Part shown: in pieces, positions 1 through 64,000 of the stretch
How the letters are laid out: each line of letters begins with the position of its first letter
Numbering within the stretch: the stretch's first letter is position 1
Assembly (NCBI RefSeq): GCF_000380335.1
Contig: NC_021149.1
Coordinates: 2,036,501-2,100,500 of the forward strand
Length of the DNA: 64,000 nucleotides
From: Azotobacter vinelandii CA
Lineage (GTDB): Bacteria; Pseudomonadota; Gammaproteobacteria; Pseudomonadales; Pseudomonadaceae
Direction: 5' to 3'
Notes under the pieces: generated by a model
The model's input: only the letters and a program-made list of their open reading frames with translations
What the model was told of the DNA's origin: nothing
Databases searched by the model: none
Position numbers and translations under genes: made by a program

Positions 1-257
1 AAATCAAGTTCCGTCCCGGAACTGAGGAAGGGGATTACCAGGTAAAACTACGCAACCTGGTACGTTTCCTTAACGATGGGGACAAGGCCAAGGTATCCCT
101 GCGATTCCGTGGCCGCGAGATGGCCCACCAGGAGTTGGGCATGGAGCTGTTGAAGCGGGTCGAAAACGATCTCGCCGAATTCGGCACCGTGGAACAGTAT
201 CCGAAGTTGGAAGGACGCCAGCTGATGATGGTCATCGCCCCGAAAAAACGAAAATAA
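1..257 (+). CDS. infC: Translation initiation factor IF-3, C-terminal part
   Basis: Partial gene, cut by the left window edge; the last 84 codons are read in frame from base 3 to a TAA. IF-3 binds the 30S subunit, keeps ribosomal subunits apart and checks start-codon pairing. The visible part is the C-terminal domain, with the typical [16 protein letters not shown] segment, the [13 protein letters not shown] motif and a basic tail ending APKKRK. The order infC-rpmI-rplT is the standard operon for these genes. The N-terminal half and start codon lie outside the window. Confidence 0.96.
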
Positions 258-318
258 CCTCCAGGGCACTGGCAGGCCTTGTGGTTATGTGTATTGACTG
301 AATGCGGAGTATCCGAAC

Positions 319-513
319 ATGCCAAAGATGAAAACCAAGAGTGGTGCCAAGAAGCGCTTCAAGCCGACTGCAAGTGGTTTCAAGCACAAGCACGCTTTCA
401 AGAGCCACATCCTGACCAAGATGACGACCAAGCGTAAGCGCCAACTGCGCGGCACTTCGCTGATGCACCCGTCCGACGTCGCCAAAGTCGAACGCATGCT
501 GCGCGTTCGTTAA
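319..513 (+). CDS. rpmI: 50S ribosomal protein L35
   Basis: A 64-residue, very basic protein starting [15 protein letters not shown], which is the conserved bL35 start. It binds 23S rRNA in the large subunit. It lies between infC and rplT with short spacers, as in nearly all gamma-proteobacteria. Length and sequence are typical and nothing is unusual. Confidence 0.98.
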
Positions 514-543
514 TCCCGGTCAAGACTGCAGAGGTAATTACTC

Positions 544-900
544 ATGGCTCGTGTCAAGCGTGGCGTCATCGCTCGTCGCCGTCACAAGAAAATCCTGAAA
601 CTCGCCAAGGGCTACTACGGTGCGCGTTCCCGCGTATTCCGCGTCGCCAAGCAGGCAGTGATCAAGGCTGGCCAGTACGCCTACCGTGACCGCCGTCAGC
701 GCAAGCGTCAGTTTCGTGCCCTGTGGATCGCCCGTATCAATGCTGGTGCCCGTCAGAACGGTCTGTCCTACAGCCGTCTGATCGCCGGCCTGAAGAAGGC
801 GACCATTGAGATCGACCGCAAGGTTCTGTCCGATCTGGCAGTGAACGAAAAAGCGGCGTTCGCCGCGATTGTCGAGAAGGCTAAAGCCGTCCTGGCTTGA
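544..900 (+). CDS. rplT: 50S ribosomal protein L20
   Basis: A 118-residue basic protein starting [16 protein letters not shown], the diagnostic bL20 N terminus. L20 is needed for early 50S assembly and in other bacteria represses its own operon by binding the rpmI leader. It follows rpmI by 30 bases, with a purine-rich site (GAGGTAAT) ahead of the ATG. A strong stem-loop follows the gene before pheS. Confidence 0.98.
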
Positions 901-943
901 TCCCTTGATAGTCCCGGGCGTTGCCCGGTGCCGAGCGTCACCG

Positions 944-977
944 ATAGGGGAAGAGCCTAGTGCTCTTCCCCTATTTC
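944..977 (+). terminator. Stem-loop between rplT and pheS
   Basis: A perfect 13-bp inverted repeat (944-956 and 962-974, stem beginning ATAGGGGAAGAGC) with a 5-base loop, followed by only three T residues. It may end part of the rplT transcripts or act as an attenuator ahead of pheST. I see no Phe-rich leader peptide like E. coli pheM here. Confidence 0.65.
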
Positions 978-1065
978 GTATCTGAGAAGGGGCTTTTGCA
1001 AAACCGACCCTTGCGTTTCTGGCGGGCCGCCTGCCGAAGCGGGATCGAATCGGGCGTCAAGATAG

Positions 1066-2109
<1,044 letters not shown>

Positions 2110-2145
2110 GGCCGCGACCGTAACCGAATTCTTTGGGAGAACAGG

Positions 2146-4524
2146 ATGAAATTCAGCGAACAATGGCTGCGGGACTGGGTCAATCCGCAGGTGTCCCGCG
2201 ATGAGCTGGTGGCCCGCCTGTCCATGGCCGGTCTCGAAGTGGACAGCGTCGCCCCTGTTGCGGGCGATTTCAGCGGCGTGGTGGTGGGCGAGATTCTTTC
2301 CTCCGAGCCGCATCCCGACGCCGACAAGTTGCGAGTCTGTCGGGTCGGCAATGGCAGCGAGGTTTTCCAGGTGGTCTGCGGCGCGCCCAATGCCCGGCCG
2401 GGGATCAAAATCCCCTTCGCGATGCTCGGTGCGGTACTGGGCGAGGACTTCAAGATCAAGAAGGCCAAGCTGCGCGGTGTCGAATCCTTCGGCATGCTCT
2501 GTTCGGCGGCCGAACTCAAGATCAGCGAGGAGAACGATGGATTGCTGGAGCTGCCGGCCGATGCGCCGTTGGGGCTGGACATCCGCACCTACCTCAATCT
2601 GGACGATGCCAGCATCGAGGTGGACCTGACCCCCAACCGTGGAGACTGCTTGTCCCTGGCCGGATTGGCTCGCGAGGTAGGGGCTCTCTACTCTGTCCCG
2701 CTCAGGCGTCCGTCGATCGCCGCGGTGTCGCCAGTACATGACGAGGTCCCTCCTGTCGAAGTGCTGGCTCCCCGGGCATGTCCACGCTATCTCGGGCGGG
2801 TGGTGCGCAACGTCGAGCTGTCGTGGCCGACTCCGCCGTGGATGGTCGAGCGTTTGCGCCGTTCCGGTGTCCGCACCATCGACCCTGCGGTCGATGTGAC
2901 CAATTATGTGATGCTCGAACTGGGACAACCGATGCACGCCTTCGATCTCGCCGAGATTCAGGGCGGCATCCGTGTGCGCATGGCCGAGGAGGGGGAGAAA
3001 CTGATCCTGCTCGATGGTCAGGAGGTCAGCCTGCGTGCCGACACCCTGGTGATCGCGGACCACCGGCGTGCCCTGGCGATCGCCGGAGTGATGGGTGGCG
3101 AGCACAGTGGTGTTTCCTGCACTACCCGCGACCTGTTCCTGGAAAGCGCCTTCTTCGACACCATTGCCATTGCTGGCAAGGCGCGATCCTATGGTCTGCA
3201 TACCGATGCCTCGCATCGCTTCGAACGTGGTGTCGACTGGCAACTGGCCCGCGAAGCGATGGAGCGTGCCACCGCGCTGTTGCTGGAGATCGTCGGTGGT
3301 GAACCTGGGCCCATCGTCGAGGTGGTCGATTCGCCGAGCCTTCCGAAAGTGGCGCCGATCACTCTGCGTGCCGAGCGCATCGAGCAGATGCTTGGCATGC
3401 CTGTGGAGCCGGGCGAAGTGGAGCGCCCGCTCGTCGCCCTGGGGCTGAAGGTCAGTGGCGGGGCTTCCGGCGAGTGGCGGATCGAAGTACCCAGTCATCG
3501 TTTCGATATCGCCCTTGAAGTGGACCTGATCGAAGAGCTGGGCCGCCTGCATGGTTACGACAACCTGCCGGTCCGCTATCCGCAGGCACGTCTGGCCCCG
3601 CAGGCTCGTGCCGAGGCCCGCAGCGAGCTGCCGGTGTTGCGCCGTCTGCTGGTTGCTCGCGGCTATCAGGAGGCGATCACTTACAGCTTCATCGACCCCA
3701 AACTGTTCGAGCTCTTCACTCCGGGCGTCAAGCCGCTGACCCTGGCCAATCCTATCTCTGCGGACATGGCGGCCATGCGGGCCTCGCTCTGGCCGGGGTT
3801 GGTCAAGGCGCTACAGCACAACCTGAACCGGCAGCAGTCCAGAGTGCGTCTGTTCGAGAGTGGGTTGCGCTTCGTCGGCCAATTGGACAACCTCATGCAG
3901 GAGGCCGTGCTGGCCGGTGTGGTCGCTGGCAGCCGCCTGCCGGAAAGTTGGAGTCATGACCGGGAGGCGGTGGATTTCTATGATGTCAAGGCGGATGTGG
4001 AAGCCTTGATCGCTGCTGCCGGCGCCGGCGATGAATACCGCTTCGTCAGTGGCGAGCATCCAGCCCTGCATCCAGGGCAGACCGCGCGGATTGAGCGTGC
4101 GGGGCGCTTGGTCGGCTTCCTGGGTGCCCTGCATCCCGAGCTGGGCAAAGTACTGGGGCTGGACCAGCCGCTCTTCTTGTTCGAGCTGGTCCTGGCGGAA
4201 ATCGCAGCCGGCCGCCTGCCGGCTTTCCATGAGCTTTCGCGTTTCCCCGAGGTACGCCGTGACCTCGCTCTGATCGTCGACCGCGATACTCCGGCAGAGG
4301 CGGTGCTGCAAACCATTCGCGAAGCAGCGGGGGAATACCTGACCGATCTTCGGCTGTTCGATGTCTATCAGGGTAAAGGTATTGATCCGCAACGAAAAAG
4401 CCTGGCCGTCGGCTTGACCTGGCAACATCCATCGCGCACTCTTAACGATGATGAGGTGAATAGTACAACCCAGAACATCCTCGCCTCTCTGGGAGAAAGG
4501 TTCAATGCGACGTTAAGGAAGTAG
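2146..4524 (+). CDS. pheT: Phenylalanine-tRNA ligase beta subunit
   Basis: 792 residues, a normal length for a gamma-proteobacterial PheT. The N-terminal tRNA-binding OB domain (EMAP type) lies around residues 40-150 (VVGEILSSEPHPDADKLRV). The B3/B4 editing region, B5 and catalytic-like domains follow. A ferredoxin-fold anticodon-binding domain ends the protein (FPEVRRDLALIVD near residue 700). The subunit is structural, edits mischarged Tyr and binds tRNA. The stop codon is 3 bases before the ihfA start, so the genes are cotranscribed and probably translationally coupled. Confidence 0.97.
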   Translation: MKFSEQWLRDWVNPQVSRDELVARLSMAGLEVDSVAPVAGDFSGVVVGEILSSEPHPDADKLRVCRVGNGSEVFQVVCGAPNARPGIKIPFAMLGAVLGEDFKIKKAKLRGVESFGMLCSAAELKISEENDGLLELPADAPLGLDIRTYLNLDDASIEVDLTPNRGDCLSLAGLAREVGALYSVPLRRPSIAAVSPVHDEVPPVEVLAPRACPRYLGRVVRNVELSWPTPPWMVERLRRSGVRTIDPAVDVTNYVMLELGQPMHAFDLAEIQGGIRVRMAEEGEKLILLDGQEVSLRADTLVIADHRRALAIAGVMGGEHSGVSCTTRDLFLESAFFDTIAIAGKARSYGLHTDASHRFERGVDWQLAREAMERATALLLEIVGGEPGPIVEVVDSPSLPKVAPITLRAERIEQMLGMPVEPGEVERPLVALGLKVSGGASGEWRIEVPSHRFDIALEVDLIEELGRLHGYDNLPVRYPQARLAPQARAEARSELPVLRRLLVARGYQEAITYSFIDPKLFELFTPGVKPLTLANPISADMAAMRASLWPGLVKALQHNLNRQQSRVRLFESGLRFVGQLDNLMQEAVLAGVVAGSRLPESWSHDREAVDFYDVKADVEALIAAAGAGDEYRFVSGEHPALHPGQTARIERAGRLVGFLGALHPELGKVLGLDQPLFLFELVLAEIAAGRLPAFHELSRFPEVRRDLALIVDRDTPAEAVLQTIREAAGEYLTDLRLFDVYQGKGIDPQRKSLAVGLTWQHPSRTLNDDEVNSTTQNILASLGERFNATLRK

Positions 4525-4527
4525 TGT

Positions 4528-4830
4528 ATGGGGGCTCTGACGAAAGCTGAGATGGCAGAACGTCTCTACGAGGAGCTTGGCCTGAACAAGCGGGAAGCCA
4601 AGGAATTGGTGGAGCTGTTCTTCGAGGAAATCCGCCAGGCACTGGAGCACAACGAACAGGTCAAATTGTCCGGCTTTGGCAATTTCGACTTGCGCGACAA
4701 GCGCCAGCGGCCCGGTCGCAACCCCAAAACGGGGGAGGAAATCCCGATTACGGCACGGCGTGTCGTCACCTTTCGTCCAGGGCAGAAGCTGAAAGCCAGG
4801 GTTGAAGCCTATGCTGGAACCAAGCCATAA
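4528..4830 (+). CDS. ihfA: Integration host factor alpha subunit
   Basis: 100-residue HU/IHF-family DNA-bending protein. Together with IhfB it makes sharp bends used in replication, site-specific recombination and sigma-54 promoter activation. The conserved arm motif [11 protein letters not shown] and [10 protein letters not shown] are present. It follows pheT by 3 bases and overlaps the next gene by 20 bases, the classic pheST-himA-merR arrangement of pseudomonads. IHF may help the sigma-54 acx promoter and tRNA-targeted integration in this window, which is inference only. Confidence 0.97.
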
Positions 4831-5167
4831 CGACGAGTTACCTCCCATCCCAGGGAAGCGTTACTTCACCATTGGCGAGGTTAGCGAGCTTTGCGCGGTC
4901 AAGCCGCATGTATTGCGGTACTGGGAACAGGAATTCCCTCAGATCAATCCGGTCAAGCGCCGAGGCAATCGTCGCTATTATCAACGCCAGGATGTCTTGA
5001 TGATCCGGCATATCCGAGCCCTGCTGTACGAGCAGGGCTTCACCATCGGTGGGGCGCGCCTGCGTCTTTCCGGCGACGAGGCCAGGGAAGAGACGACTCA
5101 ATACCGGCAATTGATCCGTCAGACGATTGCCGAGTTGGAGGATGTCCTTCAGGTCTTGCGCAAGTAG
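4811..5167 (+). CDS. MerR-family transcriptional regulator
   Basis: 118 residues starting at the ATG at 4811 ([10 protein letters not shown]); the longer TTG start at 4802 lies deeper in ihfA and is less likely. The winged-helix MerR DNA-binding domain covers residues 17-85 ([21 protein letters not shown]). A short C-terminal helix ([12 protein letters not shown]) can form the dimer coiled coil. No Cys metal-binding pattern is visible, so the ligand is unknown. This gene sits after ihfA across Pseudomonas and its target is not known to me. Confidence 0.93.
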
Positions 5168-5222
5168 TCGTAGTCGCAAAAAAAACTTCCACTTTTCAGA
5201 AGCTTAATATATAGTTCGACCC

Positions 5223-5240
5223 GCTCCAGCGAGCTGGAGC
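5223..5240 (+). other. Short perfect hairpin before tRNA-Pro
   Basis: GCTCCAGC-GA-GCTGGAGC forms an 8-bp stem with a 2-base loop just after the merR-type gene and 8 bases before the tRNA. There is no T-run after it, so it may be a weak or processing-type terminator. Confidence 0.4.
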
Positions 5241-5247
5241 AGAAGAG

Positions 5248-5325
<78 letters not shown>

Positions 5326-5341
5326 TATACCTCAACGACTT

Positions 5342-5370
5342 AGGCCAGTTCGGTAACGACTGGCCTTTTT
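5342..5370 (+). terminator. Rho-independent terminator after tRNA-Pro
   Basis: AGGCCAGT (5342-5349) pairs with ACTGGCCT (5359-5366), loop of 9, followed by a T-run. It ends the tRNA transcript and is probably part of what the integrating element preserved or brought in. Confidence 0.85.
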
Positions 5371-5396
5371 CGTTTCAGGGACTTTTGCGGGACTTT

Positions 5397-6596
5397 TCAT
5401 CCTGCCTTTCTCCTCAGTATCGTCAGCGCCGGCCCTCGTGAGTCCGTCGCCGATATCTTGTTGGCCTCATCGATCAGTTTTCCCAGCTCCGCCGCTGAGT
5501 AGTGACTGGTGATGCTGCCGTTCTTGTGGCCTAGCAGGGCCCGCCTGTCTTCCTCGGTTACACCGGCTGCCCGGAGCCTTCTTCCGAAGGTGTGCTTCAG
5601 GTCGTGCACGCGGATCGAGGCGAATCCCTTCGGCGCCGGTCTCAGGAAGCGTTCCTGGTACTTCTTCGCCGCCCTGACCCGCGCCTTCTTCCAGGCGGAA
5701 TCGTTCATCCGATGAACCGGTGTCGCCTTGCCGTTCCTGTCGGGCATCCCGTACGGGAATACCCAGGTCGGATCCAGGCCACGCTGCCCCTCGATGACCG
5801 ACTTGGCCACAGTGTTCAGCACGACCAGCCGTTCCTCTCCGTTCTTCACGCCCGATCCCTTGTCCCTGCCTCCAAAATCCGAAGGAATCAGGAACACGCT
5901 GGTGTCGAGTTCCGGTACCGGTATCTCCCAGTCCCACCTCAGCTTGACCACTTCCTGCTCCCGAGAACCGCAGTTGACCTTGTAGAGCGCCATGCGGCGC
6001 AGGTGGTCCGGCAGTTCCGAGAACAGCAGCGACTGTTCTTCCCACGAAAGCGGGTAGGGCGTCCGCCTCGATCGCTTCTCGTCCAGCTTGCTGATCATCG
6101 GCACCGTGTCCAGCCAGGGCCGTTTCTCTTCATCGCGCCATTTCCGGGCGCACAGGTTGAGAACGCGGATGACCTTCTCCAGGGCGATGTTCACCGTCCT
6201 TGGGGTTACACCAGGCTTCACCTTGCCGGTCGATGTCCTGCCCGGCTTCAGCTTGTCCCTGATGTATGGAGCAAGCGACTCGTCATCGACGTGTGTGATC
6301 GGAAGGTCGCCGATGTAGGGATCCAGCTGCTCCAGGTAGGTGGCGGCCAAGCCGATCGACGGCATGTCCTTGTACTCCACCAGGTAGCGGGTAGCGGCTT
6401 CCCGCCAGCTCCTGATCCGGCGGATACCGTAGACCTTCTCCTCTCGCAGCTTCTCGAGCCGGTGTATCAGGTACTGTTCTGCTTCCTCCCGGTTGCCTGT
6501 TCCAGTGCTTTCTTGAAGTCGCTGACCTCTGACGACCTTGTCGACATGCCAGATTCCATTTCTCTCGTAGAGGCCAGTGATGGTTTTTCGCGCCAT
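5397..6596 (-). CDS. int: Tyrosine-type integrase
   Basis: 399-residue site-specific recombinase of the phage/island type, expected to integrate and excise the element at tRNA-Pro. The N-terminal arm- and core-binding regions cover about residues 1-170. The catalytic domain shows R212 (GSREQE), H331 (HDLKHT), H357 (LLGHK) and the nucleophile Y366 (SITSHYS). The second catalytic Arg position is Lys334 (HxxK instead of HxxR), which occurs in some integrases. AAGGAG precedes the ATG. It reads toward the tRNA, and the excisionase-like gene overlaps its 5' end. Confidence 0.93.
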   Translation of the reverse strand: MARKTITGLYERNGIWHVDKVVRGQRLQESTGTGNREEAEQYLIHRLEKLREEKVYGIRRIRSWREAATRYLVEYKDMPSIGLAATYLEQLDPYIGDLPITHVDDESLAPYIRDKLKPGRTSTGKVKPGVTPRTVNIALEKVIRVLNLCARKWRDEEKRPWLDTVPMISKLDEKRSRRTPYPLSWEEQSLLFSELPDHLRRMALYKVNCGSREQEVVKLRWDWEIPVPELDTSVFLIPSDFGGRDKGSGVKNGEERLVVLNTVAKSVIEGQRGLDPTWVFPYGMPDRNGKATPVHRMNDSAWKKARVRAAKKYQERFLRPAPKGFASIRVHDLKHTFGRRLRAAGVTEEDRRALLGHKNGSITSHYSAAELGKLIDEANKISATDSRGPALTILRRKAG

Positions 6597-6877
6597 GGTT
6601 TTTCTCCTTGGCGCTCGCTGCAGGATCGATCTTGTCCCCGGGCACCGCTCTTTTCAATAACCGCTCGTTCGATGTAGTCGTCTACCCAGGCATCCAGCTC
6701 CTCGCGGTCAAAGCCGATGCCTTGCCGGCCTATGTGGAATTCGCGGACATGCGGGCGCACGATCCTGGTGAATTCCTCCCTGCACATCCCGAGGTAGGCG
6801 GGCGCCGCCCCGGCACGGATAACGCGCGGTGGATAGGTGAACCGGTTGGGAAGGGGTTGCTTGCTGGCGTCTGACAT
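6467..6877 (-). CDS. AlpA/excisionase-like DNA-binding protein
   Basis: 136 residues. The start is the ATG at 6877, which has GGAGG ahead of it, not the longer in-frame start further upstream. Residues about 15-75 resemble a winged-helix excisionase (VIRAGAAPAYLGMCREEF, then GFDREELDAWVDDYIERA). Such proteins direct integrase toward excision or activate int. The reading frame overlaps the first 130 bases of int, which is long, so the true C terminus could be shorter in function. The call rests on fold-like sequence and position next to int. Confidence 0.6.
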   Translation of the reverse strand: MSDASKQPLPNRFTYPPRVIRAGAAPAYLGMCREEFTRIVRPHVREFHIGRQGIGFDREELDAWVDDYIERAVIEKSGARGQDRSCSERQGEKPWREKPSLASTREMESGMSTRSSEVSDFKKALEQATGRKQNST

Positions 6878-7039
6878 GGCATCTGCCTCCTGGCATGACG
6901 GTGTCATGCTCGGCGGAGGCCTGAGGAGGGGCAACCCGCCATGGCGGGTTGCTGCGTGCTCAGGCAAAGCAGCAGCCCTGAGTGACCAGGCGACGCGGGC
7001 GTTGACGGCACTGGGGCTTGGGCGACAGGAGGATGGTGG

Positions 7040-8335
7040 GTGAATTCAGTTTCGTCGGATGCTGCGGATCGCGGTGATCCGCCTGGGCAGGTGTCCCGGG
7101 AGGCGCTCTACGATGAGGTGTGGCGTCACCCGATGCTCAGGGTGGCCGAGCGCTATGGGGTGTCGTCGAGCTTCATGGCGAGGGTTTGCACCTCCATGAA
7201 CGTCCCGCGTCCGCCGCGCGGTCATTGGACCAAGCTCGAGCATGGCAAGCCAAGCCCCCAGATACCGCTGCCCGCCGCACGTCCGGGAGACCATTTGATA
7301 TGGCGGAGGGGCGATGCTCCCGGGCCTGCGAGATATCCGCTTCCCAAGCCGCCCGAGCGCCAGGTTGGCCGTCCGCGGCCTCGTATTTCGCGCTCGGCAC
7401 GCCATCCCCTGGTCAGGGGGGTACGTGATCTCTTTACCAAGGGAAAGGTGATCGAGAGTGGCTACCTGAAGCCCTCCCAGCGACGCCTGGTGGACGTGGT
7501 GGTATCGGAGCCAATGCTCGACGATGCGCTGGATGCGGCCAATGCCCTTTTCCTCAGGTTGGAAGCTGCTGGTTACCGGGTCATGCTGGCGCCGAGCGAT
7601 CGTACCTATTCGCGTACCTCTGTTGAGGAAAGGGAGAGACCCGGGAAGACGGCCAACCATCGTTATCCGAGCCTGTGGCATCCCTCCAAGGCGACTGTCG
7701 TCTTCGTGGGCTCCGTCGCCATCGGCCTGACGCTTTTCGAGATGACCGAGGAGCTGGAAGCGCGGTACGTCGACGGGGAATACATCCCTCTTGGCAAGCT
7801 GCCAGCTGCCGAGCGACGCCGCCCGATTCCCAGTTGGAGTTGGACCTCGCACAAGCATTTCGCCACCGGGCGGCTGTGCCTCCAGGCATTCAGTCCCTAT
7901 CCGGTAGCTGATTGGGTGCACCGCTGGCCAGAGGCCAAGGCGCGAGACCTTCGTGGGCAATTGGACGAAATAGTCGACTACCTGACGAAGGCGGCTACCA
8001 CCATTGCCGGTTTGGTCGAGGAGGGCGAGCGCCAGGCTGAGATCCGAAGGCAGGAATGGGAGGAAGAGCGGCGCCGACTGGAGGAGCGCTGGGAGCGTGA
8101 GCGACAGGAAAAGGCCAGGGCCGAAGCCCGGCAAGAGTTGCTTGAGGCTATCCGTGCCTGGGATGACGTCCGGCGGATACAGGCGTTTTTCCGTGAGGCC
8201 GAGGACGAAGCCTTGTCGCGAACGAGCGAGGAGAGGGAGGTGTTGCTGGGGCGCTTGGCCATTGCCAGGGAGCTTGTTGGGGAGATGGATACGCTTGGCA
8301 TGTTGATGAAATGGCGAGGGCCAGAAGAGCGGTGA
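7040..8335 (+). CDS. Uncharacterised 431-residue island protein
   Basis: I do not recognise a named family. The start is GTG at 7040 with AGGAGG 7 bases ahead. Residues 20-70 form a helix-turn-helix-like module (SREALYDEVWRHPMLRVAER, ending in VPRPPRGHWTKLEHGK), a pattern I associate with hypothetical proteins in mobile elements. The middle is a mixed globular region. Residues about 325-430 are strongly charged and helical (repeated EEERRRLEERWERERQ type), probably coiled coil. It has its own upstream region, is divergent from the excisionase gene, and is the main cargo of the element. A defence or regulatory role is possible but not shown. Confidence 0.7.
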   Translation: MNSVSSDAADRGDPPGQVSREALYDEVWRHPMLRVAERYGVSSSFMARVCTSMNVPRPPRGHWTKLEHGKPSPQIPLPAARPGDHLIWRRGDAPGPARYPLPKPPERQVGRPRPRISRSARHPLVRGVRDLFTKGKVIESGYLKPSQRRLVDVVVSEPMLDDALDAANALFLRLEAAGYRVMLAPSDRTYSRTSVEERERPGKTANHRYPSLWHPSKATVVFVGSVAIGLTLFEMTEELEARYVDGEYIPLGKLPAAERRRPIPSWSWTSHKHFATGRLCLQAFSPYPVADWVHRWPEAKARDLRGQLDEIVDYLTKAATTIAGLVEEGERQAEIRRQEWEEERRRLEERWERERQEKARAEARQELLEAIRAWDDVRRIQAFFREAEDEALSRTSEEREVLLGRLAIARELVGEMDTLGMLMKWRGPEER

Positions 8336-8407
8336 GGCAGAAGTGCAACCCGGCTATGGCTCTCGAGCGTGAGTGGCCTAATCCGCTTTGATTTTTCCAA
8401 GGGTTAG

Positions 8408-8443
8408 GTATACGTTACATTAAATATGACTTGTAACGTATAC
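8408..8443 (+). promoter_or_regulatory. Operator palindrome of the hipB-like gene
   Basis: GTATACGTTAC (8408-8418) and GTAACGTATAC (8433-8443) form a perfect 11-bp inverted repeat with a 14-base AT-rich spacer, ending 5 bases before the ATG. Each arm holds the smaller palindrome GTATAC. This is the expected layout for autorepression by an Xre-type antitoxin dimer. Confidence 0.7.
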
Positions 8444-8448
8444 GGAAC

Positions 8449-8700
8449 ATGGACTATTCCCTTATCACGATGCGTCTTGGCGAGCAGGTCCGGCAGCGCC
8501 GCCTGAATCGCGGGCTGACCCAGGCCAAGCTGGCTGCCTTGGCAGGCATCACCCGGCAAAAGGTCATCGCTATCGAGAGAGGCGACTTGTCCGTGGGCAT
8601 GACGGCCTATGCGCGAGTGCTGGGAGCCCTGGACTGTGAGTTCGCGCTGGTGCCTGCGGCCATGCCCACGTTGGACGAGATCCAGGGAGTGTTCGACTGA
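8449..8700 (+). CDS. hipB: HipB-like Xre-family antitoxin
   Basis: 83 residues with a helix-turn-helix at about residues 10-65 (LGEQVRQRRLNRGLTQAKLA, ITRQKVIAIERG). It overlaps the next gene in the usual hipBA manner (GACTGATGAC). HipB proteins bind and repress their own promoter and neutralise the HipA kinase toxin. The perfect palindrome just upstream fits that role. Its partner hipA is truncated and interrupted here, so this is now a solo regulator or an inert relic. Confidence 0.85.
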   Translation: MDYSLITMRLGEQVRQRRLNRGLTQAKLAALAGITRQKVIAIERGDLSVGMTAYARVLGALDCEFALVPAAMPTLDEIQGVFD

Positions 8701-8992
8701 TGACGGCCGTACTGCAGGTGGCAACGCCAGAGGGCGAGAGCGGGAGGATCCTCAGCTCCGCCGGGGACTACTTGTTCCGCTACCACGAAGAGGCCAAGGC
8801 GCAGGCGGCGATCAGTTTGCTGATGCCCGTGCGCCTGGATGAATACCGCCACCGGGAGCTGCACCCGATCTTCCAGATGAACCTGCCGGAAGGCTATGTC
8901 CTGGAACAGTTGCGCAACCGCCTGGCCAAGGTGGTGAATGTCGATCCCATGCTGCTGCTGGCCCTGTCCGGCAGCAGTTCCCCTATCGGGCG
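8700..8992 (+). pseudogene. hipA: hipA toxin, N-terminal fragment
   Basis: About 98 codons of a HipA-type Ser/Thr kinase: the N-terminal subdomain with YLFRYHEEAKAQAAISLLMP and FQMNLPEGYVLEQLRNRL. The reading frame runs into the IS3-family element at 8993. After the element, only about 55 bases remain before the decayed attachment site at 10294, so the kinase core (normally up to about 430 residues in total) is missing. Both the IS insertion and a deletion or recombination at the element's right end probably contributed. No kinase activity is expected. Confidence 0.85.
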
Positions 8993-9022
8993 TGATCTTG
9001 CCCAGCCCTCGTGGACACAGGT

Positions 9023-9883
9023 TTAAGCACGCATCCGGGCCTCGAAGGCTTCCGGACTGATGTATCCCAGTGTGCTGTGACGACGCTGGCGGTTGTAGTC
9101 GGTTTCGATGTATTCGAACACGGTTTGACGCATCTGGGCATGCGTACCGAAGCGTTCCCCATGGATGCACTCGACCTTCAGACTGTGAAAGAAGCTTTCG
9201 GCACAGGCGTTGTCGTAGCAATTGCCCTTCGCGCTCATGCTGCCGCGCAGCCGATGGGCACGAAGCAGTTCCCGATAGGCCGCCGAACAGTACTGGCTGC
9301 CTCGATCCGTATGCACGATCACGCCTTGAGGCTGCTTGCGCCGCCACAGGGCCATGCGCAGGGCATCGCAGGCCAGCTCGGCCGTCATGCGCTCGTTCAT
9401 GGCCCAGCCGATCACCCTGCGCGAGTACAGGTCGATGATCACGGCCAGATACAACCAGCCTTCTTCCGTACGCAGGTAAGTCATGTCGCCCACCCACTTC
9501 CGGTTGGGCGCCGCTGCCGTGAAGTCCTGCCGGAGCAGGTTGTCCGCCACCGGTAGTGAGTGCCTGGAATTCGTGGTGGCCTTGAACTTCCTGGCAGCCC
9601 TGGCCCGCAGTCCCTGGCGTCGCATCGAAGCAGCCACGGTCTTGCGATTGCAGGGCAGGCCCGACGCCTTCAGGTCGAGGCATAACCGCGGAGCCCCGCT
9701 GCGCCCCTTCCGCTCGTGGTAGGCCTGAGCTACCAGGCGGTCCAGTTGGGTCTGTTGCTGGCGGCGCTTCGAGAGCGTGCGCGAACACCAGGCGTAGTAG
9801 CCGCTGCGGGCAATGCCCAGCACACGGCACATGACCTTCAGTGGAAACTGCCGAGTATGGGCTTGCATGAAGGCGTACTTCAC
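9023..9883 (-). CDS. IS3-family transposase OrfB (DDE integrase)
   Basis: 286 residues from a GTG at 9883 that overlaps the orfA stop (AAGTGA). It holds the rve-type catalytic core with the DDE triad: D in [11 protein letters not shown] in [11 protein letters not shown] and E in [16 protein letters not shown]. The HTH-like N terminus reads [18 protein letters not shown]. The same frame is open back through the orfA region, so a -1 shift yields the OrfAB fusion transposase. The stop lies inside the terminal repeat, as is common. Confidence 0.92.
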
Positions 9884-10179
9884 TTGAGGCTCCTGGCAAA
9901 GTACGCGGCGGCTTTTTTTACGATGGCCAACTCCTCGGACTGTTCGGCCAACAGCCGTTTGAGGCGGGCGTTTTCGTCGGCCAACAACTGCTCGCGCTCG
10001 CTGCTGGTCTGGGCCTGCTGTTTCCTGCTCCGCCAGCCATAGAGCTGAGAGGGGGGCAGCCCAAGCTGTTCGGCCGCTTTGCTGACGCCAATCCGTTCGG
10101 CCAAGGCCAGCGCTTCGTCCTTGTAGGCTTGGGAGTGGCGGATACGGGTTGGTTTCATCGGGCTTGCTTGCCTTGCCAT
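9880..10179 (-). CDS. IS3-family transposase OrfA
   Basis: 99-residue HTH protein ([35 protein letters not shown]) with a leucine-zipper-like stretch after it. It binds the terminal repeats. Near its end, a run of seven A residues (9913-9919 on the opposite strand) sits in the phase A_AAA_AAA expected for -1 frameshifting into orfB, giving the fused product. Confidence 0.9.
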
Positions 10180-10293
10180 GGATCACCTCGTTGCAGTGTA
10201 TCGCTTAACGGGGTGTCCACTGAGGCGGGGCAAGATCAGCGTTCCCGTAGCGTCCATAGGCATCCATGGAAAGCCACTAAATAAGCGCATTTT

Positions 10294-10333
10294 GTGCAAG
10301 GGGTAGGATTTTAGATTCACTCTGTATCGACTA
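10294..10333 (+). repeat. Decayed attachment site attR (tRNA-Pro 3' end)
   Basis: Gap-free 30/40 match to the 3' half of tRNA-Pro (5286-5325), including GTGCAAGGGGT, TCACTC and CGAC in the right register. It defines a putative element of about 5.0 kb between the two copies. The ten differences show that it is no longer under tRNA selection. Confidence 0.65.
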
Positions 10334-10340
10334 AAAATAT

Positions 10341-10378
10341 AACGGGCTCAGCTGATTACGGCTCTTGTCCCGTTTTCA
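10341..10378 (+). terminator. Weak terminator-like hairpin after attR
   Basis: AACGGG (10341-10346) pairs with CCCGTT (10369-10374) and is followed by TTTCATTT. The stem is only 6 bp with a 22-base loop. It mirrors the terminator position behind tRNA-Pro. Confidence 0.35.
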
Positions 10379-10419
10379 TTTATGCCTTGCGCAAAAACTG
10401 GCGCAAAATGCGCGCAAAG

Positions 10420-10663
10420 CTATCTTGAGATTTCAGCGATATCTGGCACAGCATTCGACCAGGCGATGTCGGCGTGATTCTGTTGATAGCTCTTCGTCAT
10501 CTCCTTGCTGGTGTGGCCGGCTATTCTCTGCCCGTTCTTCCCGGCCTTCTTGTAAGGGATGAAGGGATAGGGCGCGGATCTCATGGGGCCCTGGCTGTTT
10601 CTCCTCCTTCCAGCTTGAATAGCATCCCGCCTTATCCCTGGCATCCTTGAACAGCCTGGTCAA
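10420..10663 (-). pseudogene. Second tyrosine integrase, frameshifted C-terminal remnant
   Basis: Two reading frames together give the end of a lambda-type integrase. The first reads LTRLFKDARDKAG up to HEIRALS (the HxxR box). After a frameshift the second reads KAGKNGQRIAGHTSKEMTKS and continues QQNHADIAW, containing the GH box and the catalytic Tyr. The N-terminal two thirds are missing. It is unrelated in detail to the intact integrase at 5397-6596, so it records another integration event. Confidence 0.75.
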
Positions 10664-10772
10664 GTAGCGTTCCTCGATCTTCGTCCAGTGTTCTTTCTGA
10701 TCAGCTTACTTCTGGCGCTTCCGGTCTGGTGTGCTCCGGTTCCTCATGCTGGAATTTCCAGTTTCGAACGGC

Positions 10773-11055
10773 TCAGGATTTTGGGCCAGCCTCACCGAAG
10801 ATCAGGAACAGAAGCTTCCTATACGGCATTTATCCCTCCGGTTGACGTCCGGAAGGCGATGCCCTTCTTGTGTAAGCAGCCACGATGTCGAGCAGAGGGG
10901 AAGGGCCGGCCGAGCCGGTCGAGCCTCCACACCACCAGGACATCGCCTGCCTTCACATAGTCGAGGCACTGCTGTAGGCTTGGCTGGTCATCGCGTACCG
11001 GGGGCTTTGTTCTCGAACAGATGGCGGGCATTGATACCTGCAGCGATCAGCGTAT
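10773..11055 (-). pseudogene. Serine resolvase (Tn3-type) remnant
   Basis: Pieces in different frames line up with a Tn3-family resolvase: AGINARHLFENKAPGTR, then DDQPSLQQCLDYVKAG and DVLVVWRLDRLGR, then KKGIAFR, then LLFLIFGE. At least two frameshifts and internal stops separate them, and the DNA-binding tail is gone. It is a relic of a Tn3-like transposon or invertase. Confidence 0.7.
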
Positions 11056-11531
11056 CTCCCTATAGAACCGTGAATTGCCGATTGGAATCCAAAGAGACGC
11101 GCATGCACGGAAACCCTCAGCTTGATGTTTCCGTACAGTACACCGTTGCGACGGTGTTTTTCGTGCATGAACTGGCACTGTTTTGGTTGATCGCACCCTG
11201 CCGGGAAAACCTGTTTTCCGATGACACCTCCACTCACTGCCCTCAGTCACTGCCAGCAAAGGGCCAAAAGGAGCTGAATAAGGCTATTTCCAGCGAAGAA
11301 ATCCGTGGCTGCGGAACAACCCATGGGAACACCCAAGATTATTTTACTACTATACGGCCGCACATTAGCGATGTAATAGTACCATGTGCATGCTCCGAAG
11401 GCAGGGGCGAGCCCTAATGTTTTGCCTATAAGAACAGCCACTTTATCAGCGATTCTGCTGCTTGTCCCTGGGGACTAGCAAAATAAAGTCCCGGTTTTGC
11501 TGGGAGTACTTACTAAAGAGAGGTACCTGCA
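11056..11531. other. Gene-free stretch between mobile relics and mlaA
   Basis: About 475 bases without a convincing gene. It contains the hairpin listed at 11140-11161 and, at 11471-11492, a GGGACT/AGTCCC hairpin followed by GGTTTTG shortly before the MlaA-like gene. The promoter of that gene should lie here, but I see no clear -35/-10 pair. Confidence 0.6.
11140..11161 (+). terminator. Compact hairpin with T-run
   Basis: ACACCGT-TGCG-ACGGTGT followed by TTTTT is a textbook 7-bp terminator stem. No intact gene precedes it on the plus strand, so it may be left over from lost DNA or end a small RNA. Confidence 0.55.
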
Positions 11532-12236
11532 ATGCGTGTGATTGCCGTCGACCAAGCTAAACGATTGGGCCGCTCACTGGCTTGTGCCGGATTGGTCCTG
11601 CTGCCCATAATGACGGCGATTGCCGAAGATCAGGACCCGTGGGAGACGTTCAACCGGGCGATATTTCGTTTCAACGATACCTTGGATACTTATTTCATGA
11701 AGCCGGTTGCCAAAGGGTACCAGGCTATTGCTCCGCAGTTCGTTGAAGATGGGGTGCATAATGCCTATCGCAACATTGGCGAGGTCGGTAACTTGGCCAA
11801 CGATCTGCTGCAGGTAAAATTCCACGATGCAGGTGTCGATAGCAGCAGGTTGTTGCTCAATACCACCATTGGCGTATTGGGATTTGTCGATGTGGCGACC
11901 AGGATGGGGCTTAATCGCAACGACGAGGATTTTGGTCAAACCCTCGGTGCCTGGGGCGTATCTAGCGGGCCCTATGTGGTCTTGCCTTTCTTTGGGCCGA
12001 GCACCGTGCGTGATACGGGTGGGTTAATTGGGGATGCTTTTACGAAGCCCTATATTTACATGAATAATACGACTGCTAAAAATGCCTTGTTTGCTGGCGA
12101 GGTTGTAGATACCCGAGCATCTCTGTTGTCGGCCGAGAAACTCATTACCGGCGATAGATACATATTCATCCGCAATGCCTATATGCAAAGCCGCGAGTTC
12201 AAGGCGCAGGATGGCAAGGTGGAGGATGATTTCTGA
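11532..12236 (+). CDS. MlaA/VacJ-family outer-membrane lipid transport protein
   Basis: 234 residues with an N-terminal signal sequence (hydrophobic core about residues 15-30, likely cut after AIA). The family hallmark starts at DPWETFNRAIFRFND. Other family motifs follow: NTTIGVLGFVDVA, NDEDFGQTLGAWGV, GPYVVLPFFGPSTVRD. MlaA proteins form an outer-membrane ring that moves misplaced lipids inward with MlaC/MlaFEDB. The single Cys (residue 18) sits before the hydrophobic core, not in a normal lipobox. AAAGAGAGG is the ribosome-binding site. It borders the hopanoid island, and MlaC-like HpnM is a hopanoid-linked protein elsewhere, so a hopanoid-related role is plausible but inferred. Confidence 0.88.
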   Translation: MRVIAVDQAKRLGRSLACAGLVLLPIMTAIAEDQDPWETFNRAIFRFNDTLDTYFMKPVAKGYQAIAPQFVEDGVHNAYRNIGEVGNLANDLLQVKFHDAGVDSSRLLLNTTIGVLGFVDVATRMGLNRNDEDFGQTLGAWGVSSGPYVVLPFFGPSTVRDTGGLIGDAFTKPYIYMNNTTAKNALFAGEVVDTRASLLSAEKLITGDRYIFIRNAYMQSREFKAQDGKVEDDF

Positions 12237-12285
12237 TTTTTTTCGTTCTGTCGATGTGTTGGCATGATCGCGGCGGAGCGATGGC

Positions 12286-12319
12286 AAAGGTCAGTACTTC
12301 CTTGAAGTGACTGACCTTT
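12286..12319. terminator. Bidirectional terminator between mlaA-like gene and dxs
   Basis: AAAGGTCAGT-ACTTC (12286-12300) pairs with GAAGT-ACTGACCTTT (12304-12319, one bulged G), giving about 15 bp. A/T runs on both sides suit the convergent genes on either side. Confidence 0.8.
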
Positions 12320-12400
12320 CTCTGATGGTGCATATCGATTCGTCGATATCGAACGGGCACTCGATGTATGACGCCCCTTTGATACCAAAGGGAAACACTA

Positions 12401-14302
12401 TCAGCTCAGCATATTCAGCCGTTCGCACACCGCCGCCTCGATGCCAGCGGCGTCCAGGCCGCATTCGGCGAGCATTTCCGCGGGCCGGGCGTGTTCCACG
12501 TAATAGTCCGGCAGGCCCAGGTGGAGGAGCGGCCTGAGGAGGCCGGCCTCGGCGAGGTATTCCGCCACCGCGCTGCCGGCGCCGCCCATGATGCTGTTCT
12601 CCTCGACGGTCACCAGCAGCTCGTGGCCGGCGGCCAGTTCGCGTACCAGTTCCTCGTCCAGCGGCTTGACGAAGCGCATGTCGGCCACCGTGGCGTCCAG
12701 CTTCCCGGCCACCCGCAGCGCCTCGGCCACCTGCACGCCGAACACCAGCAGGGCGACCCGCGGGCCGTCGCTCTTCCCGCTCCGGCGGCGCAGCACGCCC
12801 TTGCCGATCGGCAAGGGCTCCAGGCCCGGCTCGAGGGCCGCGTTCGGTCCGCTGCCGCGCGGGTAGCGCACCGCCGCCGGGCCTTCGAACAGGTAGCCGG
12901 TGGTGAGCAGCCGGCGCAGCTCGTTCTCGTCGCTGGGGGTCATCACCAGCATGCCGGGGATGCAGCGCAGGTAGGAGAGGTCGAAGCTGCCGGCGTGGGT
13001 CGGGCCGTCCTCGCCGACCAGGCCGGCGCGGTCGATGGCGAACAGCACGTCGAGGTTCTGCACCGCGACGTCGTGGATCAACTGGTCGTAGGCGCGCTGC
13101 AGGAAGGTCGAGTAGATCGCCACCACCGGCTTGAGGCCGTCGCAGGCCATGCCGGCGGCGAGGGTCACGGCGTGCTGCTCGGCGATGGCCACGTCGAAGT
13201 AGCGCTCCGGGAAGCGCTGGCTGAAGGCGACCAGGTCGGAGCCCTCCTTCATCGCCGGGGTGATGCCGGCCAGGCGCGGATCGGCGGCGGCCATGTCGCA
13301 CAGCCAGCGGCCGAAGACGCTGGAGTATCGGGGAGGGCCGGGCTGGCGCGGGGCGCTGCCCTCGGGCTCCAGCTTGGTGATCGCGTGGTAGCCGATGGGA
13401 TCGGCCTCGGCCGGGGCGAAGCCCTTGCCCTTCTTGGTCACCACGTGGAGGAGCTGCGGCCCCTTGAGGTCGCGCATGTTGCGCAGGGTGGCGAGCAGGG
13501 TCGGCAGGTCGTGGCCGTCGATCGGGCCGATGTAGTTCCAGCCGAGCTCCTCGAACAGGGTGCCGGGCACCAGCATGCCCTTGGCGTATTCCTCGGTGCG
13601 CCGGGCGATCTCCCAGGCGCCGGGCAGGCGCGAGAGGATGTTCTTGCTGCCCTCGCGCATGCTCGCGTAGGTGCGGCTGGAGAGGATCTTGGCCAGGTAG
13701 TTGGACAGCCCGCCGACGTTCTTGGAGATCGACATGTCGTTGTCGTTGAGCACCACCAGCATGTCGGCCTGCACGTCCGAGGCGTGGTTGAGCGCCTCGA
13801 AGGCCATCCCGGCGGTCAGCGCGCCGTCGCCGATCACGGCGATGCAGCGGCGCCGCTCGCCCTTCAGCCGCGCGGCGATGGCCATGCCCAGCGCGGCGCC
13901 GATGGAGGTGCTGGAGTGGCCGACGCCGAAGGTGTCGTAGGGGCTTTCCGAGCGGCGCGGGAAGGCGGCGATGCCGTCCTTCTGGCGCAACGTGAGCATG
14001 CGTTCGCGGCGGCCGGTGAGAATCTTGTGCGGGTAGGCCTGGTGGCCGACGTCCCACACCAGGCGGTCCCCGGGGGTGTCGAAGACGTAGTGCAGGGCGA
14101 TGGTCAGCTCGATCACGCCGAGCCCGGCGCCGAAGTGCCCGCCGGTCTGCCCGACGGTGTAGAGCAGTTCCTGGCGCAGTTCGTCGGCCAGTACTTCGAG
14201 TTCCGCCTCGCCGAGCTGGCGCAGCCGGTCCGGCGTCGCGGCGCGGTCCAGCAGGGGGGTGGCGGGGCGCTCGCGGGGAATCTCGTGGAACGTCTTGGGC
14301 AT
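12401..14302 (-). CDS. dxs: 1-deoxy-D-xylulose-5-phosphate synthase
   Basis: 633-residue thiamine-diphosphate enzyme that joins pyruvate and glyceraldehyde-3-phosphate, the first and flux-controlling step of the MEP isoprenoid pathway. The ThDP motif GDGALTAGM to [11 protein letters not shown] is near residues 155-190. The transketolase-type pyrimidine domain ([17 protein letters not shown]) and C-terminal domain follow. Very high GC at third positions. It is the last gene of the minus-strand run idi-hpnH-hpnB-xseB-ispA-dxs, which suggests C5 supply coupled to hopanoid synthesis. Confidence 0.97.
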
Positions 14303-14409
14303 CGGAGGAGTGTTACGGCAGGAAAAAGAGGCGGTATTTTACCCGATCGCGGCGACGTCTAGACATTCGTCGGCCTGCTTCGCATGCGTCGATGGTCGCA
14401 GGCGGCGCC

Positions 14410-15297
14410 TCAGTGGCGCCGCTCGACGATGTAGCGGGCGAGCGCGCGCAGGGGATCGGCCCCGGCATCGAAGCCCTCGAGGGCGCCCAGGGCCTGGTCG
14501 CGCAGGGCCAGGGCATAGGCCTTGGCGGCCTCGAGGCCGAGCAGCGCGGGGTAGGTGGGCTTGTCGTTGGCCTGGTCCTTGCCCTGGGTCTTGCCGAGGG
14601 TGGCGGTGTCGCTTTCCACGTCGAGGATGTCGTCCTGGACCTGGAAGGCCAGGCCGATGGCCCGCGCGTAGACGGCCAGCGCGGCGAGGTCGGTCTCGTC
14701 GGCGCGGCCGCTGGCCAGGGCGCCGAGGCGCACGCTGGCTTCGATCAGTGCGCCGGTCTTGTGCCGGTGCATGGTTTCCAGGGCGTCGCGGTCGAGCCGG
14801 CGGCCGACCGCCTCGAGGTCGATGGCCTGGCCGCCGACCATGCCGGCCGGGCCGGCGGCCCGGGCCAGGGTGCGCGACATCTCCAGGCGCAACCCGGCAT
14901 CCCGGGGATTGCGCCGGGGATCGGTGAGCACCTCGAAGGCCAGCGCCTGCAGGCCGTCGCCGGCGAGGATCGCGCAGGCCTCGTCGAAGGCCCGGTGGGT
15001 GGTCGGCTGGCCGCGGCGCAGGTCGTCGTCGTCCATCGCCGGCAGGTCGTCGTGAACCAGCGAGTAGGCATGGATCAGCTCCACCGCGCAGGCGGCGCCC
15101 TCGGCCCGCTCCGGCGTGCCGCCGAGGGCCTCGCAGGCGGCGTAGACCAGCAGCGGGCGGACCCGCTTGCCGCCGTTGACGACGCTGTAGCGCATCGCCT
15201 GGTAGAGCCGCTGCAGTTCGGCGCGCGGGGGCTGCAGGAGGGCTTCCAGGGCGGCGTCGACGCGGGCTTGGCACTGCTTCTGGTAGGCCGCGATCAT
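14410..15297 (-). CDS. ispA: Farnesyl diphosphate synthase (geranyltranstransferase)
   Basis: 295 residues. The start at 15297 overlaps the xseB stop (ATGA). The two Asp-rich substrate motifs are clear: first [17 protein letters not shown], second [13 protein letters not shown]. It condenses IPP with DMAPP and GPP to give C15 farnesyl diphosphate, the substrate of the squalene synthase at 32.4 kb. The xseB-ispA-dxs block is the common pseudomonad arrangement, here placed beside hopanoid genes. Confidence 0.96.
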
Positions 15298-15536
15298 GGC
15301 TGGGCGTCCGCGTCGAAGGGGGCCGTTTCGAGTGTGCCGCCATGCGCCAGGAGGATCTGCACCTTCTGTTCGGCCCGGCCCAGCGCGGCCTGGCAGTCGC
15401 GGGTCAGGCGGATGCCCTGCTCGAAGCAGGCCAGGGAGTCTTCCAGCGACAGCTCGCCGGCCTCCAGGCGCTCGACCAGTTGGTGCAGTTCGGCGAGGGA
15501 TTGCTCGAAATCGACGGCAGCTTTCTTGCGGGCCAT
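15294..15536 (-). CDS. xseB: Exodeoxyribonuclease VII small subunit
   Basis: 80 residues from the ATG at 15536 ([20 protein letters not shown]). The longer open frame upstream lies in the hpnB-end region and is not needed. XseB joins XseA to form a single-strand DNA exonuclease. It has the typical helical hairpin with [20 protein letters not shown]. It is conventionally linked to ispA and dxs and has no known role in hopanoids. Confidence 0.95.
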
Positions 15537-15610
15537 GGACGGGAACCTGTGTCGGCGGCATGTGAAAATCGCCGCGACACTAGCAGAGCCGGGGCGGGGC
15601 GGCAAATTCA

Positions 15611-16717
15611 TCAATGGCTGTAGACTCGTCCTTTCCAACGTGAGCGTACGCCGCGCCAATAACGGATGGCCGAGCTCCATGTCATGCCAAGGTAAAACGC
15701 TGCGCTGATGGGCAGTAACAAGGCCCAGAGCGGGGACATGCGGTAATAGCGCAAGATCGGCAGGTAGCTCAGCGTCATGGCTGCCCAGGCGGCCAGCGCC
15801 CATGGTCGGGCGAGCGACAGGCCCAGCAGAGCGAACGGCCCGCCATAGGCGACGATGAAGATCACCGTCACGGCCAGCAGCAACCATGCGGAATAGCCGA
15901 GTTGAGTGAAGGCCGAGCGCGCCACCATGTCGTGGATGGATGCCAGGGTGCCGTAAGGGCGCAGGCTCACCACGCCGCGGCTCAGGCCCAGCCAGATGCG
16001 GTAACCGGCCTGCTTGACCTGCCTCGCCAAGGTACAGTCATCGATCAGGGCGTTGCGCAGGCTGGCGAAGGCACCTATATGCCGCAGGACTTCAGTATCC
16101 ACCAGCACACAACCGCCCGCTGCCGCGGCGACATGTCTGCTACGCGAATTGGACAGGGCAAACGGATACAGCAGCTTGAAGTAATAGACGAACGTTGGCA
16201 GCAGCAGGCGATCCCAAAAGCTGGTACGGCGCAAGTCCGCCATCAACGAGACGAAGTGTAGGCCTTCGCGCCGCTTGAGCTCCAGCAATGCCGGCAGCAG
16301 GCCGGGGCGAAGCTGGATGTCGGCATCGAGCAAAAGCGTCATTGCCGTGTGCACCTGCGACTTTCCCTGTTCCAGCGCCCACAGCTTGCCAGCCCAGCCC
16401 TCAGGCAAGGGGCGGCCGCTTACGACGCGGGTATGGGGGTAGGCGGCGGCGATACTCGCCGTGGCGTCACTGGATTGATCGTCCACGACCACCACCTGCA
16501 AGCCGTTTCCCTGCTTCTGCAGGGTGGCCAGGATGGTGCCGATCGTTTCGGCTTCGTTGCGTGCCGGAATCAGTACGGTAATCCCGCTGAGATCGGCTGC
16601 CGGCATGGGCGACGAGTCGACCTCGAGCCGTTCGCGGGTGCTCCATGGCCGCCAAGGGGCCAGCAACAATCCCATCCAGATCATGAAGGGGAGGGCGGCG
16701 AACAATACGGTGAGCAT
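15611..16717 (-). CDS. hpnB: Hopanoid-associated glycosyltransferase HpnB
   Basis: 368 residues. An N-terminal membrane segment is followed by a GT2-type domain ([41 protein letters not shown]). The family-type region [20 protein letters not shown] follows, with three or four C-terminal membrane helices. HpnB occurs in hopanoid clusters and is thought to glycosylate a hopanoid or lipid intermediate; its exact reaction is unsettled. It begins 5 bases after hpnH ends, so the two are cotranscribed. Confidence 0.92.
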
Positions 16718-16722
16718 TCGTG

Positions 16723-17856
16723 TCAGCCTTCATTCATGTCGGCGCCAGAGGGCTGGATGGCGTGGACCGGGATGCGTGCGGGGGCGGCATCGGCGCGACT
16801 GCCGTACCGAACCGGCAGATTCGGGGCCATCACGCTGTCGGTACGAGGCCCGAACATGGCTACCCGCATGGCCGCGAGTGGATGTGCAAAGGTGTCATTG
16901 ACGGCGCTGCCTTCGAAGCCGCAGTGGGCCATGCAGTTGTCGCATTTGGGATTGATGCCGACGCCGTAGTGTTCCCAGCGGGTGTCTTCCATCAGCGCCT
17001 TATAGGTCGGCGCGTATCCCTCATCGACCAGCAGATAGCAGGGTTTCTGCCAGCCGAAAATGCTGTAGGTCGGGTTGGACCACGGGGAGCACTGGTAACT
17101 CTGGTTGCCGGCCAGAAAATCGAGAAACATCGATGACTGATTGAATACCCAGCGACTCTTGCGCTCCTTGCCGCGCTTGAACACCTCGCGGAACAGCTCC
17201 TTGCTCTCGGTGCGGCCGAGAAATACGTCTTGACGCGGTGCGTGCTGGTAGCTGTAGCCCGGGGAGACGGTGATGCCCTCGATGCCCAGAGTCATGGCGT
17301 AGTCGAAGAAGTCGGCGATTTCGGCCGGTGGCTCCCCGTTGAACAGGGTGCAGTTGATGGTCACCCGGTAGCCGCGTGCAAGCGCCAGTTTTATCGCAGC
17401 GACAGCCTTGTCGAACACACCCTTCATGCATACCGACTCATCGTGGCGCTTCTGCAAGCCATCCAGATGAATCGACCAGGTGAAGTAGGGCGAGGGTTCG
17501 TATTCGTCGATGTGCTTGGGCAGCAGAATGGCATTGGTGCATAGATAGACAAATTTCTTGCGTGCGACGATGCCCCGCACGATCTGCGGCATTTCCTTGT
17601 GAATCAGGGGCTCGCCCCCAGGGATGGAAACCACCGGCGCGTCGCATTCGTCCACCGCGCGCAAGGCGTCCTCGACGCTCATGCGCTTGCGCAAGACATC
17701 CTTGGGATGGTCGATCTTGCCACAGCCGGCGCAGGCAAGATTACACTGGAACAGGGGCTCCAGCATCATCGCCAACGGATAGCGGTGTTGACCGCTCAGC
17801 TTCTTGCCAAGGATATAGCGCGCGATCTTGATCTGTTGAATGAAAGGAATGCCCAA
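16723..17856 (-). CDS. hpnH: Adenosyl-hopene transferase HpnH (radical SAM)
   Basis: 377 residues. HpnH adds 5'-deoxyadenosine to diploptene to give adenosylhopane, the first step of side-chain building. The 4Fe-4S binding motif CNLACAGC (CX3CX2C) is near residue 38, and GGEPL and a C-terminal Cys-rich stretch (CDNCMAHCGFEGSA) are present. It is the second gene of the minus-strand run after idi. Family, length and context agree well. Confidence 0.96.
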   Translation of the reverse strand: MGIPFIQQIKIARYILGKKLSGQHRYPLAMMLEPLFQCNLACAGCGKIDHPKDVLRKRMSVEDALRAVDECDAPVVSIPGGEPLIHKEMPQIVRGIVARKKFVYLCTNAILLPKHIDEYEPSPYFTWSIHLDGLQKRHDESVCMKGVFDKAVAAIKLALARGYRVTINCTLFNGEPPAEIADFFDYAMTLGIEGITVSPGYSYQHAPRQDVFLGRTESKELFREVFKRGKERKSRWVFNQSSMFLDFLAGNQSYQCSPWSNPTYSIFGWQKPCYLLVDEGYAPTYKALMEDTRWEHYGVGINPKCDNCMAHCGFEGSAVNDTFAHPLAAMRVAMFGPRTDSVMAPNLPVRYGSRADAAPARIPVHAIQPSGADMNEG

Positions 17857-17962
17857 TGGGGTCTCCGTGATATCGGACTATCATGCACGAGCGTATGCGC
17901 CTGTATCCGACCCTGATCGCTGTCGCATGCGGAACAGGGTGGGCGCATCGAAACGCTTGAGG

Positions 17963-18604
17963 TCAGAGGGCGAATACTTCGGTGTATTCCCGGCGCAGAC
18001 GTTCCCATTCGATCTTGAACCAGGGCGTGAACCTTTGTGGGTGCTCCGCCATTTCCGCATCCAACGCTTCCGGAGAAATGTAGCGCAGTGCCGAAACCTC
18101 GTTGAGGTTGAGGCTGGGGGCCTCGTCGCTGCGTCCGGCATAGACCGAGCATAACTCGTGCTCGGCGCCTTCGGCATCGAATTGTGCCTGATATTCGAAC
18201 TTGAACAGAAACTGCAGTTTGCACTGCATGCTCAGTTCCTCATTGAGACGCCGCTCGACAGCTTCGTCCAGCGTCTCGCCACGGCGTGGGTGGCTGCAGC
18301 AAGTATTGGACCAGAAGCCGGGCCACAGGCGCTTGCCGGCTGCGCGTTGCTGCAGCAGCAATTCACCTCGACGATTGAACACAAACAATGAAAAGGCCCG
18401 ATGCAGCAAACCCTGCCCCTGGTGCGCGGATGCCTTGTCGAGAAAGCCAATCTCCCGGTCATGCGCGTCGACCAGTACCAGCGGCTCGTCATTGAAGGAA
18501 ACTTCGTTTCTCAACTGACGCCATTGGCAAGAGCCCTGTTCTTGATTAATCAAACTAATCTCCTCAACGAATCGAGCTTCGGCATCATAGCGCAGAACCT
18601 CCAT
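17963..18604 (-). CDS. idi: Isopentenyl-diphosphate delta-isomerase, type I
   Basis: 213-residue Nudix-fold enzyme that interconverts IPP and DMAPP. The active-site Cys lies in NTCCSHPRRGE, the Nudix-like helix is GETLDEAVERRLNEEL, and the catalytic Glu region is EHELCSVYAG. Most pseudomonads lack idi because the MEP pathway makes both C5 units. Its presence at the head of a hopanoid run suggests extra prenyl supply and acquisition with the cluster. It is divergent from hpnI with about 60 bases between, which should hold both promoters. Confidence 0.95.
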   Translation of the reverse strand: MEVLRYDAEARFVEEISLINQEQGSCQWRQLRNEVSFNDEPLVLVDAHDREIGFLDKASAHQGQGLLHRAFSLFVFNRRGELLLQQRAAGKRLWPGFWSNTCCSHPRRGETLDEAVERRLNEELSMQCKLQFLFKFEYQAQFDAEGAEHELCSVYAGRSDEAPSLNLNEVSALRYISPEALDAEMAEHPQRFTPWFKIEWERLRREYTEVFAL

Positions 18605-18663
18605 GACGAAGAATCTTCATGATGTAATACCATCGATGAGTGTTTGCTACGAAGCTGTGCAGG

Positions 18664-19896
18664 ATGACATCGGCAGGCTTTTTGCGCAGACTTAGCTCGC
18701 TATCGTTCACTGCGGCCATTATCGTCAGCCTCCCTATGCCGACCTATCATTTTGTCAGCACCCTCCTGTCCTGGCTGGGTACCGGACTGGCAGTCGTCAC
18801 TGCCGGCTACGCCGTCGTTACCCTGGGCGCCGCGCTCAGAGGGATTCGCGACCGGGCCCCTGCGCTCGGTGCTGCCGATCGTACTCGGCCGGTCAGCATG
18901 CTCAAGCCCCTGCATGGCGCGGAGCCGCGGTTGTACGAGAATTTGCGCGACTTCTGTCGGCAGACCCATCCGGACTACCAGTTGATATTCGGCGTACGTG
19001 AAGCCGATGATCACGCCATCGCCGTGGTGCACAGACTGTGCGCGGAGTTCCCGCACCTGGACATCGATCTGGTCATCGATCCGCGTGTACACGGCGCCAA
19101 CCTGAAAGTCAGCAACTTGCTGAACATGCTGCCGCTGGCCCGCCATGACTGGCTGGTGCTGGCCGACAGCGACATCAGCGTGCCGGCGGATTACCTGGTG
19201 CGGGTGACGGCGCCGCTGGCAGATCCTGGCGTGGGTATCGTCACCTGTCTTTACTACGGCGTGCCGCAGGAAAGCTTCTGGTCGCGCCTGGGCGCTCTGT
19301 TCATCGACGATTGGTTTGCGCCCTCGGTCCGCTTGTCGCATGTTTTCGGCTCCACCCGTTTCGCCTTCGGTTCGACCATCGCGCTGCGCCGCGAGGTATT
19401 GCAGGCTATTGGTGGCTTCGAGGTCTTGCGTGATACTCTGGCCGACGATTTCTGGTTGGGGGAACTGACCCGGCGGGCCGGGTTGCGCACCGTGCTGTCG
19501 GATCTGCTGGTCGGTACCGAAGTGAGCGAAACCCGCCTGATCGAGCTGTGGACGCATGAGTTGCGCTGGTTGCGCACGATCCGCGCGGTCGCGCCAACTG
19601 GTTTTGCGCTGAGCTTCGTCTGTTTCACTTGGCCGGTGTCCCTGCTCGGCCTGGCGCTGAACCCTTCCATGTTGAATGCCTGGCTCGTCGCGGTAGCGGG
19701 TGGCGCGCGTGTTGCCCGCTTTTTCTTCGGCCAGAAAATCAGGCGTTCATCTGTGTCCTGGTACGAGGTTCTGCTGACTCCGTTTCGTGACCTGCTGCTG
19801 TTGTTGGAGTGGGCCATGGCCCTGACCAGTTGGCGAGTGGAGTGGCGTGGTCGGGTTTTGCATGCGTGCAAGGATGGGCCCATGCGTTATCTTTGA
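18664..19896 (+). CDS. hpnI: Hopanoid biosynthesis glycosyltransferase HpnI
   Basis: About 410 residues if the ATG at 18664 is used; an ATG at 18736 (MPTYHFVSTLL) is an alternative that fits the usual family start, and neither has a strong ribosome site. Ceramide-glucosyltransferase-like (GT21) enzyme that adds N-acetylglucosamine to bacteriohopanetetrol. N-terminal membrane helix, then PVSMLKPLHGAEPRLYENL, LVLADSDISVPADYL, and the LADDFWLGELTRRAG motif. C-terminal membrane helices follow. It starts the plus-strand run hpnI-J-K-L. Confidence 0.92.
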   Translation: MTSAGFLRRLSSLSFTAAIIVSLPMPTYHFVSTLLSWLGTGLAVVTAGYAVVTLGAALRGIRDRAPALGAADRTRPVSMLKPLHGAEPRLYENLRDFCRQTHPDYQLIFGVREADDHAIAVVHRLCAEFPHLDIDLVIDPRVHGANLKVSNLLNMLPLARHDWLVLADSDISVPADYLVRVTAPLADPGVGIVTCLYYGVPQESFWSRLGALFIDDWFAPSVRLSHVFGSTRFAFGSTIALRREVLQAIGGFEVLRDTLADDFWLGELTRRAGLRTVLSDLLVGTEVSETRLIELWTHELRWLRTIRAVAPTGFALSFVCFTWPVSLLGLALNPSMLNAWLVAVAGGARVARFFFGQKIRRSSVSWYEVLLTPFRDLLLLLEWAMALTSWRVEWRGRVLHACKDGPMRYL

Positions 19897-19973
19897 CCGC
19901 CCGCTGCCTTGGTGTACTGGCGGACAGATCGGCAAATCTCGGCCTTTTATGGCTGTTAGAGCTAAGAGTTTCT

Positions 19974-21401
19974 ATGAAGACGCTTTTTCTGCAGGCTCCA
20001 TCCTTTGATGGTTTCGATGGCGGTGCCGGTTCGCGTTATCAGGCTAAGCGCGAAATCAAGAGTTTCTGGTATCCGACCTGGTTGGCTCAGCCGGCCGCCC
20101 TGGTGCCCGGTTCACGCCTGCTGGACGCTCCGGTGGAGGAGCTTTCGGTGGAGGAGTCGCTGAGGATTGCCGCCGAATACGAGTTGGTGATCATCCATAC
20201 CAGCACGCCTTCTTTCCCAACCGATGCCAAGTTCGCCGAATTGCTGAAGGCGCGCCGCCCCGAGGTTCTGATCGGTATGGTCGGCGCCAAGGTCGCGGTC
20301 GATCCGACCGACTCGCTGAACGCATCGACGGCGATCGACTTCGTGGCGCGCGAGGAATTCGATTACACCTGCAAGGAAATCGCCGAGGGCCATCCGCTCG
20401 AGGAGGTCGCCGGCGTTAGCTATAAACTCGCCGATGGCGACGTGCGGCACAACCCGCCGCGGGCGCCGATCGAGAATATGGACGACCTGCCCTTCGTGGC
20501 GCCCGTCTACAAGCGCGACCTGAAGATCGACCGCTATTTTATCGGCTATCTCAAGCATCCTTACGTATCCATTTATACCGGTCGTGGCTGCCGCTCCAAG
20601 TGCACCTTCTGCCTATGGCCGCAGACCGTCGGCGGTCACCGTTACCGTGTCCGCTCGGCCGCCAGCGTGATCGCCGAGGCGAAGTGGATCAAGGAGAACA
20701 TGCCCGAAGTGAAGGAGTTGATGTTCGACGACGATACCTTCACCGATACTTCCAACTTGGAGCGTGTACACGAGATCGCCCGCGGCCTGCATGCTCTGGG
20801 CTGGACCTGGAGTTGCAACGCCAAGGCCAACGTACCCTACGAATCGCTGAAGATCATGAAGGAAAATGGCCTGCGCCTGCTGCTGGTGGGCTACGAGTCC
20901 GGCGACGACCAGATCCTGCACAACATCAAGAAGGGCCTGCGTACCGATATCGCCCGCAAGTTCACTGAAAATTGCCACAAGCTGGGCATTCAGGTGCACG
21001 GTACCTTCATCCTCGGCCTGCCGGGGGAGACCAAGGAAACCATCGCCAAGACCATCGAGTTTGCCAAGGAGATAAATCCGCACACGGTGCAGGTATCGCT
21101 GGCGGCTCCCTATCCCGGTACCACGTTGTACAGGCAGGCTGTGGAAAGTGGCTGGCTAGAGCCCAATCAGGACGCCAACTTGGTCAATGACAAGGGAGTG
21201 CAACTGGCACTGATCAGCTATCCACACCTGTCCAAGGAAGAGATCTATCACGGTGTGGAGACTTTCTACCGGAACTTCTATTTTCGTCCCTCGAAAATCT
21301 GGGAGATCGTCAAGGAAATGCTCGGCAGTTGGGAAATGACGAAGCGCCGCCTACGCGAGGGCGTGGAGTTTTTCCGCTTCCTGCATGCTCATGAGGCCTG
21401 A
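19974..21401 (+). CDS. hpnJ: Hopanoid biosynthesis radical SAM protein HpnJ
   Basis: 475 residues from the ATG at 19974 (MKTLFLQAPSFDGFDGG). An N-terminal B12-binding-like region is followed by a radical SAM core with CRSKCTFC (CX3CX2C) near residue 210 and GTFILGLPGETKETI. HpnJ is needed to rearrange the sugar head group into the cyclitol ether of composite hopanoids. It lies between hpnI and hpnK, and hpnK starts 5 bases after it, so the genes are cotranscribed. Confidence 0.94.
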   Translation: MKTLFLQAPSFDGFDGGAGSRYQAKREIKSFWYPTWLAQPAALVPGSRLLDAPVEELSVEESLRIAAEYELVIIHTSTPSFPTDAKFAELLKARRPEVLIGMVGAKVAVDPTDSLNASTAIDFVAREEFDYTCKEIAEGHPLEEVAGVSYKLADGDVRHNPPRAPIENMDDLPFVAPVYKRDLKIDRYFIGYLKHPYVSIYTGRGCRSKCTFCLWPQTVGGHRYRVRSAASVIAEAKWIKENMPEVKELMFDDDTFTDTSNLERVHEIARGLHALGWTWSCNAKANVPYESLKIMKENGLRLLLVGYESGDDQILHNIKKGLRTDIARKFTENCHKLGIQVHGTFILGLPGETKETIAKTIEFAKEINPHTVQVSLAAPYPGTTLYRQAVESGWLEPNQDANLVNDKGVQLALISYPHLSKEEIYHGVETFYRNFYFRPSKIWEIVKEMLGSWEMTKRRLREGVEFFRFLHAHEA

Positions 21402-21406
21402 GCGCA

Positions 21407-22288
21407 ATGCTTGTCCGGCCACCATCGTGTGCGCAGCGCTCGGCTTTCGACGCTTCTGACTCGGCTGTCGCGCCACGACCTCGCCTGATTGTGACCGCAG
21501 ACGACTATGGTCTGCACGAGGCAGTCAACGAGGCTGTCGAGCGGGCTTACCGTGAAGGAGTGCTGCGAGCGGCCAGCCTGATGGTGGCGGCGTCCGCCGC
21601 GGGCGATGCTGTCGAGCGTGCCCGGCGTATGCCGGGGCTCGCCGTCGGTTTGCATCTGGTTCTGGCCGACGGCAAGGCCGTGCTGCCGCCTTCGCTTATC
21701 CCCGACCTGGTGGACGCCCAAGGCTGGTTCAACAGCGCCATGGTGCGCAACGGCTTCCGTTTCTTTTTCCTGCCCAGCGTGCGGCGCCAGTTGGCCGCCG
21801 AGATTCGTGCCCAATTCGAAGTTTTCGCTGCGACCGGCTTGACCTTGGATCACGTCAATGCGCACAAGCATTTCCATCTGCACCCGACCATCTTGTCGTT
21901 GCTGCTCTCCATCGGCCGAGATTTCGGCCTACGCGCCGTGCGGCTGCCTGCCGAACCGGGAATGGGGCCGTGGCTCCGCCCTTGGTTGAGCCTGATGCGC
22001 CGGCGCCTGGATCGGGCCGGGATTACTTATAACGACCATGTTTTCGGCCTCCATCACAGTGGCGGCATGGACGAGGGGGTACTGCTGAAGATGCTGAGTC
22101 AATTGCCGGACGGTCTTTCGGAGCTGTACCTGCACCCAGCCGTTCGTGACGGATTGACGGCCAGCATGGCCGACTACCGCCATTCCGACGAGTTGGCTGC
22201 TCTGCTGTCGCCACGCGTGCGTGGTGCCATTGTCGGGCGCTACCGGCTGTGCAGTGGCTTCCGTGATCCGGCGGCTGCAGCAACATGA
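21407..22288 (+). CDS. hpnK: Hopanoid deacetylase HpnK (YdjC family)
   Basis: 293 residues. YdjC-type carbohydrate deacetylase that removes the acetyl group from the N-acetylglucosaminyl hopanoid made by HpnI. Metal and active-site motifs are visible: TADDYGLHEAVNEAV near residue 30 and HVNAHKHFHLHP near residue 147. The last bases overlap hpnL (ATGA), showing translational coupling. The first 25 residues are not conserved-looking, so a later start is possible. Confidence 0.93.
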   Translation: MLVRPPSCAQRSAFDASDSAVAPRPRLIVTADDYGLHEAVNEAVERAYREGVLRAASLMVAASAAGDAVERARRMPGLAVGLHLVLADGKAVLPPSLIPDLVDAQGWFNSAMVRNGFRFFFLPSVRRQLAAEIRAQFEVFAATGLTLDHVNAHKHFHLHPTILSLLLSIGRDFGLRAVRLPAEPGMGPWLRPWLSLMRRRLDRAGITYNDHVFGLHHSGGMDEGVLLKMLSQLPDGLSELYLHPAVRDGLTASMADYRHSDELAALLSPRVRGAIVGRYRLCSGFRDPAAAAT

Positions 22289-23286
22289 CGTACATTGCCG
22301 GCTTGCTCGGCCTGGTCGCGGTGATTGCCTTGGTGGTGCACCAGGACGGGGGCGCCATCCTCGCAGCACTCGACCATGCCGGCTGGGGCCTGTTGTGGCT
22401 ACTTCCCTTCCATGCGTTACCGTTGCTGCTGGATGTGATCGGTTGGCGCGTATTACTGGCACCGCGCGATCCGCAACGGCGTGCCGGCGTACTTGTCCTG
22501 TTCTGGATCGGGGCCGTTCGCGAGGCCTGCAACCGTCTGCTGCCGGTGGCCAATATCGGCGGTGAGATCGTCGGTATCCGGATGGCCAAATGGTATGGCA
22601 TCGATGGTGCAGCGGTCACTGCCAGCATCGTCATCGAGGTGATGCTGACGCTGGTCAATCAGTACCTCTTCACCGCGCTGGGCATCGTGCTGATGATTGC
22701 ATTGACCCATCACGTCGGCACTCTCGGTTCGCTACTGGGGGCCCTGCTGGCCAGTCTGCCGTTGCCGATCGGCCTGTTCATGCTGTTGCACCATGGACAA
22801 CTGTTCTCGCGTCTGGAAACCGTAGCCGAAAGGCTTCTGGGGGGGCGCTTGCGACTGACCGAACTGATCAACGGCAAGAATCTCGACCAGGAGATCCGTG
22901 CACTCTCCGCCCGCCCGTCGCGGCTCGTCGTTGCTGGGGCCTGGCAGCTTGCCGGTTTCCTGGTGGGCAGCTTCGAGACGTGGCTGGCTCTGGAGATGTT
23001 GGGGTATTCGATCAGTGTCTGGGATGCCATCGCTATCGAAGCGGTGACCCAGGCCTTGCGTCACATCATTTTTATCGTGCCGGCCGGACTGGGCGTACAA
23101 GAGGGTGGCCTGGTCCTGTTCGGCAGCCTGATCGGGGTGCCGGCCGACGTCAGCATTGCGCTGTCGCTGGTCAAGCGCGTGCGCGAAGTGGGGTTCGGCG
23201 TGCCGGCCCTGCTTGCCTGGCAGTGGGCTGAAATGCGTCAGTTACGTGCCAGGGGAAAAGGCAATAGCCTGTCCAAGCACCTGTGA
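22285..23286 (+). CDS. hpnL: Hopanoid-associated membrane protein HpnL
   Basis: 333 residues with about eight hydrophobic segments, of the flippase/lysyl-PG-synthase-like (UPF0104) group. The characteristic GLGVQEGGLVLFG motif is near residue 270, and PVANIGGEIVGIRMAK near residue 90. HpnL is found in hopanoid clusters and has been linked to hopanoid movement or head-group chemistry, but its reaction is not settled. It starts within the hpnK stop codon, and a di-iron gene follows 48 bases later. Confidence 0.9.
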   Translation: MTYIAGLLGLVAVIALVVHQDGGAILAALDHAGWGLLWLLPFHALPLLLDVIGWRVLLAPRDPQRRAGVLVLFWIGAVREACNRLLPVANIGGEIVGIRMAKWYGIDGAAVTASIVIEVMLTLVNQYLFTALGIVLMIALTHHVGTLGSLLGALLASLPLPIGLFMLLHHGQLFSRLETVAERLLGGRLRLTELINGKNLDQEIRALSARPSRLVVAGAWQLAGFLVGSFETWLALEMLGYSISVWDAIAIEAVTQALRHIIFIVPAGLGVQEGGLVLFGSLIGVPADVSIALSLVKRVREVGFGVPALLAWQWAEMRQLRARGKGNSLSKHL

Positions 23287-23334
23287 CGATGCGCCCGACC
23301 GTTAATGCAAGTGATAAATAGGAGAGAAATTCTG

Positions 23335-24228
23335 ATGTCGAGCGATGCCTCAACGGTTGACGCCGATTACGCCATGCGCCACTGGCTGGGCGAAGATCCC
23401 GGCCAAATCGAGATTGGTTCCGAGGCGCACAAGCGGCTTTTCTGCCGTATGTTGCTGGACACCCACAACCCTTACAAACCCGCAGTGATCGTATGGCCAA
23501 AGCTGGATCCCGAGGCCTTGCAGCGTGTCACTTCGCTGCCGATCTGGGACATCGCCGTCCAGACCGAGGGGCGGGCTCAACTGCGGGTGTCGGCTTATAC
23601 CGCGTTGGTCAACGATCCGTTGTTGCGTGAAGCGCTGGTCATGGATGGCGGCGAAGAGGCACGCCACAAGGTGGTACTCGGCAAACTGGTCGAGTTCTAC
23701 GGTATTTCCCTGGCGCCGGAGCCGGCTTACCAGATGCCCAAGGACCCCGAATGGGGCTGGTTGGTCACCGGCTACAGCGAGTGCGTCGACAGTTTCTTCG
23801 GCTTCGGTTTATTCGAGGCGGCCAGGAGAACGGGCTACTTTCCGGACGAACTGGTGGAAACCTTCGAGCCGGTGATGCAGGAAGAGACTCGACATATTCT
23901 TTTTTTCGCTAACTGGATCGCTTGGTATCGCCGCCAATTGCCTTGGTGGAGACGGCTGGCTTTCGAGCTTAAGGTCGTGCGCGTGTGGACCTTCCTGATC
24001 TGGGAGCGCATCGGCATTGCCAGGGGGCTGGATCACAATGGCGAGATGCAGGACGCCAATTTTGCTCTCACCGGTTCCCAGCAGATCGGCCTGGATCTCA
24101 AATTGTCCGAACTGCTCGATCTGTGCCTGGCCGAGGATGAGCGCCGTGCGGCAGGCTATGACAAGCGTCTGCTGCGTCCCACCTTCATGCCGCGTATGGC
24201 GCGCTTGGTACGGCGGTTCATGCGCTGA
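23335..24228 (+). CDS. Ferritin-like di-iron protein of the hopanoid operon
   Basis: 297 residues from the ATG at 23335 with AGGAGAG ahead. I do not recognise an experimentally named family. Two ExxH-type metal motifs are visible, EEARHKVVLGKLVEFYG (about residue 108) and EETRHILFFANWIAWY (about residue 183). Two further acidic helices are present (YSECVDSFFGFGLFEAARR and the first helix pair). This pattern is that of ferritin-like di-iron carboxylate oxygenases. It has no signal peptide. As the last gene of hpnI-J-K-L it may hydroxylate or otherwise oxidise the hopanoid side chain or head group; that is inference. Confidence 0.75.
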   Translation: MSSDASTVDADYAMRHWLGEDPGQIEIGSEAHKRLFCRMLLDTHNPYKPAVIVWPKLDPEALQRVTSLPIWDIAVQTEGRAQLRVSAYTALVNDPLLREALVMDGGEEARHKVVLGKLVEFYGISLAPEPAYQMPKDPEWGWLVTGYSECVDSFFGFGLFEAARRTGYFPDELVETFEPVMQEETRHILFFANWIAWYRRQLPWWRRLAFELKVVRVWTFLIWERIGIARGLDHNGEMQDANFALTGSQQIGLDLKLSELLDLCLAEDERRAAGYDKRLLRPTFMPRMARLVRRFMR

Positions 24229-24234
24229 TAGCCC

Positions 24235-25417
24235 TAGTGTTATGACACAGCTAAATCTGCGTCATGCATAATGTCGGCATGGAACATTACAGAATCATCC
24301 TCAGTCCTCAAGAAAGAGCGCGGTTGCAAGAGCTGACAAGCAAAGGCAGGACCGCGGCAAGCCAAGTCATCAACGCCCTGATCCTGCTGGCCTGCGACCG
24401 CTCGCAAGACCAGGGGCCGCGCAAGACCAGTGCACAGATCGCCCAGATGCTGGGCGTGAGCCAACGCAAGATCGACAACCTCAAGCGGCGTTGCGTGCAG
24501 GAAGGTCTGGAGTCGGTGCTGGTGAGAAAGAAACCCCGGCGCGAATACGCCCGCAAGATCGACGGCGAACTCGAGGCACGCCTGATCGCCCTGAGCTGCG
24601 GACCTGCTCCCGAAGGTCATGCGCGCTGGACGCTCAAACTGCTGGCCGAGCGTGCGGTGGAGTTGGAATATGTAGACTCGCTGTCGTCGGAGACGGTGCG
24701 ACGTGCCCTAAAAAAAACGAACTCAAGCCGTGGCGCAAGGTTGGCTGGGTGATCCCGCCGAAGGCCAGCGGGGAATTCGTGGCGGCCATGGAGCAGGTGC
24801 TGGATGTCTACAGTCGACCCTATGACGAAGGCCATCCGGTGGTCTGCATGGACGAAACGCCGCGGCAACTGATCCGCCAGGTGCGCGAGCCCCTCGAGGC
24901 GGTACCGGGGCATCCCGGGCGCGATACGAGTACGAGCGCGCTGGCACCTGCAACGTCTTCGTAGCCTGTGAGCCGCTGGCCGGGCGGCGCATCGCCAAGG
25001 TCACCGAGTACAAGAAAAGGCAGGACTGGGCGCTGTTCCTGCAGGACATCGCCCAAGCCTGGTCCGGGGCCGAGCGCATCACGCTGGTGATGGACAACCT
25101 CAACACCCACAGTGCCGCCTCGTTGTACGAGACCTTTATGCCCGAGCAGGCCAAGGCCCTGAGAGATCGCTTCGAGTTCGTCTACACCCCCAAGCATGGC
25201 AGTTGGCTGAACATGGCCGAAATCGAGATCAACGTACTCGCCGGCCAGTGCCTGGACAGGCGCATCGACTCCCTCGAGCGGATGCGCAAGGAGGTCGCCG
25301 CATGGCAGCAATGCCGCAACCAGCTCGATGCCAAGATCAACTGGCAGTTCACCACCCAGGATGCGAGGGTCAAGCTACGCAGCCTATATCCGCAGATTGA
25401 AGTGTGTTGAGATACTA
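24235..25417 (+). mobile_element. IS630-family insertion sequence, defective
   Basis: About 1.18-kb element bounded by TA dinucleotides in CTAG sites (24234-24237 and 25415-25418), the usual IS630 target. The ends are weakly inverted (12/20 positions from GTGTTATGACACAG against the right end). It carries a DDE transposase with an A-run shift and a second frameshift. It lies between the end of the hpnI-L run and hpnA, and its right TA is shared with the MITE-like element. Confidence 0.8.
24264..25410 (+). pseudogene. IS630-family transposase, frameshifted
   Basis: Three consecutive frames give one transposase. Frame 1 is the HTH part ([20 protein letters not shown]). The frame then changes at an eight-A run (24711-24718), which could be programmed. 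Frame 2 holds [19 protein letters not shown] and [11 protein letters not shown] (first Asp). Another shift at about 24905-24925 leads to frame 3 with RITLVMDNLNTHSAASLYE (second Asp) and YTPKHGSWLNMAEIEINVLA (Glu). The second shift is unlikely to be programmed, so the enzyme is probably dead. Confidence 0.82.
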
Positions 25418-25734
25418 GGGTCTGTTGCCGTTTCGCCGCGACCGCGCCGGAGTCGGTTTTTGCGCGGGGTTAGGCACGAGACGCGAAGTCTGGTCGTCCA
25501 GATGAGCCGTCGAGTAACGACACACCGCGCAAAAACCGGCCCGGCCCTTCGGGTTGCGCGGGAAATGGCTCCCGCTGTCGTTGCAGGACTTGGCAAGGGA
25601 ATGACCATTGCCTGCGTCCTGCGCAATCTCCATGGATGGAGTGAATGCCGCAAGCCCGCCGGGAGCGGGCGCGGCCTAACCGGGAGCCATTTCCCGCGGC
25701 AACGCGGCTTGCGCCGAAACGGCAACAGACCCTA
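25416..25734. repeat. MITE-like element, copy 1
   Basis: About 315 bp without coding capacity. Terminal inverted repeats begin GGGTCTGTTGCCGTTTCG at both ends (18 bp perfect) and are flanked by TA. Inner arms can pair (GCGCAAAAACCGG region and GGAAATGGCTCCCG/GGGAGCCATTTCCC). A 25-base internal segment (25591-25615) matches the second element at 37038-37062 at 24/25 positions in inverse orientation. The right TA lies in the stop codon of hpnA. It looks like a non-autonomous IS5-type (YTAR-target) element. Confidence 0.75.
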
Positions 25735-26709
25735 GCGGTGCTGTCTGAACCACATCACTGCATCCTCCATCGCCAGGCGGACGGGCCCCGGTGTATAGCC
25801 GAGTTCGCGTTCGGCTTTGGCGCTGGAGAAGAACATGTATTTCCTGGACATGCGTACCTCTTCCACCGTCGCGATCGGCTGGGTTCCGCTCAGGCGTGCC
25901 CAAACCTCCGCAAGGTGGGCTATGGGCATGACCGCTGCGTGCGGCAGTCTCCAGCGGGGCGGCGCGAGCCCGGCAATGTCGGCGATCTCGGCGAGCATCT
26001 CGCGCAAGGTGAGATTCTGCCCGCCCAGAATGTAGCGCTCGCCTACGACACCGTGCTGGAACGCTAGCCAGTGTCCTTCGGCTACATCGTCCACATGCAC
26101 GATATTGAGACCGGTGTCGACATAGGCAGGCAGGCGACCGGCAATGGCATCGCGCACGATCCGGCCAGTGGGGGTGGGTTTGATGTCGCGCGGCCCGATC
26201 GGGGTCGAAGGATTGACGATCACCACTGGCAGGCCCTCGGCGGCGAACTCCCTGACCAGCGACTCGGCGAGAAACTTGGAGCGCTTGTAGTGTCCGATCA
26301 TGTCACGCTCTGTCACGGCCGTGTTCTCGTCGCCAGGACGGCCGTCCTTGGGGATGCCAAGGGTAGCGACGCTGCTGGTATAGACGATACGTGGCACGCC
26401 TGCCGACTTGGCAGCCTCGAGTATGACGCGCGTGCCCTCGACGTTGGTACGGTAGAGTTGTTCGGGAAACGGCGCCCACAGCCTGTAATCGGCTGCCACG
26501 TGGAACAGGGCATCGCAGCCGTCACAAGCGTGTTGCAATGAAGCCGCCTGGGTGAGATCTCCTTCGACAACCTGCACGTTTAAATCTTGCAGGTTGCGAC
26601 GATCCGAACTGGCTCGCACCAGCACGCGCACATGATGATCATCGCGCAGGAGACGACGCACCACGGCCGAACCGACAAAACCGGTGGCTCCGGTTACTAA
26701 TATCTTCAC
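25732..26709 (-). CDS. hpnA: Hopanoid-associated sugar epimerase/dehydratase HpnA
   Basis: 325 residues from a GTG at 26709 (KILVTGATGFVGSAVVRRLL); a GTG at 26754 would add 15 residues. NAD(P)-dependent short-chain epimerase family, with nucleotide-binding motif TGATGFVG, catalytic Tyr-Lys in GHYKRSKFLAE and the SS of YTSSVATLG. It is the last gene of the minus-strand hopanoid run. Its substrate in hopanoid synthesis is not firmly known. The stop codon TAG lies in the insertion target of the MITE-like element. Confidence 0.9.
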   Translation of the reverse strand: MKILVTGATGFVGSAVVRRLLRDDHHVRVLVRASSDRRNLQDLNVQVVEGDLTQAASLQHACDGCDALFHVAADYRLWAPFPEQLYRTNVEGTRVILEAAKSAGVPRIVYTSSVATLGIPKDGRPGDENTAVTERDMIGHYKRSKFLAESLVREFAAEGLPVVIVNPSTPIGPRDIKPTPTGRIVRDAIAGRLPAYVDTGLNIVHVDDVAEGHWLAFQHGVVGERYILGGQNLTLREMLAEIADIAGLAPPRWRLPHAAVMPIAHLAEVWARLSGTQPIATVEEVRMSRKYMFFSSAKAERELGYTPGPVRLAMEDAVMWFRQHR

Positions 26710-26950
26710 GACATTACCATCAGAATAATCTTTGATTCGGGTGCCGATGGGCACAGGCCGGAGTCAGTATGCATGGGGCATCTCTTCGGTTACCTGTCGA
26801 AGCGCTTGTACCAGCCCTTCGCGACGTCACGCCAATTGAAACTGGCGCATCGATTTGCTTGCGAGCCTAACTTCTCTGTTCCGTGCCACTGACCGATAGG
26901 ATGCGGTACTGGTGCCCATTGAATACTCCTTCCGAGAAACGCCTCTGCGG

Positions 26951-29581
26951 TCAGTCGATGGGTACTTCATATCGATCAGCCTTGACTGGTTCGGATCGAG
27001 AAAGCCTGTATAACAAGGCGGGCAGGAATACGAAGGTCGATAACAGTACGGCGGACAGGCTCAGCAGCAAGAGCAGGCCCATGCTGGCCGTACCTGGATG
27101 GCGCGCTATCGCCAAGCTGCCAAAGGCTGTACCGGTGGTCAGTGCCGAAAACAGGATTGCACGCGCAGTGGGCGAGCCCAGGAATTGGCGTATTCCGCTG
27201 CGCCAGTTCATGACGAAATAGACGTTGAAGGACACACCCACGCCCAACAGCAGTGGCAATGCGATGATATTGGCGAAGTTGATCGAAATGCCGAGCAGGC
27301 GTGCCAGTAGTGCAGTCAGCAAGGCCGACATCAACAACGTCGCCATTACCAGAGCGGTGTCGAGCCACCGCCGCAACACCGCTATCAGCACCATGGCGAT
27401 GGTCAACGTGGCGTAGACAGCCGCCTGCTGGAAAGCTTGCAAGATGGTATCGGCTGACTTGACGGTATCGAATGCCGAGCCTACGGCTTGCGGTGCGACC
27501 GAATGGACCGCTTGGACGAAGCGGCGAAGGCCGGCGGTATGTTGCGCCTCATCGCCCGGTGTCAATTGTATCCGCACCTGGCCATCGACGCTGAACCAGT
27601 CGCGCCGGAGTTCGTCCGGCAGGCTTTGCAGGGTGATGTGCCGGGCGGAAAGCGAGTTCTTCAGTCGCTCGAAGGTTTCTGGCAAGAAACGCGACAGTGC
27701 CTGATTGGCGGTTAGCAGGACAGGGTCCGGGGCCTGCGCCAGCCGACCCAGCAGCTCGCCGATACGTAGCAGCGGCGCGCTCGGCGGCAGTGCATCCGCG
27801 ACGCCAGCGATCGCCATGCTCGAATCACGCGCCGCCGCGCGCAAGTCGGCGGCCGTGGGCGCCGGCTTCGCCTCATGGGTGCCCAGCACCGAGTACATCA
27901 AGTCCATGGCCTGCTGGATCTGATCGAGCTTATCGGCTTGATCCTCGGGAACGAAGTCGGCGCCGGAAACCACTTGGGCCACCTCTGGCAGCGTACCCAG
28001 CCGTGCCCCGAGAGTACGTGCGCTGGCGAGATCGGGAACCAGGACGTTCAGAGTGAAAGGGTTGGTGTTCGGATCGCCCATCAGCGAACTCAGGGTCTGC
28101 ATGGCTTCGGTATCTGGGCGCTTGGTATGCAGCGGATTGGCGTCGAAGGGTAAATTGATCGCACTCCACAGACCGGCCATGGCCAGTAGCGTGAAGGCCG
28201 CCAGTACCGGCATGCAGTGACGCGCCAACCAGTTGTCGGCGGCAGCTCCACCGGGCAGGGCGAGTTCCGAATGCTGTGCCCCGCGCGCAAGCAGGCCCAG
28301 CAGTGCCGGCAGTAGCGTCAAGGTGCAAAGCAGGGCCAGCAGCATGCCGACTCCGGCGATGATGCCCAACTCGGCCATGCCGCTGAAATGGGTCGGCGCG
28401 AAAGCCAGGAAACCCAAAGCGGTCGCCAGCGCGGCCAGACCGATCTGGCCTCCCACCTGGATGCCCGTTCGATGCAGGATATCGGCGAAATCGCGGTCGC
28501 CGCGTTGCAGGGCATGCAGGCGTACCCCGAACTGGATGCCGAAGTCGACCGCGAGGCCAACGAACAGTACGGCGAAGGCGACCGAGACCAGATTCAGGCG
28601 GCCGACCGCGAAGGCGGCGAAACCCAACGTGTAGAGCAGCCCCAACACCAAGGTGAGCACCACTGGCAGAATCAGCCGCCAGGAGCGTAGGGCCAACACC
28701 AGCCAGAAAACCACCAATACGGCGCCGCCGATGGCGATGGGAGCGGCACGATCGGTCAGCGAACGGAACTCCTCGTCCGATAGCGGTACCGAGCCGGTGT
28801 AGTTCACGCGGGCACGGCCGGCTTTCACATCCGGCAGGTCGGCGGCGATCTTCAGCATCGCCTGGGTAGCCGACTGGCCCGGCTCGAGGGCGTCGTGGTC
28901 GAGCACCGGGTTGATCAGCACAAGCTCCAGACCACCGTTATGGCCGGTCAACTGAGGAGTCAGCAACGCCTGCCAGGACAAGGGCGAGGCGTGGCCATTC
29001 AAGGCATCGTCCAATGACCTTGCTATGTTGCCGAGCGCGGCATCGTAGGCCGAAAGATAGTCACCCATACCGTAGCGAACGGCTTCGACCATCATATCCA
29101 GGCCCTTGAGTAGACCGCGGGCAGACGGGTCGGTGACCAGCGGCTCGAGCAACTGCCCGGCCTGCGTCATGCTGTCGATGACGTCGTACAATTCGTCGGG
29201 CGGCAGCAGCAGCAATCCCTCTCGATCGAGGAAAGAATTGATGCCTGGCGTGGACACCGAGCGTACGTGGCGCTGGTCGGCCGCCAGTGCATCGGCCAGC
29301 TCGAGTGCGGTTTCGCGTGCCTCCTCCGCCGTCGGCGCACGTACCACGGCAATGAGCGTATCGCTGAATTGCGGGAACTGGCCGGCGAACTCCAGGCTCT
29401 GTTGGCGCCATTGCAGACGTTCGGAAAACAGGTGATCCGAATCAGTGTCGATACTGAGGTGGGTGGATGCTCCCATCAGGCTGGCCACTGCGAGCAGCGC
29501 CGCTAGCATCAGGACGACGAAGGGGTGACGGCCGCTGGAGTCCACCAGCCATACGAGGCATTGCCGCGCTATCCTAGTCAT
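26951..29581 (-). CDS. hpnN: Hopanoid transporter HpnN (RND/MMPL family)
   Basis: 876-residue inner-membrane RND-type exporter that in other bacteria moves hopanoids from the inner to the outer membrane. Two repeats, each with one N-terminal membrane helix, a large periplasmic domain and five clustered helices (about 12 in total). The second-helix motif VAFAVLFVGLAVDFGIQFG is near residue 340, and LPLLLGVGVSFNVYFV is in the second half. It lies between hpnG and hpnA. The 241-base gap to hpnA contains no gene. Confidence 0.95.
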   Translation of the reverse strand: MTRIARQCLVWLVDSSGRHPFVVLMLAALLAVASLMGASTHLSIDTDSDHLFSERLQWRQQSLEFAGQFPQFSDTLIAVVRAPTAEEARETALELADALAADQRHVRSVSTPGINSFLDREGLLLLPPDELYDVIDSMTQAGQLLEPLVTDPSARGLLKGLDMMVEAVRYGMGDYLSAYDAALGNIARSLDDALNGHASPLSWQALLTPQLTGHNGGLELVLINPVLDHDALEPGQSATQAMLKIAADLPDVKAGRARVNYTGSVPLSDEEFRSLTDRAAPIAIGGAVLVVFWLVLALRSWRLILPVVLTLVLGLLYTLGFAAFAVGRLNLVSVAFAVLFVGLAVDFGIQFGVRLHALQRGDRDFADILHRTGIQVGGQIGLAALATALGFLAFAPTHFSGMAELGIIAGVGMLLALLCTLTLLPALLGLLARGAQHSELALPGGAAADNWLARHCMPVLAAFTLLAMAGLWSAINLPFDANPLHTKRPDTEAMQTLSSLMGDPNTNPFTLNVLVPDLASARTLGARLGTLPEVAQVVSGADFVPEDQADKLDQIQQAMDLMYSVLGTHEAKPAPTAADLRAAARDSSMAIAGVADALPPSAPLLRIGELLGRLAQAPDPVLLTANQALSRFLPETFERLKNSLSARHITLQSLPDELRRDWFSVDGQVRIQLTPGDEAQHTAGLRRFVQAVHSVAPQAVGSAFDTVKSADTILQAFQQAAVYATLTIAMVLIAVLRRWLDTALVMATLLMSALLTALLARLLGISINFANIIALPLLLGVGVSFNVYFVMNWRSGIRQFLGSPTARAILFSALTTGTAFGSLAIARHPGTASMGLLLLLSLSAVLLSTFVFLPALLYRLSRSEPVKADRYEVPID

Positions 29582-29672
29582 AACAACCTTATTACTGCGT
29601 GGGCTCCGGTTACTACCTGTAGAAGCGGAGCGAAGGTTGCGCCAGGCATCCGGAAGTCAGCGGCGGATTCTA

Positions 29673-30416
29673 TCATGTCTCCCCGCATTGCAAGGCGGCT
29701 GGCGCTTCCAGGTTGGGAGCGGCTTTTGCTGCTGCGCGTAGCGCACGTAGGGCCTTGTCCATGCACGAGGAAAGCCTCGGCAGGCGACTCAGCAGCCACG
29801 GCCGGCGTGCCAGGGTGGCGATCAACCGTGGCAGTTGCGGCTGGCCCCAGGGGCCGATGGCGGCTTGCAGTGCTTCGGGGAGTGCATCGTCGCGCTCGTC
29901 GACAATGGCGCGAAGCGTAGCGAACGGCAGGTTGCGATCCGCAGCCACCGCAGCCACCGCAGCGCTTTCCATATCCACCGCCGCTGCGGCATAGCGGCTG
30001 TGCGCCGCCATCTTTGCCTCCGGGGTGGAAAGCGCTCTGCACGAGCTGAGCAGGGTGATGCCAGAAACGACTGGCAGCCCCGCCGATGCCAGCCGTTTCC
30101 GTAGTCGGCCGCACCAGGCGGGGTCTGTCATGTAAGTGCGGCCGTCTCCATCGAGTACGCCATGCGGACAGAGCAGCGTGCCGCTGCGCAGACCGGCATC
30201 CAGGGCACCGGCGACACCGAATGTCGCCAGGGCTCCAGCGCCGGCGTCGGCCAGGGCTTGCGCCGCCTTCCGCGCGGCTTCCGGCCCCATGCCGCTCAAC
30301 CACAGGACGCAGCCGTCGGCCAGGGGCATCAGGCATTCGGGGCGTACGGACTTTGCCGTCAATGCTTCGGCCTCGACTTTCAACGCGACTACGATGCCAG
30401 CCGAGTACAAGCTCAC
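29673..30416 (-). CDS. hpnG: Adenosylhopane nucleosidase HpnG
   Basis: 247 residues from a GTG at 30416 that overlaps the shc stop (GTGA). The long in-frame extension upstream lies inside shc and is not real. Phosphorylase/nucleosidase-fold enzyme that removes adenine from adenosylhopane to give ribosylhopane. Family features: FGVAGALDAGLRSGTLL and VDMESAAVAAVAADRNLPF, near the active-site MESA motif. It is coupled to shc and followed by hpnN. Confidence 0.92.
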   Translation of the reverse strand: MSLYSAGIVVALKVEAEALTAKSVRPECLMPLADGCVLWLSGMGPEAARKAAQALADAGAGALATFGVAGALDAGLRSGTLLCPHGVLDGDGRTYMTDPAWCGRLRKRLASAGLPVVSGITLLSSCRALSTPEAKMAAHSRYAAAAVDMESAAVAAVAADRNLPFATLRAIVDERDDALPEALQAAIGPWGQPQLPRLIATLARRPWLLSRLPRLSSCMDKALRALRAAAKAAPNLEAPAALQCGET

Positions 30417-32392
30417 CGCTGCTCCCTGGAGCGATTCAACAGATGCCGATAGCGGGCCAGCGCGTATAGAGGGAAATAGGCGGCATAACCGTGATACTTG
30501 AGGTAGTAAACCCGTGGAAAACCGGGGGCGTTGTGCGAGGGATGGGACCAGAGTCCGTCGGTTTGCTGGCAGGCGAGCAGAAAAGCGATACCGCGTCTCA
30601 CCGAGTCGGACTCCACTTCGCCCATGGCCAGTTGGGCCAGTACTGCCCATGCCGTCGAGTGTGGCGTGCTGATTCCTGCGTTGGTACCGGCCAGGTGCGG
30701 GTCGATGTAGCTGTCGTTGGTCTCGCCCCAGCCGCCATCGGGGTGCTGGCGCGTGCGTAGCCAGTCGACGGATTTGCGCAGGTAGGGTTGGCGGAGGTCC
30801 TCGCCGGCCAAGGCAAGGCCGGAAAGCGCGCTCCAGGTGCCGTAGATATAGTTGCTGCCCCAGCGGCCCCACCAACTGCCGTCGGGCTGTTGGGTCGTGC
30901 GCAGGTAGTCGATGCAGCGGCGCAGGCCGTCACGGTCTTGATCGCGCTTCAATATGCCGAGGCAGGCGGCCACGCGGCCGGAGACGTCCTCGGTCGGGGG
31001 GTCGAGCAAGGCTCCATGGTCTGCGAAGGGAATGGCGTTGAGGTAGTAGTGGGTGTTGTCGGCATCGAAGGCGGCAAAGCCGCCATTCCTCGACTGCAAG
31101 GCCAGCATCCAATCCACGGCGCGATCGATGTTGAAGGCATGTTGCCCGGGCTGTCCGCGACGACGGTCCGATATGTGCAACAGAGCTGCCACCAGTGCCG
31201 TGTCGTCGATGTCCGGATAATAGCCGTTGGCATACTGGAAGGCCCAGCCGCCTGGAGCCGCTTGGGGGGCCTGCGCTTCCCAGTCGCCCCTGCAATCCAG
31301 CTCCTGCCGCTGGACGAGCCAGTCGCCGGCCCGTGCGATGGCCGTTTGGGTTGCCGTATCGTCACCACTGTGGATCAGGGCCATGGCACTCCAGGCGGTA
31401 TCCCATACCGGCGAAACGCAAGGCTGGCAGTAGGCCGAGCCGTCGTCACGATGGACAATCAGCTTCTGGATCGAGCGCAAGCAGGTCTTTCGGGCTGGAT
31501 GATCCTTGGGATAGCCGAGCAGGATCATCGCTTCGTAGCAATTGACCATCGGCGGGAAAATCGCCCCCAGGCCGTCTTCGCCATTCATGCGCGGCAAAAA
31601 CCAGGCCTCGGCCTTGCGGATAGCATGCTGACGCAGCGATTTCGGCATCCAGCGGTCAAGCGTACGAGCAAATTTGTCCAGTCCCAGGAAAATGCGGTTC
31701 AGCAGGCCACCACGGAGGAAATAGTGGCGCTCCTGCTCCGGCGCAGTGACGAACAGCTCGCGGATGTCCACTCGCTTGGGGTTGGCAGCCCGGGCCTTGA
31801 GCGAACAGAGGATCGTCAAGGGCACCAGGGTGGTCCGCGCCCAGTAGGACATCTTTTCGATATGGATTGGCGCCCAGCGCGGCAACAGCATGATTTCGAC
31901 CGGCAGATAGGGTACGGCACGCCAGGGGACCTGCTCGAACATCGCCAGTAGGATGCGGGTGAATACGTTGCTTTTGGCGGCGCCGCCAAGCGCCAGCACC
32001 GCCTCGCGCGCCCGACGCATATGTGGCGCTTCGGGGGAGTCGCCGGCGGCCTTGAGCGCATAATAGGCCTTGACCGTGCACGACAGGTCGATCGCGCCTC
32101 CCACGTATTGCGGCCAGCCGCCATGAGTCTCCTGGACCTGGGTAGCGCGCAAGTAGCGCGCCATCCTTTCCTGCAGGTCTTCGTCAATCTCATCCGTGAA
32201 ATGCATCATCAAAATGTATTCAGCAGTGATCGTGCAGTCGGATTCGAGCTCGAAACACCAGTGCCCATCGGCACCTTGCCGCCCCAGCAGCGCTGCGCGC
32301 GCACGTACGATGGCCTGGTCCAGACCGGTTGTTTCGGATTCGCGAGAGTGGCTATCGATACTGGCAGGGACAAGAAGAGAGGAACGTTCCAT
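30413..32392 (-). CDS. shc: Squalene-hopene cyclase
   Basis: 659 residues from MERSSLLVPAS; an ATG 15 bases further upstream is possible. Cyclises squalene to hopene and hopanol in one step at the inner membrane, forming the hopanoid core. The acid motif DIDDTA (DXDDTA) is present. Multiple QW repeats are visible, for example GADGHWCFELE, DGSWWGRWGSNYIYGTW and DGGWGETNDSY. It starts 33 bases after the squalene synthase gene ends, so the pair is cotranscribed. Also called hpnF. Confidence 0.97.
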   Translation of the reverse strand: MERSSLLVPASIDSHSRESETTGLDQAIVRARAALLGRQGADGHWCFELESDCTITAEYILMMHFTDEIDEDLQERMARYLRATQVQETHGGWPQYVGGAIDLSCTVKAYYALKAAGDSPEAPHMRRAREAVLALGGAAKSNVFTRILLAMFEQVPWRAVPYLPVEIMLLPRWAPIHIEKMSYWARTTLVPLTILCSLKARAANPKRVDIRELFVTAPEQERHYFLRGGLLNRIFLGLDKFARTLDRWMPKSLRQHAIRKAEAWFLPRMNGEDGLGAIFPPMVNCYEAMILLGYPKDHPARKTCLRSIQKLIVHRDDGSAYCQPCVSPVWDTAWSAMALIHSGDDTATQTAIARAGDWLVQRQELDCRGDWEAQAPQAAPGGWAFQYANGYYPDIDDTALVAALLHISDRRRGQPGQHAFNIDRAVDWMLALQSRNGGFAAFDADNTHYYLNAIPFADHGALLDPPTEDVSGRVAACLGILKRDQDRDGLRRCIDYLRTTQQPDGSWWGRWGSNYIYGTWSALSGLALAGEDLRQPYLRKSVDWLRTRQHPDGGWGETNDSYIDPHLAGTNAGISTPHSTAWAVLAQLAMGEVESDSVRRGIAFLLACQQTDGLWSHPSHNAPGFPRVYYLKYHGYAAYFPLYALARYRHLLNRSREQR

Positions 32393-32425
32393 ATGGCTGC
32401 ATATCACTTGTATCGGTGGGTTGCT

Positions 32426-33559
32426 CTAGGCCGATTCGGCGAAGTAGGAGATGGCGCTCTTCGGCCAGGCAAGGTGTGGGTGGGGAGAGGTGCTCCATTC
32501 CGCGGACAGCGGCGTCAACGGAAGCTTGCGTGCGGATGCTGCGAACAGCCAGCGCAAACCGGTATTGTAATTGCCTGTCAGTCGCGTGAGCGCGATGGTG
32601 TAGGCTACCGCCTTGCGCGATACCTTCACTTGCTCGCCGGCGGAGAAATGGGGGTTTTGCTGCAGCTTGCGCAGTGTCAGCACGGCGAGGCCGATACTCC
32701 ACAAGCAGAAGCGGCGGAACCCGGAGTGTCTGTTCGGAATCATCAGCGTATATTCCAACGCGTCGCGCAGGTGGGCGTGAGCCACCCCGATGAGCTCGGT
32801 CAGTGCGCTCATATAGTTCGCATCCTGCCGGCCCGCTTGCAACTCCTCCAATCGCACGCCATATCGGGCGAAGACGTCCTGCGGCAGCCAGCAGACGCCA
32901 CGGCGGTAATCTTCCCACTGATCCTTGAGGATGTTGGTCATCTGCAGCCCTTGGCCGAAAGAGATCGCCAGACGCATCAGAGGGTCACGCTGGCTGGCCA
33001 GGGCGGGATCGAAATCGATGAGCAGTTCCGTCAGCATTTCGCCCACTACGCCGGCTACGCAGTAGCAGTAGCAATCCATGTCGCACAGCGTTTCCAGTCC
33101 ATGCTGGCCTACGTTGCGCTGGAAGTCGTGCATGCCGTGGGACATCACTTTCAGGCAATTGACGATCGCCATGCGCTGTGCCGGCTTCAAGCTATTGGTA
33201 ACCTGTAACACCAACGGCAATTGGCTCACCAGGTCACGCTCGGCTTCCGAGGTTTCCGTGGAGAATCGTGACGCCAGTTCGGTCGAGAAATATTGCGGTG
33301 CGATGCGGCCAGTCACCGCATCGATGAATGCATCCTCGTAACGACGCTTTTCCTCGGCGGAAAACGCCGGTTCATCCTCGATGGTATCTGCGATGCGACA
33401 CAACAGATAAGCATTGGTCACCGCACGGCGTAATAGCGGCGGCAATTGGGGAATGGTCAGTGCGAAAGTTCTGGAGACTTTTGAAAGGATAGCGTTTTGA
33501 TAAGCATCGGCACTGGTTGTTGAGGACTCGATAGCTAGAGCTGTTTGGGATTCAAGCAT
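32426..33559 (-). CDS. Squalene synthase (farnesyl-diphosphate farnesyltransferase)
   Basis: 377 residues. The two Asp-rich motifs are LCRIADTIEDEP (DXXED) near residue 57 and FGQGLQMTNILKDQWEDYRR near residue 200. VSRTFALTIPQLP starts the conserved core. Length and motif spacing fit a one-enzyme squalene synthase that uses two FPP plus NADPH, more than the shorter HpnC or HpnD. No hpnC, hpnD or hpnE is present in the window, which supports this reading. It heads the minus-strand core operon, so its promoter should lie just above 33559. Confidence 0.85.
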   Translation of the reverse strand: MLESQTALAIESSTTSADAYQNAILSKVSRTFALTIPQLPPLLRRAVTNAYLLCRIADTIEDEPAFSAEEKRRYEDAFIDAVTGRIAPQYFSTELASRFSTETSEAERDLVSQLPLVLQVTNSLKPAQRMAIVNCLKVMSHGMHDFQRNVGQHGLETLCDMDCYCYCVAGVVGEMLTELLIDFDPALASQRDPLMRLAISFGQGLQMTNILKDQWEDYRRGVCWLPQDVFARYGVRLEELQAGRQDANYMSALTELIGVAHAHLRDALEYTLMIPNRHSGFRRFCLWSIGLAVLTLRKLQQNPHFSAGEQVKVSRKAVAYTIALTRLTGNYNTGLRWLFAASARKLPLTPLSAEWSTSPHPHLAWPKSAISYFAESA

Positions 33560-35190
33560 GATATGCCTTAGCTTTTCTCTTTTTCAACGAGTTACTTGTC
33601 ATTCTGACACGAATTTCTCAGTGGTAGAGTACGCCAACCCCTTGATTTATCAACCGGACCTAAAATGCATGGGCAGTAAAAAGCCTTGCAATTCAATGGA
33701 TTATCTGTCTTGAGCATAGGCGCGGTCGGCCCTGTCACGATCAAGAGTCACCTCCAGGGAGTAATACCGAGTTGAGACGCACTTTCATAGGAATAAGCTA
33801 TGATGATCCTCACCATTTTGCTTGTGGTTAAGCAATCTTTCAAATCGTCGAAGGTCTCAGCAACACGCCGTGTTTCGACGATTCGCCGAAGAGAGGGGCG
33901 CAGTCGGTTTTCGAGGCGGCCTGTTTGATCTTGCCAAACGCCGAGTGAATACTTCGTCAAGCGATGCATTGCGACGAGGCGATCCATGGTAGGGCAGGCG
34001 GCCCGATGAAGCGATCCCCGTATCCGGAATGCAGCCTCTTGACATCTGGTCGAAGCCTGGAAACAGCGAAGAGCGATCCGTTGGCCACTGACGGCGACAG
34101 TGGCTTCCTCGGGGTAGTTTCGGCCTGAGCCTGATCCTGAACGGAGATCCCCTTTGACTGGTGCTTCGCATCCTGCAACGTCGGTGCATACTCTGGTATG
34201 TGGATGCTTGCAAACTCACCCCGACGGGATCGATCCTTGACGCCGCCGATCTGGAGAGGCGTCCGGGATTTCAGTCACGGGTAAAGCCCAGTACCGGTGA
34301 TTCATGGGTTGTAATAGCCACTCTCCGGGATATGTGGCGTGTTCGGCGACGCTGAGTTCGTGATAGGACATGGCAACACCTTACCGAAACGGTCAGGTGT
34401 TGCACTCAGATTTTGCCGCCGCCGGGCTTCAAACCGATCGATGTATACCAGGCACTACTCGATGATGCCTCTTCCGAAACATTGCTTGATGTCTTGACCT
34501 TGTTGACGGAAGCGATATACAGCAAGAGCGAGAAACTCGGATGTGTCGCGCGCTCTGGATAAATCCGATAAAGAGGCAGCATGGCGTGCCTGTAGCCGAA
34601 TCCTTGTTTCCCCACGCAGTCGTGAATACCTTCACGAGGGGAGGGCATTGGATATTTTGCTCGAAGCAATCGAATTGCATTACAGGCGGCTGGTAATTCA
34701 GTCTCAATAACCCAGCCTGGCGGAGAGCTTTTTCCGCAAGGGTAACGGTGGACCAGGGCAAAGCGGAAGTGTCCGCTCATGCGGCCCTGCCGTTCAACTA
34801 CGATGAGCCCACGTCTGCGCCCATCGCAGAAAGTCAGGTGCTGGTTCCGCGTCGCATCGGCGAGCGAGTCCCGACCTGTGGAGCTTGTTCAACCTACGCA
34901 GGAGCATCTCGTCCTGGACGGCTGGCTTGGGCGAACTGCCAACGGTCGCCGCCAGGGTACCCGTCCAGTGCAAGGTATCGCTCAGAGCCTGCGCTTGCGT
35001 CGAGCCCATGGCTTCTGGCCGTCGGCAGTCCTTCGAGCCTGGTTGACCAGGGACACAGTGCATTGCCATCGCAGGTCCGGGAGCAGCATCGCGAGTTGCG
35101 CATCGAGATGACCGATCGTCATGTGGTCGTATGGCGACGGTCCATGTTCGGGAGACTGGTCCATCCATCGGATGCGTCCGCCGGGGCCGC
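33560..35190. other. Long stretch without an intact recognisable gene
   Basis: About 1.6 kb between the squalene synthase and a LysR gene. Open frames here are short, conflicting and unlike known families. The left 150 bases are AT-rich and probably hold the promoter of the hopanoid core operon. A decayed coding segment at 34370-34710 is listed separately. The rest looks like degraded DNA. Confidence 0.6.
34370..34710 (+). pseudogene. Possible decayed small gene
   Basis: Joining three plus-strand frames gives protein-like text. It starts MATPYRNGQVLHSDFAAAG at 34370, continues KPIDVYQALLDDASSETLLD and LTEAIYSKSEKLG, and then RALDKSDKEAAWRACSRILV to HYRRLVIQSQ, ending at TAA 34710. Two frameshifts are needed. 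I do not recognise the family. The protein-like composition in adjoining frames suggests a broken gene, but chance is possible. Confidence 0.3.
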
Positions 35191-36087
35191 TCATAGCGAT
35201 TTCACGATGTGCTCGCGCAGCCACTGGTGTGCAGGATCGCGATGAACGCGCTCGTGCCAGAGCATGAGCATCTCGAAGCCCGGCACTTCCAAGGGCGGCT
35301 CGACCACTTGCAACGCATCGTTGTCGCGTACCAGCCGGGACGGCACCATCGCCACCAGATCGGTGCTGGTCAGCACCGATGCGAGAAACAGGAAGTGCGG
35401 AACGGACAGCGCGACCCGTCGCGTCATGCCCAGCTCGGCCAGCGCCGTATCCGTCACGCCATGAAAGCCGCCGCCGTCCGGCGATACGATCACATGATCG
35501 AGCTTGCAGAACTGTGCCAGCGTCGGGCGGCGTTTCAATCGAGGATGTCCGACGCGGCCGGCCAGCACGTAGCGTTCGGTGAACAACGGCCTGCGCTGCA
35601 GGGACGGCGGGGCTTCCGCGCTGATGTGGAAGGCCAGGTCGATATCAGCCTGTTCCGCCTGGCGGGCCAGCATCGGCGGGAGCAGTTCCAGAATCGCCAA
35701 CCGCGTGCCGGGCGCCGCCGACCGCAGCCCGGCCAGCGCCGGCGACAGGATGGTGGACTCGCCGTAGTCCGAGGCCGCGATGCGCCAGGTCTGGCCGGCC
35801 CGGGCGGGGTCGAAGGGACTGGAAGGGGCCACCGCCCGTTCCAGTGCTTCCAGCGCCTGGCGTAGCGGCTCGCGCAGTTCGTCCGCGCGCGCGGTGGGCC
35901 GCATGCCCCGAGGGCCGGGCAGCAGCAACGGATCGCCGAAGACTTCCCGCAGCCTGGCGAGCTGCACGCTTACCGTGGGCTGCGACAGATGCAGGCGCAT
36001 GGCCGCACGGGTCACGTTGTGCTCGGCCAGCAAGGCGTTGAGCGTGACCAGCAGGTTCAGGTCGAGACGCCTCAAGGAATTGTTCAT
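35191..36087 (-). CDS. LysR-family transcriptional regulator
   Basis: 298 residues. The N-terminal winged HTH covers residues 5-65 (LDLNLLVTLNALLAEHNVTR, LHLSQPTVSVQLARLRE). The C-terminal substrate-binding-like domain follows, and the PTVSVQL recognition helix is typical of LysR. It is divergent from the quinone reductase gene at 36174 with about 86 bases between, the usual layout for a LysR regulator and its target. The inducer is unknown. Confidence 0.93.
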   Translation of the reverse strand: MNNSLRRLDLNLLVTLNALLAEHNVTRAAMRLHLSQPTVSVQLARLREVFGDPLLLPGPRGMRPTARADELREPLRQALEALERAVAPSSPFDPARAGQTWRIAASDYGESTILSPALAGLRSAAPGTRLAILELLPPMLARQAEQADIDLAFHISAEAPPSLQRRPLFTERYVLAGRVGHPRLKRRPTLAQFCKLDHVIVSPDGGGFHGVTDTALAELGMTRRVALSVPHFLFLASVLTSTDLVAMVPSRLVRDNDALQVVEPPLEVPGFEMLMLWHERVHRDPAHQWLREHIVKSL

Positions 36088-36173
36088 GGCAATACCTGGG
36101 ATTCTTGGAATTCATTTTTAATATATCAGAGGCCGCCCTATCGTGTGCCCACCTGCCGATGGAGCACCGAGCC

Positions 36174-36956
36174 ATGAATGTCCTTCTTGTCTATGCCCAC
36201 CCCGAATCCCGATCCTTGAACGGTTCGCTCAAGGATTTCGCCATTCAGCGCCTGGAGCGTGCGGGCCATACGGTCCGGGTGTCGGACCTGTACGCCATGA
36301 ACTGGAAGGCTACGCTGGATGCGGACGACAACACCGCGCGGCAGCCTGGCGCGCGCTTCGATCCGTCCATGGACTCCAGACAGGCGTTCGAGAATGGCAC
36401 GCAGAGCACCGACATCGCGCGCGAGCAGGACAAGCTGCGCTGGGCCGATGGCGTAATCCTGCAGTTTCCGCTGTGGTGGTTCTCGATGCCGGCCATCCTC
36501 AAGGGCTGGATCGAACGCGTGTATGCCTACGGCTTCGCCTATGGCGTGGGCGAGCACTCGGACACGCACTGGGGCGACCGCTACGGCGAAGGCATGCTGG
36601 CCGGCAAGCGTGCCATGCTGGTGGTGACGGCCGGCGGCTGGGCGTCGCACTACGAGCCACGCGGCATCAACGGGCCCATCGACGACATCCTGTTTCCCAT
36701 CCAGCACGGCATCCTCTTCTATCCAGGCTTCGACGTGCTGCCATCCCATGTGATCTATCGGACGAGCAGGATCGACGAGGCGGGGTTCTCGAAGGCCTGC
36801 GATGCGCTGGGACAACGGCTGGATGACCTCTGGACGGCCGACCCCGTTCCTTTCCGCAGGCAGAACGCCGGGGACTACCTCATTCCGGAGCTGACGCTGA
36901 AGCCCGGGCTGGCGCCGGGGAGGTCTGGTTTCGACATCCACGTCGAACGGGATTAG
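36174..36956 (+). CDS. NAD(P)H dehydrogenase (quinone), flavodoxin-like
   Basis: 260 residues from the ATG at 36174 (MNVLLVYAHPESRSLNGSL); an earlier in-frame start gives an unrelated extension. DT-diaphorase/MdaB-like FMN or FAD enzyme making two-electron reductions of quinones. Conserved segments: QFPLWWFSMPAILKGWIERV, GYGEGMLAGKRAMLVVTAGG-like region, and HGILFYPGFDVLP. It is divergent from a LysR gene that probably controls it. The TAG stop is shared with the TA target of the MITE-like element. Confidence 0.9.
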   Translation: MNVLLVYAHPESRSLNGSLKDFAIQRLERAGHTVRVSDLYAMNWKATLDADDNTARQPGARFDPSMDSRQAFENGTQSTDIAREQDKLRWADGVILQFPLWWFSMPAILKGWIERVYAYGFAYGVGEHSDTHWGDRYGEGMLAGKRAMLVVTAGGWASHYEPRGINGPIDDILFPIQHGILFYPGFDVLPSHVIYRTSRIDEAGFSKACDALGQRLDDLWTADPVPFRRQNAGDYLIPELTLKPGLAPGRSGFDIHVERD

Positions 36957-37253
36957 GGCGTGTCATCAATTATTTCCCCGGTTGCGTTGCTGCCGGAAAT
37001 GGGGCCAGGCCGGGCCGCGTTCGGCAAGGCGCAGCCTGCAGGCAATGGTCGTTCCCTTGCCAAAGGCTGCAACGCCGCATGGCCCCATTTCCGGCGCAAC
37101 CTAGGCGGCCCCACCCGCAGGGACGGGCCTGTTTTGGCACAGCGCGGCGTTGCTCGTCGTTCGTTTGGAATGACCAGACTTCTCTCCTCGCGCCTTGCCC
37201 TGTGCCAAAACAGGCTCCGTCGCAACGCGGGAAGTAATTGATGACACGCCCTA
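36954..37253. repeat. MITE-like element, copy 2
   Basis: About 296 bp, non-coding, bounded by TA. The inverted repeats begin GGGCGTGTCATCAATTA and pair over about 31 bases with three mismatches. Inner arms (GGAAATGGGGCCA/TGGCCCCATTTCC and TTTTGGCACA/TGTGCCAAAA) can also pair. It shares a 24/25 internal segment with copy 1. The element sits exactly between two convergent genes whose TAG stop codons both contain its flanking TA. Confidence 0.8.
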
Positions 37254-38168
37254 GCATCCACCGATATCGACCCGCTCGGCGAGGAAGTCCAGGAAGGCGC
37301 GCACGCGTAGCGGCAGATAACCGCCTTGGCCGACATAGACGGCGTGGACTTCTTCGACGTCGCCCGGATTGCAGTTTTCGAGCACCGGCAGCAATCGGCC
37401 GGCCGCGATGTCCTCGCGCACCTGGAAGGCGGCCAGGCGCGCCAGACCCAACCCGGCCAAGGCCAGGCGATGCAGCGCCTCGCCGTCGCTGGCCTGCGCG
37501 TTGCCGGTCACGGGCACTACGATGTCTCCGCCGCCATGCCGCAACGGCCAGCCGGGCTGCGCACGCACGTAGTTCGCGCCCAGGCGATTGTGTTGAAGCA
37601 GATCCTGCGGCGTGGTCGGGGTGCCGTGGTGCGCCAGATAGCCGGGCGCGCCGACGATCGTCATGCGCGTCTGGCCCAGTTTGCGCGCCATCAGGTTCGA
37701 GCTTTTCAGTGGACCGGCGCGCACGGCCACGTCGGTGCGCTGCTCCAGGATGTCGATGACCTCATCGGTCAGCACGATGTCCAGCGTCACGTCGGGATGG
37801 CGTTCCAGGAATTTGGGCGTCAGCGGCAGCAGGAAACGGTGCCCGAAGGGCACGTTGGCATTCACCCGCAGCCGGCCGCGCGGCGCCGTGTGTTCGCCGG
37901 CGCAGCGCTCGGCTTCTTCCAGGTCGGCGAGGATACGCACGCCGCGCTCATAGAAGGCACACCCCTCGGGCGTGAGCTGGAGCTGCCGGGTGGAGCGGTT
38001 CACCAGCCGCGTGCCCAGGCGCTGCTCCAGGCGCGAGACCAGCTTGCTGACGGCCGAGGGCGTCATGCCGAAGGCGCGGGCGGCAGCGGAAAATCCGCCC
38101 AGTTCGATGACGCGCACGAACACTTCGAGTTCGCCGGATCGGTTGACTTCCAGGCGGGCCATGGCCAT
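37251..38168 (-). CDS. LysR-family transcriptional regulator (CrgA-like group)
   Basis: 305 residues. The HTH spans residues 10-70 (SGELEVFVRVIELGGFSAAA, MTPSAVSKLVSRLEQRLG). The LysR substrate domain contains GRLRVNANVPFGHRFLLPL. It is divergent from the SGNH hydrolase-OYE-MFS genes and is the likely regulator of that set. Start at 38168 or two codons later. The stop codon lies in the target of the MITE-like element. Confidence 0.93.
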   Translation of the reverse strand: MAMARLEVNRSGELEVFVRVIELGGFSAAARAFGMTPSAVSKLVSRLEQRLGTRLVNRSTRQLQLTPEGCAFYERGVRILADLEEAERCAGEHTAPRGRLRVNANVPFGHRFLLPLTPKFLERHPDVTLDIVLTDEVIDILEQRTDVAVRAGPLKSSNLMARKLGQTRMTIVGAPGYLAHHGTPTTPQDLLQHNRLGANYVRAQPGWPLRHGGGDIVVPVTGNAQASDGEALHRLALAGLGLARLAAFQVREDIAAGRLLPVLENCNPGDVEEVHAVYVGQGGYLPLRVRAFLDFLAERVDIGGC

Positions 38169-38273
38169 CTCCTCGATGAGTTCAACTCACAAATGTTTTT
38201 CCGGGAGAGAGTCTATTCCAATTGCGTCTTTGAATTCATGATTCATCACTAGATGGATATTGAATTCACTTAT

Positions 38274-39608
38274 ATGAAAAATCTTTCCAAAATCCTTCCC
38301 AGCGCCTCGACCACCGCGATGCTGGCCCTGGTGCTCGCGACGGGCGTATCCGTGACCGCCGTTCCGGCGGCTGCCGACCCTCCCGCCTGGGTGGCAACCT
38401 GGGGCGCCAGCCCCCAGCCCGTCTGGGGAGCGGGCTTCCTGTTCCCCAGCAACGTCCCTTCCGAATTGCACGATCAGACGGTGCGCCAGGTGGCGCGCGT
38501 CAGCCTGGGTGGACAACGCCTGCGCATCGTGCTGTCCAACGCCTACGGCGGCCAGCCTCTCGCCGTGGGGAAGGCTACGGTCGCACGGCCGCGTAGCGAC
38601 GGTGCCGTTGCCGCCGACAGCCTGCGCACCGTGACATTCGGTGGCCGGGAGGAGGCGACGATCCTTCCCGGCGCATCGCTGGTCAGCGATCCAGTGGCAT
38701 TGCCCATCCCCGCGCTGGCACAGGTCGCGGTGAGTCTTTATCTGCCGAAAGCGACACCGGTCGGCACCTTTCACTGGGACGGCCGCCAGACCGGCTGGAT
38801 CGTCCCCGGCGACCAGACCACGGCCCCGGCATTCGAGACGGCGGAAGGCTGCGCACGGAGCACCACGACACGCCTGCTGCTGGCGGGGATTCAGGTCGAA
38901 GCCGAACACGCGGTGCGAGCGGTCGTGGTGATCGGCGACTCCATTACCGACGGGGCCGCTGCCAGCCCGGACAAGGACAGCCGCTGGCCGGACTTCCTGG
39001 CTGCGCGTCTGGCTCCGCATGGGGTGGCCGTCGTCAATGCCGGCATCTCCGGTGCCCGGCTGCTGTCCGACGGCATGGGTGTCAATGCGCTGGCACGGCT
39101 GGATCGCGACGTACTGGCGCAACCGGGGGTGCGGAGCCTCGTCGTGATGCTGGGCATCAACGATATCGCCTGGCCGGGCACGGCCCTCGCGCCGGAAAGA
39201 CCCCGACCGACACTGCAGGCACTGACGGCTGGCTACCGCCAGTTGGCCGAGCAGGCTCGCAGCCGTGGGTTGCGGGTGATCGGCGCAACGCTCACCCCGT
39301 TCGAGGGTGCGTTGCCCGGCACGCCGCTGGACGACTACTACCACCCCGACAAGGACGCCTTGCGCCAGCGGGTCAACGACTGGATTCGCCACGGCGGCGC
39401 GTTCGACGCGGTGATCGACCTCGATGCGGCACTGCGCGATCCCGTCCATCCAGCCCGGATCGACGCGCACTTCGACTCCGGCGACCACCTGCATCCCGGC
39501 GACCAAGGCAATCGGGCGATGGCCGAAGCCGTCGATCTCGATGTCTTGCTGCCGGGCCTCGGTGCCTCGCGGGACAACACAACGCCGAATACATCTCAGG
39601 AGCGCTGA
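38274..39608 (+). CDS. Secreted SGNH/GDSL-type hydrolase
   Basis: 444 residues from the ATG at 38274, with a Sec signal peptide (MKNLSKILPSASTTAMLALV, likely cut after PAAA). Catalytic blocks: GDSITDG (block I, Ser nucleophile), NAGISGARLL (block II Gly), MLGINDIAW (block III Asn) and SGDHLHPGDQG (block V Asp/His). An N-terminal beta-rich domain of about 180 residues precedes it. It probably acts on acyl or acetyl esters in the periplasm or outside. First gene of a three-gene run with OYE and MFS genes. Confidence 0.9.
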   Translation: MKNLSKILPSASTTAMLALVLATGVSVTAVPAAADPPAWVATWGASPQPVWGAGFLFPSNVPSELHDQTVRQVARVSLGGQRLRIVLSNAYGGQPLAVGKATVARPRSDGAVAADSLRTVTFGGREEATILPGASLVSDPVALPIPALAQVAVSLYLPKATPVGTFHWDGRQTGWIVPGDQTTAPAFETAEGCARSTTTRLLLAGIQVEAEHAVRAVVVIGDSITDGAAASPDKDSRWPDFLAARLAPHGVAVVNAGISGARLLSDGMGVNALARLDRDVLAQPGVRSLVVMLGINDIAWPGTALAPERPRPTLQALTAGYRQLAEQARSRGLRVIGATLTPFEGALPGTPLDDYYHPDKDALRQRVNDWIRHGGAFDAVIDLDAALRDPVHPARIDAHFDSGDHLHPGDQGNRAMAEAVDLDVLLPGLGASRDNTTPNTSQER

Positions 39609-39611
39609 ACC

Positions 39612-40751
39612 ATGCTGTTCACAGCCTATCGCCTGGGCAATCTCGACCTGCCCAACCGTATCCTCATGCCGCCGATGACCCGCTCGCGCGCAGGCGCCGG
39701 CAATGTGCCCACCGCGCTGATGGCCGAGTATTACGCCCAGCGTGCCTCCGCCGGGCTGATCGTCAGCGAGGGCACGCAGATCAGCCAGCAGGGCCAGGGC
39801 TATGCCTGGACGCCCGGTATCCACAGCCGGCAACAGGTAGCCGGCTGGCGCGGCGTCACCGATGCCGTGCATGCCGCTGGCGGGCGCATATTCGCGCAGT
39901 TGTGGCACGTCGGCCGGATCTCGCACGTCTCCCTTCAGCCGAACGGTGCCGCGCCGGTATCGTCTTCGCCGCTGCTGGCCGACGGCGTCAAGGTCTTCAT
40001 CGACCCCGAGGGTAGAGGGCCGCGGGCCGGCGTCGGCGAGATGGTGCAGCATTCGGCACCGCGCGCCCTGTCCGAGGCCGAGATCGCCCAAGTCGTGCGG
40101 GACTTCGCCGCTGCCGCGCGCCATGCACTGGAGGCCGGCTTCGATGGTGTCGAGCTGCATGGCGCCAACGGCTACCTCATCAACCAGTTCATCGACTCGC
40201 GGGCCAATACGCGCAGCGACGGCTACGGCGGGTCGCTGTCCAACCGGCTGCGCTTCCTGCGCGAAGTCACCGAGGCCGTGGTCGCGGTGGCCGGGCGCGG
40301 GCGCGTCGGCGTGCGGCTGGCGCCGCTCACCACGCTGCAAGGCGCGGTGGACGACACGCCGCAGGCCACCTACCTGGGCGCGGCCAAGCTGCTCGACGAT
40401 CTCGACGTGGCCTACATCCATATCGCCGAGGCCGATTGGGAAGACGCGCCCGACATGCCGGTGGCATTCAAGGAGGCGCTGCGGCTGATCTACGGCGGCA
40501 CGCTGATCTACGCGGGCAAGTACACGCTGGAGCGTGCCGAGGCCGCGCTGCGCGATGGCTGGGCCGACTTGATCGGCTTCGGCCGGCCGTTCATCGCCAA
40601 TCCGGATCTGCCTCGGCGCCTGCGTCACGGCTGGCCGCTGAACGAGCCCGACGCGAGCCGCTTCTTCGGCGGCGCAGTCGCAGGCTACACCGACTATCCG
40701 TTCGCGACGCAGGACGGACAGGCCGCCGCGATGGAGGAAGACGTGCGATGA
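39612..40751 (+). CDS. Old Yellow Enzyme-family alkene reductase
   Basis: 379-residue FMN barrel enzyme that reduces activated C=C bonds and often nitro or quinone compounds with NAD(P)H. Hallmarks: NRILMPPMTRSRAG at the start, FAQLWHVGRISH, the catalytic HGANGYLINQFIDSRANTRS segment (His/Asn and Tyr nearby) and DLIGFGRPFIANPDLP at the end. It starts 3 bases after the hydrolase and overlaps the MFS gene (ATGA). Together they suggest detoxification of an electrophile or xenobiotic. Confidence 0.94.
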   Translation: MLFTAYRLGNLDLPNRILMPPMTRSRAGAGNVPTALMAEYYAQRASAGLIVSEGTQISQQGQGYAWTPGIHSRQQVAGWRGVTDAVHAAGGRIFAQLWHVGRISHVSLQPNGAAPVSSSPLLADGVKVFIDPEGRGPRAGVGEMVQHSAPRALSEAEIAQVVRDFAAAARHALEAGFDGVELHGANGYLINQFIDSRANTRSDGYGGSLSNRLRFLREVTEAVVAVAGRGRVGVRLAPLTTLQGAVDDTPQATYLGAAKLLDDLDVAYIHIAEADWEDAPDMPVAFKEALRLIYGGTLIYAGKYTLERAEAALRDGWADLIGFGRPFIANPDLPRRLRHGWPLNEPDASRFFGGAVAGYTDYPFATQDGQAAAMEEDVR

Positions 40752-41959
40752 GCCAGCGCAACGTTGTCCATCGCGGTGTCTGGGCGCTGGCGGTCACGGC
40801 GTTCGCCATCGGCGTGGCCGAGTTCATCGTGGTCGGCGTGCTGCCGGCCATCGCCGAGGACCTCGGCGTACCGCTGGCACGCGCCGGCGGACTGGTGGGG
40901 TTGTACGCGCTGGCATTGGCCATCGGTACGCCGCTGGTGGTACTGGGATTGGCCCGGCTGCCGCGCAAGCCTGTGCTGCTGACCTTGGTGGCTGTGTTTC
41001 TCGCCGGCAACCTGCTGTCGGCGCTCTCGACCAGCTATGCGGTGCTGCTGGCCGGGCGCATCTTGACGGCGGTGGCTCACGGCAGCTTCTTCGCCATCGG
41101 CGCGACACTGGCAGCCCGGCTGGCCCCCGAGGGGCAGGCCAGCCGGGCGATCGCATTGATGTTCGCGGGCCTCACGCTGGCGATGGTGATCGGCGTGCCG
41201 CTGGGTAGCCTGATCGGCAACGGCCTGGGCTGGCGGCTGCCATTCTTCGCCGTCGTGCTGCTGGCCGCGCTGGGCTGGCTGGCGACCGCACTGTGGGTGC
41301 CGGCCCTGCCGGCGCAGGCGGCGGGGCGCGCCGGTAGCCAACTGGCGGCGCTGGCGCGACCCGAGATCCTGACGATGATGAGCATCACCATCCTCGGCTT
41401 CGGTGCCAGCTTCGCGGCCTTCACTTTCATCACGCCGATCCTGACCGCCATCACCGGCTTCTCGGCCCGGATCTCCAGCCTGCTGCTGGTGGTGTTCGGC
41501 GCGGCGACGCTGGTGGGCAATCTCATGGGCGGGCGCTGGGCCGCCAGCCTGGGCTGGCCGGTAGCGCTGCGGCGCATGCTGGTGGGCCTGCTGGTCGTAC
41601 TCGTGGCGATCGCATTGCTGATGCCCTACCGGACACCGATGGTGGCGCTGCTGTTCGTCTGGGGCCTGCTGGCCTTCGGTATGTCGCCGGGCTTTCAGGC
41701 CGGCATGCTGGCTACCGCCGAACGCTGGACGCCGCGTGCGGTGGACTTCGCTTCGGCGTTGAACATCTCGGCATTCAACCTGGGTATCACGCTGGGGGAG
41801 ACGTTGGGTAGCGTACTGGTGGTGCGAGACGACATGGCGCTGACGCCTTGGGCGGGTGTCGGGCTGGCGTTGATCGCGCAGTTGCCGCTGGCGTGGCTGG
41901 CACAGCGGTCGTCCGGCGCCGGAACGGTACCGGCCGCTGGTGGATGGGAGGGGCGATGA
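40748..41959 (+). CDS. MFS exporter (AraJ/drug efflux type)
   Basis: 403 residues with 12 predicted membrane helices. The N-terminal GVAEFIVVGVLPAIAEDLGV and the later GRILTAVAHGSFFAIGATLA match the DHA1/AraJ-like group. Probably proton-coupled export of small molecules. The start codon overlaps the OYE stop, giving translational coupling. Substrate unknown. Confidence 0.92.
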   Translation: MSQRNVVHRGVWALAVTAFAIGVAEFIVVGVLPAIAEDLGVPLARAGGLVGLYALALAIGTPLVVLGLARLPRKPVLLTLVAVFLAGNLLSALSTSYAVLLAGRILTAVAHGSFFAIGATLAARLAPEGQASRAIALMFAGLTLAMVIGVPLGSLIGNGLGWRLPFFAVVLLAALGWLATALWVPALPAQAAGRAGSQLAALARPEILTMMSITILGFGASFAAFTFITPILTAITGFSARISSLLLVVFGAATLVGNLMGGRWAASLGWPVALRRMLVGLLVVLVAIALLMPYRTPMVALLFVWGLLAFGMSPGFQAGMLATAERWTPRAVDFASALNISAFNLGITLGETLGSVLVVRDDMALTPWAGVGLALIAQLPLAWLAQRSSGAGTVPAAGGWEGR

Positions 41960-42120
41960 TGGGGGGACGCCATCTTCGCCGCTTCCTGGCCGTTGCCGAA
42001 GAACGCCGCACCGCCCGAGCCGTCGAGCGATTGCAGGTCGGGTAGTCGCCGCTGTCGCGTGCCTTCAAGGAGCTGGTAAAGAGACCCGGGGAGGCAGCTT
42101 TTCGGCCGTCGCACGCGGTC
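41956..42120 (+). pseudogene. LysR regulator remnant with in-frame stop
   Basis: The ATG overlaps the MFS stop. HLRRFLAVAEERRTARAVER is followed by LQVG, then TAG, then SPLSRAFKEL, which is the HTH of a LysR protein with the usual SQ replaced by a stop. The sequence degrades soon afterwards and the effector domain is absent. The nearby intact LysR gene at 37251-38168 may have taken over its role. Confidence 0.75.
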
Positions 42121-42362
42121 GCCCCGTGTGGGCAAGCAGTTCCCGGAGCAGGTGCAGGCTGGCGGCGTGCCGTATCCATCCAGGGGACGGCTCGGTCCGT
42201 CGCAGCCGTTTCCTTCCGCAGCGGAATGGCACCATCCGCAAACCTGTGGCCTCGAAATACAGGGGCCAGTACGGCAATGTCCAGCACCGGCGCCTCCTGT
42301 CAGAGCCGATTGGCGAAACCCGCTCCATACTTGGAGTTCAGCTATTTCTGGGAGCATCAAAG

Positions 42363-42563
42363 ATGACCGGGCTTGAGTTCGTGAAGGGCGATATCGTTGT
42401 GTTGAAAAGCGGCGGACCGGCGATGACGGTCGAGAGTATCGGCAACTATGCCGAAGGTCTGGCGCGCGGGCCGGAGAGGGGGGCGAAGTGTATCTGGTTC
42501 GATGGGGGCAAGCCCCAGGAGCATGTTTTCGATGTGGCGGTGCTGGAGAAGGTCGAGCCTTAG
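42363..42563 (+). CDS. YodC-family small protein (DUF2158)
   Basis: 66 residues from the ATG at 42363. FVKGDIVVLKSGGPAMTVES and CIWFDGGKPQEHVFDVAVLE match the YodC pattern, a small SH3-like barrel of unknown function. Longer in-frame starts upstream lie in the LysR remnant and are not supported. It is followed by a clear terminator and is probably a single-gene transcript. Confidence 0.85.
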   Translation: MTGLEFVKGDIVVLKSGGPAMTVESIGNYAEGLARGPERGAKCIWFDGGKPQEHVFDVAVLEKVEP

Positions 42564-42599
42564 TTGGCATGGGTTGTCGGGCGCCGGAGTGGCTGATGG

Positions 42600-42620
42600 C
42601 CCCGCTTCGTGCGGGGTTTT
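42600..42620 (+). terminator. Rho-independent terminator after yodC-like gene
   Basis: CCCCGC-TTCGT-GCGGGG followed by TTTT: a 6-bp GC stem with a short loop and T-run. Confidence 0.88.
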
Positions 42621-42817
42621 CTGTTTCGGGGCGGTCCTGGACGGCACGGGAGGATACCGCCCAGCGGCGGAGCCGGCCGCCGGCGTTGACAGTGCTCCGA
42701 TGCATGAACAAGCTGAAATTCGTTCGAATCCGCGAGGTGCCTGTTGAAGAGAGGCTGGATCGTCGGCCCCGGATGCGAGGCGTGGGCGGTTCGGCTTGAA
42801 TTTCAGGAGGAGCAATC

Positions 42818-43345
42818 ATGGCGAAGGTTACTCATGTGAGGGCCAGTGCGGTCCGGTTTCCGGTTCCTCAAAGCCGCGACGAAGTGAACGAGGCGATTGC
42901 CAGGATCGGCCTGCTCCAGCGCGAGCGTGCGCGCATTCAGGCCGACATGAACGATGAGCTGGCCAAGGTGAGGCTGCGTTTCGAAGAGGCGGCCACGCCT
43001 CTCAACGAACAGATCGCGGCATTGACCCAGGGGGTGCATACCTGGTGCGAGGCGCATCGCTCGGAGCTGACCGGGAACGGCAAGACCAAGTTCCACGATT
43101 TCGCCGCGGGCGAGATCAAGTGGCGCATGCGTCCGCCGCGGGTGATGCTGCACTCCGTCGAAACCGTGCTGGAAGTCCTCAAGCGTCTGGGGCTGACGCG
43201 TTTCATCCGGGTGAAGGAGCAGGTGAACAAGGAGGCCATGCTCGCCGAGCCGGATGTGGTCGCCGGCGTGGCCGGGGTGAAGATCGAGCAGAGCGAGGAC
43301 TTCGTCGTCGTGCCCTTCGGCAGCAAGCTCGAGGAAGTCGCCTGA
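42818..43345 (+). CDS. gam: Mu-type host-nuclease inhibitor Gam
   Basis: 175 residues with AGGAGGAG ahead of the ATG. Mu Gam family: a long N-terminal helix (DEVNEAIARIGLLQRERARI), then GEIKWRMRPPRVML and a C-terminal IEQSEDFVVVPFGSKLEEVA. These are Ku-like proteins that bind DNA ends and block RecBCD-type exonucleases. No other Mu genes (transposase, repressor, tail) are seen nearby, so it is an orphan, either a prophage relic or a domesticated end-binding protein. Confidence 0.88.
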   Translation: MAKVTHVRASAVRFPVPQSRDEVNEAIARIGLLQRERARIQADMNDELAKVRLRFEEAATPLNEQIAALTQGVHTWCEAHRSELTGNGKTKFHDFAAGEIKWRMRPPRVMLHSVETVLEVLKRLGLTRFIRVKEQVNKEAMLAEPDVVAGVAGVKIEQSEDFVVVPFGSKLEEVA

Positions 43346-43495
43346 GGAGAGAGCTTTCCTTCGGCACAGGGCCAGGATGCAAGCCCGCCATTCCAGGGAG
43401 GCATCGCGTCGGCCGGCGCCGCCGGTCGTCCCGACCCCCGGACGGCATGGACTGGCCGGCCGTGGGCGCGCTCGTGCCATGGCTCCCGCCGGGAG

Positions 43496-45115
43496 TCAGC
43501 GTGCGGTTTCCGCCAATTGCATGTCGGCACCTGCCCAGACCTTGCGGAAGCGTTCCATGACGGCATCCGCTTCCTCGCCGCGGTTCTGCGCATCCAGCGT
43601 CCGGGCCAATCCGTGCAGCGACCAGCCATTTTCCGGGAAACGTCGCAGGTCTTCGCGAAAGGCCTGCTCGGCCTCCTCGTTCCGTCCCGCCTCGAGCAGT
43701 ACCCGGCCGAGGTCCTGGCGTACCGGCACCGTCCATTCCGGCGGCTCGCCGTAGACCAGGCCGTCCTCCAGACGGGCCGCTTCGCGCAGGTGGCCGATCG
43801 CGCCCGGGAAATCCGCCTTCCCGGCGGCGATGTGACCGGCCAATACTTGCGAGGCGATTTTCAGTATGGCGCCCGAGGTATTGAACTCCAGACGCAGCGC
43901 GTCCGTCTGCGGACTCCCGGCCGTGGCGCGCAGTCGCGCCAGCTCCGCCTCGGCTCCCGGTACGTCGCCGCGCGCCGCCAGCGCCCGGCCCCGGGCGTAG
44001 TGCCAGAGGGCGCTGGCATGGGGAAGATCCGGCGGCGGGGCCTCGGTTTGGAGAATCTCGTCCCAGCGATCGAAGCGCACCAGCATCTGTAATCGGCGGG
44101 TCTGGTGGTGCTGCAGGAAGGTCATGCCGGGCTCCCGCAACATCGCTTGCGGCACCAGTTCGGCCATCTTCCGCGTGGCGCCGAGCGCCTGCCCGCTACG
44201 GCCGATCATGCTCGCGGCGAAGGCCAGGAAATCGTAGTTGTGCGGGTAATAGCCGGCGACGTAGATGCCGAATGTCGGATTCTGGTCGCGGATGTAGGTT
44301 TCGTCGGCATGCACCGCGTGTTCGTTGGCCTCGATGGCGTCTTCGTAGCGTCCGACGCGGACGTAGATGTGTCCGGGCATGTGCACCAGATGGCCGGCGC
44401 CGGGCATGAGGCCGGCGAGCCGTTCCGCGCATGGCACCGCGCGTTCCGGCTGGGCGGCCTCGACGGCATGGATGAAGAAGTGGCACGCCCCCGGGTGGTC
44501 GGGATTCGCCGCGATCACCCGCTCCAACTGGGTGAGCAGCTCGGGCGTGTTCGGCCGCGGCTGGCCGTCATGGCTCCAGTACTGCCACGGGTTCAGGTCC
44601 ATGAGCGATTCGGCGAAAAGGGTCGCCGCCTCCCGATCTTCCGGGTACTGGCGAACGACTTCGCGCATCGCGCGGGCATAGGCTTCGTCCAGGGCGGCCC
44701 GGTCGTCGGGAGGAGGCGAGGCGTAGCGTGCCGCGAGGGCACGGATAAGGGCCTGTTCCTTCGGGCTCGCCTTGCGTTCGAGAGCTTTGCGGGTCGCGGC
44801 ATGTGCCGCGGCCCCGGCGCTGGCGTCCATCGGGGCGTTGATGTTGGGGCCCTGCGCCAGGGCGATCCCCCAGTAGCACATGGCGCAGTCCGGATCGAGC
44901 CGGACGGCTTCCTCGAAGACGCGGATCGCCTCCTGATGGTTGAATGCGTAATAGAGCCGCAAGCCCTGGTCGAAATAGCGCTGTGCCAGTGGCGAGGCGG
45001 TCGTGATGGCGTAGTGATGATCGCCGAGGTTGTCGTATAGCGGAACGGCGGAACGCCCGGTCTGGGCGAAAGTTACAGACGCCATGCCCAGTGCCAGGAG
45101 CGCGCCCAGGGCCAT
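43496..45115 (-). CDS. Secreted tetratricopeptide-repeat protein
   Basis: 539 residues with a signal peptide (ALGALLALGMASVTFAQ). TPR-like helices are spread over the whole length, for example HQEAIRVFEEAVRLDPDCA near residue 60 and GRYEDAIEANEHAVHADE near residue 255. A distinctive HMPGHIYVRVGRYEDA segment marks a family of periplasmic TPR proteins with no assigned function that I know of. It probably acts as a protein-protein scaffold in the periplasm. Single gene, with no partner nearby. Confidence 0.8.
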   Translation of the reverse strand: MALGALLALGMASVTFAQTGRSAVPLYDNLGDHHYAITTASPLAQRYFDQGLRLYYAFNHQEAIRVFEEAVRLDPDCAMCYWGIALAQGPNINAPMDASAGAAAHAATRKALERKASPKEQALIRALAARYASPPPDDRAALDEAYARAMREVVRQYPEDREAATLFAESLMDLNPWQYWSHDGQPRPNTPELLTQLERVIAANPDHPGACHFFIHAVEAAQPERAVPCAERLAGLMPGAGHLVHMPGHIYVRVGRYEDAIEANEHAVHADETYIRDQNPTFGIYVAGYYPHNYDFLAFAASMIGRSGQALGATRKMAELVPQAMLREPGMTFLQHHQTRRLQMLVRFDRWDEILQTEAPPPDLPHASALWHYARGRALAARGDVPGAEAELARLRATAGSPQTDALRLEFNTSGAILKIASQVLAGHIAAGKADFPGAIGHLREAARLEDGLVYGEPPEWTVPVRQDLGRVLLEAGRNEEAEQAFREDLRRFPENGWSLHGLARTLDAQNRGEEADAVMERFRKVWAGADMQLAETAR

Positions 45116-46620
45116 CGGGAGCGGAGACGGTCGGCGACGGCTGCAGGGCGGCAGGATGGGCAGAAGCCCGGTGATCCGGATGCTCAGGGTATCGCTCCTC
45201 GCCAGGCGCTTCCGTCATGCTCGCGTACTGGTGCGAGCCCGGCGGTCATGATTGCCTGGCCGACGAATGGATTGTCTTTCGTTATTCCGCTCGATACTTC
45301 AGGGGAAAATATAGCCTGCGCCAAATGACATGCGTGGCTTCCGGTAAGTCCGTATTTTGGCGGGGCGCCTCGTTTCGTCGTTTTATCGTTATATCCGGGG
45401 CCGGCTTGGGTCGGGGTTGTATGGTTATCGAATATGGCGACTGCCGGACGATCAATGGCGGGGATATATGTGAGGGTGGCCGTGGTCTGTCCGGTTCGTC
45501 GATTTCCACTTTTTATGGAGGATAATATCGTGCTCGGGTTGCATTGTATTGGTCTTTGGGTCGTCCGTGCATTTTCCGGCTGGAAGAAAATGCCGATGCG
45601 CGTATCCATGCGGACCATTATAAATACTGGCTGACGAAAATTTTCACATGTGCAGGCATATCCATGGTCCCGTGACGGTCGATTGGCTGGATCGGATCGT
45701 CTCCTATCGATAATGTTCTCGAGGTTCCGGAAACAATGCCGCGTGAAATTATGCGGCTAGATGATTGCCAGGAAGGCTCCATTGACCGCCCATGGTTCGT
45801 CTCCGTTCTCGGTTATCCATACCGTCCGACCGGGGCGGCGGTCGATGCTTCCAGGCTCGCTCCCGAGCGAAGCCATTCCGGGAGCCCGGGATGTCCGGCC
45901 CGTGGCTGTGTTTCTGCCGTGCGCTGCCGGGGTTTTCAGCTCCGCCGGCAGGGACTATGGGTACTGTCGCTTCGCCGCAGTCGACGGCGAACGTTCTACA
46001 TTACCGATACTGCTATAAAGGCTCTGCGATATGCTCTCGATGGCATCTTCCTGGCCGTTCGTCGGTAATGGGGAAACTTTGATGATCGCTCTATTTTCAA
46101 TATCACTGACAAATACGAGGCATGGAACAGGAACATAATAATACGGGTAGCCGGGTTTTCTCGATCATATCGGCTGCTCCGACGCATCATTGATTCATTG
46201 AAAATGTTTCGGCCTGGAGTGAGCAGGTCAGGGGATAAGGCGGTTGTCAGGGAGAAGACATTATTTTTCGCCGGAAACTGGATTCGCTGAAAAGATGCCT
46301 ATACTGGAGTCGAGCGGCATGCCTGAGGTTTCACCGGGAGCGGAAACTTCGGGAAGATTGTTCGGGAGAGTTGCAGCAAGGCAACTGCGCAATGAACGTC
46401 CATGCGGCGGGCCGCAAGAACGGTGGAGCCATGTGGACGGTTCGCAACCACGATTTCCATACGGGAAATCGGATACTAGGGCGCTGAGGCAGTGAAAGGG
46501 CAGCCAAGTTAGGGAGATACTGCTTGAGCAAGGAAAAAAAGCGGAACCAATCGACCAAGCCCATGCATGAGCCAACGAGCGTCCGAACACTTGAACTACT
46601 TACTCTGTGAGGAGTGCATC
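45116..46620. other. 1.5-kb stretch without a recognisable gene
   Basis: Only short conflicting frames and several AT-rich patches. I recognise no RNA gene or mobile element. The last 100 bases probably hold the promoter of the Gln/Gly-rich gene (GTGAGGAGTGC is its ribosome site). Composition differs from the GC-rich neighbours, suggesting decayed or foreign DNA. Confidence 0.6.
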
Positions 46621-47043
46621 ATGGCTACTGAAAAGCAACAAGGTCAGCAAGGCCAAGGCGGCAATATGGGACAGCAGGGCCAGAACGCAGGACAGACCGG
46701 TCAGCATGCGGGCGGTGCCCAGGAACAGAACCAGAATCCGCGTGCAGGCGAGCAATGGAAGCAGAACCAGGGTGCACAGGGCAGTGGCCAGCAAGGACAG
46801 GGCGGGCAGCAAGGCAGTGGTACCCAGCAAGGCCATCAAGGCGGCCAGCAGGGCCATCAGGGCGGTCAGCAGGGACAGCAGGGTGGCCAGCAGGGCACCC
46901 AGCAAGGTGGTCAACAAGACCAGCCGGGTCAGGGACAGCGCGGCAACCCGAGCGAGGAAGAGCAGCGCAAGGCCCAAGGCGGCAGCCAGGACCAGTCGCG
47001 CCAGGAGGGCCAGCAGGAACAAGGACGCAATCCGTCCAAATAG
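46621..47043 (+). CDS. Gln/Gly-repeat disordered protein
   Basis: 140 residues from the ATG at 46621, which has GAGGAG ahead; an upstream in-frame start is unlikely. The sequence is almost wholly Gln, Gly and polar residues in imperfect repeats (GGQQGHQGGQQGQQGGQQG), with a charged tail (RGNPSEEEQRKAQGGSQDQ). No signal peptide, membrane segment or folded domain is seen. Low-complexity hydrophilic proteins of this kind include stress- or desiccation-related proteins, but no function can be assigned. Repeat units GGHQQ/GGQQG suggest growth by slippage. Confidence 0.7.
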   Translation: MATEKQQGQQGQGGNMGQQGQNAGQTGQHAGGAQEQNQNPRAGEQWKQNQGAQGSGQQGQGGQQGSGTQQGHQGGQQGHQGGQQGQQGGQQGTQQGGQQDQPGQGQRGNPSEEEQRKAQGGSQDQSRQEGQQEQGRNPSK

Positions 47044-47117
47044 AAAAAGGGAAAAGGCCATAACGGGCCTGTCGAACCGATCCGATCGCCGCCAGTGCCG
47101 GCGGATGACGGATCGAG

Positions 47118-47145
47118 GTGGCTCCGGTCGACGAACCGGAGCCAC
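47118..47145. other. Perfect 11-bp hairpin between the repeat protein and acx
   Basis: GTGGCTCCGGT-CGACGA-ACCGGAGCCAC. There is no T-run, so it may stabilise mRNA 3' ends or act as a weak terminator for the gene before it. Confidence 0.5.
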
Positions 47146-47268
47146 ACCCGCCTGGAAAGAATTCCCCCTTCCTTGACCGAGACACCCGCTGTCCAGCCAG
47201 GCTCTGTCCGAGCGAGGCTGCGGCGTCTCGCCGTGGCCGGTGAATGCCACGTCCGAAATTCATACGTC

Positions 47269-47307
47269 CGCAGGCGACGGCATCCGGCTGCCGGACGTTC
47301 GCCTGCG
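47269..47307 (+). promoter_or_regulatory. Possible activator (AcxR) binding site upstream of acxA
   Basis: Inverted repeat CGCAGGCGA (47269-47277) and TCGCCTGCG (47299-47307), centred about 85 bases before the sigma-54 promoter. That is a normal distance for an enhancer bound by a sigma-54 activator. The specific link to AcxR is inferred. Confidence 0.4.
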
Positions 47308-47374
47308 TCCCGGCAGTCCTGTGCATGAAAAATAATTCCTTATGAATCAATAGATTGCCTGGTCTTTTCGAACA

Positions 47375-47390
47375 TGGCCCGGGCCTTGCT
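47375..47390 (+). promoter_or_regulatory. Sigma-54 promoter of the acx operon
   Basis: TGGCCCGGGCCTTGCT matches the consensus TGGCACG-N4-TTGCW at all key positions with exact GG-N10-GC spacing. Transcription should start near 47401, leaving an 88-base leader before acxA. A sigma-54 activator gene lies directly downstream of the operon. Confidence 0.85.
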
Positions 47391-47488
47391 CCGTTGCCTG
47401 GCGAGCCGCACTCGCAAGCCTTTCGGCAGGCGGATGCGCGGTCTCGACAGGTTGTACCGCGACAATTCGAACAACAACGGAGAACCCC

Positions 47489-49642
47489 ATGGACATGCAA
47501 CGCTCGAAAGTCCAGGTGATGGGCATCGATGCCGGCGGCACGATGACCGATACCTTCTTCGTCCGCGAGGACGGCAATTTCGTGGTCGGCAAGGCGCAGA
47601 GCAACCCGGCCGACGAATCCCTGGCCATTTACAATTCTTCCCTCGACGCGCTGTCCGCCTGGCAGCTCGGCGTCGACGACGTCTACCCGGAACTGGTGAC
47701 CTGCGTCTATTCCGGCACCGCCATGCTCAACCGGGTGGTACAGCGCAAGGGGCTGGACGTCGGCCTGATCGTCAACAAGGGCTTCGAACAGACCCACTCC
47801 ATGGGCCGCGCGATCCAGAGCTACCTGGGCTACGCCCTGGAGGAGCGGCTGCACCTCAACACCCATCGCTACGACGAGCCGCTGGTGCCCTATTCGCGGA
47901 CCCGCGGGGTCACCGAGCGCACCGACGTGCAGGGGCGGGTGGTGATTCCGCTGCGCGAGGAGGAGATGCGTCAGGCCACCCGCGAACTGGTCGAGGCCGG
48001 CGCCAAGGCCATCGTCATCGTGCTGTTGCAGTCGCACAAAAACCCCGCCAGCGAGAAGCGCGCCCGCGACGTCTGCCGCGAGGAGCTCAAGCGCCTCGGC
48101 CTGGATCTGCCGGTGTTCGCCTCGGTCGACTATTACCCGTCGCGCAAGGAGAGCCACCGCACCAACACCACCATTCTCGAAGCCTACGCCGCCGAGCCGT
48201 CGCGGCAGACCCTGCAGAAGGTCAGCGACCGCTTCAGGAAGCACGGCGCCAGGTTCGACCTGCGGGTGATGGCCACCCACGGCGGAACCATCTCCTGGAA
48301 GGCCAAGGAGCTGGCGCGGACCATTGTCTCCGGGCCGATCGGCGGGGTGATCGGCTCCAGGCTGCTCGGCGAGGCGCTGGGCTACGAGAACATCGCCTGC
48401 TCGGACATCGGCGGCACCTCCTTCGACATGGCGCTGATCACCAAGGGCAACTTCGCCATCGCCTCCGACCCGGACATGGCCCGCCTGGTGCTGTCCCTGC
48501 CGCTGGTGGCGATGGATTCGGTGGGCGCCGGCGCCGGCAGCTTCGTGCGCCTCGACCCCTACAGCGGCTCGCTCAAGCTGGGCCCGGACAGCGCCGGCTA
48601 CCGGGTCGGCACCTGCTGGCCGGAGAGCGGCCTGGACACTGTCTCGGTGAGCGACTGCCACGTGGTGCTCGGCTACCTCAACCCGGAAAACTTCCTCGGC
48701 GGCGCCATCAAGCTCGACGTGGAGCGCGCCCGCCAGCACATCAAGGCGCAGATCGCCGACCCGCTGGGGCTGTCGGTGGAGGAGGCCGCCGCCGGGGTGA
48801 TCGAACTGCTCGACCTGTCGCTGCACGAATACCTGCGCTCCAACATCAGCGCCAAGGGCTACAACCCCACCGATTTCGTCTGCTTTTCCTACGGCGGCGC
48901 CGGGCCGGTGCACACCTACGGCTACACCGAGGGCCTCGGCTTCAAGGACGTGGTGGTGCCGGCCTGGGCGGCGGGTTTCTCGGCCTTTGGCTGCGCCTGC
49001 GCCGACTTCGAGTACCGCTACGACAAGAGCGTCGACATCGCCCTGGCGCAGGACGGCGACGACACCCAGCGCACCGAAGCCTGCGCGGTGATCCAGGCGG
49101 CCTGGGACGAACTGGCCGCCAAGGTCATCGAGGAGTTCGTCAACAACGGCTTCAAGGCCGAGGACGTCACCCTGCTGCCCGGCTACCGGATGCAGTACAT
49201 GGGCCAGCTCAACGACCTGGAGATCACCTCGCCGATCGCCAAGGCATCCTCCGCCGCCGACTGGCAGAAGATCACCGACGCCTTCGAGGACACCTACGCG
49301 CGGGTCTACGCCAGCTCGGCGCGTTCCCCGGAACTGGGCTTCTCGGTCACCGGGGCGATCATGCGTGGCCTGGTCGTCACCCAGAAGCCGGTGCTGCCCG
49401 AGGACCCCGAGGCCGGTCCGCAACCGCAAGCGTCCGCGCATCTCGGCAAGCGGCCGTTCTACCGGCACAAGCGCTGGGTCGACGCCGACGTCTGGCAGAT
49501 GGAGGCCCTGCAGCCGGGCAACCACATCGTCGGGCCGGCGGTGATCGAGTCCGACTCCACCACCTTCGTGGTGCCCGACGGCTTCGAGACCTACCTGGAC
49601 AAGCACCGCCTGTTCCATCTCAAGGAATGCGCCCGCGGCTGA
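47489..49642 (+). CDS. acxA: Acetone carboxylase beta subunit
   Basis: 717 residues, normal for AcxA. Hydantoinase/oxoprolinase-type (ASKHA fold) subunit with the N-terminal phosphate motif MGIDAGGTMTDTFFV and the later SDIGGTSFDMALI. With AcxB and AcxC it carboxylates acetone to acetoacetate in an ATP-dependent reaction, allowing growth on acetone or isopropanol. It starts 99 bases after the sigma-54 promoter and is followed by acxB after a 39-base gap with a good ribosome site. Codon use is very GC-rich. Confidence 0.95.
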   Translation: MDMQRSKVQVMGIDAGGTMTDTFFVREDGNFVVGKAQSNPADESLAIYNSSLDALSAWQLGVDDVYPELVTCVYSGTAMLNRVVQRKGLDVGLIVNKGFEQTHSMGRAIQSYLGYALEERLHLNTHRYDEPLVPYSRTRGVTERTDVQGRVVIPLREEEMRQATRELVEAGAKAIVIVLLQSHKNPASEKRARDVCREELKRLGLDLPVFASVDYYPSRKESHRTNTTILEAYAAEPSRQTLQKVSDRFRKHGARFDLRVMATHGGTISWKAKELARTIVSGPIGGVIGSRLLGEALGYENIACSDIGGTSFDMALITKGNFAIASDPDMARLVLSLPLVAMDSVGAGAGSFVRLDPYSGSLKLGPDSAGYRVGTCWPESGLDTVSVSDCHVVLGYLNPENFLGGAIKLDVERARQHIKAQIADPLGLSVEEAAAGVIELLDLSLHEYLRSNISAKGYNPTDFVCFSYGGAGPVHTYGYTEGLGFKDVVVPAWAAGFSAFGCACADFEYRYDKSVDIALAQDGDDTQRTEACAVIQAAWDELAAKVIEEFVNNGFKAEDVTLLPGYRMQYMGQLNDLEITSPIAKASSAADWQKITDAFEDTYARVYASSARSPELGFSVTGAIMRGLVVTQKPVLPEDPEAGPQPQASAHLGKRPFYRHKRWVDADVWQMEALQPGNHIVGPAVIESDSTTFVVPDGFETYLDKHRLFHLKECARG

Positions 49643-49681
49643 AGCGGACCGGAACGACAATAAATAAAAGAGGCTTCCACC

Positions 49682-52000
49682 ATGAATATGCTGGCCAAGA
49701 ACGCCCCCGGCTCGCTGCTGGGCAACGGCAAGACCCTGCAGGCCTTCCGCAGCGAAGTGACCCAACGCACCAAGGAAACCGGCTTCTACAACGGGCTGAG
49801 CAGCCTGCCGTTCCGCGAGAGCGATCCGATCGGCTACGAGAAACTGTTCTCCAAGATCCGCGGCGGCCTGGTGCATGCCCGCGAGACGGCCAAGAAGATC
49901 GCCGCCAGCCCCATCGTCGAGCAGGAGGGCGAACTCTGCTTCACCCTCTACAACGCGGTGGGCGACTGCATCCTCACCTCCACCGGGATCATCATCCACG
50001 TCGGCACCATGGGCGCGGCGATCAAGTACATGATCGAGAACGACTGGGAGAGCAACCCCGGCATCGCCCCCGGCGACATGTTCACCAACAACGACTGCTC
50101 GATCGGCAACGTGCACCCCTGCGACATCGCCACCATCGTGCCGGTCTTCGCCCACGGCAAGCTGATCGGCTGGGTCGGCGGCGTCACCCACGTGATCGAC
50201 ACCGGCGCGGTGACTCCCGGCTCCATGTCCACCGGCCAGGTGCAGCGCTTCGGCGACGGCTACCAGGTCACCTGCCGCAAGACCGGGGTCAACGACCAGC
50301 CGCTGCGTGACTGGCTGCACGAGTCGCAACGCTCGGTGCGCACGCCCAAGTACTGGATTCTCGACGAACGCACCCGCATCGCCGGCTGCCACATGATCCG
50401 CGACATGGTCGAGGAGATCATCGCCGCCGAGGGCCTGGAGTCCTACGAGCGCTTCGCCTTCGAGGTGATCGAGGAGGGCCGCCGCGGGCTGCAGTCGCGG
50501 ATCAAGGCGATGACCCTGCCGGGCACTTACCGCAAGGTGGCCTTCGTCGACGTGCCGTTCAAGCACGAGGACGTGCAGACCTCCTCGGCCTTCGCCAAGG
50601 TCGATACCATCATGCACTCGCCGGTGGAGATCACCATCCGCCCGGACGCCAGCTGGCGGCTGGACTTCGAGGGCGCCAGCCGCTGGGGCTGGCACACCTT
50701 CAACGCCCACCACGTGGCCTTCACCAGCGGCATCTGGGTGATGATGACCCAGACCCTGGTGCCGACCCAGCGGATCAACGACGGCGCCTGCTTCGGCACC
50801 GAGTTCCACCTGCCCAAGGGCACCTGGTGCAACCCGGACGACCGCCGCACCGGCCACGCCTACGCCTGGCACTTCCTGGTTTCCGGCTGGAGCGCGCTGT
50901 GGCGCGGCCTCGGCCAGGCCTACTTCAGCCGCGGCTACCTGGAGGAGGTCAACTCGGGCAACGCCAACACCTCCAACTGGCTGCAGGGCGGCGGCATCAA
51001 CCAGGACGGCGAGGTCCACGCGGTCAACAGCTTCGAGGCCTCGTCCTGCGGCACCGGCGCCATGGCGATCCGCGACGGCCTCAACCACGCCGCGGCGATC
51101 TGGAACCCGGAAGGCGACATGGGCGACATCGAGATCTGGGAGATGGCCGAGCCGCTGCTGTACCTGGGGCGCAACGTCAAGTGCAACTCCGGCGGCTACG
51201 GCAAGTACCGCGGCGGCTGCGGCTTCGAGACCCTGCGCATGGTCTGGAACGCCGAGGACTGGACCATGTTCTTCATGGGCAACGGCTACATGAACTCCGA
51301 CTGGGGCCTGATGGGCGGCTATCCGGCCGCCACTGGCTACCGCTTCGAGGCGCACGACACCGGCCTCGCGGAGCGTATCGAGCAGGGCCTGTCGCTGCCG
51401 CTCGGCGGCGACCTCGATCCCACCGAGCCGGCCTACGAGCAGCACATCTCCGCCGCCGCCAGGGTCAAGCGCGACAAGCAGTGCATGACCACCGAAGACT
51501 GCTACGAGAACCACGACCTCTACCTCAACTACCTGCGCGGTGGGCCGGGCTTCGGCGATCCGCTGGAGCGCGAGATCTCCGCCATCGCCGACGACCTGAA
51601 CCAGGGCTTCGTCCTGCCGGCCTACGCCGAGAAGGTCTACGGCGCGGTGATCGCCCAGGACGCCAAGGGGTACTGGGCGGTGGATGCGACGGCCACCGAG
51701 ACGCGCCGCCTGCAGATCCGCGCCGAACGCCTGCAGCGCTCGCAGCCGACCCGCGAATGGATGCGCGAGGAGCGCGAGCGGATCGTCACCAAGCACGCCT
51801 CGGCGCCGGTGCAGCAGATGTACGCCAGCAGCTTCGCTCTCTCCGAGAAGTTCCTCGCCCGCTTCAAGGCGTTCTGGGAACTGCCCGCCGACTGGACGCT
51901 GAACGAGGACGAACTGGGCGTGCCGGTCTACGGCGCCAAGCACCGCATGGACCTGTCCCTGCTGCCCGATGTGCACACCGTGGTTCAAGTGGAAGAATGA
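49682..52000 (+). CDS. acxB: Acetone carboxylase alpha subunit
   Basis: 772 residues, hydantoinase B/oxoprolinase-type subunit that carries the carboxylation site region (Mn is reported in the family). Recognisable stretches: GDMFTNNDCSIGNVHPCDIA, GWVGGVTHVIDTGAVTPGSM and GSNPG-like ENDWESNPGIAPGDM. It works as part of the alpha2-beta2-gamma2 enzyme. The ORF ends 11 bases before acxC. No frameshift or missing segment is seen. Confidence 0.95.
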   Translation: MNMLAKNAPGSLLGNGKTLQAFRSEVTQRTKETGFYNGLSSLPFRESDPIGYEKLFSKIRGGLVHARETAKKIAASPIVEQEGELCFTLYNAVGDCILTSTGIIIHVGTMGAAIKYMIENDWESNPGIAPGDMFTNNDCSIGNVHPCDIATIVPVFAHGKLIGWVGGVTHVIDTGAVTPGSMSTGQVQRFGDGYQVTCRKTGVNDQPLRDWLHESQRSVRTPKYWILDERTRIAGCHMIRDMVEEIIAAEGLESYERFAFEVIEEGRRGLQSRIKAMTLPGTYRKVAFVDVPFKHEDVQTSSAFAKVDTIMHSPVEITIRPDASWRLDFEGASRWGWHTFNAHHVAFTSGIWVMMTQTLVPTQRINDGACFGTEFHLPKGTWCNPDDRRTGHAYAWHFLVSGWSALWRGLGQAYFSRGYLEEVNSGNANTSNWLQGGGINQDGEVHAVNSFEASSCGTGAMAIRDGLNHAAAIWNPEGDMGDIEIWEMAEPLLYLGRNVKCNSGGYGKYRGGCGFETLRMVWNAEDWTMFFMGNGYMNSDWGLMGGYPAATGYRFEAHDTGLAERIEQGLSLPLGGDLDPTEPAYEQHISAAARVKRDKQCMTTEDCYENHDLYLNYLRGGPGFGDPLEREISAIADDLNQGFVLPAYAEKVYGAVIAQDAKGYWAVDATATETRRLQIRAERLQRSQPTREWMREERERIVTKHASAPVQQMYASSFALSEKFLARFKAFWELPADWTLNEDELGVPVYGAKHRMDLSLLPDVHTVVQVEE

Positions 52001-52011
52001 GGAGCGCGAGC

Positions 52012-52518
52012 ATGACTACCTATACCAAGGAACAAGTGAAGAACCTGGTGGACGGCCGCCTGGACTGGGACACCACCACCCGCATGCTGACCATGCCCAA
52101 GGATCACGAGCGCTTCCGTCTCTACCTGGAGGTGCTGCAGGAGCGGGTCTCCTGGCCGGACCGCATCGTCCTGCCGCTCGGCCCGGCGCTCTACATCGTG
52201 CAGTCGGCGACCAGCAAGCGCTGGGTGACCAAGTGCCGCTGCGGCCACGAGTTCTGCGACTACCGGGAGAATTGGAAGCTCTTCGCCAACATCCACGTGC
52301 GCGACACCCCGGAAAGCATGCGCGAGGTCTACCCGACGCTGCTCGCCCCGGACACCCGGTGGCAGGTCTACCGCGAGTACTACTGCCCGCACTGCGCCAC
52401 CCAGCTCGACGTCGAGGCGCCGACCCCCTGGTATCCGGTGATCCACGACTTCGAGCCGGACATCGACACCTTCTACCGCGACTGGCTGGAGATGCCGCTG
52501 CCCGAGCGTGTCGATTGA
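52012..52518 (+). CDS. acxC: Acetone carboxylase gamma subunit
   Basis: 168 residues from the ATG at 52012. Small subunit with two Cys pairs, KCRCGHEFCDYREN (near residue 75) and YYCPHCATQLDVE (near residue 125), likely holding a zinc. The N terminus TYTKEQVKNLVDGRLDWDT is typical of the family. It completes the acxABC operon and is followed by strong hairpins that end the transcript. Confidence 0.94.
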   Translation: MTTYTKEQVKNLVDGRLDWDTTTRMLTMPKDHERFRLYLEVLQERVSWPDRIVLPLGPALYIVQSATSKRWVTKCRCGHEFCDYRENWKLFANIHVRDTPESMREVYPTLLAPDTRWQVYREYYCPHCATQLDVEAPTPWYPVIHDFEPDIDTFYRDWLEMPLPERVD

Positions 52519-52534
52519 TCGCGTAGACCGCCGT

Positions 52535-52585
52535 CTCCCCGGCATCCGCCGGGGAGCCTTCCGCGAGGCCCCGGTCCGGGGCCTT
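52535..52585 (+). terminator. Tandem hairpins ending the acx operon
   Basis: CTCCCCGGC-ATCC-GCCGGGGAG (52535-52556), then AGGCCCC-(5)-GGGGCCT (52566-52584). Both are very stable, with only short T-runs after them. Confidence 0.75.
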
Positions 52586-52801
52586 CGTCCAGCCACCGGC
52601 CTTCATCCGCCGGTAGTCGCCGTCTGTCCGCATATCCCGGATTCCCCGGGCGATTGCCGGATCGGGCGGCTGGATTCCCGTCTAGAATGCCTGCAGTTTC
52701 TGTGGTATTGCATTGTCCCCATGCCCGCTGCGCCAGAGATGCCGTGGGCGTCCTGCCCGCAGGGCCGAGCCGAGAACAATAACAATCAAGGGTGATGGCT
52801 G

Positions 52802-54796
<1,995 letters not shown>

Positions 54797-54953
54797 GCGC
54801 GGCAGGGGCGGGGGCCGCCGAACCGTGCGCTCCTTCACCTTCCCGACGTCATGCCCGGCGAGCGGCTTTCCGGGCGCCGTCGGCGGGGTATGCCACCGGC
54901 AGTTCGCCCCGTCCGCTCCAGCCGCAGCACCGTCGTCGAGACAATTCAACGCC

Positions 54954-55835
54954 ATGTCGATCTCCACATCTTTCGATTCCGCCCTGGGATATGCGGCGCT
55001 CACGGTCGCCGGCCAGGTGCGCAAGTGCAACGAGGACGCCCTGCTGTGCTGTCCGCAGTTGTGTCTGTGGGCGGTCGCCGATGGCATGGGCGGCCACGGT
55101 CGCGGCGAGCTGGCCAGCGCCCTGGCGCTGGAAACCCTGCACCGGCTGGTCGCCTGCGGTCAGGACCTGCGCAGCGCCGTCCAGGGCGCCGATGCCGCCG
55201 TTCTCGCCGCCGCCGAAACCAGGGTGGGCGGATACGGCATGGGCGCCAGCCTGGTCGCGGTGCGCTTCGCCGGCGCGGATTTCCAGCTCGCCTGGGCCGG
55301 CGACAGCCGCGCCTACCGGATCGGCGGCGACTCCATCCGCCAACTGACCCGCGACCATACTTGGGTGCAGACGATGGTCGACGCCGGCCGATTGACCCAG
55401 GAGGAAGCCAGCCGCCATCCCCTGCGCAACCTGGTGACCCGCTGCCTCGGCCTGAACCACGACATGCTCGCGGTGGAACTGGTGCAGGGCCGCCTCGACC
55501 AGGGCGAACGGCTGTTGCTGTGCAGCGACGGTCTGACTCGCGAACTGAGCGACGCACGGATCCAGCATCTGTGCGCCCACACCCTCAGCCTCGACACGCT
55601 GGTCGGCGCCCTGGTCGGAGCCGCCGAGCGCATGGGCGGCAGCGACAACATTTCCTGCATCGCGCTGGGACTCGCCGCACCGCCGGCACGGACCGAGGAG
55701 CGGCCACGCGGCTTTCTGCGCAGATTGCTGAAATCCGCCGGGAAAATGAGCGGTGCCCGATTGCGGAGAAAAATCGACGCCCGGAGTGCTCCGGGCGCTC
55801 TCGCGCGCATGGCTGCCTACCGCCCAGTGGCATGA
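54954..55835 (+). CDS. PP2C-type serine/threonine phosphatase
   Basis: 293 residues from the ATG at 54954. PPM-family metal motifs are all present: EDALLC near the start, VADGMGGHGRGE, LAWAGDSRAYRIG, LLLCSDGLTREL and GGSDNISCIAL. A basic tail of about 45 residues follows the catalytic domain. It removes phosphate from Ser/Thr of unknown partners. No kinase gene or type VI secretion gene is nearby. It is 146 bases upstream of the encapsulin operon, separated by AT-rich DNA, so a link to that operon is uncertain. Confidence 0.9.
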   Translation: MSISTSFDSALGYAALTVAGQVRKCNEDALLCCPQLCLWAVADGMGGHGRGELASALALETLHRLVACGQDLRSAVQGADAAVLAAAETRVGGYGMGASLVAVRFAGADFQLAWAGDSRAYRIGGDSIRQLTRDHTWVQTMVDAGRLTQEEASRHPLRNLVTRCLGLNHDMLAVELVQGRLDQGERLLLCSDGLTRELSDARIQHLCAHTLSLDTLVGALVGAAERMGGSDNISCIALGLAAPPARTEERPRGFLRRLLKSAGKMSGARLRRKIDARSAPGALARMAAYRPVA

Positions 55836-55837
55836 TC

Positions 55838-55925
55838 GACTGGAGTTTTATATTCTTAAAAGTTTTATAAATAAAATAACAAGTTATTTTTTTGGAATAA
55901 GTGAGCGATATAGAGTAGCCAGCAA
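55838..55925 (+). promoter_or_regulatory. AT-rich control region of the encapsulin operon
   Basis: The most AT-rich patch in this GC-rich half of the window. It contains a perfect 8-bp inverted repeat AAAATAAC-AA-GTTATTTT (55873-55890) followed by a T-run, which could end the PP2C transcript. Further on, GGAATAAG (reverse CTTATTCC) resembles a CysB-type half site, and TATAGA at 55909-55914 is a poor -10. The weak promoter would fit activator control by sulfur status, which is inference. Confidence 0.45.
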
Positions 55926-55981
55926 CGTGGTGCGGCGGATGGGCTGCCGGGCCTCGACCAGTCAACCGGAGGAGTCACAGA

Positions 55982-56506
55982 ATGCCAGCCGCTACCCCAG
56001 TCCGCCATGAAGCCGCCGAGGACGTCCGGCGTCCCGTCGATCTGTCCGAGGTACTCGCCGCCAGTCCGGCGGAGTTGCTCGCCAGGGCGCGTGCCCGAGG
56101 TGTCGACGGCGGTCTCGCCTATGCCGGCAGTCTCTACCCGCCGGAGGCCTGGGCGCTGCTGCAGGCCGGTGCGGCGATCCTGGTGGATGTGCGCAGCGCC
56201 GAAGAGCTGAAGTTCGTCGGGCGTGTGCCGGACACCCTGCACGTGGCCTGGCAGAGCGGCCCGACGCTGATCAAGAACCCGCGCTTTCTCATCGAGCTGG
56301 CCGGCAAGGCCGGGCGCGACAAGGTGCTGGTGCTGCTCTGCCGCAGCGGCAAGCGTTCCGCGGCGGCCGCGAGCGCCGCCGCGGCCGCCGGTTTTCCCCA
56401 GGTATTCAACGTGCTGGAGGGTTTCGAGGGCGATCTCGATGCCCGTCAGCAACGCGGCGAAAGCGGCGGCTGGCGACACTGGGGGCTGCCCTGGGTCCAG
56501 GATTGA
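55982..56506 (+). CDS. Rhodanese-like sulfurtransferase of the encapsulin operon
   Basis: 174 residues, with GGAGGAGTCACAGA before the ATG. Single rhodanese domain at about residues 50-165. The catalytic loop LLCRSGKRSAAAA has the persulfide-forming Cys and basic residues. VDVRSAEELKFVGRVPDTLHV is the conserved upstream part. It is expected to carry sulfane sulfur between donors such as cysteine desulfurase persulfide and acceptors. First gene of a four-gene run with epsC, shell and desulfurase. No targeting extension like that of the desulfurase is seen, so it probably acts outside the shell. Confidence 0.88.
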   Translation: MPAATPVRHEAAEDVRRPVDLSEVLAASPAELLARARARGVDGGLAYAGSLYPPEAWALLQAGAAILVDVRSAEELKFVGRVPDTLHVAWQSGPTLIKNPRFLIELAGKAGRDKVLVLLCRSGKRSAAAASAAAAAGFPQVFNVLEGFEGDLDARQQRGESGGWRHWGLPWVQD

Positions 56507-56593
56507 GTTGTATCCTTCCAGACATTTCCGGTACTTCTTTTCCCGTCCATCCCCGTTCAGGACCGGCCGTTTCCGCGGCCGGCAGGTTCTCTC

Positions 56594-57577
56594 ATGTCCA
56601 ACAAACCCAAGGCCGTCTTCGACGGCGTCTCGCATACGCCGGAGGTACCCGCGCCCCGGCCGGTGAACTGGCAACTGGAGCAGATCGTCGATGAACTGCG
56701 TGCCGCTCGCGCCGATTGGCGCAAGAACTGCGGCCGGACGCGCGAGCTGGGCAGCCGCGAATTGCCCTCGCGGCAGACCGTGGCGGAGATTCTCGCCGCG
56801 CTGAGCGGCGCGCTCTTTCCGATGCGCCTCGGGCCCAGCGATCTGCGCGAAGAGAGCGAGGATTTCTATGTCGGGCACACCCTCGACAGCGCACTGAACG
56901 CGCTGCTCGGCCAGGTACGCCTGGAACTGCACTATGTCGCCCGCCAGTGCGGGCAGCGCGAGCCGGATCTGGAGACGCGCGCGGTGCAGATCGTCCGCGA
57001 ATTCGGCGCCGCCTTGCCGGAAATGCGCCGGCTGCTGGACAGCGACGTGATCGCCGCCTACCAGGGCGATCCGGCGGCGCGCAGCCTGGACGAGGTACTG
57101 ATCTGCTATCCGGGCGTCCAGGCGGTGATCCACCATCGCCTGGCCCATCTTCTGTACCGCTCCGGGGTGCCGCTGCTGGCGCGGATCGTCGCGGAGATCG
57201 CTCATTCCGCCACCGGCATCGACATCCATCCGGGAGCGCAGATCGGTCACAGCTTCTTCATCGACCACGGGAGCGGCGTGGTGATCGGCGAAACCGCGGT
57301 GATCGGCAACCGCGTACGCATCTATCAGGCGGTGACCCTGGGCGCCAAGCGCTTCACCGTCGACGAGTCCGGCCAGTTGCTCAAGGGCCAGGCCCGTCAT
57401 CCTATCGTCGAAGACGACGTGGTAATTTATGCCGGCGCCACCATTCTGGGCCGCATCACCATCGGCAAGGGTTCCATCATCGGTGGCAATGTCTGGCTGA
57501 CCCGTAGCGTGCCTCCGGGCAGCAACGTCACCCAGGCGACCTTGCAACATCAGCCAGGCAACGCGGGGCAGCCGTGA
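56594..57577 (+). CDS. epsC: Serine O-acetyltransferase EpsC
   Basis: 327 residues. The N-terminal helical domain (about 1-190) is followed by a left-handed beta-helix of hexapeptide repeats (IDIHPGAQIGHSFFIDHGSG, GVVIGETAVIGN, GATILGRITIGKGSIIGGN). The catalytic His lies in FIDHGSG. It makes O-acetylserine, the carbon skeleton for cysteine and the inducer source for CysB-type control. EpsC with a family 2A encapsulin and a cysteine desulfurase is a known gene set. The last 8 codons lie in the first unit of a four-copy tandem repeat. Confidence 0.92.
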   Translation: MSNKPKAVFDGVSHTPEVPAPRPVNWQLEQIVDELRAARADWRKNCGRTRELGSRELPSRQTVAEILAALSGALFPMRLGPSDLREESEDFYVGHTLDSALNALLGQVRLELHYVARQCGQREPDLETRAVQIVREFGAALPEMRRLLDSDVIAAYQGDPAARSLDEVLICYPGVQAVIHHRLAHLLYRSGVPLLARIVAEIAHSATGIDIHPGAQIGHSFFIDHGSGVVIGETAVIGNRVRIYQAVTLGAKRFTVDESGQLLKGQARHPIVEDDVVIYAGATILGRITIGKGSIIGGNVWLTRSVPPGSNVTQATLQHQPGNAGQP

Positions 57578-57795
57578 CGGCGAGCCTCCGGCCCTGCGCA
57601 TCAATGCGGTACCGGCCGGGCAACGCGGGGTCGTCGTAACGACGAACCTCCGGTCCTGCACACCGCGGTACCGGCCAGGCAACGCGAGGCAGCCGCGATG
57701 GCGAGCCTCCGGCCCTGTGCGTCATGCAATTCCAACCGGGCAACGCGGGGCAGTCGCGACGACGAGCCTTTCGGTCCTGTGCGTCTATTCCGAAT
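57554..57795 (+). repeat. Four-copy tandem repeat between epsC and the encapsulin gene
   Basis: Imperfect units start at 57554, 57616, 57675 and 57736 (spacing 62, 59 and 61). The common core is CCRGGCAACGCGRGG, then GYC-N5-GRC, then GAGCCTCCGG. In the GYC-N5-GRC part the middle pair changes together (GCC/GGC in copies 1 and 3, GTC/GAC in copies 2 and 4). This suits a small hairpin or a duplicated two-unit block. Copy 1 encodes the end of EpsC. The repeat ends about 20 bases before the shell gene. Confidence 0.8.
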
Positions 57796-57812
57796 CTTTA
57801 CTGGAGTGATTC

Positions 57813-58745
57813 ATGAGTGACCATCAGGATGTACGCCTGGCATTGGGCGACAGCGCCGCACGCCAGTTGGCGAACGCGACCAAGACCGTCCCGCAGCTTT
57901 CCACCATCAGCCCGCGCTGGCTGGTGCACCTGCTGCAGTGGACGCCGGTGGAGGCGGGCATCTTCCGTCTGAACAAGGTGAAGAACCCGCTGAACGTGCA
58001 GGTCGCCTGTTCGCAGCGCGACGAGGCGGTGCTGCCGCAGACCTTCGTCGACTACGAGGAGCAGCCGCGCGAGTACTTCCTCAACGCGGTGACCACCATC
58101 CTCGACGTGCACACCCGCGTCTCCGACCTCTACAGCAGCCCGCACGACCAGATCCGCGAGCAGTTGCGCCTGACCATCGAGACGATCAAGGAGCGCCAGG
58201 AAAACGAGCTGATCAACAACCCCGAATACGGCCTGCTGGCCAGCGTCGATCCGAGCCAGCGCATCTCCACCCTGGGCGGCGCGCCGACCCCGGACGACCT
58301 CGACGAGCTGATCGCCAGGGTCTGGAAGGAGCCGGCCTTCTTCCTCGCCCATCCGCTGGCCATCGCCGCCTTCGGCCGCGAGTGCACCCGCCGCGGCGTG
58401 CCGCCGCCCACCGTCAGCCTGTTCGGCGCGCAGTTCCTCACCTGGCGCGGCCTGCCGCTGGTGCCGTCGGACAAGATCCCGTTCGACGACAACGGCAAGA
58501 CCAAGATCCTCCTGCTGCGCGTCGGCGACAAGCGCCAGGGCGTGGTCGGCCTGTACCAGCCCGGCGTGGCCGGCGAGCAGAGCCCGGGGCTGTCGGTGCG
58601 CTTCATGGGCATCAATCGCAACGCCATCGCCTCCTACCTGATCTCGCTGTACTGCTCGCTGGCGGTGCTGACCGAAGATGCCCTGGCCGTGCTCGATGAC
58701 GTGGAGGTCGACAAGTACCATGACTACTCGGACACCTACAAGTAA
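57813..58745 (+). CDS. Family 2A encapsulin shell protein (SrpI-like)
   Basis: 310 residues, CTGGAGTG before the ATG. Matches the HK97-fold family 2A encapsulins, once annotated as SrpI or major membrane protein I. Typical segments: ISPRWLVHLLQWTPVEAGIF, NPEYGLLASVDPSQRISTLG, TVSLFGAQFLTWRGLPLVPS and the C-terminal DVEVDKYHDYSDTYK. No cyclic-nucleotide-binding insertion is present, which separates 2A from 2B. Subunits should assemble into a closed icosahedral shell around the desulfurase. The gene end overlaps the cargo gene start by 26 bases, so shell and cargo translation are coupled. Confidence 0.93.
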   Translation: MSDHQDVRLALGDSAARQLANATKTVPQLSTISPRWLVHLLQWTPVEAGIFRLNKVKNPLNVQVACSQRDEAVLPQTFVDYEEQPREYFLNAVTTILDVHTRVSDLYSSPHDQIREQLRLTIETIKERQENELINNPEYGLLASVDPSQRISTLGGAPTPDDLDELIARVWKEPAFFLAHPLAIAAFGRECTRRGVPPPTVSLFGAQFLTWRGLPLVPSDKIPFDDNGKTKILLLRVGDKRQGVVGLYQPGVAGEQSPGLSVRFMGINRNAIASYLISLYCSLAVLTEDALAVLDDVEVDKYHDYSDTYK

Positions 58746-60606
58746 TCCGCCGCAGCCGGCGGACGCCCGGGGGCCGGCCGGTCTGCCGGACGTGGCGGAT
58801 CTGGCGCGGCTGGCCAACGCCTTCTTCGCCAGCCTGCCGGGTAGCGCTCCGTCGGACGGCGTTCCGTCGGGCGGCGCGCCCTTCGGCAAGGGTCTGTCGG
58901 ACAGCGTTCTGCCGGGCGGCGTTTCGGCGCTGGCCGGCGTGTCGCCCGTCGAGCCGTTTCCGAGTGGGGCCGCCGCCTCGCTCGGGGCGGCCGAACGGCA
59001 CGCCGGGGAGACGCTTCCGGCGGGCATCGCCGACGGCCTGGAGCTCGGCTCGCCCGAGGCCTACGCCGCCGCGTTGCCGACGCTGTTCCCGGCTGCCGGC
59101 GGCCTCGCGCCGTTGGCCGGGGGCGCGCCGTCCACGCCGTACTACTTCCTCGGCGAGGGCAGCGCCTACAGCGGCGAGCCGGAGCGCTTCGCGGACCTTC
59201 CCGTCGAGCCGGACAGCCGCGCGGTGCCGGGCGGGGACGCGCTGGGCGAGGTCCTCCGCTCGATCCTCGCCGAGCCGTCCGCGCCGGCGGCGCCGGCGGG
59301 TCCGGGGGCCGGACAGTTCTATTTCCTCGAACGGAGCGGTCCGGGCCTGGAGCAGGCGCCCGATCCCGTCGTCCAGCCGCAGGTCCGCAGCGGTTTCGAC
59401 GTGCAGGCGGTGCGCCGGGACTTCCCGATTCTCGCCGAACGGGTCAACGGCAAGCCGCTGGTGTGGTTCGACAACGCCGCCACCACGCAGAAGCCCAAGG
59501 CGGTGATCGATCGCCTGGCGTACTTCTACGAGCACGAGAACTCCAACATCCACCGCGCCGCCCACGAGCTGGCGGCGCGGGCGACGGACGCCTACGAGGG
59601 CGCGCGCAGCAAGGCGGCGCGCTTTCTCGGCGCGAAGTCGACGGACGAGATCGTCTTCGTGCGCGGGGCGACCGAGGGCATCAACCTGCTGGCCAACACC
59701 TTCGGCCGCCGGTTCATCGGCGAGGGGGACGAGATCATCGTCTCCCACCTGGAGCACCACGCCAACATCGTGCCCTGGCAGTTGTTGGCCAACGCGGTGG
59801 GCGCCAGGCTCAAGGTGATCCCGGTGGACGACTCCGGGCAGATCATCCTGGAGGAGTACGCCAGGCTGCTCGGTCCGCGCACCCGGCTGGTGAGCATCAC
59901 CCAGGTGTCCAACGCCCTCGGCACGGTCACCCCGGTGGCGGAGGTGATCGCCCTGGCGCATGCCGCCGGTGCGCGGGTACTGGTGGACGGCGCGCAGTCG
60001 GTGTCGCACCTGAAGGTCGACGTGCGGGCGCTGGACGCGGACTTCTTCGTGTTCTCCGGGCACAAGGTCTTCGGGCCGACCGGCATCGGTGTGGTCTACG
60101 GCAAGCAGGAACTGCTCGACGAGCTGCCGCCCTGGCAGGGCGGCGGCAACATGATCGCCGATGTGACCTTCGAGAAGACCCAGTACCAGGGTGCGCCGGC
60201 GCGCTTCGAAGCCGGTACCGGCAACATCGCCGATGCGGTGGGGCTCGGTGCGGCGCTGGACTATGTCGAGCGCATCGGCCTGGAAGCCATCGCCCGCTAC
60301 GAGCACGAACTGCTGGAGTACGCCACCCGGGGCCTCGCGACGATTCCCGGCCTGCGCCTGATCGGTACCGCGGCGAACAAGGCCAGCGTGCTGTCCTTCG
60401 TGCTGCAGGGCTACCGCACCGAGGAGATCGGCGCCGCCCTCAATCGCGAGGGTGTCGCCGTGCGTTCCGGCCACCACTGCGCGCAGCCGATCCTGCGCCG
60501 TTTCGGGGTGGAAACCACGGTGCGGCCGTCGTTGGCGTTCTACAACACCTTCGACGAGATCGACCTGCTGGTGAGCACCGTGCACCGTCTGGCGACCCGG
60601 CGCTGA
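58720..60606 (+). CDS. Encapsulated cysteine desulfurase (SufS-type) with N-terminal cargo domain
   Basis: 628 residues from the ATG at 58720, inside the encapsulin gene end; GGAGG lies 12 bases ahead. Residues 226-628 are a SufS-like PLP enzyme with Schiff-base Lys in FSGHKVFGPTG and active-site Cys in VRSGHHCAQPILRRFG. It converts cysteine to alanine and enzyme persulfide. Residues 1-225 are Ala/Gly/Pro-rich and disordered, with short conserved-looking islands: DVADLARLANAFF (24-36), GSPEAYAAALPTLFPAAGG (110-128), TPYYFLGEGSAY (139-150) and GQFYFLERSG (198-207). Such an extension directs the enzyme into the shell in this family. Confidence 0.93.
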   Translation: MTTRTPTSNPPQPADARGPAGLPDVADLARLANAFFASLPGSAPSDGVPSGGAPFGKGLSDSVLPGGVSALAGVSPVEPFPSGAAASLGAAERHAGETLPAGIADGLELGSPEAYAAALPTLFPAAGGLAPLAGGAPSTPYYFLGEGSAYSGEPERFADLPVEPDSRAVPGGDALGEVLRSILAEPSAPAAPAGPGAGQFYFLERSGPGLEQAPDPVVQPQVRSGFDVQAVRRDFPILAERVNGKPLVWFDNAATTQKPKAVIDRLAYFYEHENSNIHRAAHELAARATDAYEGARSKAARFLGAKSTDEIVFVRGATEGINLLANTFGRRFIGEGDEIIVSHLEHHANIVPWQLLANAVGARLKVIPVDDSGQIILEEYARLLGPRTRLVSITQVSNALGTVTPVAEVIALAHAAGARVLVDGAQSVSHLKVDVRALDADFFVFSGHKVFGPTGIGVVYGKQELLDELPPWQGGGNMIADVTFEKTQYQGAPARFEAGTGNIADAVGLGAALDYVERIGLEAIARYEHELLEYATRGLATIPGLRLIGTAANKASVLSFVLQGYRTEEIGAALNREGVAVRSGHHCAQPILRRFGVETTVRPSLAFYNTFDEIDLLVSTVHRLATRR

Positions 60607-60613
60607 CGTTCAT

Positions 60614-60645
60614 CTCCCCCGGCTGTCCGGCCGGGGAGCTTTTTC
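60614..60645 (+). terminator. Terminator of the encapsulin operon
   Basis: CTCCCC(C)GG pairs with CCGGGGAG around a small loop and is followed by CTTTTTC. It closes the operon and may also serve copA from the other side. Confidence 0.8.
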
Positions 60646-60741
60646 TCCCCCGTGCCCGGCCTTGCCGCGAGCGGCGCGGCCGGGCAGATTCATCCGCGAC
60701 GGATGGCGGTGGAAGCCAAGGCATCGCGGACGCGTTCGCTC

Positions 60742-63231
60742 CTAGCCGAGCGCCGGCGGCTGGAAGCGCTTCAGACGCAGCGCGTTGCCGAGCACGAACA
60801 CGCTGGACAGGGCCATGGCGCCGGCGGCGAAGACCGGCGAGAGCAGCATGCCGTTGACCGGGTAGAGCGCGCCGGCGGCCAGCGGGATCAGCGCGGTGTT
60901 GTAGGCGAAGGCCCAGAACAGGTTCTGGCGGATGTTGCCGAGGGTCGTCCGGGACAGGGCGATGGCCGTGGGTACGCCGCGCAGGTCGCCGGACATCAGC
61001 ACCACGTCGGCCGCCTCGATGGCGATGTCGGTGCCGTTGCCGATGGCCAGGCCGACATCCGCCGCGGCCAGCGCCGGAGCGTCGTTGATGCCGTCGCCGA
61101 CATAGGCGATTTGTCCGTGCCTGGCCTTGAGGCGCTTGAGCGCCTCGACCTTACCGTCCGGCAATACTTCGGCCACCACTTCGTCGATGCCCAGTCGCCG
61201 GGCGATGGCTTCGGCCGCGCGGCGGTTGTCGCCGCTGATCATCGCCACCTGGATACCCTGCGCATGCAGGGCGCGGATCGCCGCCGGCGTGGTTTCCTTG
61301 AGCGGGTCGGCGACCGCCAGCATGGCCGCCGGACGACCGTCGATGGCGGCGTAGAGCGGCGTCTTGGCCTCGTCGCCGAGGCGGCGGGCCTCCTGGGCGA
61401 AGCCGCTCACATCGAGGCCTTGCCGGGCCATGAAGCGGTCGGCGCCGATCTCCACCCGCACGCCGTCCACCATGGCGCGCACGCCATAGCCGGTGACCGC
61501 CTCGAAGTCTTCCAGCCGGCCGAGGGCGAGGCCTTCGGCCTCGGCCGCCGCGACGATGGCGCGGGCGATGGGATGTTCGGAGCGCACCTCGACGGCGGCG
61601 ATCCGGCCGAGCACGGCGCCGCGCTCGAAGCCTTCGGCGAGGATCAGGTCGGTCAGCTCGGGCCTGCCGCGGGTCAGGGTGCCGGTCTTGTCCAGCGCCA
61701 CCACCCGGGCGTCCTTGAGCGACTGCAGGGCTTCGCCCTTGCGGAACAGCACGCCCAGCTCGGCGGCGCGGCCGGTGCCGACCATGATCGAGGTGGGGGT
61801 GGCCAGGCCCATGGCGCAGGGGCAGGCGATGATCAGCACGGCCACCGCGTTGACCAGGGCGAAGGTCAGCGCTGGCGCCGGGCCGAAGAACATCCAGGCG
61901 AGGAAGGTGAGCAGGGCGACGAGCATCACCACCGGGACGAACCACAGGGTGACGCGGTCGACCAGCGCCTGGATCGGCAGCTTGGCGCCCTGGGCCTGCT
62001 CGACCATGCGGATGATCTGCGCCAGCACGGTGTCGCCGCCGATACGGGTGACGCGCAGGGTCAGCGCGCCGTTCTGGTTGATGGTGCCGCCGACCAGGCC
62101 GGCGCCGGGCGTCTTCTCCACCGGCACCGGCTCGCCGGTGATCATCGACTCGTCGACGAAGCTCGTGCCCTCGCTCACCTCGCCGTCCACCGGGATGCGC
62201 TCGCCGGGGCGTACTTCGAGCAGGTCGCCGTTGCGCACTTCCTCGATGGCCACTTCCTCGACCCGGCCGTCACGGCGCACGCGCGCGGTCCTGGCCTGCA
62301 GGCCGATCAGGCGCCTGATCGCTTCCGAGGTGCGGCCCTTGGCGCGGGCCTCGAGGAAACGGCCGAGCAGGATCAGGGTGACGATCACCGCCGCCGCTTC
62401 GTAGTAGACGTGCACGGTGCCGGCCGGCAACAGGCCGGGGGCGAAGGTGGCGACCAGGGAAAACAGCCAGGCGGCGCTGGCGCCGACCGCGACCAGCGAG
62501 TTCATGTCCGGCGCCCCGCGCAGCAAGGCCGGGATGCCCTTGCGGAAGAAACGCAGGCCGGGGCCGAACAGCACCAGCGTGCACAGAACGGACTGCAGGA
62601 GCCAGTTGGCCCGCTGGCCGAGACTGGCGAGGATCAGGTGGTGCAGGGCCGGAATCAGGTGCGCGCCCATCTCCAGCAGGAACACCGGCAGGCTGAGGGT
62701 GGCGGCCAGGGTCAGGTCACGCTTGAGCGCGGCCAGTTCGGCGCCGCGCCGCGCCTCTTCGGCGTCGACCGCTTCGTTGCCGGCGCTCATCGCCTTGGCC
62801 GCGTAGCCGGCGCGCTCGATGGCGGCGATCAGCGTGGCGGCCGGCATGCCGCTCAGAACGCGCACCCGGGCCCGTTCGCTGGCCAGGTTGACGCTGGCAT
62901 CCGTCACGCCCGGCAGCTTCTTCAGCGCCCGCTCGACGCGGCCGACGCAGGAGGCGCAGGTCATGCCGCTCACGCTCAGCTCGATGCTGTCCTCGGTGAC
63001 CTGGTAGCCGGCCTTGCGCACCGCGGCGATGGCGGCGGCGACGTCGACCGCGCCGGCGAAGGCGATCTCCGCCCGCTCGCTGGCCAGGTTGACGCTGACG
63101 CCCGTCACGCCGGGTACCTTGCTCAGGGCGCGCTCGACCCGTCCGACGCAGGAGGCGCAGCTCATGCCCTCGATGGCGAGGGTCAGGTGCGCCCCCTGGT
63201 CCGGGCGGGTGACGCTGATCGATGTATCCAT
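60742..63231 (-). CDS. copA: Copper-exporting P1B-type ATPase
   Basis: 829 residues from the ATG at 63231, with GGAGG ahead; the much longer open frame upstream is not real. Two N-terminal heavy-metal domains (GMSCASC near residue 22 and GMTCASC near residue 89), eight membrane helices, the actuator loop [11 protein letters not shown], the membrane motif IACPCAMG, phosphorylation site [11 protein letters not shown] and [11 protein letters not shown]. It pumps Cu(I) out of the cytoplasm. Control is by the MerR-type promoter directly upstream; no cueR gene is in the window. Confidence 0.95.
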
Positions 63232-63259
63232 GGGGCCTCCTGGGTAATGACTGTCGGCC

Positions 63260-63290
63260 ACCTTAGAGCTTGCGCCGGTGTCAAGGTCAA
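63260..63290 (-). promoter_or_regulatory. CueR-type promoter of copA
   Basis: Read on the minus strand: TTGACC (-35), a 19-base spacer, then TAAGGT (-10). The ACCTT...AAGGT dyad spans the spacer. An over-long 19-base spacer with a dyad is the mark of promoters activated by MerR-family metal sensors such as CueR. Confidence 0.8.
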
Positions 63291-63448
63291 GCCTTCGGGG
63301 CATTCGCAGGGCAATCGCATGAAATGCCCGCTCCATACCGGACTGGAAAGATTGTGTGCCTGGTCGTTCTGGCGTGGTCTTCAGATCCAGTGCATCGGCT
63401 GCTTGCCGAGGGGCCGGATACTCCTTGTTTCGGCCCCCCGGCCGAGTC

Positions 63449-63925
63449 ACTTTCTCTTTGCTCGCGCGAAAGAGAAAGTAACCAAAGAGAAAGCGCGCCC
63501 GATCATTCGGCCCCGGCTGCGCCGGGGTTCCCTCGCTCCGGCGCCGCTCCGGGGGCACGTCGCGAAGGGACGTCCCTGTCCCTTCGCGACTCGCTCGGCG
63601 TCCTGCCTCGCGTCCCCCTCCGCGACACCTGCGCTCGGCCTCCTGAACGGGAGTCGGTTCCGAGCTGCCTGAAAGCGCTTTTGCTCTTCTTGTGGCACGG
63701 CCTGTCAGGCAACGCCGGATGCCCCCTTCAGGAGGCCGAGCGGAGTCGTCGCGCAAGGGGATGAGCCGCAGGGATGCGGCGAAAGGCCCGAGGGCCATGG
63801 ATGGCCCTTCGTGGGGGGCCGCCTAGGCACGTGCCCCTGGAGCGACGACGCAGGGAGGGAACCCGGAGCGAAGCGCAGGGCCGGATGAGGGGGTGGCCTT
63901 CTTTTGGGTTACTTTTTCTTGGCCA
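63449..63925. repeat. Dispersed-repeat-like block with inverted ends
   Basis: It starts with ACTTTCTCTTT-(9)-AAAGAGAAAGT (63449-63479), continues AAGTAACCAAAGAGAAAGCG, and ends near 63893-63920 with the inverted match TTCTTTTGGGTTACTTTTTC. Internal inverted pieces (GTCGCGAAGGGAC/GTCCCTTCGCGAC) occur. Overlapping frames on both strands are low-complexity and not gene-like. It resembles intergenic repeats common in GC-rich gamma-proteobacteria. Confidence 0.6.
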
Positions 63926-63937
63926 GATGTACGGACC

Positions 63938-64000
63938 GGAGACATGGTGGACACATGTGCGGGGACATGGTTGACGGATTATGCGTCAGTTTTGGCTAAC
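63938..64000 (+). mobile_element. Possible insertion-sequence end at the window edge
   Basis: GGAGACATGGTGGAC (63938-63952) is repeated as GGGGACATGGTTGAC (63961-63975). Closely spaced direct repeats of this kind are typical of transposase-binding sites at IS ends (IS481-like). The body would lie beyond the window. Confidence 0.35.

Follow-up and report, generated by a model that had tools for sequence, protein, structure and literature searches.

A family 2A cysteine-desulfurase encapsulin operon of Azotobacter vinelandii and its second shell and cargo pair

In the family 2A encapsulin of Synechococcus, SrpI (6x8m) forms a T=1 shell with the HK97 fold and the cysteine desulfurase CyD is loaded as cargo through its extension; the system is induced by sulfate starvation and mutants lacking the shell or CyD have no growth defect (PMC8049743). 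In a window of 64,000 nucleotides of Azotobacter vinelandii CA, the whole stretch of DNA that was analysed, the open reading frames include four genes on the plus strand (55982–60606) encoding a rhodanese, a serine O-acetyltransferase, a shell protein and CyD. We are highly confident that this locus is a true operon of the family 2A cysteine-desulfurase encapsulins, with sulfur storage as its likely function. The names that the preliminary description gave to the four genes and to the system are upheld by the profile cut-offs, the solved homologues and the gene set of relatives, and its limits for the operon agree with a promoter region starting at 55838 and with a terminator-like hairpin with a T run (60617–60636, plus strand), a signal that is weak alone, since 5 such sites are found against 3.0 expected in shuffles. 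The occurrence of the set in other bacteria, also claimed there, agrees both with published work (PMC8049743, PMC8346489) and with the loci compared here: the rhodanese and acetyltransferase genes lie upstream and CyD downstream, all on one strand, in 59 of the 66 loci with enough flank, the flank being too short in the other 14 of the 80 returned.

Shell, cargo and helper genes

The shell protein (57813–58745, plus strand, 310 aa) matches PF19307 in Pfam and scores 543.8 bits, with a cut-off of 380, against the NCBIfam model NF041162 (encap_f2a), which, like NF041166, was built specifically for the family 2A shell and its CyD cargo respectively. Solved shells are matched over almost the entire length (8t6r, E 3.5e-173; 6x8m SrpI, 1.2e-153; 9ksl, 7.6e-147), and, by the sequence match to 6x8m, the protein may have an HK97 fold and form a T=1 shell. 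The protein carries no cyclic-nucleotide-binding Pfam domain, the mark of family 2B; the family 2B model is also above its cut-off (435.1 against 400), with the best stretch confined to profile positions 211–449, a score taken to reflect the part of the shell common to both families. PF19307 had matches in none of the 14 control genomes, one of which is a Synechococcus elongatus (strain not stated), a species whose shell gene is plasmid-borne (PMC8049743). The formation of a shell without the desulfurase, earlier put forward as a refutation, is not a valid counter-test because the Synechococcus family 2A shell assembles cargo-free in E. coli (PMC8049743).

The CyD gene (58720–60606, plus strand, 628 aa), counted from an inferred start at ATG 58720, shares its first 26 nt with the end of the shell gene, an overlap present in 70 of the 82 loci judged. 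Its product reaches 895.4 bits against NF041166 (f2_encap_cargo1, NCBIfam; cut-off 800) and is composed of a cargo extension of about 225 residues (1–225) and a SufS-type catalytic domain (226–624), the latter matching solved cysteine desulfurases, with 8kg1 as the best (E 8.3e-193). The catalytic domain contains GHHCA and SGHK motifs, which we take to hold the catalytic cysteine and the PLP-binding lysine, respectively. The extension contains LARLANAFF and STPYYFLGE, whose published counterparts are LARLANEFFS and AASPYYFLDG (PMC8049743). Among 80 CyD frames (84 loci minus 4 truncated, the second copy being counted), the first motif with up to 2 substitutions is found in 67, [YF]YFL in 69 and both in 58; by these patterns, which are our own, the first is absent from 13 and the other from 11.

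The rhodanese-domain sulfurtransferase (55982–56506, plus strand, 174 aa) matches PF00581 with 49.9 bits (cut-off 22.2), reaches no NCBIfam equivalog cut-off and contains a CRSGKR loop, presumably of the active-site type. The serine O-acetyltransferase (56594–57577, plus strand, 327 aa) is of the EpsC/CysE type: it is above the cut-off of the EpsC model NF041874 (166.2 bits against 150) and below that of the cysE model TIGR01172 (171.8 against 210.65). The EpsC label is not specific, because the nif and isc acetyltransferases of the same genome pass the NF041874 cut-off at higher scores (218.3 and 243.9). Two weaker matches to TIGR01172 are also present in the genome (31.4 and 24.5 bits). The helper genes are not strictly required, since the acetyltransferase gene is on the opposite strand in five Acinetobacter loci, and both helpers are missing from the 3.5 kb upstream in two Rubrivivax loci. 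The earlier term "self-contained" is too strong for the operon, as Pfam and NCBIfam profiles identify no O-acetylserine sulfhydrylase among the four genes and a second copy of the shell and CyD genes has no rhodanese gene and very little of the acetyltransferase gene beside it.

By analogy with the relatives, shell assembly, cargo loading and induction by sulfur starvation may be carried over to this operon, and its function is likely to be sulfur storage. The acetyltransferase would supply O-acetylserine for conversion to cysteine by a cysteine synthase encoded elsewhere; the N-terminal extension would draw CyD into the icosahedral shell, inside which the enzyme may remove sulfur from cysteine, the sulfur being kept there as a store, while the rhodanese would deal with the outgoing sulfur. 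Sulfur shortage probably raises the expression of the operon.

Upstream block and tandem array

A conserved AT-rich block (55848–55918, plus strand), the putative promoter, lies 5' of the rhodanese gene and contains TATTC at 55851, AAATAAAA, TTATTTTTT and, at 55910, ATAGAGTAG; in an alignment of the window with seven relatives it is kept in Azotobacter-type and Pseudomonas relatives. A strict pattern derived from the promoter has a single forward match in the genome, the operon itself, and the reversed-pattern control has 1 forward and 2 reverse matches, so that no regulon can be defined from it and the pattern does not outnumber its control. Of two sulfate-binding-protein genes in the genome, one has a promoter in which ATATTCTT and 12 of the 13 bases around TTTTTTGGAATAA of the operon's promoter recur, words that are not significant by BLAST (E 7.1 and 1.8). 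On these short shared words, CysB-type control is a candidate; no consensus site was found in the accessible part of the CysB literature. A tandem array with a unit of about 60 bp (57553–57779, plus strand) starts in the 3' end of epsC and occurs in the genome only at the operon and at the second copy; it gave no signal as a structured RNA (z -0.39), and no Rfam family reached its gathering threshold in 54800–61000.

The second copy and the link to iron-sulfur supply

The chromosome bears a second shell and CyD pair, the segment 57475–60645 (plus strand) recurring at L003:7615–10786 with 99.3% identity across 3.17 kb and breaking off inside epsC. An assembly duplicate is unlikely because the copies differ at 23 positions and have different flanks on both sides. 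The pair could be a recent non-functional passenger of transposition, without meaning, which we hold to be rather unlikely. Transposase genes are in fact found nearby (L003:2040–3068 and 4602–5963), the left side has weak helix-turn-helix matches below the cut-off, the right side has no Pfam match, and a single shell gene is seen in each of the three further genomes of the genus, two of these assemblies being drafts, with about 100 and 180 contigs, that may have merged near-identical copies. Against a passenger stand the open frames of the shell (1 change in 933) and CyD (15 in 1861) genes, in which 14 of the 15 changed codons are silent, while 6 changes, one of them a frameshifting indel, have built up in the 103 bp left of epsC. 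So few amino-acid changes without selection have a chance of 5e-6, independence being assumed, and the second copy therefore does not look decayed; gene conversion from the first copy could also be the source of the silent-site pattern. CyD residue 63 is an alanine unique to the second copy, which is preceded by a sigma70-like site (ATGACA-17 bp-TATAAT, 11/12). Free of the helpers and of the native promoter, this pair probably supplies extra shells under different control. It is conceivable, though improbable in its full form, that an IS-linked duplication gave rise to a second, selected shell and cargo pair under a constitutive sigma70-type promoter, with the first pair under a conserved sulfur-type promoter: one compartment with two programmes, the second of which does without acetyltransferase and rhodanese and is linked to nif and isc through a shared cysteine supply.

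A different role was hinted at in the preliminary description, which connected the operon with nitrogen fixation. Instead of storing sulfur, the compartment might deliver it for Fe-S cluster and nitrogenase assembly as a third acetyltransferase and desulfurase module beside nif and isc, a proposal to which we attach little probability. It draws on the genome's strong serine acetyltransferase genes, three in number: in every case a cysteine desulfurase gene lies roughly 0.7 to 1.3 kb away, separated by a single gene. The three loci are nif (NifS, CysE), isc (IscS and CysE, separated by IscR) and the encapsulin operon itself; NifU, NifS, IscU, IscS, IscR and both CysE are above their NCBIfam cut-offs. 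The nif cluster of Azotobacter chroococcum likewise has a serine acetyltransferase, nifP (PMC4284476). Shell and nifH also co-occur in Pseudomonadaceae, nifH being above its cut-off in 8 of 12 shell-bearing against 14 of 286 shell-free genomes, a comparison uncorrected for descent, as are those that follow. The association comes chiefly from one clade and fades outside it: without the window's genus and the genus Azomonas it is 2/6 against 13/284 (p 0.03); a draw across the class, the window's own genome excluded, gives 2/5 against 28/363 (p 0.055). Moreover, nifH above the cut-off is no proof of nitrogen fixation because 3 of the 14 control genomes pass it. The link with nitrogen fixation is weak. 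Delivery is further opposed by the lack of an iscU/nifU-type scaffold among the four operon genes and by the many shell-bearing relatives, such as Acinetobacter, that are not known to be diazotrophs. Sulfur storage is the reading that we prefer. A. vinelandii is genetically tractable and has a high demand for iron-sulfur clusters; as a tractable diazotroph with two copies under apparently different promoters and three acetyltransferase and desulfurase modules, it would be a good host in which to learn whether storage, detoxification or delivery of sulfur is the task of the compartment.

Comparison with known systems

No description of the second copy was found in a literature that covers few subscription journals, and no family 2A shell in Azotobacter appears in the titles and abstract openings of papers on encapsulin and Azotobacter. 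A mention of SrpI alongside A. vinelandii is a misprint in a reference. The operon belongs to a known kind; the second copy, the conservation of the promoter block and the three acetyltransferase and desulfurase neighbourhoods are new. It resembles SrpI/CyD of Synechococcus elongatus PCC 7942 (PMC8049743; 6x8m) in the shell family, in the adjoining shell and CyD genes and in the long N-terminal extension of CyD with both conserved motifs, whereas it is chromosomal and not on a plasmid, has the rhodanese and acetyltransferase genes upstream and is accompanied by the second pair. The nearest solved shell by sequence is the family 2A encapsulin 8t6r, which we take to be that of Acinetobacter baumannii and which was reportedly described by Benisch et al. 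in Sci. Adv. in 2024; several Acinetobacter loci (e.g., L066) keep the gene order found here, in contrast to the five with the reversed acetyltransferase gene. The operons of Pseudomonas, Stutzerimonas and Azomonas (L010–L015) share both the gene order and the 26-nt overlap, with shells 94–96% identical, and all six have the promoter block, weaker in L012 and L014; the tandem array is absent from L013, the one relative searched for it, and those of these relatives whose whole genomes were searched have just one shell gene each.

Organisation of the family 2A operon

The encapsulin operon of A. vinelandii CA, whose 5.37-Mb genome is a single contig (G000), consists of four co-directional genes spanning 55982-60606 on the forward strand in the ORF reading of the window; profile searches name all four, and the preliminary description of a family 2A operon was correct. 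The window covers G000:C1:2036501-2100500, and the kin of this genome are Pseudomonadaceae, Azomonas being a near one. The first gene (55982-56506) encodes a rhodanese domain (PF00581), the second (56594-57577) a serine O-acetyltransferase that lies above the cut-off of the EpsC model NF041874 and under that of the cysE model, the third (57813-58745) the family 2A shell (NF041162, 543.8 bits, cut-off 380), and the fourth (58720-60606) the family 2A cargo cysteine desulfurase CyD (NF041166, 895.4 bits, cut-off 800). In a sequence search, solved shells align with the window shell almost over its full length, 8t6r being the top match and SrpI (6x8m) the next, and the catalytic part of CyD (residues 226-624) matches solved SufS-type desulfurases. 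As family 2A operons go, that of the window is ordinary.

The CyD reading frame starts at 58720, inside the shell gene, so that the two genes share 26 nt; an identical overlap is present in 70 of 82 loci (another of the 83 offered was too short to judge), which suggests, from sequence, the translational coupling of shell and CyD. This start is a presumed one, because in many relatives an in-frame CyD start is available farther upstream. A tandem array with a unit of ~60 bp (57553-57779) extends from the 3' end of epsC into the interval before the shell gene; in G000 it is restricted to the two encapsulin copies, it was not found in the two relatives searched, G003 and a Pseudomonas/Stutzerimonas/Azomonas locus (L013), and a search for an RNA-structure signal in it gave none.

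A PP2C-type phosphatase gene (54945-55835) abuts the operon; in the genome G003 (L098:1653-5088), protein kinase (PF00069) and FHA-domain (PF00498) genes, which the window does not have, are located between the phosphatase and the rhodanese. The region farther upstream (47374-54796) includes a hydantoinase B/oxoprolinase-type gene at 49682-52000 and a sigma54-dependent regulator gene at 52802-54796, both compatible with the putative acetone locus of the preliminary description.

A second shell and desulfurase copy and its putative promoter

A second shell gene, at 1653953-1654882 of G000, encodes a protein identical in sequence to the window shell and is followed by a second CyD gene. Both belong to a repeat in which window positions 57475-60645 correspond to L003:7615-10786, at the locus of this second copy (G000:C1 near 1.653-1.657 Mb), with 99.3% identity; because the repeat starts inside the 3' end of epsC, copy 2 lacks the native promoter and the rhodanese gene and retains only a remnant of the acetyltransferase gene. 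Transposase genes are found at L003:2040-3068 and L003:4602-5963, and weak helix-turn-helix matches, under cut-off, immediately left of copy 2; directly right of it there was no match. A further fragment near copy 2 (L003:6478-7122) combines RTX calcium-binding repeats with a match to the serralysin C-terminal region.

The 23 differences between the copies fall in the epsC remnant (6 in 103 bp, one of them an indel), the intergenic region (1), the shell gene (1) and CyD (15). With the three other genomes of the genus as reference, 12 of them can be polarised, 10 having arisen in copy 2 and 2 in copy 1; the remaining 11 give no clear polarity. The two coding regions, shell and CyD, together differ at 15 codons, a single one of which alters the protein (Val or Ala at CyD residue 63); under random transitions 64% of changes would alter the residue, which puts the probability of one such change or none at 5e-6, independence being assumed. 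On these near-silent codon changes, selection or gene conversion seems to have preserved the coding parts of copy 2, while the epsC remnant decays. Each of the three other genomes has one shell gene, two of them being drafts in which near-identical copies may have been merged.

Immediately left of copy 2 there is a sigma70-like site (L003:7519-7547, 11/12 matches) and another, with 10/12 matches, lies on the opposite strand, making two sites in 3.9 kb versus 0.3 expected from shuffles. Since the native operon has its own sigma70-like site (55827-55854, 9/12, versus 0.1 expected), the apparent contrast between native and copy 2 promoters is an interpretation that falls short of proof. An alignment of the window with seven relatives shows that the AT-rich block 5' of the rhodanese gene is conserved. 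On visual inspection 10 of 11 stretches have it, Azomonas agilis and Stutzerimonas kirkiae in a weaker form, and it is absent in Ralstonia. The block has only short words in common with the promoters of the two G000 genes for sulfate-binding proteins (BLAST E not significant), and when the window is divided into 2060 overlapping stretches of 155 bp, two or more TATTC/GAATA words occur in 18, 3 of which lie over the native promoter; for these reasons CysB control of the native operon is a guess. A 61-aa ORF (L117:1078-1263), presumably resembling OscA, follows an AT-rich stretch and precedes a gene for a sulfate-binding protein.

Serine acetyltransferases beside desulfurases and a possible nitrogen fixation link

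G000 has three strong serine acetyltransferase loci, near 156818, 4092446 and 2093541 (G000:C1), in each of which the gene is separated from a cysteine desulfurase gene by one gene: the order is NifS, one gene, CysE in the nif locus, CysE, IscR, IscS in the isc locus, and acetyltransferase, shell, CyD in the encapsulin operon. The nif and isc genes exceed NCBIfam cut-offs; the nif serine acetyltransferase is named nifP in A. chroococcum, according to a passage of PMC4284476. Two further serine acetyltransferase hits are weak (31.4 and 24.5 bits), and the remaining desulfurase-like genes of G000 have no acetyltransferase match nearby. The recurrence at three loci fits the idea of a supply of cysteine from the acetyltransferase to the nearby desulfurase.

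Three nifH-type matches of G000 are above the curated cut-off, which is also exceeded by 3 of 14 control genomes; the match at G000:C1:4961279-4962100 is reported with an internal TGA, as is one in another genome, G013. The shell is present in 12 of 298 Pseudomonadaceae genomes and nifH above cut-off in 22, with 8 genomes having both (Fisher p 9.5e-8); without the window's genus and Azomonas, nifH is present in 2 of 6 shell-bearing and 13 of 284 shell-less genomes (p 0.03). Among 369 genomes of the class, with shell matches counted at E up to 1e-100, the figures are 6, 31 and 3, and without the window's own genome nifH accompanies 2 of 5 shell-bearing versus 28 of 363 shell-less genomes (p 0.055). 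In all these tables genomes are counted uncorrected for descent, and a link between shell and nitrogen fixation is possible, not established.

Probable sulfur role and comparison with known systems

The operon acetyltransferase would convert serine to O-acetylserine, from which an enzyme encoded elsewhere would form cysteine; CyD would then release alanine and sulfur inside the shell, where the sulfur would be retained, and the rhodanese may handle it on exit. A family 2A encapsulin reportedly stores elemental sulfur, judging from the title of Benisch et al. 2024. Two features are noteworthy and make this organism a good test bed: the position of copy 2 downstream of a different promoter-like site, and the three pairs of acetyltransferase and desulfurase genes.

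A scan of named genomes confirmed at least 585 relatives, 80 loci being among the matches listed. Of the listed loci with sufficient flank, 59 of 66 carry, all on one strand, rhodanese and acetyltransferase genes no more than 3.5 kb upstream of the shell gene and CyD downstream of it; in 5, from Acinetobacter, the acetyltransferase is reversed, and 2 Rubrivivax loci have neither helper gene within 3.5 kb upstream. The gene set is already known: passages of PMC8346489 count 1281 desulfurase operons of family 2A, among whose accessories serine O-acetyltransferase and rhodanese show the strongest enrichment, and a passage of PMC12407261 assigns sulfur storage to desulfurase encapsulins.

The cargo extension of the window CyD contains the motifs LARLANAFF and STPYYFLGE plus an additional FYFL motif. 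Among 80 CyD frames (84 loci offered, 4 incomplete frames left out, copy 2 included), the first motif occurs with up to two substitutions in 67, [YF]YFL in 69 and both in 58. For the Synechococcus relative, passages of PMC8049743 describe a T=1 shell with cargo loaded via the extension, a turnover raised almost sevenfold by encapsulation, induction by sulfate starvation and mutants without growth defect; the two motifs printed there for its CyD, LARLANEFFS and AASPYYFLDG, are close to LARLANAFF and STPYYFLGE of the window CyD.
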